Below, one piece after another: positions 1-22,760 of a DNA stretch of 22,760 nucleotides; the first letter of the stretch is position 1; each line of letters starts with the position of its first letter. The stretch comes from a virus. Below the pieces are notes generated by a model. It was not told where the DNA came from, did no database searches, and saw only the letters and a program-made list of their open reading frames with translations. Position numbers and translations under genes: made by a program. The DNA is taken from positions 1-22,760 of IMG/VR virus record IMGVR_UViG_3300026078_000092. One strand, written 5' to 3'.

Positions 1-234
1 ATGAGCGACTTCGTATTGCCCTCTTGGTTCGATCTAAACGGGCAAGCGCCGTTCACGTTCCGCAACTCGATTGATGGCCCGTTGCTGCTCGCGCCCGGTG
101 GCTACATTGGACGACGTGTGCTGCCGGAGGGGCAATGGGAGCAGTTGTTCGCTCAGCAGCACGCGAGCCCGCGACAGTTCAAGCGCGAGACTTCACGCAC
201 GTTGCGCCGCTTCAGGGCGGAGAGCGACGCTTGA
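1..234 (+). CDS. Small hypothetical protein, only plus-strand gene
   Basis: The reading frame of 77 residues starts with ATG at the first base of the window, so the true start could lie further upstream and no ribosome binding site can be inspected. The product is mixed in charge: an aromatic and Gly/Pro-rich first half (residues 1-45), then a strongly basic Arg-rich tail (residues 58-73). I do not recognise a family. It is followed 65 bases later by a strong hairpin terminator and is convergent to the long minus-strand operon, which supports it being the last gene of a separate rightward transcript. The function is unknown. Confidence 0.55.
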   Translation: MSDFVLPSWFDLNGQAPFTFRNSIDGPLLLAPGGYIGRRVLPEGQWEQLFAQQHASPRQFKRETSRTLRRFRAESDA

Positions 235-299
235 TCTCTGCCACGCGCTATGTGTGCTCAAATAGGGCGGCGGAAAAAGCAACATAAGCATAACAAACT

Positions 300-332
300 A
301 AAAGAGCGGCGCATCACACGCCGCTCTTTTTT
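300..332. terminator. Bidirectional intrinsic terminator between convergent transcripts
   Basis: An 11-base perfect stem (301-311 with 319-329, G+C-rich in its inner half) closes a 7-base loop. On the plus strand it is followed by a run of six T; on the minus strand the stem ends in four T. It lies 66 bases after the plus-strand gene and 18 bases after the last minus-strand gene, so it can end both transcripts. The rest of 235-349 holds no visible gene. Confidence 0.9.
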
Positions 333-349
333 CGTGGCTATCGTCGTGG

Positions 350-1219
350 TCAATGTTCATCCTCGGCGTCGTTAAAGGCCTGAACATGCTCCCAGTGATC
401 TGAAGTGTCGTCTTCGGGTTTATTCACGCCGCGGTATTTTGCTTTGATACTGACGAGTGCTGCGAGCCCTCGCTTCGTCAGTGCACCATAGCAGAAGCCG
501 CGTTGCTCAGACCAAGTGTAGGAAACAAAGCAATGCGGCTTGTTGTCGTCTGTGCGCGCAGTGCGCATCAGTTGACAGGCGCGTGCAATAACAGGGATAG
601 CTTCCTTCTTTGGTAGCGGCTCTGATTGCCGTCCGTAGGGCATGCTTCCGATCGGTAGTCTGTTATCTGCCACAAAGGATGACATGAGATCGAATATCTC
701 GCCGGGCGATAAAGCTTTAACCCCGTGCAGTTGCTCTTCCGCCGTACCGAAACCGCCATCAGTGTCGTACATGTGCAGAGCTTCGAGGATCTCTCGTGTC
801 CAACGTTGCTCGCAGATGTACTTGAGCGAATGCATGCGCTTCCACTTCAGGTCAAGTTGCCTTCTGCGCACTTCCTCTGGCGTCTCGATTGGCCCGGTGA
901 ACCCTTGCGGTCGTTGTTTCGGGATTTCGGATTCCTCGAGGATCGCGCGCACTGCATCGATGAAGGGCTCTGTCTCTTGCACACGGTGCCAGAGCATGTT
1001 CACCGTTTCGTGCTCGGCGATTGCATTTTTGCCAAAACGTCTCCTTTCTGAAGGCGGAATGGTAGCAATAAGTCGAGCAAGAAAGTTGTTGAAGGCTTCT
1101 GCTTCCTCATTTGCTATCATAATCCCATTGATGTTCTGATGGGTATTCTTAGTTGTTACGATGTATTTATAATACTCTCCGGTAAAGGGTTTCGGCACGA
1201 CGAGCACAGCATCAGTCAT
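350..1219 (-). CDS. Hypothetical phage protein, 289 residues
   Basis: I do not recognise this family. The frame is open from 1237, but that first ATG has no SD. The ATG at 1219 is preceded by GGGAGGA about 8 bases upstream, lying directly after the stop of the endolysin gene, so 1219 is the preferred start. The protein is soluble, with no signal peptide or membrane segment. It has a charged Pro/Glu/Arg-rich middle (roughly residues 95-130) and an acidic C-terminus rich in Asp, Glu and His. A central helical region (Lys-Trp-Lys-Arg-Met, then Cys-Glu-Gln-Arg-Trp) is followed by a Gly-rich turn. It is the last gene of the leftward operon, next to the lysis gene, and ends just before the terminator. 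Confidence 0.75.
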   Translation of the reverse strand: MTDAVLVVPKPFTGEYYKYIVTTKNTHQNINGIMIANEEAEAFNNFLARLIATIPPSERRRFGKNAIAEHETVNMLWHRVQETEPFIDAVRAILEESEIPKQRPQGFTGPIETPEEVRRRQLDLKWKRMHSLKYICEQRWTREILEALHMYDTDGGFGTAEEQLHGVKALSPGEIFDLMSSFVADNRLPIGSMPYGRQSEPLPKKEAIPVIARACQLMRTARTDDNKPHCFVSYTWSEQRGFCYGALTKRGLAALVSIKAKYRGVNKPEDDTSDHWEHVQAFNDAEDEH

Positions 1220-1233
1220 CTGCTTGTCCTCCC

Positions 1234-1779
1234 TCATACTGTCGCTGGCGCAATCGGCGCTTCGCTCGCCATCTTGCGCGCGAGCCCGACCATGACATTC
1301 TCGCGTCGTGTCCAGCCGTTCGCGAACTGCGACCAGTTGCGCAGCGAGCGCAGATGGTTGAGGTCGTACAGGTATTGCAGCTTGATCACGTTCATCGGTG
1401 CGTTTGTCGTGAGCGCGCCGAGCGTGATCTTACCGATGGTGCCGTCTGCTGCGACGCTGAGCGACTGTTGCAGCACTTTGATGGCAGACACGTTGCCGCC
1501 GAGCATCGCCATGTTGAACGTCATCAAATCGACGCCGAGCGGTAGTTCATCACAACGACACTTGTTCCAATACATCGCTTTGAGGATCGCTTTCGCGTCG
1601 TCGGGCGTCGCGAGTGCTTGGGGATGCGGAGCGATGACATGCTCTCTGATCGCTTCGTCATAGGTCATCTCAGTGATGCCCCATGTCGTGATGAAGCGCT
1701 CTCCCGGAGCACTGTCATTCTTGATCCCGTCGAACTGCCAGACTGCATCGAGACACGAAGGGAAGTTACCGATTGCCAT
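1234..1779 (-). CDS. Endolysin, GH108-like with C-terminal peptidoglycan-binding domain
   Basis: A 181-residue cell-wall hydrolase candidate. The C-terminal half matches the GH108-associated predicted peptidoglycan domain: Tyr-Trp-Asn (70-72), then DELP-GVD (77-84), then VLQQSL (102-107), then ADGTIGKITLGAL (111-123). The N-terminal half keeps the family framework FDG..NDSAPGE...TTWGIT (16-36). Known GH108 enzymes (for example phage N4 endolysin) carry a catalytic Glu in an EGG motif at this place; here Phe-Asp-Gly stands instead, so the acid may be Asp17 or the enzyme may use another residue. There is no signal peptide, so a holin-type partner would be needed. The start at 1779 was chosen over 1842 because AAGGAA lies about 7 bases before it. 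The gene overlaps the mini membrane protein upstream and precedes an unknown 289-residue gene. Confidence 0.75.
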   Translation of the reverse strand: MAIGNFPSCLDAVWQFDGIKNDSAPGERFITTWGITEMTYDEAIREHVIAPHPQALATPDDAKAILKAMYWNKCRCDELPLGVDLMTFNMAMLGGNVSAIKVLQQSLSVAADGTIGKITLGALTTNAPMNVIKLQYLYDLNHLRSLRNWSQFANGWTRRENVMVGLARKMASEAPIAPATV

Positions 1780-1888
1780 TGTTGGTTCCTTTGGTTGCAT
1801 CATCGTTATACAGGTCGAAGGGCTCGTCGTTGATGCAGGCAAATGCTACAGCAGCGACGAGCGCGACGGCAAGACAGACGAAGATCAT
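1766..1888 (-). CDS. Mini membrane protein next to endolysin, possible lysis partner
   Basis: A 40-residue product consisting of a hydrophobic segment at residues 2-17 (Ile/Val/Ala/Leu-rich) ending in Ala-Cys, then a polar Asp/Asn/Thr-rich tail. Start ATG 1888 overlaps the stop of the UvrD-like gene as ATGA and has AAGGCAGG just upstream; its end overlaps the endolysin start by 14 bases, which suggests translational coupling of all three. The Ala-Phe-Ala-Cys at the end of the hydrophobic stretch only loosely resembles a lipobox, so a small lipoprotein or a single-span membrane peptide are both possible. Location before a lysin is suggestive of a holin or spanin role, but no family is recognised. 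Confidence 0.6.
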   Translation of the reverse strand: MIFVCLAVALVAAVAFACINDEPFDLYNDDATKGTNNGNR

Positions 1889-3690
1889 TTGCCTGCCTTC
1901 GGTGGAGCATAGATGTGCTCGGGAACCATGATCAGTTCGCCGAGGGGACGTGTGCCGATCACGATCTCGATATTGCGCTCTGAGATCATTTCCCATTCTT
2001 TACGCTGCTGCCGGCGTCCCGTGCGCAGCCAGAACACACGAGGCCATTCGCGACCCTTCGCCTTGTGGCCCGTCGAGAGACGCACCATGTCAGTCACGTT
2101 GTCGGCGAAGAGCGCTTCGATCTCGGCGACGACATCAGAGATGAGCGTCTTGCCTAACGTCTCACAACGCTCGATGAAGATGCCCAGCGTCTCGACGCGA
2201 TCAGTAATCTCTTGCTCGCGCTTCTCGGAATTCTGCGCCCGCGCCTTCTCGACTTCACGTGCGAGGTACGTGGACAGGCGCTCCTTCAACGTCTTGATGT
2301 TGGTAATCTTCCAGAGACGTGCGAGCGCGATCAAGTTCTTCCCGAGATCGCGTCCCTCGACTTTGCACGCGATGCCATTCTTGATCATCGCATAAGCTGT
2401 CGCGATCAACGGCTTGGTGTAGCGGCACAAGATCGCGTCGTCGATGGAGGGGCGATCTTCTTGCATGAACCACGGCGTCTGAGGCTGCCCCTGAGCCGCT
2501 TTCACGAATGAGATGGGACGCACTGCTCCATCTGCTGCGCTTTCGTGTGCACGGATCGTGTACGTCGGGTCGATCTGTGTCTTGACGTATTCGACGACGG
2601 TCTTGGGGCAGCGATACGTGACGCTGAGCGACAGACGTTGGCAGTTGAACATCTTGGCTGTCACGTCGAGGCTGTCGTGCGCCGCTCCAGTGAAGCCGAA
2701 GATCGACTGGCGATCATCACCAACGAAGACAGCACGGCCGCCCGGACGCAGCATGCGACGTGCGATCTCGCGTCGAGCAGCGTTCGCATCTTGCCACTCG
2801 TCGCCGATCACCCAATCGTTCTGATAGAACTTGCAGCCGTAAGCAATCGGGGCATAGATCATGTCGTCGAAGTCGATCAACGTCTCACACTGCTTGCGCG
2901 AGCGCTCAAAGATGATCTGCGCCCAGGAGAGCGCTTCGTCGAGTTCGACTTCTTCGACGAGATCGGCGTCGGCACTGAAATGCTCAGCGAGCGCGCGCCA
3001 TTCGTCGAGACTGTTCACGTCAGGATACCCGGCGATGCCGAACAGAGCTTGGCGCGCATAGCTGACCATCTTCCCGATGAAGCCCAACGAGCGGTCAATC
3101 AGTTCGCGCTTCGCGTGCGTCTGCATGAAGTCTTTGATCAGGTTGAACACTTTGCGCTCGTCGATGGCGACATTCTTGAACGCTTGACGAAAGGCGCCGA
3201 GCCCCGCTGAGTGCATCGTCCCCATGCGAATGCCCTGCCGATCGACACGCGCTTTGCGCGCTTTCGTCTGGATGTCGGTCGCAGCATCTTTGCCGAACGC
3301 GCCGAAGAAGATGCTTCCCTGCATGTATTGCAGACCCTGCACGAGTGTCGTTGTCTTCCCGGACCCTGCGACAGCTTCGACGAGGGCTGAACCCTGTCCG
3401 CTCTTGATCCAGTCAAAGTATGCCTGCTGCTCGACAGATGGCTTGAAGACTGTCTCAGACGCTGCTTGAGCGGTCTTCTTCGCGAAGTATGCTTGCATCG
3501 CTGGAGAGACGACTGCGGCCGGCTTCGCTGCTTGCTTTTCGAGCAACGATGTCACGCTTAGGTTGATGCTGTCGAAAGGATGAGCGGGCTTTGGCTCAGC
3601 AGCGATGACCGGCCACACGATTGCAGGGGCCGGCTTGACAGTGCGCAGATGGGGCTTCTTCGAGACGAAGCGTGCTTTGAATTCGGTCAC
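1885..3690 (-). CDS. UvrD/Rep-like superfamily 1 DNA helicase (Dda-like role)
   Basis: A 601-residue ATP-dependent 3'-5' or Dda-type helicase. Motifs in order: Q-motif region (88-90), Walker A VAGSGKTTT (107-115), motif II DEWQD (297-301, usual DEFQD), motif III GDDRQSIFGFTGA (324-336), motif IV TYRCP (358-362), motif V GHKAKGREW (541-549) and a motif VI-like GTR (579-581) near the end. Residues 1-85 are an extra Pro/Ala/Lys-rich segment before the helicase core, containing FVSKK at 8-12, a peptide shared with other replication proteins in this window. The GTG start overlaps the upstream stop (GTGA) and has GGAGG 8 bases before it. Role by analogy: unwinding or clearing proteins from forks. 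Helicase identity is clear; the exact subfamily is not. Confidence 0.93.
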   Translation of the reverse strand: MTEFKARFVSKKPHLRTVKPAPAIVWPVIAAEPKPAHPFDSINLSVTSLLEKQAAKPAAVVSPAMQAYFAKKTAQAASETVFKPSVEQQAYFDWIKSGQGSALVEAVAGSGKTTTLVQGLQYMQGSIFFGAFGKDAATDIQTKARKARVDRQGIRMGTMHSAGLGAFRQAFKNVAIDERKVFNLIKDFMQTHAKRELIDRSLGFIGKMVSYARQALFGIAGYPDVNSLDEWRALAEHFSADADLVEEVELDEALSWAQIIFERSRKQCETLIDFDDMIYAPIAYGCKFYQNDWVIGDEWQDANAARREIARRMLRPGGRAVFVGDDRQSIFGFTGAAHDSLDVTAKMFNCQRLSLSVTYRCPKTVVEYVKTQIDPTYTIRAHESAADGAVRPISFVKAAQGQPQTPWFMQEDRPSIDDAILCRYTKPLIATAYAMIKNGIACKVEGRDLGKNLIALARLWKITNIKTLKERLSTYLAREVEKARAQNSEKREQEITDRVETLGIFIERCETLGKTLISDVVAEIEALFADNVTDMVRLSTGHKAKGREWPRVFWLRTGRRQQRKEWEMISERNIEIVIGTRPLGELIMVPEHIYAPPKAGK

Positions 3691-3869
3691 TGCACATTCC
3701 TCCGCGCGACGATCAGTGCGGTGAAGCCCTGCACGTCGTTGATCTTCTTCGCTGTGCGGATGGAGGGCAGTTCGTAGGAAGGGACCTGCGTGTAATCGCG
3801 CGTCGTGGGAGCAGCGAGCACTTCAGGAAACGGCGCGAAGGGCGACGTGTAGGCGCGGTCGATCAGCAT
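3687..3869 (-). CDS. Small hypothetical protein, first gene of the left block
   Basis: A 60-residue Pro/Thr/Ala-rich product with a Lys/Arg-containing C-terminus; no family recognised. ATG 3869 has GGAGAG about 8 bases upstream, inside the 11-base leader AACAACGGAGA that recurs at two other gene starts of the window. The SD sits in a short potential hairpin, ACGGA with TCCGT around a 3-base loop. The stop overlaps the GTG of the UvrD-like helicase. It follows a terminator and a gap of about 100 bases, so it probably opens a new transcription unit. Confidence 0.7.
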   Translation of the reverse strand: MLIDRAYTSPFAPFPEVLAAPTTRDYTQVPSYELPSIRTAKKINDVQGFTALIVARRNVQ

Positions 3870-3985
3870 AACGGACTCTCCGTTGTTTCCGATGCTCTGA
3901 AGGCAAGACGCGCGACAGGCGAGCGGAACTGTCGTGCGCGTGTTCTACTATACGTGGTGAAAAATTACAACTACCTTTCACATGC
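3870..3985 (-). promoter_or_regulatory. Intergenic gap with a candidate promoter for the helicase-lysis block
   Basis: This gap lies directly after a minus-strand terminator and before the gene starting at 3869, so a promoter is expected. On the minus strand the best -10-like hexamer is TATAGT (3947-3952), with an AT-rich stretch just upstream. I see no convincing -35 at 16-18 bases spacing. The gap ends with the AACAACGGAGA leader (3877-3887). The promoter call is mostly from position and is weak. Confidence 0.35.
3877..3887 (-). repeat. Recurring leader AACAACGGAGA, copy 1
   Basis: The minus-strand 11-mer AACAACGGAGA ends 7 bases before the ATG of the 3869 gene and includes its SD. Identical copies lie at 5126-5136 and 9072-9082, each just before a gene start. 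In this copy ACGGA can pair with TCCGT around the SD. Confidence 0.8.
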
Positions 3986-4171
3986 AAAAAGCCGGCGCAG
4001 CTTGCGACTGCGCCGGCTTTCTGTCGTCGATGTGCTCGTGCTCAGGTAGCGGCGTCGTGACGGCCAGATGATCAGCAGCAGCACGAGCGCGACGCCAGCC
4101 ACTGCCATGTAGGGATTGAGCAGCAACCCAGTGAGCGTGGTTTCGAGCGGCGTCTGGACGTGGATCAGCAT
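3971..4171 (-). CDS. Small single-span membrane protein whose 3' end runs through a terminator
   Basis: A 66-residue product: a polar N-terminus, one hydrophobic segment at about residues 21-37 (Met-Ala-Val-Ala-Gly then a Leu-rich run ending in Ile-Ile-Trp), then a strongly basic Arg/Ser/Thr-rich tail predicted to stay in the cytoplasm. ATG 4171 is preceded by GGGAG about 8 bases upstream and overlaps the end of the Cys-rich gene. The oddity is that the strong hairpin at 3988-4020 lies within the last 17 codons, so transcripts stopping there would lack the TAG stop at 3971. No family recognised; the N-terminal part is the well-supported portion. Confidence 0.6.
   Translation of the reverse strand: MLIHVQTPLETTLTGLLLNPYMAVAGVALVLLLIIWPSRRRYLSTSTSTTESRRSRKLRRLFACER
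3986..4020 (-). terminator. Intrinsic terminator of the right-hand operon
   Basis: A 13-base perfect stem (3988-4000 with 4008-4020) closes a 7-base loop. On the minus strand the stem runs into five T (3986-3990); on the plus strand only three T follow. It ends the cluster of five small genes (5116-3971) and lies inside the last ORF of that cluster. Confidence 0.85.
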
Positions 4172-4350
4172 GACTTGTCTCCCTGCTCGCAGTCGCAGCA
4201 GATCAGCAGCAACTGCTGATCTGAGCACGTGCAACCGGGCACACGAGCGACGCGAGGAGCGCGCCAGAAGTTGCGCCAGCTGCGCGCAGACATGTCTTCG
4301 TCGCGGATGAAGGGCAGAGTTGGTGCGTGCTCGCGAATATGCTTGCTCAT
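4165..4350 (-). CDS. Small protein with cysteine-rich C-terminus
   Basis: A 61-residue product with a basic N-terminal half (Lys/His/Arg, then Arg-Ser-Trp-Arg-Asn-Phe-Trp-Arg) and six cysteines in its last 22 residues, arranged Cys-X-Cys, then Cys-Cys-X-Cys, then a C-terminal Cys. That pattern could bind a metal, but I do not recognise a known zinc-finger family. ATG 4350 has a perfect AAGGAG 8 bases upstream. It overlaps the following membrane-protein gene by 7 bases and follows the acidic-protein gene by 10 bases. Confidence 0.7.
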   Translation of the reverse strand: MSKHIREHAPTLPFIRDEDMSARSWRNFWRAPRVARVPGCTCSDQQLLLICCDCEQGDKSC

Positions 4351-4360
4351 GATATGCTCC

Positions 4361-4582
4361 TTACAGGTCTGAAAGGTCGTCGAGGTTTTCGAGAGTGTCG
4401 AGGACTTCACTGAGCTTGTCGAGTCCGTCTTCAGTCGCACGTCCGCGGTCGCTCTCTTTGAAGGGCTCAGGCATCGCTTCGAAGTAATCGCCTTCTTCGT
4501 CGCGCGCTTGCTCAAGCATCGAGCGCGCTTCGTTGATCTGCTCCATCGCCTTCGCGATGAGTGCGCGGCGCTCTTTGTTCAC
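4361..4582 (-). CDS. Small acidic helical protein
   Basis: A 73-residue product with 21 Asp/Glu against 10 Lys/Arg, most acidic in its second half, and Leu residues spaced as in an amphipathic helix near the C-terminus (LDKLSEVLDTLENLDDL, 55-71). It starts with GTG at 4582, overlapping the upstream stop as GTGA, with GGAGG 8 bases before it. No family recognised. Small acidic phage proteins sometimes mimic DNA or block host proteins, but nothing here proves that. Confidence 0.75.
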   Translation of the reverse strand: MNKERRALIAKAMEQINEARSMLEQARDEEGDYFEAMPEPFKESDRGRATEDGLDKLSEVLDTLENLDDLSDL

Positions 4583-4842
4583 GGTGCTTTCCTCCGGGAG
4601 ACGAACTTTGCGGGGATCTCATACGGCGTCACGTCGCGGCACTTCTCGATGTTTTCGGGGAAGTCGAGCACTGCGAGCGCGTGTCCGTCACATTCGATCT
4701 CGTAGGCACGGTAGCCGACGCGCGCGACGATCTTGCCGGTGACGCCTCCAGGGACGAACTTCGCGAGGATTGGCGCGTCGATGAAGCGGACGTGACTACC
4801 GATGTGCAGACGTTCGGCGGTTTTGTGGCAGAGTGAGTACAT
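4579..4842 (-). CDS. Small hypothetical protein, SH3-like pattern, FVSRR at C-terminus
   Basis: An 87-residue product. Its middle (residues 15-55) alternates short hydrophobic strands with Gly turns (Ile-Gly-Ser-His-Val-Arg-Phe-Ile, later Val-Thr-Gly-Lys-Ile-Val), reminiscent of small SH3/KOW-type barrels, but this is only an impression. The last residues carry AKFVSRRK, the same short peptide type as in the SSB, recombinase, UvrD-like and UvsY-like proteins. ATG 4842 has AAGGAG 9 bases upstream; the longer frame to 4986 lacks such support. Unknown function. Confidence 0.72.
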   Translation of the reverse strand: MYSLCHKTAERLHIGSHVRFIDAPILAKFVPGGVTGKIVARVGYRAYEIECDGHALAVLDFPENIEKCRDVTPYEIPAKFVSRRKAP

Positions 4843-4855
4843 GTGACGGGGCTCC

Positions 4856-5116
4856 TTAGACTGTGACGACACGAGCACGATTGCTGCGAGCATTGCGCCC
4901 GGAAACGATCTTGAAGCCATGCTCTTCCAACAAACACTCGAAGTCACCGAGACTGCCGAGATTTTTCCATTTTTTGTCATAATCACGCATCTCTGACAGC
5001 AAATATGAGATTGCTTGTCCTTGAATTTTTTCGCCAGTTTCAGTGGTGTAAGATCCTGTCAATTCTGACAGAACGTCATCAACAAAGCGGGATGCGAGTT
5101 CTGGTGACATAGACAT
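4856..5116 (-). CDS. Small hypothetical protein, first of the five-gene cluster
   Basis: An 86-residue product, helical and charged in its first two-thirds (Glu/Asp/Lys-rich) with a basic C-terminus (Arg-Asn-Ala-Arg-Ser-Asn-Arg-Ala-Arg). No family recognised. ATG 5116 has GGAG about 10 bases upstream, inside the recurring leader AACAACGGAGA and within an inverted repeat. ATG 5110 is an alternative start with a less suitable spacing. It follows the SNF2-type helicase gene after a 71-base gap and probably opens a separately controlled cluster of small genes. Confidence 0.72.
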   Translation of the reverse strand: MSMSPELASRFVDDVLSELTGSYTTETGEKIQGQAISYLLSEMRDYDKKWKNLGSLGDFECLLEEHGFKIVSGRNARSNRARVVTV

Positions 5117-5121
5117 AGCAC

Positions 5122-5164
5122 GGGCTCTCCGTTGTTATCAACGTAGGTTGATATACGAGAGCCC
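5122..5164 (-). promoter_or_regulatory. Inverted repeat covering the SD of the 5116 gene
   Basis: Outer arms of 8 bases (5122-5129 and 5157-5164) and inner arms of 5 bases (5137-5141 and 5148-5152) pair around a 6-base loop, with an asymmetric internal gap of 7 and 4 bases. On the minus strand the downstream arm contains GAGAG of the SD of the gene at 5116, so if both arms are transcribed the SD would be paired. There is no T run, so it is not a typical terminator. As DNA it could equally be an operator. Confidence 0.6.
5126..5136 (-). repeat. Recurring leader AACAACGGAGA, copy 2
   Basis: Second exact copy of the 11-mer, containing the SD of the 5116 gene and lying within the inverted repeat at 5122-5164. 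Confidence 0.8.
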
Positions 5165-5178
5165 AATCACCAATGCAA
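5150..5178 (-). promoter_or_regulatory. Candidate sigma-70-like promoter before the small-gene cluster
   Basis: On the minus strand TTGCAT (5173-5178) and TATATC (5150-5155) are separated by 17 bases. The match to consensus is partial (three of six and four of six bases). It overlaps the inverted repeat at 5122-5164. If used, transcription would begin near 5143, leaving the upstream repeat arm out of the RNA. Confidence 0.4.
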
Positions 5179-5187
5179 GCGAAAACC

Positions 5188-6753
5188 TCAGGAAAATAGC
5201 TCTTTGGCTGTCTTTTTTCCACCAGCCAGCAGACGTGTCAGCAAGTTCTGACCCTCCGCGATGAAGCCCAGAATACGGTCTTCGATCGGCGCGCACACGA
5301 GATCGTCGAGCGTGAGCGACCGTTCTCCGCGGGCCATGGGACGACTTGCTGCCTGCTCGCGCACGCGCGGATCGACGGGCGACTCGAAGAAGAGCAGATA
5401 TTCGGTCTCAGGCAGATTGATCCCCGTGCCGCCCTTCTGACTGTTAGCGATGAGGAACTGTGCCTTGCCAGAGCGGAACGCAGCTATCGCGCCATCCGGA
5501 TCCTTCGTGTCGCCGCGTAGCTCAGTATAAGTGACTTTCGCCTTTTGCAGCGTCTTCGCGATCAGTTCGCCAGAGTGAATGTATTCGTGGAAGATGAGAC
5601 AGGGGCAGTCTGCTGGTAGCTCAGAAACGAAAGCTGCGAGCCAGTCGAGCTTCGCACTGTCGAAGTGCACGACGCGTCCCTTGCCCTCTTCGTCACTGAA
5701 AGCCAAGTAACCCGTCGCGATTTGTCGCAGACGATGGAAGAGCGACTTCAATTCTACTTCGTCGTTGTCTCTGATCTTGTAAATCCGGTTGATCGCGTCG
5801 TCGTATGCTTTCGCTTGATCTGCGGTCATCTTCAGTCGGATGACGTTCGCCTCGACTGCTGCGGTCTTGACTTCGCCTTTACCGTATGCCAGCGAGAAGC
5901 TATCGAGCTTATACTGGAACAGATCCATCTTCTTCTTGTCGAAGACCCACATTCGATTGGTCGGCGTGAAGCGCGAATAAAGATTTTTGCCGAACGCTGC
6001 TTCGAAGAACGCGTAATTGTATCCAAAATGCTTGCCCTGATCGACGAGATGCGCTTGTGCCCAGATTACGTAGGGATCGCGTCCAACTGGGGTGCCTGTC
6101 AGTCCAAGACGACACTTGCACTGTGCAGTCAGTTCGCTTGCGAGCGCGAAGGGCAATCCGTATTCGCCGGAATAGAAGTGCGTCTCGTCGATCACGCAAT
6201 GGTCGAAGAACGCAGCAGCAGCGTCGAGCAGATCGCGCTCCGGATACAGCGTTGGCTTGTTTTTGCGATTGAGCCGCTTTTCAGTGAACAGTTCCTGCAT
6301 GGTGAAACGTGACAAGATGATCAGATCACAGTCACTTTCGCATGCGTCCATGAAGTCGTCTTCCATAGACGCTCCGCTTCGCACAGAGCGCGCGACGAGA
6401 TTTGAATGCTCAGCGACTTGTGCTTCCCATTCCGTCACACCAACCGTTGCGTGCGCCAGGATCAGTCCCTTCTGCTTGACGATCTGCGCGCGTCGCAGAT
6501 GCGCCGCCCAATCGAGTGCAATCTTTGTCTTGCCAAGTCGCATCCAATAGAACAGGAAAGCTTGTCGCATATAGAGTGCGAACGCTAAGCCTTCCAACTG
6601 ATGCGGGCGCGAGGGGGTCTTCTCTTCGAACTCGACGCCCGTGCAGTTGTAAATCATTGCGCGCAGATCGTCGGGATCCATGCCTTTGCACTCAGGCGGA
6701 TCTGCGTAAATTTTGCCGAGGAACTTGTCGATGGCGTCTTTACTGATTGGCAT
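5188..6753 (-). CDS. SNF2-type superfamily 2 helicase/ATPase (UvsW-like role)
   Basis: A 521-residue DNA-dependent ATPase. Motifs in order: motif I MRLGKTKIA (71-79, usual GLGKT with Arg for Gly), motif Ia region around HATVGVTEW (101-109), motif II DETH (189-192), motif III LGLTGTP (216-222), then in the second RecA-like lobe motif V ANSQKGGTGINL (436-447) and motif VI around QAASRPMARGE (467-477, usual Q-GR-HR-GQ). SNF2-like phage ATPases are thought to remodel branched DNA or replace T4 UvsW in recombination and replication restart; that role here is inferred. The start overlaps the methyltransferase stop (TGATG) without a strong SD, so translation is probably coupled. Confidence 0.92.
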   Translation of the reverse strand: MPISKDAIDKFLGKIYADPPECKGMDPDDLRAMIYNCTGVEFEEKTPSRPHQLEGLAFALYMRQAFLFYWMRLGKTKIALDWAAHLRRAQIVKQKGLILAHATVGVTEWEAQVAEHSNLVARSVRSGASMEDDFMDACESDCDLIILSRFTMQELFTEKRLNRKNKPTLYPERDLLDAAAAFFDHCVIDETHFYSGEYGLPFALASELTAQCKCRLGLTGTPVGRDPYVIWAQAHLVDQGKHFGYNYAFFEAAFGKNLYSRFTPTNRMWVFDKKKMDLFQYKLDSFSLAYGKGEVKTAAVEANVIRLKMTADQAKAYDDAINRIYKIRDNDEVELKSLFHRLRQIATGYLAFSDEEGKGRVVHFDSAKLDWLAAFVSELPADCPCLIFHEYIHSGELIAKTLQKAKVTYTELRGDTKDPDGAIAAFRSGKAQFLIANSQKGGTGINLPETEYLLFFESPVDPRVREQAASRPMARGERSLTLDDLVCAPIEDRILGFIAEGQNLLTRLLAGGKKTAKELFS

Positions 6754-7325
6754 CAGACGAAAAAGCCTTTTGCAGGATTATTTTTCGTAGTTTCGTTGCC
6801 CCAGACTTCCCAGTCTGCATCGCTATTGCGCGCAAATAATTCTATTCCAGGAACGTTGCCCATAAGTTGTTTTATGCGATTTTTAACCTCTTCTGGTTTT
6901 GCACTGTGTAATCCTACCGGCGTTGTTATGATTTGTCTGATATCCGTTCTTTGTCTTTTTGGTTTTCCCTTTACGCCGAGCAGACAAAGCTCAATACTAC
7001 CTAAGGTCCATTTTCCTAAATTAGTTTTTGGAGCAACGCCGTCTTTTGTTGTTTTTACCCAACAAAATGCTATAGTTTTGAAATTGAATTTCCATGATGT
7101 CATAACCTCAAGAGCTTCAGGTAACAAGGGCGATGTTGCCCAAAGAAATAAAACGCAATTATCATCCGAAATAATAGGGATAGGTATTTGTTGTATTTCA
7201 GCAATAGTCATTGTTTGATAGCGTTCTCCTATTGCTGTACCCTTTCCAAAATCCTTCAAGTCGTACTGCCATGGCGGATCTGCGTAAATTATTTGGAATT
7301 TTTTATCTGGAAACGGTAACATCAT
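6753..7325 (-). CDS. MT-A70 family adenine-N6 DNA methyltransferase
   Basis: A 190-residue SAM-dependent methyltransferase with the catalytic DPPW at 16-19, an N-terminal IIYADPP strand typical of MT-A70, and downstream FLWATSP (residues 60-66) and GSIE-LLG patterns usual in the family. Such phage enzymes methylate adenine in short DNA targets, often to escape restriction. The gene is visibly AT-richer than its neighbours: 7021-7080 has 21 of 60 G+C against 41 of 60 at 5281-5340, and it uses many Lys AAA, Ile ATT and Phe TTT codons, suggesting recent acquisition. Two adjacent ATG codons (7325, 7322) overlap the upstream stop. No strong SD is seen. Confidence 0.92.
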   Translation of the reverse strand: MMLPFPDKKFQIIYADPPWQYDLKDFGKGTAIGERYQTMTIAEIQQIPIPIISDDNCVLFLWATSPLLPEALEVMTSWKFNFKTIAFCWVKTTKDGVAPKTNLGKWTLGSIELCLLGVKGKPKRQRTDIRQIITTPVGLHSAKPEEVKNRIKQLMGNVPGIELFARNSDADWEVWGNETTKNNPAKGFFV

Positions 7326-7690
7326 CAGTCAGCCATATCAGGCAGTGGTTCGGGAAAGCGCCAGAACAGCGGAACCCATCCATAGTCTTGCAATGAGTCT
7401 TGTAATATATCGCGCCACGGTTCGCATGGCCGGTACGTCGGCATATGCTGTGCATAAGTAAGGAAGTACTTATTTTTGCCCATTCCGCTGTGCCCGCAGA
7501 CTTCGACGAGCGTGTCCTGCGGCGGCAGTTCTTTTGTTGCATCTCGCCATGCATTTTGGTCGAGCGCGACCGCTGCTTTGAAGAGAGCATAGGAACGCTT
7601 CGAGCGAGCCGTGCCGCGTTCAACTTTTGCAATGAAATCGTTGGCTGCCCATTCTAACGCGTGCGCGCGTTCAGTCATCGTTTTCGGCAT
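7325..7690 (-). CDS. DUF551-like phage protein
   Basis: A 121-residue product. Residues 48-110 have the DUF551 pattern: W-x-x-ATKELPPQDTLVEVCG at the beginning and YGWVPLFWRFPEPLP at the end, the W-x-P-x-x-W/R-x-P-P-P ending being typical. The family is common in phages and has no established biochemical role. The N-terminal 45 residues are helical and basic. The start at 7690 overlaps the end of the helicase gene; ATG 7678 is an alternative. It lies between the helicase and the methyltransferase in a coupled run. Confidence 0.65.
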   Translation of the reverse strand: MPKTMTERAHALEWAANDFIAKVERGTARSKRSYALFKAAVALDQNAWRDATKELPPQDTLVEVCGHSGMGKNKYFLTYAQHMPTYRPCEPWRDILQDSLQDYGWVPLFWRFPEPLPDMAD

Positions 7691-9062
7691 CTAATCGTTC
7701 CACTTCCTGTTCAACGTGTTTTGCCATATACACGCTATCGATGGCAAATTGCCCTGTCATGAAATTTTGCGATACCATGGCGAGCCATTTGTCTTCGGCG
7801 TTGCGTGCTGCATCGACGAATATACGAGCGCGCCCTGCCTCGCGTTCCTGCTTTGTGCGCGAGATCGTGCAGACAGTATCAGCAGTCCCCGTCAAGCTGT
7901 AGTCTTCGCCGACGTGCATTGCGCCACTGACGACCTTAGCACTGTCGCCCGCTCTGTTGGAATGCGTCGTCGTGACAATCGCGATGTTGCGCGCGACAGC
8001 GACGCCGCGCAGCTTGATTGCGAGTTGCCCCAGATCAGTGCGTATCTTGTCGCTGTTGATCGACATGCGGTTGATGGAGTCAAGCACGATGAGATCGGGA
8101 CGAAAGTTCTCATTGCGCGCGAGTTGATCCAAATACGCTGTAAGCTGTGCAATGGTCAATGAGCCTGTCGGAAATTGCTTCATCAGCAAGCGCGATCTCG
8201 ACTTGAAGCCGCGCAGCTTCTTTGCGATGCGCGGCGCAGTCTCAGCCGTGATCCCTTCTGCAACGCGCTGATCGTAATCAATCGTCGTGAACCGGCCCAA
8301 CTGATCGCGCTTAAAGATAGGGTAACGCACAGTCTCAGTCTGCCCCGGCGTCATCGCGAACATCGCTTGGATATAGCGCTTCGCTGTAATCTCTTCGCTG
8401 TTCTCAAGCGTGATGTGCAGCACCTTCTTGCGTCGCTGGATATTCTGCTTGCCGATCTCGATGCCCCACCAGCTTTTACCGATCTTCTTCGCGCCGATGA
8501 TCAGGAACAACTCTCCGCGTGCGGGACGAATGCCGCGCACGTCGAGCGCTTCGATGCCCGACGTAAAGAAGTCGCTCTCTGGGACGTTCATCCATTTGAG
8601 CATCGCTTCTGCGTCGTGCAGCCAGATACCGGGTGACGATGCTTGCGCAACGTCACGTTGATACAACGCACGCTCTGCGCCCTCTAAGTCTCCCGCGCGC
8701 AGATGTTCGTCTGCTTCTTCGATAGCCTGCGCCAGTTTCCTTGACGCTATGAACTGCGCAAGCCCGTCGAGCACGTATTGCGCGTTTAAGTTCGGCAGCA
8801 GCGTATCCATGTCGTCGCAGTGCCGGGCATACATCTTGCCGTCGTCGTCGCCGCGATTGAGTTCCTTTTCGAGCAGATCGCGCATATGCACGCCCGGCGG
8901 CACACCATACACCGAGATGTAATCGGACGCGCGCTGCGCAATCGTGCGGTACTTAGGGGTCGAAAACAGATCAGGCGCAATGTGCGTCGTGATGTTCGCT
9001 GCATGCTCAGCACTGTGCACAAGCATCGTGAGGATGTTATCCTCGAGACTTCCCGTCAGCAT
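7671..9062 (-). CDS. DnaB-like replicative DNA helicase
   Basis: A 463-residue helicase of the DnaB/T4 gp41 type that would form a hexamer on the lagging strand template. The N-terminal domain (residues 1-120) has the usual helical DnaB pattern beginning SLEDNILTMLV and containing HIAPDLFSTPKYRTI. The RecA-fold core carries Walker A GAKKIGKS (190-197, Lys196), ITLENS (217-222), Walker B LIVLDSINR (324-332) and TTTHSNR (364-370). The start ATG 9062 has GGAGA 9 bases upstream in the recurring AACAACGGAGA leader. No primase gene is seen in the window. Confidence 0.93.
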   Translation of the reverse strand: MLTGSLEDNILTMLVHSAEHAANITTHIAPDLFSTPKYRTIAQRASDYISVYGVPPGVHMRDLLEKELNRGDDDGKMYARHCDDMDTLLPNLNAQYVLDGLAQFIASRKLAQAIEEADEHLRAGDLEGAERALYQRDVAQASSPGIWLHDAEAMLKWMNVPESDFFTSGIEALDVRGIRPARGELFLIIGAKKIGKSWWGIEIGKQNIQRRKKVLHITLENSEEITAKRYIQAMFAMTPGQTETVRYPIFKRDQLGRFTTIDYDQRVAEGITAETAPRIAKKLRGFKSRSRLLMKQFPTGSLTIAQLTAYLDQLARNENFRPDLIVLDSINRMSINSDKIRTDLGQLAIKLRGVAVARNIAIVTTTHSNRAGDSAKVVSGAMHVGEDYSLTGTADTVCTISRTKQEREAGRARIFVDAARNAEDKWLAMVSQNFMTGQFAIDSVYMAKHVEQEVERLDAENDD

Positions 9063-9071
9063 CTCTCTGCT

Positions 9072-9082
9072 TCTCCGTTGTT
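9072..9082 (-). repeat. Recurring leader AACAACGGAGA, copy 3
   Basis: Third exact copy, containing the SD of the DnaB-like helicase gene (start 9062). A related sequence, AACAACAAGGAAG, stands before queE. Confidence 0.8.
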
Positions 9083-9111
9083 GCCATCAGTTTACGCGTG
9101 GCAAAAGGAGA

Positions 9112-9849
9112 TCAGTCGAGCCCCAGGATCTTGTGCGTCTGCAATGAGAGCCGATAGCCGTGCGTCAACGCAATGGTTGCTGCATATTCGACGTTGGCTC
9201 GTGTGTGTGCATTGTCGCCCTCATCGCAGCCCTGTACAAAGATGCGAGATCGTATCTTCGGGTCGAGCGCATTGATGGGACGAAACAAGCGCATTGGTCT
9301 GCCGGGCAGTTGCGTTGACATCTCAGGCAAGCCGTCAGTTCCAACGGGCTCTGCTGCACGCACGATGTACTTCCAGTACACATTGAACAGTTCGACGTGA
9401 CGAAGCTGCGGGATAACCATGCCCGTCTTCGGCGAGCAGACAATCGACAGACGCTCAGCATTCGTCGTGCCATTCTCGACGATCCCGCCAATTGGCCAGT
9501 ACGTGCCTGCGGTCTCAATCTGAAACGAGAAGCGCGCAAGTTCGGGATGATCGATCAGTAAGCGTAGCGGCTGCAACATCGGCTCGCCACCCGTGATCAC
9601 GACGAAGCGACAGGGATTGAGATTGCTCAACTTCGTGATCTGTGCTGCGAGTTCGTCCGCAGTCTGTTCTTTCCCGCTCTCAAATTCGGTATCGCAGAAG
9701 TAGCAACGCAGATTGCAGTCAGACAGACGAACGAAGATTGCTGGGCAGCCCGCGAACGGGCCTTCGCCTTGCAGCGTGTAGAACACAGAATTGACCTTGA
9801 ATCCTTCAGACGCGATGCGGGATCCCGCGACCGGGTTTCTGCCGAACAT
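9112..9849 (-). CDS. queE: 7-carboxy-7-deazaguanine synthase, QueE
   Basis: A 245-residue radical SAM enzyme that converts 6-carboxytetrahydropterin to 7-carboxy-7-deazaguanine. The opening VNSVFYTLQGEGPFAG (19-34) is characteristic of QueE. The iron-sulfur cluster ligands are Cys45, Cys49 and Cys52 (C-X3-C-X2-C, the shorter arrangement also found in many QueE proteins), followed by the SAM-binding TGGEP (86-90). AAGGA lies 9 bases before ATG 9849. It follows QueD by 18 bases, so the two consecutive pathway steps are co-transcribed. In phages this pathway can supply 7-deazaguanines for DNA modification; QueC and FolE are not in the window. Confidence 0.95.
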   Translation of the reverse strand: MFGRNPVAGSRIASEGFKVNSVFYTLQGEGPFAGCPAIFVRLSDCNLRCYFCDTEFESGKEQTADELAAQITKLSNLNPCRFVVITGGEPMLQPLRLLIDHPELARFSFQIETAGTYWPIGGIVENGTTNAERLSIVCSPKTGMVIPQLRHVELFNVYWKYIVRAAEPVGTDGLPEMSTQLPGRPMRLFRPINALDPKIRSRIFVQGCDEGDNAHTRANVEYAATIALTHGYRLSLQTHKILGLD

Positions 9850-9867
9850 GGACGAGCTTCCTTGTTG

Positions 9868-10329
9868 TTATGATGCGAGAAAGGCAGAAGCAGAGCATTT
9901 GCGCGTCTCGTCAATCGTGACGCGCGAAAGTGTGACGCCTGTTCCGATCAGACGCAATGGTCCGATGTGGTCAAGCAAATATGCTGCCATGTTTTCGGCA
10001 GTTGGATTGAACGGCACGCCGATGAGACACTGATCCAATATGTTGTTTAGTTCGTCGGAGTGCGTGTCTCGACGTAGCTCTTCCAGCAGAGGATCATTGC
10101 TCCAAAGCAGCAAGCAATGATCCCAAGTATTTTCGAGCCACATGCAGAGTTGGGACTTGATCACGCCGAAGTCGATCACGCGCCCAAGCTCGTCAGTGTC
10201 GGGAGCAGTACACGTGAAATGCACACGGTAATTGTGCCCGTGCAGAAAGCGACATTTGCCCTCGTGCCCAACAACACGATGTCCACACGAGATGTCGTGA
10301 TATCGCGTAACCGTTTTGATGTGCGCCAC
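9868..10329 (-). CDS. queD: 6-carboxytetrahydropterin synthase, QueD
   Basis: A 153-residue member of the 6-pyruvoyltetrahydropterin synthase family, making 6-carboxytetrahydropterin from dihydroneopterin triphosphate. Zinc ligands are His17, His30 and His32 (in C-RFLHGHNY), with catalytic Cys26; PTAENMA (115-121) is the usual later motif. The frame is open to 10566, but the homology begins at a GTG at 10329 that has AAGGA 8 bases upstream and lies 4 bases after the upstream stop, so that start was chosen. It works immediately before QueE, whose gene follows. Confidence 0.94.
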   Translation of the reverse strand: MAHIKTVTRYHDISCGHRVVGHEGKCRFLHGHNYRVHFTCTAPDTDELGRVIDFGVIKSQLCMWLENTWDHCLLLWSNDPLLEELRRDTHSDELNNILDQCLIGVPFNPTAENMAAYLLDHIGPLRLIGTGVTLSRVTIDETRKCSASAFLAS

Positions 10330-10333
10330 AACC

Positions 10334-10585
10334 TTATTCCTTATTGAGTGCTTCGACAGCAGCATCGAGCAGCGCGCTTTGCGCTTCTGTCTCTGTGCTA
10401 TACCGGCCGACAGTTTGCAAGTATTTTTGGGTAGACAGTTCGGCGCGCCACGGCGTCGTCGCTCTGTGCTGATTGTCATACACGACTTCGCCGATGAACA
10501 GAGCCCCGATCCACAGCGAATACTGGCGACGATGCACAGCAATCTGCCCTCGCCATAGCAAGCCATTGACGATTGTATCTGTCAT
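10334..10585 (-). CDS. Small hypothetical protein
   Basis: An 83-residue product. Residues 12-50 look like a small beta-rich fold (Trp-Arg-Gly-Gln, then Ile-Gly-Glu-Val-Val-Tyr, then Trp-Arg-Ala-Glu-Leu), followed by a helix rich in Ala, Glu and Leu (residues 62-82). This sheet-plus-helix arrangement is seen in short conserved phage proteins of unknown role; I cannot assign a family. AAGGA lies 11 bases before ATG 10585. It sits between sbcC-like and queD, 15 bases from the former and 4 from the latter. Confidence 0.7.
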   Translation of the reverse strand: MTDTIVNGLLWRGQIAVHRRQYSLWIGALFIGEVVYDNQHRATTPWRAELSTQKYLQTVGRYSTETEAQSALLDAAVEALNKE

Positions 10586-10600
10586 ATTGTTATTGGTCCT

Positions 10601-12403
10601 TCAGTCGTGAGCGCTGATCAATTCGATATACGACCCCTCGCGTGTCTTCGAGACTTCCCAGATTTCATCGAAAGCAGCTTGCGACAATGCGCGATGATCG
10701 CACAGCCAGAGTGACTTCCCAGTGACTTGCACGCGATGCTTTAAGCAGTCGAGCAGATCCTCGATACCCTCTTGACTGAGCCACGCAGAGGGCTCGTCCC
10801 AGACTTCGAAGCCGATCGACACGCCGGCCATGCGTTGAATGAGCGACGACAGCCCCAGTGCGACAGCGAGCCGTACACGTTGTCCCTCACCGCCTGACCA
10901 CACTTCCCAGGGGGCTGCTGCGATCGGCGACTTCACCATAATGTGAATGCCCGGACGTATCGTGCCCGACTTCGTTTCAAGCTCTGTGCTGAAGCTGATC
11001 TTCCAGTCGATCAAGCCGAGGGCCATCGCTGCTGAGGCTGTCTCGACTTCGAGTTGTGCGAGGATGCGCTTGACCATGAACAAGCGAACGCGCTTGAACG
11101 CAGCGCGCCAGAAATCTGTGCGCAGCAGCATGCCCTGCGTCTGTCGCTTGCGTGTGTTGGCTTCTTTGATCTTGTCCTCGACCGCGATCATCTCTTCGAG
11201 GAGCGCTTCGTATCGCGCTTGATGTGGGTTCTGTGCTTCGCTGATCTGCTCAGCGACTTTGGTGGTGCGATCAAGCGAGCGTTGCGCGTGCTCAGCATTC
11301 GACTTCGCAGTCGCGAGCGCAGCAACTTGCACATCGCGACCTTTGGTCTGTTGTGCGATCAATGCTTCGAGGCGTGCGATCTCAGCATCGTTCGTCTCAA
11401 TCTGCGCCTCGAGACCGTTCCATTTCGTCTGTTCATCTTTGATGATCGTCTTAAATCGGGAAATGCGTTCCTTTGCGTGTGCAGGCGCGATGTCTTGTGC
11501 GCACTCTGAGCATGTTTTGGTGTGCTCATAGAAATCGATTAGCTTGGTTGATTGCTCGATAATCAATCCAGCCTTTGCTTGATCACGTTCGCGCGTCGCT
11601 CTTGACTTACGCTGCGCAGTGATCTGCTCCTCGAGTGCACTCGTATCCGTTGCTTTCCCGAGCTTGCGCGCAGCGTCTGTCTGCGCTTTGACAGCTTCGG
11701 CGAGCACTGCTTCTGCTTTCTCGACATCCGCTAGAGCAGCTTCTATGCGCAAGGCTTGCTGCTCTTCCCACTGCGCAATCGATGCTTCGAGCGCGTCTGT
11801 GTTTTCGAAGCCCTCTTGCTTTCCCTTCAGAAAGGCAAGCTCTTGCTCGACCGCAGCAATTGTCTTCTCGTGCTCACTGTGGCGCTTCGACGCGTGCTCA
11901 GCGGCTTTGAGCCAGATGTTGAGGTCTAATACCTCGTCGAGCAGTGCGCCGCGCTCAGGGCCGCTGAGATCGATGAACAGCGGCACGGCTTGCCCGAAGA
12001 TGACAGATTGCAGAAAGCGCCCGCGCGACAGTCCAAGCGTCCGATCGACTGTCGCTTGATCGACGGGTTGATCTTCGAGCAGCAATCGGTCTGGCGAGCC
12101 GTGTCGCTCAATCGTGATGATCTCGCCATCGATATCCCACGCCGTCATGACGCGCGGCTTCCCCCCGCCCCACGATGCGAGATCAGCAGCGCGCACGCCG
12201 CGCACAGATGCGCCAGTCACACAATACGCGACAGCATCCCAGAGCGTGCTTTTGCCTGCGCCATTCGCGCCAAGCTTCGGCTCGACTTTGTTTCTGCCAG
12301 ACAGGAACTTGAGCCCCGCGCCTGGCGTCAGTTCGATCATCGTTGTCTGCTTGAAGGAGCGAAAGTTTTCAAGCTCGACTGCAAGCAGTTGGATCGATCT
12401 CAT
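10601..12403 (-). CDS. sbcC: SbcC/Rad50-like recombination ATPase (T4 gp46 type)
   Basis: A 600-residue SMC-like ATPase that with the SbcD-like nuclease processes DNA ends. Walker A GANGAGKST is at 45-53 after the family opening LENFRSF (11-17). Two coiled-coil arms (about 165-290 and 310-425) flank a zinc-hook-like Cys-Ser-Glu-Cys at 298-301, near the centre as expected. The C-terminal lobe has the ABC signature WSGGEGQ (502-508), Walker B VWDEPSA (534-540) and a D-loop region. The frame extends to 12607, but homology begins at ATG 12403, which overlaps the upstream stop and has GGAA 8 bases before it. It is shorter than bacterial SbcC and close in size to T4 gp46. Confidence 0.94.
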   Translation of the reverse strand: MRSIQLLAVELENFRSFKQTTMIELTPGAGLKFLSGRNKVEPKLGANGAGKSTLWDAVAYCVTGASVRGVRAADLASWGGGKPRVMTAWDIDGEIITIERHGSPDRLLLEDQPVDQATVDRTLGLSRGRFLQSVIFGQAVPLFIDLSGPERGALLDEVLDLNIWLKAAEHASKRHSEHEKTIAAVEQELAFLKGKQEGFENTDALEASIAQWEEQQALRIEAALADVEKAEAVLAEAVKAQTDAARKLGKATDTSALEEQITAQRKSRATRERDQAKAGLIIEQSTKLIDFYEHTKTCSECAQDIAPAHAKERISRFKTIIKDEQTKWNGLEAQIETNDAEIARLEALIAQQTKGRDVQVAALATAKSNAEHAQRSLDRTTKVAEQISEAQNPHQARYEALLEEMIAVEDKIKEANTRKRQTQGMLLRTDFWRAAFKRVRLFMVKRILAQLEVETASAAMALGLIDWKISFSTELETKSGTIRPGIHIMVKSPIAAAPWEVWSGGEGQRVRLAVALGLSSLIQRMAGVSIGFEVWDEPSAWLSQEGIEDLLDCLKHRVQVTGKSLWLCDHRALSQAAFDEIWEVSKTREGSYIELISAHD

Positions 12404-12900
12404 CTCCAGTGTTCCAGTGGCTGCGTAGATGGAATGTACAAAGGATGACGAGGCTCGCCAGAAGCTGTCGTGCCGAGGCACAGAAGCTCGACATGGGACT
12501 GGAGCAGCAACGTGCGCCCTTTTGCCGACTGTGGCGCATTGCGACCCCAGGCACAGACGATGGGCTCCTGGTTCGCTGTCGCACCGTCGATCACGTGTCG
12601 GATCCACTGCTCATTATCAGGGCCAAATGGATCGTCCTGCATGCGAAGCTCGTCTGGATCTGTCGCGCGGAAGGCAAACAGATTGATGATCGCTATACCA
12701 CCGCGATCTTCACGCTTCGCAAAACTGATGCAGCGACGAATGGTCGGATCGTCTTGCGTCGCATCGGCTGTCGAGGGATTGAGCATGCAGAAGATCAGAG
12801 ATGGCTTGCTTGTGTCCCACCATCGCGAAAGTGTGTACCGGTACCGCCCGCAGTCAGATATGACCGCGTCGCTGCTTTTGGGGAAAAATCCAACAGTCAT
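12400..12900 (-). CDS. DUF1643 family protein
   Basis: A 166-residue product. The pattern YRYTLSRWW (20-28), FCMLNPSTADATQDDPTIRRC (38-58, split here by reading), INLFAFRATDP (72-82) and VCAWG (111-115) is the usual DUF1643 framework. The family is widespread in phages and bacteria; no reaction is established. ATG 12900 has GGAA about 7 bases upstream and overlaps the preceding stop as ATGA; the open frame to 12951 has no such support. It lies between the SbcD-like and SbcC-like genes. Confidence 0.85.
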   Translation of the reverse strand: MTVGFFPKSSDAVISDCGRYRYTLSRWWDTSKPSLIFCMLNPSTADATQDDPTIRRCISFAKREDRGGIAIINLFAFRATDPDELRMQDDPFGPDNEQWIRHVIDGATANQEPIVCAWGRNAPQSAKGRTLLLQSHVELLCLGTTASGEPRHPLYIPSTQPLEHWR

Positions 12901-13130
12901 TTTGCTTTCCGTCTGTTGATGTGAATGCCAGGCGGAGGATTGGCAATACAATACTGAAACAATTTAGGGTAAAGCGGGTGCGCAGCAAGCGCGACGTTCA
13001 ACTTCTGGTTGAGGTCGCGTATCACTTCTTGCTGTATGGTGATGCGTGTTGCGACGATCATACCGGGGAATTCTTTCGTATCGAATTCGATGTGGTATGC
13101 ATCCGGCAATGTACGCTTGCTATCTGACAT
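12897..13130 (-). CDS. Small hypothetical protein between sbcD-like and DUF1643
   Basis: A 77-residue product with a short beta-like segment (residues 12-32), a helical stretch containing Gln, Glu and Leu (33-50) and a Pro-rich basic C-terminus ending in Arg-Arg-Lys-Ala-Lys. No family recognised. ATG 13130 overlaps the SbcD-like stop by one base (TGATG), and its own stop overlaps the DUF1643 start, so it is embedded in a coupled run. Confidence 0.7.
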   Translation of the reverse strand: MSDSKRTLPDAYHIEFDTKEFPGMIVATRITIQQEVIRDLNQKLNVALAAHPLYPKLFQYCIANPPPGIHINRRKAK

Positions 13131-14170
13131 CAGCCCATCACCTCTTTAAGTAGCTCTTCCCCAGTCTGTAGCATACGCTCGTCGATTGCTTCGCTCTCAG
13201 CGAACAAGCGCAGCACGTGCGCGGGCGTGCTCTCTGACATGTGCGGCAGATTGGGGTTTGCGATGTTCGTTGCTTCGCCCAATGCGTCGTTTTCGATCTG
13301 CGCTTCGACAGAGAACAACTCGACTTCGGCTGTGCGCGCCCACGCCACGATGTGATCTTGAATGGCGGCCCATTGATCAAGCGCCGAGATCGGGATCGTG
13401 AAGACGACGCGCGCTTGATCGCGCGGGCTGGTCTTCACTGCGTCAAGCTCGTCGAGATCAGAGATGCGCAGCATCAACTTCTGAATGGTATTGAGCGTGA
13501 TCACGCGAGACACTTTGAAGTCGTCTGTCAGTTCGACCATCTGTGGCGGATAGCTGTCGCCGAAGTTGATAGGATGCGGAGCGCCGATGTAGAAGATGTT
13601 ATCCACAGTTTGCGTTGTGTGAATGTCTCCCGAGTACACGCGCAGATGTTTGGGCATCTTGATCATCTTCGGGTTCTCAAGCCCGACGCCGTTATTGCCG
13701 ACAGCCCCTGTCACAGTCTGATGGATGAATGCCGCCTTGTACTTCTTCCAGTCGATGTTGTCCCAATCTGCTTCTGGGTTGTCGCTGTAGGGCAGCAGCA
13801 GCAGTCCCGTCGTTTGATTGCCATGCTTCGACGTGTAGAAGTTGATCCCGCTGCTTGGATCACTGCCGGGGCGGATATAGTCGAGAATGCTCCAGAATGG
13901 TGGACCGTTAAGCGGCTGATCATGATTGCCCTTTAGTACAGAGATCGACGCGCCGAGCGCGAGCAGACGCGCGAACTCGTCTTCGACGCGATTGACGAGC
14001 GCTGCTGAATGTCGATCTTTTCTGTCGGTCAGATCGCCGAGCATGTAAATCTGTGGCGTGGATATCTTCTGCGCTTCGATCCAGCGTGCGCACGCATTGA
14101 AGATGTTCCAACGATAATCGTCTTTGGGATTATCAGTCAGATGCCAGTCCGATGTGACGAGTATGCTCAT
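13130..14170 (-). CDS. sbcD: SbcD/Mre11-like metallophosphoesterase nuclease (T4 gp47 type)
   Basis: A 346-residue nuclease subunit expected to partner the SbcC-like ATPase in resecting double-strand ends. Phosphoesterase motifs in order: DWH (8-10), GDLTDRK (45-51), GNHD (81-84), the single His150 in FIHQ, and GDIHTTQ (181-187) with His184. These would bind two metal ions. AAAGGA lies about 9 bases before ATG 14170. Two small genes separate it from the SbcC-like gene, unlike the adjacent arrangement common in bacteria. Confidence 0.94.
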   Translation of the reverse strand: MSILVTSDWHLTDNPKDDYRWNIFNACARWIEAQKISTPQIYMLGDLTDRKDRHSAALVNRVEDEFARLLALGASISVLKGNHDQPLNGPPFWSILDYIRPGSDPSSGINFYTSKHGNQTTGLLLLPYSDNPEADWDNIDWKKYKAAFIHQTVTGAVGNNGVGLENPKMIKMPKHLRVYSGDIHTTQTVDNIFYIGAPHPINFGDSYPPQMVELTDDFKVSRVITLNTIQKLMLRISDLDELDAVKTSPRDQARVVFTIPISALDQWAAIQDHIVAWARTAEVELFSVEAQIENDALGEATNIANPNLPHMSESTPAHVLRLFAESEAIDERMLQTGEELLKEVMG

Positions 14171-14171
14171 T

Positions 14172-14738
14172 TTATTTCCTTTCGGCGAGCAGCAAGTCGG
14201 GATCGATCAGCTTGAGCATATCCACGAAGCGCAGCACACACACGTTGCCTTTGTGCAAATAGTGATGCATGGGATGCAGTGCAGTGCGTGCGCCACGCTT
14301 CTGCATACAGAGCATCATATGCTCACCCACTGTGCCGTCGATGATCACGATGGCATCATGTCGGTTCTGCTTTGCGATTACCATAAATTCGCACTCAATC
14401 GCTTTTGCTTGTCTGCGCGCGAGTGCGATGATAATGGCAAGCGGGTTCTGCTGTCTGGGGTCGAGCATGTATTGCAGCAGCCCGATATCCTTCAGATGCT
14501 TGCACTCGACAGAGAAGCGCGACAGAAAGCGGAATGCGAGGGGATTCGCTGCCATTATGTCGCCGGGCATTCTCGATGATAGTTTCCCAGCGTTCTCAGC
14601 ACTCGTGAAGGAGCCGCCCGAGAGCACGTTGCGTGACATGATGTCGCCGCGTTCGCCGTGCGTGAGCCATAAGGAAATCAGTTTACCGCACTCACGCTCC
14701 CACGCAGATCCCTTTTCTTTCCCCCCGCCCTTGCGCAT
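14172..14738 (-). CDS. PD-(D/E)XK-like nuclease, possibly Holliday-junction resolvase
   Basis: A 188-residue basic protein. A Gly/Lys-rich start is followed by an acidic helix position (Glu14 or Glu16), Gly-Asp60-Ile, and Val-Glu78-Cys-Lys80 at the end of a beta strand: the E...D...E-X-K pattern of PD-(D/E)XK nucleases. The later FMVIAKQNRHDAIVII (118-133) fits the next strand and its helix side residue. Similar short phage proteins act as resolvases or repair nucleases, but which substrate it cuts cannot be told. It lies between ThyX and the SbcD-like gene in a recombination-rich region. The start at 14738 has only a weak SD. Confidence 0.65.
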   Translation of the reverse strand: MRKGGGKEKGSAWERECGKLISLWLTHGERGDIMSRNVLSGGSFTSAENAGKLSSRMPGDIMAANPLAFRFLSRFSVECKHLKDIGLLQYMLDPRQQNPLAIIIALARRQAKAIECEFMVIAKQNRHDAIVIIDGTVGEHMMLCMQKRGARTALHPMHHYLHKGNVCVLRFVDMLKLIDPDLLLAERK

Positions 14739-14739
14739 C

Positions 14740-15468
14740 TCAGTTCTCGTCTGCGTCCATGTCGATCATCTTTGGCTTCCAACGTGCGAATGTGCGCATA
14801 GCGACGTCGAAGCGCTGCGTCTTGACGAGCAGTTGCGTGAGCGCTTCAGCGTAGACCCGGATCTCGTATTGCGCATGTGGATCATTGCGTAAGGTCAAGA
14901 ACCGGAATGCGTTGAGCAGGTTCATCGTCGCGAACATGCGACTGTAGGTTGAGACCGGCAGATGCGAGCGCGCGAGTTCTTTCGGCCAGCCTGCTGCGAT
15001 CAGATCGCGATAGAGAGCGAAGGCGCGCGTGTTGTGCTCTTTGACGCGATCCACTTCATACATGCGATCCAGTTCTTCACCAGGCGGCAAGTCGAGCGTG
15101 CGTCCTTGCTTGTTCGTCGTTGATTGCTTGCCGATGATAACGTGGTCAGGCAGATAGAATAGCTCAGGCAGTTCTGTGTAACGCGCCGACATCTCGTTAT
15201 AGGATTGTGTGCGATGTCGATGCCACTGCCGGAAGACGAGGATTGGTGCTTGCACTTCGACAGTGAGCGTGCAGCACTCGAAGGGTGTGGTGTGGTTATT
15301 GCTCCACAGATAGTTCATCAAGCGTTCGTCAGACGCTGGACCTTTACCGGCGCGCCAGTCTGCGTTGTGCGACACGCGCGCTGATCGAATGATTGAGAGA
15401 TCGTTGCCCATGACATCGATCAATCGAATATAGCCATGGTCGAGTAAATCGATCCGATCGTCAGTCAC
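14740..15468 (-). CDS. thyX: Flavin-dependent thymidylate synthase, ThyX
   Basis: A 242-residue enzyme that methylates dUMP to dTMP using methylenetetrahydrofolate, NADPH and FAD. The ThyX signature RHRTQSYNEMSARY (84-97) is complete; SHNADWR (33-39) and NHTTPFE (58-64) also match. The frame is open to 15543, but the GTG at 15468 is preceded by AAAGGAG 7 bases upstream and overlaps the stop of the membrane protein as GTGA, and homology starts there. Phages carry ThyX to raise thymidylate supply; NDK and the DUF3310 protein nearby fit the same purpose. Confidence 0.96.
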   Translation of the reverse strand: MTDDRIDLLDHGYIRLIDVMGNDLSIIRSARVSHNADWRAGKGPASDERLMNYLWSNNHTTPFECCTLTVEVQAPILVFRQWHRHRTQSYNEMSARYTELPELFYLPDHVIIGKQSTTNKQGRTLDLPPGEELDRMYEVDRVKEHNTRAFALYRDLIAAGWPKELARSHLPVSTYSRMFATMNLLNAFRFLTLRNDPHAQYEIRVYAEALTQLLVKTQRFDVAMRTFARWKPKMIDMDADEN

Positions 15469-15653
15469 GACTTTTCTCCTTTTTCTGTCTCTGGTAGAGT
15501 TGATAGGCGCCACATCAGTCCAGCTATGCCGCCGAAGAAGCAACCGAGCATGATCACCGGGGTGTTTGGTTCATGGCCAACGAAGGATTGAATGACGACG
15601 CCGAGCGCCATGCAAGCAAATATCCCAGAAAACATCGCCAGAAGTAAACTCAT
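15465..15653 (-). CDS. Small membrane protein with two hydrophobic segments
   Basis: A 62-residue product with hydrophobic stretches at about residues 2-21 (Leu/Met/Phe/Ala) and 33-47 (Ile-Met-Leu-Gly-Cys-Phe-Phe-Gly-Gly), separated by a short polar loop, and a charged C-terminal tail. ATG 15653 has GGAG 8 bases upstream; ATG 15674, which overlaps the upstream stop, has no SD and would add seven residues. No family recognised. A holin cannot be excluded, although it is far from the endolysin. Confidence 0.7.
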   Translation of the reverse strand: MSLLLAMFSGIFACMALGVVIQSFVGHEPNTPVIMLGCFFGGIAGLMWRLSTLPETEKGEKS

Positions 15654-15670
15654 GATAAATACTCCAACAC

Positions 15671-15940
15671 TCATGACGAGCGTTCTATTTGCTTGATGTG
15701 CTCATCCAGATACCAACGTGCCTTCTTCAAGTCTTCGAGCGCACTGCCTTTGTGCTCGTGACGCGCGATGTACTTGATTGCGTTGCCGAGACAGAAGCTC
15801 TTGTCGAGCCCCCATGCATACAAGACCTTGATCACTTCGTATGGATTGTTGGCGCCACCGTAGTGTGCGGGATGATCGACCATCTCCGGCGCAGGCTTGC
15901 CTATTGTGTCAAGTGCATCTCGGAAAATTCTTTCTGTCAT
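15671..15940 (-). CDS. DUF3310 (SaV-like) protein, putative nucleotide kinase
   Basis: An 89-residue product almost entirely made of the DUF3310 domain: VDHPAHYGG (21-29), NPYEVIKVLYAWGLD (32-46), LGNAIKYIARHEHKG (51-65) and DLKKARWYLDEHI (69-81). The domain occurs in T7 gp1.7, reported as a nucleotide kinase, and in staphylococcal phage SaV proteins. A role in nucleotide metabolism is inferred from that and from the neighbouring ThyX. The start overlaps the upstream stop as ATGA. Confidence 0.88.
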   Translation of the reverse strand: MTERIFRDALDTIGKPAPEMVDHPAHYGGANNPYEVIKVLYAWGLDKSFCLGNAIKYIARHEHKGSALEDLKKARWYLDEHIKQIERSS

Positions 15941-16344
15941 CGTTCATACTCCCATCCCGGTGTAATAACTTCGACACGCGCACGTCGCGCGATGTCGATC
16001 ATGTTCTTTGTCCCTTTGTCGCCTTTGAATGCGACAACAAGCATTGGTTTACCATCAACGAGCATATGTTCGTTGCGACGAGGACCAGCGCTCTGACCGA
16101 AACGTTTCCATTCTGCTTTGTATGCTTGTGGTTTAATGTGATGTGTAATAGCCCAGAACTCAGCAAGCGTATCTGCCCCACGCGCTGCGCCGTGAAGCAG
16201 CAACGTAAAGCCGCGTTGTGCATGCAAGTCCGTCAGTGTTGATCGCAAGAAGTCGCACGCGTCCTCGTCGATCAGCCATTGCAGCGTCGCAGCATCCCAG
16301 TTGAGGCCGTAGTTGCGTCCGCCACATACGAGCACTGTGCACAT
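15937..16344 (-). CDS. DUF2493/YAcAr SLOG-family protein
   Basis: A 135-residue Rossmann-like protein. VLVCGGRNYG (4-13), LLLHGAARGADTLAEFWA (48-65), YKAEWKRFGQSAGPRRNEHML (75-94, given in parts) and VVAFKGDKGTKNM (102-114) are the SLOG nucleotide-binding pattern. SLOG proteins bind nucleotides or nucleotide-derived ligands, and this branch is frequent in phages with no proven task. It lies between the recombinase and DUF3310 genes. ATG 16344 starts 2 bases after the recombinase stop with a weak SD. Confidence 0.88.
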   Translation of the reverse strand: MCTVLVCGGRNYGLNWDAATLQWLIDEDACDFLRSTLTDLHAQRGFTLLLHGAARGADTLAEFWAITHHIKPQAYKAEWKRFGQSAGPRRNEHMLVDGKPMLVVAFKGDKGTKNMIDIARRARVEVITPGWEYER

Positions 16345-16346
16345 GT

Positions 16347-17321
16347 TCAGGCGTACTTTCGCATCGGCGGCTCAAGTGCGTCTTCGATCTCTTCCCAGCG
16401 TGCGATCACAGCCGAGCGCAGTTCGTCGCGCACAGCTTTGACAGCTTCGCGGTCTTTCGATCTGAACGCAGTTTCGACACGCTTTGGGTATGACTCCGCG
16501 GGCTCCGGCAACAAGTCTTCGCCTTTGTTGATCTTGAGCCAGTTGATCATCGAGACTTCATCCGCGACGCCATAGCTGAACAAGATCGTGAAATCGACTT
16601 GACGATACGGCTTCCCTGCCTTGTTCTTCTTGTTGCGTGCGCGCACTTCAACGCCGATTGTGCGCTCCACTTTCGTGACGATCTTCTTCAGTGACTTGAT
16701 CTGCGCGAGCCAGAAGACTTGTGTTGCGTAGAAGTCGAGCGCATGCCCGCCCGAGCGCTTCTTCGTCTCGCCAAATGTCACGCCGATGTTGTCGCGTATC
16801 TGCGAGATCACAATCAAGGTGCATTGCTTCTCGCGCAATTTCTTGACGAGCTTGCGGAACAGTTCTGAGAGACCTTTTGCCTTCTCTTGTCCATAACTGC
16901 CCGCGCCGACATCGCGCTTCATTTCTGCTTCGCTGGAGCACGCGTCGAGCGAGTCGAGAATGTACAGATTGGGCTCAGTCTGCTTGTCGAGCCATGCAGT
17001 AAGATCACGCTCGAAGTCTTCGATGGTGTGCACGTCTTCAGTGTATTGCGCACCTTTGGGCATGCCCATCGAATAGGCATATGTGCGATCAAACGCCGCT
17101 TCGATCTCAGCGTATCGGATCGACGCAGCTTTGTATTGCACAGCAAAGTTGGCGCACGCTTCGATTGCGAGCAGTGTCTTGCCTGTCGATTTGTCGCCGA
17201 CGATATTGACGACAGCACCGATGCTCCATCCGCCACCCGCTGCTAAGTCAATCAACGTGCTGCCTGATGAGAAGAACTTGGGCGCTTCGGGTGCTCCGCG
17301 CTTACTTGCAAACTTTGCCAC
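16347..17321 (-). CDS. RecA/UvsX-type strand-exchange recombinase
   Basis: A 324-residue RecA-fold recombinase that would form filaments on single-stranded DNA and pair homologous strands. Walker A GDKSTGKT is at 42-49, Walker B LYILDSLDA at about 119-127, then VISQIRDNIGVTFG and GGHALDFYATQVFWL, matching the RecA L1/L2 and the ALKFYAS-like region. The GTG at 17321 has AGGAG 8 bases upstream; the frame to 17357 lacks support and would include the folded leader. The N-terminus carries AKFASKR (2-8), part of a peptide shared with the SSB, UvsY-like and UvrD-like proteins. The C-terminus is helical and charged. Confidence 0.94.
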   Translation of the reverse strand: MAKFASKRGAPEAPKFFSSGSTLIDLAAGGGWSIGAVVNIVGDKSTGKTLLAIEACANFAVQYKAASIRYAEIEAAFDRTYAYSMGMPKGAQYTEDVHTIEDFERDLTAWLDKQTEPNLYILDSLDACSSEAEMKRDVGAGSYGQEKAKGLSELFRKLVKKLREKQCTLIVISQIRDNIGVTFGETKKRSGGHALDFYATQVFWLAQIKSLKKIVTKVERTIGVEVRARNKKNKAGKPYRQVDFTILFSYGVADEVSMINWLKINKGEDLLPEPAESYPKRVETAFRSKDREAVKAVRDELRSAVIARWEEIEDALEPPMRKYA

Positions 17322-17344
17322 GTTTCCCGCTCCTAATGAAAGGT

Positions 17345-17440
17345 GCCGGACTTCCACCGGCTTGTCATGCGGGGTGAGCTTTCTCGCATGATCTGCTCTT
17401 CCGACCTGGGGGCCGATCAGAAGAACTACTCGGGCCAGGT
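17345..17440 (-). promoter_or_regulatory. Three-hairpin leader upstream of the recombinase gene
   Basis: Three inverted repeats follow each other between a small gene and the recombinase. H1: 17404-17409 with 17435-17440 plus inner 17413-17416 with 17430-17433, its loop holding the stop codon of the upstream gene. H2: 17365-17371 with 17385-17391, 7 base pairs, 13-base loop. H3: 17345-17349 with 17357-17361, 5 base pairs, 7-base loop. None has a T run. Part of the H2 loop (GCTC on the minus strand) could pair with GAGC overlapping the recombinase SD. This looks like an RNA control element or processing site. I do not recognise a known riboswitch class. Confidence 0.55.
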
Positions 17441-17605
17441 GTTGTTCACGTCATGAATGAGCAACTTTTCAGCTTCTTCCTGGACTTTCTTGATCATCTC
17501 CCAAGCGCCGCTGCCGCTCCCGACGCCATCTGCTGCTGCCTCGAGTGATGCAACAGCAGTCGCGAGATGACAGGTTGTCGCGGGATCGCAGATACCTGTT
17601 GCCAT
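17426..17605 (-). CDS. Small hypothetical protein between SSB and recombinase
   Basis: A 59-residue product: an Ala/Thr/Cys-containing first half with a Gly-Ser-Gly-Ser turn (residues 31-35) and a helical charged C-terminus with Lys and Glu. No family recognised. ATG 17605 has AAGGAG 8 bases upstream; ATG 17614 has no fitting SD. It begins 12 bases after the SSB stop and its own stop lies in the first hairpin of the recombinase leader. Confidence 0.7.
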   Translation of the reverse strand: MATGICDPATTCHLATAVASLEAAADGVGSGSGAWEMIKKVQEEAEKLLIHDVNNTWPE

Positions 17606-17617
17606 AGCACGCACTCC

Positions 17618-18535
17618 TTATTTGTTGGCAGCTTTGCGTGCTGCGAGCTTTGCGCGCAGTTCGTCTGCCTTCGACATGCCAGACGCTGCGGCGGCTGCTG
17701 CTGGCGGTGCTTTAGCCGGCGCAGCTTCTTCCTGCTCTTCCTGCTGCTCCTCGTCTGCGACCGGCTCAGGCTCGCGCACGGCTGCCTTCTTCGAGACGAA
17801 CTTCGCAGGCTGCTCGTCAGCAACAGGCTTCTTCTCTTCTTCGTCTTCGCCCTTGTTGTCTGCGCCCTCGAAGAGTGCTTTCACTTCTTCATAGGTGCGA
17901 TGTACGAATGTCGTCGGCACAGGATGCGCAACGACGTATTCGAGCCAGCTTTCTTCGATGGCTGAGGGTTTGCGCGAAGTCTGGAAGCCACTGTAACGCG
18001 TTGTCGTCTGCGTCGTGCCCTCACGCTGAAAGCTGACGTTATATCCTTCTTCGGGATTGTCGATCTGAAGCAGTTCGCCGCTCTCGCGATCCCGCGTGAG
18101 CTTGATGAAGTCGCTGTCCATGCGAAAGCCGATCGACCAGAGCATTGGGCCCGCTGCTGTGTCGCGCATGTTCATCACCCACGAGACGACTTGCAGTCGC
18201 GGTGCGAGTTCTTTCGCCGCTTCCTCGTCCCCTGCTTTGCGTGCAGCGTCGCGTGCTTCGCAGATGGGGCAACGCTTGTTCTCCATCTTGCTCAGGCACA
18301 GCACGCTTGCGCGATCAGGTCCGACGCCGTAGTGGACGTGCACTTCATAGCCCCAGTGCTCAGCGTCGTCCCACGTCGGCGGCAGGAAGCGAATGAAGTT
18401 GTCGCCGACAGCCGGCTTGAAGGTTTTGTAATCGTCATGCAGAAAGCCCTGGAAGCTGCCTCCGGTACGATTGAGACGCTTTTCGACCTGTTCTGGCGTG
18501 CGGGCCTTGTACTTGAACTTACTGGCGAGTGCCAC
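17618..18535 (-). CDS. gp32-like single-stranded DNA binding protein
   Basis: A 305-residue SSB of the T4 gp32 type. The N-terminus (KFKYKARTPEQVEKRLN, 6-22) resembles the basic cooperativity segment of gp32, followed by DNFIRFLPP (45-53). A zinc signature His68-X11-Cys80-X8-Cys89-X2-Cys92 is close to the His-X12-Cys-X9-Cys-X2-Cys of T4 gp32. From about residue 225 the protein becomes acidic and low in complexity with poly-Ala, interrupted by AKFVSKK (244-250), and ends in a basic helix (288-305). T4 gp32 ends acidic, so the basic end is unusual. It starts with GTG; AGGAG lies 7 bases before. The start overlaps a small membrane-protein gene. Confidence 0.88.
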   Translation of the reverse strand: MALASKFKYKARTPEQVEKRLNRTGGSFQGFLHDDYKTFKPAVGDNFIRFLPPTWDDAEHWGYEVHVHYGVGPDRASVLCLSKMENKRCPICEARDAARKAGDEEAAKELAPRLQVVSWVMNMRDTAAGPMLWSIGFRMDSDFIKLTRDRESGELLQIDNPEEGYNVSFQREGTTQTTTRYSGFQTSRKPSAIEESWLEYVVAHPVPTTFVHRTYEEVKALFEGADNKGEDEEEKKPVADEQPAKFVSKKAAVREPEPVADEEQQEEQEEAAPAKAPPAAAAAASGMSKADELRAKLAARKAANK

Positions 18536-18674
18536 GTTTAGTCTCCTGTTTGGTTGTGTTGACCTGCTTTAATGACGCTGCGAAGCCCAGTCCGAAAATG
18601 CGTCCACACAGATATACGACAAACGCAGCAACAGGCAAGGCTACCAGAGCGCCTAGGATGTAACTAAGCTCCAT
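18519..18674 (-). CDS. Tiny membrane protein overlapping the SSB start
   Basis: A 51-residue product with one hydrophobic segment (residues 4-23, Ile/Leu/Ala/Val-rich), a Gly/Phe-rich second patch (25-34) and a basic polar tail (Lys-Gln-Val-Asn then Lys-Gln-Glu-Thr-Lys-Arg). ATG 18674 lies 2 bases after the NDK stop with GAGGAG about 5-6 bases upstream. The gene overlaps the SSB start by 17 bases in another frame, and the SSB SD lies inside it. No family recognised; the coding call rests on start context and hydrophobic pattern. Confidence 0.6.
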   Translation of the reverse strand: MELSYILGALVALPVAAFVVYLCGRIFGLGFAASLKQVNTTKQETKRGTRQ

Positions 18675-18676
18675 CC

Positions 18677-19156
18677 TTACTCCTCTGTTTTGGGGCCAAT
18701 AGCAACCCCAGCCACTCCTCCCACGTCCACGATCATCTTATACCAAACTCGATGACCGAAGATCAGTTTGATTTCCCGCGCAGCATTTTCTGCGCTATCT
18801 GAGCCATGCACGACGTTATGCGCGAGCACGGTTTCATCTGCCGCGAGCGTGCGCAGCGTGCCAGCTGCTGCTTTGCGCGGATCAGTCGCGCCCATCAGAG
18901 CGCGCCAGCTTTCGACAGCGTTGTCCTTCAACAGCACGAGTGCGATCACGTGTCCCGATACTGAGCGCGCGAGATCGTCCCAATATGGTCTGCCGAGGTG
19001 CTCATGGTAGAAGTCTTCGACGATCTCGGGCGCGAGTTTGCACCACTGCGCGCGATAGATCGTGAAGCCGGCTTCGAGAATGCGAGCGAGCACGATTGGA
19101 TGCAGATTGCGTCGAATAGCTTTTGACTTGATCAGTGCGAAAGTAAATTGGGTCAC
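18677..19156 (-). CDS. ndk: Nucleoside diphosphate kinase
   Basis: A 159-residue enzyme that transfers phosphate from NTPs to NDPs through a phosphohistidine. The family landmarks are all present: FALIKS (6-11, Lys10), FYHEH (49-53), LLKDNAVESWRALMGATDP (75-93), GTLRTL (99-104) and HNVVHGSDSAENA (113-125) with catalytic His117. The usual FALIKP is FALIKS here. It is rather divergent but should be active. GTG start overlaps the UvsY-like stop as GTGA, with GGAA nearby. It would complete dNTP supply with ThyX and the DUF3310 protein. Confidence 0.93.
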   Translation of the reverse strand: MTQFTFALIKSKAIRRNLHPIVLARILEAGFTIYRAQWCKLAPEIVEDFYHEHLGRPYWDDLARSVSGHVIALVLLKDNAVESWRALMGATDPRKAAAGTLRTLAADETVLAHNVVHGSDSAENAAREIKLIFGHRVWYKMIVDVGGVAGVAIGPKTEE

Positions 19157-19641
19157 GAGGTTTTCCGTTTGCTGAGAAACTGTTGCGGGGTCGGGCCGGC
19201 GTCACGTGCTGCTTGCAACTCCTGCTTGCGATTTGTATTTGGTGCAAGCCAGCCCGCGACCGTCAGTTCTGATATATGCTTCAACGAGCTTCCCTTCGCG
19301 CGGTAGCTCTCAGCGAGGCCCTGCCAATAGCGCAGATCATGCTCCGCTTCGGCGAGCGCTTCTGTCGCAAGCAGGACTTTCGCATCGAGCAGCGACAGCG
19401 AGTTGAGCTTCGTTTCAGAGGGCAGCTTGCCATCTTTGTCGGGCACGCGCAGACGCTCCGCTGCTTCTGCGACTTCGACCTTGAGCAGCATTGCTGCTGT
19501 GTCGCGCACTTGCATCACGTCGGCTGTGAATTCGATCACAGTCTGGATGCGCGAGGGGTGCTCGATGAACTCTGTCTCGAGGTCCATCATGTCGATGCGC
19601 AAGTGCGCTTTCGCAATGTTGTATTCCTTTTCCATATACAT
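19153..19641 (-). CDS. UvsY-like putative recombination mediator
   Basis: A 162-residue helical protein. Its C-terminal part reads L-x-YW-x-x-L...AKG-x-x-LKHI-x-E-L (103-126), which lines up with the end of T4 UvsY (L-x-YW-x-x-L...SRG-x-x-IKHI-x-D-M) as I recall it; the preceding helices (residues 34-65 and 82-102) are also compatible. UvsY loads the UvsX recombinase onto gp32-covered DNA. Here the gene sits two genes upstream of the gp32-like SSB and four upstream of the recombinase, which fits. The extreme C-terminus has FLSKRK (155-160), the shared peptide. The start at 19641 overlaps the cupin-like stop; ATG 19635 is possible. The assignment is by pattern and context, not proven. Confidence 0.6.
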   Translation of the reverse strand: MYMEKEYNIAKAHLRIDMMDLETEFIEHPSRIQTVIEFTADVMQVRDTAAMLLKVEVAEAAERLRVPDKDGKLPSETKLNSLSLLDAKVLLATEALAEAEHDLRYWQGLAESYRAKGSSLKHISELTVAGWLAPNTNRKQELQAARDAGPTPQQFLSKRKTS

Positions 19642-20183
19642 CAGTCACATCCCTTTCCATCAACGTAGTTGCCTTGTTCGTCGCGCACTGTGAATTGCTT
19701 CCAGTGGCGCCATCCTTGCGGACAATGAAAGCCCCATTCCCGCACAACAGGTCCTGTGACGAACAGCGACCAGACTGGGCAGGGCTTTGGTTCGCCAAGC
19801 AACAAGACGCGATGCGCAGCAGTTGCACGACGGAAGACGGGGTTCCCTGGTCGCCGTAGGATCGCTTTAAGCGCGTTGGATGCACGATATGGATGGATAG
19901 TGAACCGCGGCACGACTTCGAGATATTCGCCTTTGAGCAGAAACGAGATATTCCACCAGGGATGATCGTGCAGCGCTTCGTCTGTGTCGCTCTTCAGGAA
20001 TTGATGCAGATAGATATTGAAAACGGGATTACGGGGAATGACCCACCATCGTCTCAAATAGGGATCAGTTGGATCGCCGATCGTAACATCAGGCGGCCGC
20101 GGCCAGCGCTTCAGATGTATGATCCCGATCACGCTCGAAGCTGCCCAGAGCGAACAAAGCGGAAGCACTGCCCACCACCACAT
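19641..20183 (-). CDS. Membrane-anchored cupin-like protein
   Basis: A 180-residue product with a hydrophobic, Trp-rich N-terminal segment (residues 2-22) likely to be a membrane anchor or signal, then a soluble domain. NIYLHQFLKSD (56-66), ALHDHPWW (70-77), LLKGEY (82-87) and later AHRVLLL and WGFHCPQGW form a cupin-type barrel with His72 and His74 as metal-ligand candidates. Proteins of this type are common in phages and have no assigned reaction. ATG 20183 has GGGGAGG 8 bases before it, which decides the start over 20243. It starts 1 base after the clamp-loader stop. Confidence 0.8.
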   Translation of the reverse strand: MWWWAVLPLCSLWAASSVIGIIHLKRWPRPPDVTIGDPTDPYLRRWWVIPRNPVFNIYLHQFLKSDTDEALHDHPWWNISFLLKGEYLEVVPRFTIHPYRASNALKAILRRPGNPVFRRATAAHRVLLLGEPKPCPVWSLFVTGPVVREWGFHCPQGWRHWKQFTVRDEQGNYVDGKGCD

Positions 20184-20184
20184 A

Positions 20185-21123
20185 TCAGTTGCCTCCCCAG
20201 AGAATACGACCGACCGCTGTCGTAAACGCGATCTTCCGGTCAAAAGTTTCAGCCGGAAATACGAGCGCTTCCATCATCTCCCAGATCGCTTTCGCTTTCT
20301 CTGCATCTTCTGTGCGCAGCATCGCTGCACTGAGATAACGCCCAGCTTGTACAGATACTTCGTCGAAGTTCGACCCATCGAGCTTCTTGAGGCAGTCGCT
20401 GACGATCTTCCATGAGCGCTTGCCGTCGAGCAGATGTCGCAACATGTCGATCAGATCATCTGAGGGCTCAAGCAGACGCACGATGCGCGCTGCTTCTTCA
20501 CGCGAGGGCGCATCGTGAATGCTCTGCAAGATCGTGAGCGCCATGCGCGGTGAGCCATTCGATGCTTCTGCTGCGAAGTCGATGATCTCTTGCGACGGCG
20601 ACCATTCCTCGATACCCGCGATCATCTCAAGATGTTCGCTGATCAGTTGCTGTGCGATTGGCTGCAAGCGCGTCGAGAAGCAGCGCGTCCTGATCGTGTC
20701 CGGGATCTTGTCGTCTTCCGTCGTGCACAACGCGAGGTATAAGTGTGAGGGCGGATCTTCGAGCAGCTTCAAGATTGCTTGCCACGCTTGCTTCGAGAGC
20801 GTGTGGCACTCGTCGATGATAATCAGCCGGATACCTGTCTCTGTGAAGGCTTGGTGTTGGCTGAATTCGACGAGATCGCGCATTGCATCAACGCCATTGT
20901 TCGACGCCGCGTCGATCTCGTGAACGTCTGCCTGTAACTCAGTGCCGACGATGCGTGCAAGCGTCGTCTTGCCAGTGCCGCTCGGTCCCGTGAACAAATA
21001 GGCGTGTGGCGTGCTGCTCGAATGAATGACACGATTGAGGGCTTTGATCTGCGCATCGTGTCCCAGAACTTCGTCAAATGCTTCGGGACGATAGCGCGTG
21101 ATGATCGGCTTGTTGTCGGGCAC
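20185..21123 (-). CDS. Clamp-loader AAA+ ATPase, DnaX/RFC-like
   Basis: A 312-residue clamp-loader subunit. YRPEAFDEVLGHDAQIKAL (11-29), Walker A GPSGTGKT (46-53), ASNNGVDAMRDL (73-84), Walker B IIIDECHTLS (101-110), LLEDPPSH (120-127) and the Arg-finger/sensor region PDTIRTRC (141-148) all match the DnaX/RFC small-subunit pattern. It lacks the zinc-binding cysteines found in bacterial DnaX, as T4 gp44 also does. GTG 21123 has AAAGGA 7 bases upstream and lies 20 bases after the previous stop. No partner subunit or sliding clamp gene is visible in the window. Confidence 0.93.
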   Translation of the reverse strand: MPDNKPIITRYRPEAFDEVLGHDAQIKALNRVIHSSSTPHAYLFTGPSGTGKTTLARIVGTELQADVHEIDAASNNGVDAMRDLVEFSQHQAFTETGIRLIIIDECHTLSKQAWQAILKLLEDPPSHLYLALCTTEDDKIPDTIRTRCFSTRLQPIAQQLISEHLEMIAGIEEWSPSQEIIDFAAEASNGSPRMALTILQSIHDAPSREEAARIVRLLEPSDDLIDMLRHLLDGKRSWKIVSDCLKKLDGSNFDEVSVQAGRYLSAAMLRTEDAEKAKAIWEMMEALVFPAETFDRKIAFTTAVGRILWGGN

Positions 21124-21143
21124 GTTTCTGTCCTTTGTGTTGA

Positions 21144-21461
21144 TTAGATGCGTGTACCAATCATCCAATCTGTTGCTTGCATATCGACCTCAGATGGAGA
21201 ATACTCCTCTTCGCGCACGTCATGCCACGTGAGAAATACGCCGTGCGGCAAGCGTATCGCGGGATCGATCTCTTCTTCGGTAAACGCTCGTGCGTACAAA
21301 CACACGCCAGCCGGCCATGAATTGCGTCGCGCGATGTTGCTGCCCATCTCGCCGTCTTCATTGAAATGGTTCACAGCGTAGAGATAGTCGATCATATAGC
21401 CGTACTGCGTCGCAGGCGGCAAGATCAGCGTATCTGCCATCAGCTTCGTCCATACAGTCAT
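21144..21461 (-). CDS. DUF2829-like protein, putative Tad2 anti-Thoeris
   Basis: A 105-residue product. The pattern IARRNSWPAGVCLYA (43-57) followed by a central loop, TWHD (78-81) and YSPSEVDMQATDWMIG (87-102) resembles DUF2829: a short R-x-x-W-x-G-x-x-L strand and a C-terminal P-S-x-x-D-x-x-A-x-D-W. DUF2829 includes Tad2, reported to sequester the cyclic-ADPR-type signal of the Thoeris defence system. The assignment is tentative; other phage members have unknown roles. ATG 21461 has GAGG 6 bases upstream; ATG 21473, which overlaps the upstream stop, is the alternative. It is adjacent to replication genes, not a known defence island. Confidence 0.55.
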   Translation of the reverse strand: MTVWTKLMADTLILPPATQYGYMIDYLYAVNHFNEDGEMGSNIARRNSWPAGVCLYARAFTEEEIDPAIRLPHGVFLTWHDVREEEYSPSEVDMQATDWMIGTRI

Positions 21462-21469
21462 CGCTCGCC

Positions 21470-21931
21470 TCATAATCCTTTTTTACCTCGAGGAATATGC
21501 ACGCCGTCGCGCGAGATCGCATGCCCGTTGTCGTCGAACTTGGTCAACGAATGCTCGCGCTTGACTGCGTAATCACGCGCGAAGATTTGCATCTCAGTGG
21601 CATTCTTGAAACCCTCTGCGATCTGTGCGCGCTCTTCTGCTGTGTCGGGAATGAGACCCATTTGGATCTGATAGCGACGAAACAGGCACCACGACATGTT
21701 GAACATCTCGCCGAGCGGATCGCGTCCCTTCAGCAAGAAATATGGCTCGCCGGGCAGCAGATCCAGTGGGTCTGCGTAACGCGGCGGGTGCTCAGCAGCG
21801 ACTTTGCGTGGCGCTTTGCGCACATCAGGAATACCTGAACGCAATGCTTGTTTGCTTTTGCGTGCGCGCTTCTGCTTCTGGGCATTTCTGTCAGATGCAG
21901 CCTTTGCGCGTGTTTTCGGGGAAGCGCTCAT
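21470..21931 (-). CDS. Hypothetical protein with basic N-terminal tail
   Basis: A 153-residue product. Residues 1-45 are rich in Lys, Arg and Ala and likely unstructured, possibly binding nucleic acid. A short GEPYFLLKGRDPLG segment (61-74) precedes a helical region with Met, Trp and Arg, and the C-terminus is basic and Gly-rich. No family recognised. ATG 21931 has AAGGA 6 bases upstream and overlaps the previous stop as ATGA. Confidence 0.72.
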   Translation of the reverse strand: MSASPKTRAKAASDRNAQKQKRARKSKQALRSGIPDVRKAPRKVAAEHPPRYADPLDLLPGEPYFLLKGRDPLGEMFNMSWCLFRRYQIQMGLIPDTAEERAQIAEGFKNATEMQIFARDYAVKREHSLTKFDDNGHAISRDGVHIPRGKKGL

Positions 21932-22134
21932 ACCAGTTCCTTCTCTTCTGCATAGTATGTTGGCAACGTGAGTGTTGCAGTGCGGTTCGATTTCTCATAC
22001 GTGCTCAGTTCGCCAACAGAATGAGGTATCCAGGCAGTTCTGTTTGTGATGTGCGAAGTCACTTTCCACGCCATGCCTGTGTCGTGCTCGACTGTGACGC
22101 CGATGTCGATGATCTCACTTCCCTTCTTTGGCAC
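21928..22134 (-). CDS. Small hypothetical protein after DNA polymerase
   Basis: A 68-residue product, probably beta-rich (Ile-Ile-Asp-Ile-Gly-Val-Thr-Val, then Met-Ala-Trp-Lys-Val-Thr-Ser) with a polar C-terminus. The open frame extends to 22179, but the GTG at 22134 has AAAGGA about 9 bases upstream and lies 13 bases after the polymerase stop, so it is preferred. No family recognised. It is coupled to the following gene by an ATGA overlap. Confidence 0.68.
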   Translation of the reverse strand: MPKKGSEIIDIGVTVEHDTGMAWKVTSHITNRTAWIPHSVGELSTYEKSNRTATLTLPTYYAEEKELV

Positions 22135-22147
22135 TTTGTTCTGTCCT

Positions 22148-22760
22148 TTATTTGTGATAGTCGCCCACAATTGTTTCAAGCTTTTCGAAGTTCATCCAGT
22201 CATACCCGATGTTGAACTCAGCAGTGAAAGGCACGATCTGCCAATCATAGCGCAAACGAACTAATTCAGGTCCGATGATGTCCTGCATGTAAGCCACAAC
22301 GAGATCGTCGTCATCTGGGAGAACGAAGGTCAGATCGTCATGAATGTTGATGCGGGGATGCAAGTAGGGCTCGTGCAGTTCAATCGCCATGCGCGAGAGT
22401 GCGTTCTGTGCGTCGAGCACGACATGCGCAAGTCCGCCCTGGATCGGCGTGTTGATCGTCTCGTTGCCCCACAGAATACCATGCCGTTCGACACCTTCAA
22501 TTGTGAATACGCTGCCCGTGTCAGCGTACATCTGTCGTTGCTTCTGCAACCAGGTATGCGCGACGCTGTATCGCTTCCAGAACTCCGCGAGCAGTTCTTC
22601 AGCTTTGGGCAGCGGAATGCCGGTGCGCGTCGAGACGGACTTCGCAATCGAGCCAAAGAACGATGCGAAGACAAAATCCGATTTCATGACATCGCGCGCG
22701 CCTTTCATCACGACTGCCATGTCTGTCGAATTCGTGCGATCTTTCAAACGCTCGAGGTAG
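22148..22760 (-). CDS. Family A DNA polymerase, C-terminal part (incomplete at window edge)
   Basis: The frame stays open to the right edge, so only the last 204 residues or so are seen; the first in-frame start-like codon at 22747 is inside the domain and is not the true start. Visible motifs: R-D-V-M-K-S-D-F-x-F-A-S-F-F-G near the beginning is motif B (the O helix R...K...F..YG, with Phe-Phe for the usual Tyr), NTPIQGGLAHVVLDAQNAL is the following conserved helix, and INIHDDLTFV is motif C with the catalytic His-Asp-Asp (usual His-Asp-Glu). This is the palm and fingers of the replicative polymerase. The exonuclease part would lie outside. Confidence 0.93.
   Translation of the reverse strand, partial: YLERLKDRTNSTDMAVVMKGARDVMKSDFVFASFFGSIAKSVSTRTGIPLPKAEELLAEFWKRYSVAHTWLQKQRQMYADTGSVFTIEGVERHGILWGNETINTPIQGGLAHVVLDAQNALSRMAIELHEPYLHPRINIHDDLTFVLPDDDDLVVAYMQDIIGPELVRLRYDWQIVPFTAEFNIGYDWMNFEKLETIVGDYHK

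Follow-up and report, generated by a model that had tools for sequence, protein, structure and literature searches.

The handover of single-stranded DNA (ssDNA) among the ssDNA-binding protein (SSB), the mediator and the recombinase is a long-standing question, for which phage T4 supplies only some of the contacts. In E. coli RecA the docking residue is Ile26, which by our own count on the known sequence lies 15 residues before the core signature, and BRC4 is the BRC repeat that copies this RecA-family residue. During RecA-family polymerisation an N-terminal hydrophobic residue docks in the neighbouring core, as is also seen for human Rad51 and a BRCA2 BRC repeat (PMC2672939). UvsX without its N-terminal residues lacks the protein-association domain (PMC3016280), and the N-terminus of T4 gp32 binds the adjacent gp32 core (PMC11551737).

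Here we analysed the IMG/VR virus record IMGVR_UViG_3300026078_000092, whose 22,760 bases are called the window and whose genes lie nearly all on the minus strand. The peptide F-[VAL]-S-[KR]-[KR] is present in exactly five of the 35 window proteins, namely the recombinase, the SSB, a UvsY-like protein, a UvrD-like helicase and an 87-aa protein. All copies are encoded on the minus strand: AKFASKR at recombinase residues 2-8 (17298..17318, next to the GTG start at 17321), AKFVSKK at residues 244-250 of the SSB linker (17786..17806), FLSKRK at residues 155-160 of the UvsY-like C-terminus (19162..19179), ARFVSKK at residues 6-12 of the helicase N-terminus (3655..3675) and AKFVSRRK at residues 78-85 of the 87-aa protein C-terminus (4588..4611). 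The initial annotation had reported these five peptides and their absence from every other window protein, and both statements were confirmed, with F.S[KR][KR] giving five matches and no sixth protein among the 35 minus-strand genes (7,111 aa). An extra match at 8179-8193 runs antisense within a helicase and is presumably due to chance. Residue shuffles of the window proteins (2,000) contained on average 0.216 matches with a maximum of 3. In 433,745 aa of proteins predicted at other loci there were 7 matches, equivalent to 0.11 in the window. Both figures overstate the surprise because the motif was defined after the sequence had been read. In a less biased test with the 87-aa peptide as the query, the other four proteins ranked 1-4 among 266 six-frame ORFs. 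A search of the open-access literature, with most subscription journals outside its reach, returned no description of such a shared peptide.

Every carrier that can be assigned to a family acts on ssDNA or in recombination. The recombinase (324 aa, GTG start, 16347..17321, minus strand) belongs to the RecA/UvsX type by both fold and family profile (PF00154, E 1e-33; phrog_97, UvsX-like, E 3e-46). The SSB (305 aa, 17618..18535, minus strand) has the gp32 core fold, as Foldseek matched it to the RB69/T4 gp32 core (2a1k, 8gme and 1gpc, E 2e-7 to 5e-7), and it matches phrog_1192 (SSB, E 6e-15); its Pfam gp32 score is under the curated cut-off. In the AlphaFold models the cores of both proteins exceed a pLDDT of 90, and the recombinase has a mean of 90.6. 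In contrast, its first ten residues average 51, with the peptide at about 50, and the SSB linker reaches 45-60 overall and 53-60 at residues 241-260, where its peptide lies. The recombinase and SSB peptides thus lie in low-confidence stretches that are presumably disordered, in line with the earlier proposal that the copies occupy disordered ends or linkers; being disordered, they give no docking information in these single-chain models. Moreover, the SSB ends in a predicted helix (model residues 289-304; 17624..17671, minus strand), SKADELRAKLAARKAA, that shows a related pattern, R-x-[KR]-hydrophobic. R-x-[KR]-[LIF] was found in 39 of 66 SSB C-termini (15.8 expected from shuffling), and SSBs of this phage group often have a predicted terminal helix with it. 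This pattern, which resembles the shared peptides, may be a further copy.

The 162-aa UvsY-like protein adjoins the SSB (19153..19641, minus strand), and its orthologues lie upstream of the SSB in many loci. It is without a Pfam match, Pfam UvsY was unmatched by 15 homologues, and PDB profiles likewise gave no UvsY match. A profile comparison with hhalign gave a marginal hit, to the C-terminal region of T4 UvsY (P 0.003, probability 11%, 45 columns). The name UvsY-like, used in the initial annotation, therefore stands on the place beside the SSB and the weak T4 profile match, and not on a Pfam family. A nucleoside diphosphate kinase gene (18677-19156, minus strand; PF00334, E 1e-35) lies near the UvsY-like and SSB genes of the window; in the relative L003, the stretch between these two genes contains no gene of comparable length.

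The helicase (601 aa, 1885..3690, minus strand) is of the UvrD/Rep-type SF1 class with an N-terminal tail (PF00580, E 7e-19; phrog_1967, E 1e-79). Its core is about 50% identical among orthologues, whereas the tail of about 80 residues is not. The tail occurs mainly in the close clade, other homologues mostly starting at the motor domain; beyond that clade it is mostly short or absent and so unusable for comparison. The 87-aa protein (4579..4842, minus strand) has no family match in Pfam or among cultured phages, and has an orthologue in the relative G002 (39% identity, E 2e-9).

The closest relative found, L003, has an SSB 71% identical to that of the window and three of the five carrier genes. 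An orthologue alignment, proposed earlier as a check, showed that the peptide is kept in all three orthologues while flanking residues change. At the same residues of the recombinase start, L003 has MARFVSKK and the window VAKFASKR; the SSB linkers read PKFISKLKK and KFVSKKAA, and the UvsY-like ends QQFVSKKKG and QQFLSKRKTS, respectively. The Ser codon is AGY in the recombinase and UvsY-like genes and TCN in the SSB gene, identically per gene in the window and L003. Since AGY and TCN cannot be interconverted by one silent change, the copies are old and kept by their protein sequence. Judged from these codons, the copies are not the product of recent DNA copying.

That the copies arose by chance, from composition or through duplication of a short repeat at the DNA level is, in our assessment, highly improbable. 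The SSB and UvrD-like genes do have 15 identical bases in common (TTCGTCTCGAAGAAG), and the long, charged and repetitive SSB tails make weak matches easy. However, five matches stand against 0.22 expected, the trend recurs in a second set of loci, the genes do not all use the same Ser codon family and each retains its own in L003, and copies in G002 differ in their synonymous codons. The earlier reading is partly supported: a selected docking peptide on disordered ends gains from its retention in L003, from the helicase tail and from the shared peptides that several relatives have of their own, and the common partner is putative.

More distant loci were fetched from viral contigs (80 recombinase, 80 UvrD-like and 80 SSB); the UvrD protein alone found nothing in the viral contig search, and an alignment query was required. 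None of the four relatives that have the helicase gene (G002, G003, G006 and G040) retains the exact window peptide, and in three of them (G002, G003 and G040) a different peptide is common to several proteins of the same genome. G003 has RARFKPRG at the UvsY-like end, RERFRPRG in the SSB linker and KPRFRIRG in the helicase, and in a six-frame translation of its 68-kb record [KR]F[KR].[KR]G, a pattern written post hoc, matched only the UvrD-like, UvsY-like and SSB proteins. G040 has PLKQRGSRRNG in the UvsY-like protein and PLKQRGARAR in the SSB, with LRFRGKR in the helicase tail. In G002, three proteins share PRGRFA[YNH][KR]: the helicase (QPRGRFAYK), the orthologue of the 87-aa protein (APRGRFANR), which ends RPKLAPRGRFANRNKE, and a 163-aa protein (RPRGRFAHK). 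The latter, a family-less protein encoded between the UvrD-like and 87-aa orthologues (5796-6287, minus strand, locus L092), ends RPRGRFAHKDAPT. These PRGRFA copies use different synonymous codons, and the ARAQIQ of the G002 recombinase resembles the ARAKIQ of the G002 SSB. In G006 the helicase N-terminus reads ARRHID, and the motif is lost from the G045 helicase. The G006 and G045 peptides (ERRVV, ARRPI, TRRAV and ARRHI) are alike by eye, and a strict rank test in these two genomes did not single out the partners (not significant).

Because the 87-aa protein and the helicase have a peptide in common in the window, their orthologues were looked for in relatives. There the pair again has a common peptide, though another one, so that the prediction for the 87-aa protein and the helicase N-tail came true. 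The initial annotation had regarded conserved domains without the peptide as evidence against its reading. In distant relatives such orthologues were found as far as the exact letters are concerned, but another shared peptide often stands there instead.

This replacement raises the possibility, which we put forward with less than even confidence, of a private plug-and-socket code in a large uncultured phage group, in which one pocket and a drifting peptide would persist with all carriers re-tuning in step. Such a code, if true, would make the recombination machineries of related phages mutually incompatible, and it would clearly exemplify a single linear motif that changes in a co-ordinated way in several genes. 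The shared peptide may also act as a barrier to the mixing of recombination modules between phages, and a partner-marking peptide that changes in step would supply natural matched and mismatched peptide sets for finding the shared receptor.

The same relatives bear on a sliding clamp as the common partner, a suggestion of the initial annotation. APIM, found in PCNA partners, has the consensus [KR]-[FYW]-[LIVA]-[LIVA]-[KR], and the window form [KR]-F-[VA]-S-[KR] resembles it; as with APIM, PIP and clamp motifs, one short motif recurs on many DNA-metabolism proteins. APIM peptides bind the bacterial beta-clamp (PMC7261172), and the window and every one of the 15 relatives searched have a clamp-loader gene. 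However, position 4 is Ser in the window and Tyr, Asn or His in G002, not aliphatic, so the APIM consensus is not matched, and lineages with PLKQRG or ARRPI are unlike APIM. Furthermore, no polymerase copy was found: the pattern in the 68-kb G003 record falls on the UvrD-like, UvsY-like and SSB proteins only. Because no polymerase carries the peptide in G003, the clamp suggestion is weakened, and we consider it very unlikely.

The resemblance of tails within genomes was evaluated across loci. In a first set, the recombinase, SSB and UvsY-like tails compared within a genome exceeded residue shuffles with z values of 5.0, 4.1 and 3.2 (N 65, 47 and 47). Comparison with wrong-genome pairings gave 50, 0 and 1 of 5,000 permutations, and permutations within similar G+C gave 150, 0 and 132 of 5,000. 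After removal of the window, L003 and a further six cases that were strong or of low complexity, the counts were 471, 13 and 823 of 5,000, and the UvsY-like/SSB pairing therefore loses support. A second set of 41-45 loci, mostly new contigs but including the already inspected G040 and G045 and hence not a wholly blind repeat, gave z values of 2.3, 3.2 and 3.4 and 243, 129 and 29 of 5,000 permutations. The statistics of both sets ignore relatedness among genomes. Across 47-65 loci, tails of the same genome resemble each other above shuffles and mostly above wrong-genome pairings, with the second set weaker.

A looser pattern, [KR].[KR][ILV], was found in 37 of 71 recombinase N-tails (10 expected) and 51 of 66 SSB tails (22 expected), with modest enrichment in UvsY-like tails (17 of 50, 9 expected). 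This enrichment, and the strongly basic character of every copy with its one hydrophobic residue, would suit a basic-aromatic tail that binds DNA or pairs with charge, in the manner of KARL or with the acidic SSB tail, and that has no specific pocket. The K-A-R-L of T4 UvsY fits the loose pattern and is assigned to ssDNA binding (PMC3016280). T4 gp32 LAST and T4 UvsY KARL are likewise short basic motifs on the same set of proteins; the LAST consensus is matched only at the window UvsY-like C-terminus (KRKTS), where L003 has KKKG. Against a merely basic tail, the exact residue order and the aromatic are common within a genome and beat composition shuffles, and nonspecific binding leaves unexplained why KFVSKK runs throughout one genome and RF[KR]PRG throughout another. 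We regard this explanation as quite unlikely.

Taken together, the copies read as a rapidly drifting docking peptide common to the presynaptic, or filament-assembly, machinery: recombinase, SSB, mediator-like protein, SF1 helicase and small accessory protein. It is plausible, if short of probable, that all five represent a single docking peptide, displayed on disordered ends, with its pocket at the recombinase protomer interface. The recombinase N-terminal peptide would dock on the core of the next protomer. Its copies on the SSB and the mediator would mimic it in the manner of BRC repeats, so that recombinase is recruited and loaded on SSB-coated DNA, and through its own copy the helicase would be directed to filaments in need of clearance. 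All copies would fit a single phage-encoded pocket, and when the pocket changes all copies would change along with it. F4 of the window and L003 recombinases precedes the S-[ST]-G-S signature by 14 residues. This spacing, close to the 15 of Ile26, the role of the carriers in assembling or clearing the filament and the lack of the protein-association domain in N-terminally shortened UvsX (PMC3016280) favour the recombinase pocket.

The arrangement is comparable to RAD51 FxxA and BRCA2 BRC in that a peptide of the recombinase N-terminal linker recurs in mediators, as proposed here, with a hydrophobic residue similarly spaced from the core signature. Unlike those peptides, the copies lack F-x-x-A (the window has F-[VAL]-S-[KR]) and sit in a basic K/R context, they are replaced wholesale between related phages, they occur also on the SSB and a helicase, and their receptor is one that we only infer. 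Several observations count against the recombinase pocket. In other lineages the peptide and the signature are separated by anything between about 10 and 19 residues, which does not resemble a polymerisation strand of fixed position, and many distant recombinase homologues carry, closer to the core, a distinct YFx[SAG] element that may be the real polymerisation motif. The rank-test outcome in G006 and G045 and the motif loss in the G045 helicase also count against it, and the SSB, with copies usual in its linker, could equally be the receptor. One alignment suggested that F-[AV]-S of the window recombinase may be homologous to YF[AV]S of distant RecA proteins; against this, YFxS is absent from G002, G003 and G040, where the N-terminus is still of the R-x-[KRQ]-hydrophobic form. 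In most distant recombinases (e.g. L004, L035 and L068) YF-x-[SAG] lies about 10-13 residues before the signature, and in the window clade it is missing or altered. The recombinase pocket is, on our analysis, to be treated as a lead and not a result.

The main rival, ahead of KARL-type DNA binding and the clamp, keeps the same peptide and places the pocket on the gp32-type SSB core. The linker copy would occupy this pocket, either in cis or on an adjacent SSB, and the recombinase, mediator, helicase and small protein would displace the linker to load on SSB-coated DNA. The linker usually bears copies, sometimes many, where data for the trio exist, and with the UvsY-like C-terminus as the query the SSB ranked 1 or 2 in the window, G003 and G040. 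Binding of the T4 gp32 N-terminus to the adjacent core (PMC11551737) is a precedent. However, the peptides show no family-wide likeness to the SSB N-terminal cooperativity peptide (z -1.8, -1.2 and -0.9), T4 UvsX and UvsY bind the gp32 tail and not its core (PMC3016280), and the linker is predicted to be disordered with no sign of docking (pLDDT 45-60). We consider an SSB pocket doubtful. Mimicry of the SSB N-terminal cooperativity peptide was also tried and rejected: KFKYKARTPE and KFASKRGAPE of the window are alike, and the likeness fails across 47-66 genomes.

As in the SSB-Ct hub, the acidic tip of bacterial SSB, and in the T4 gp32 A-domain, a disordered SSB tail would organise recombination and replication partners. 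In those systems the SSB tail is the ligand and the pockets lie on the partners, whereas here the same basic peptide is found on the SSB and its partners. The SSB tails of L052 and L083 contain many near-identical basic-hydrophobic units between acidic runs (e.g. KPVRRKAAVVEDDEEEEE and EKPRRR). Elsewhere in the window, positions 1234-1842 of the minus strand encode an endolysin-like protein (Glyco_hydro_108, E 1.5e-10).
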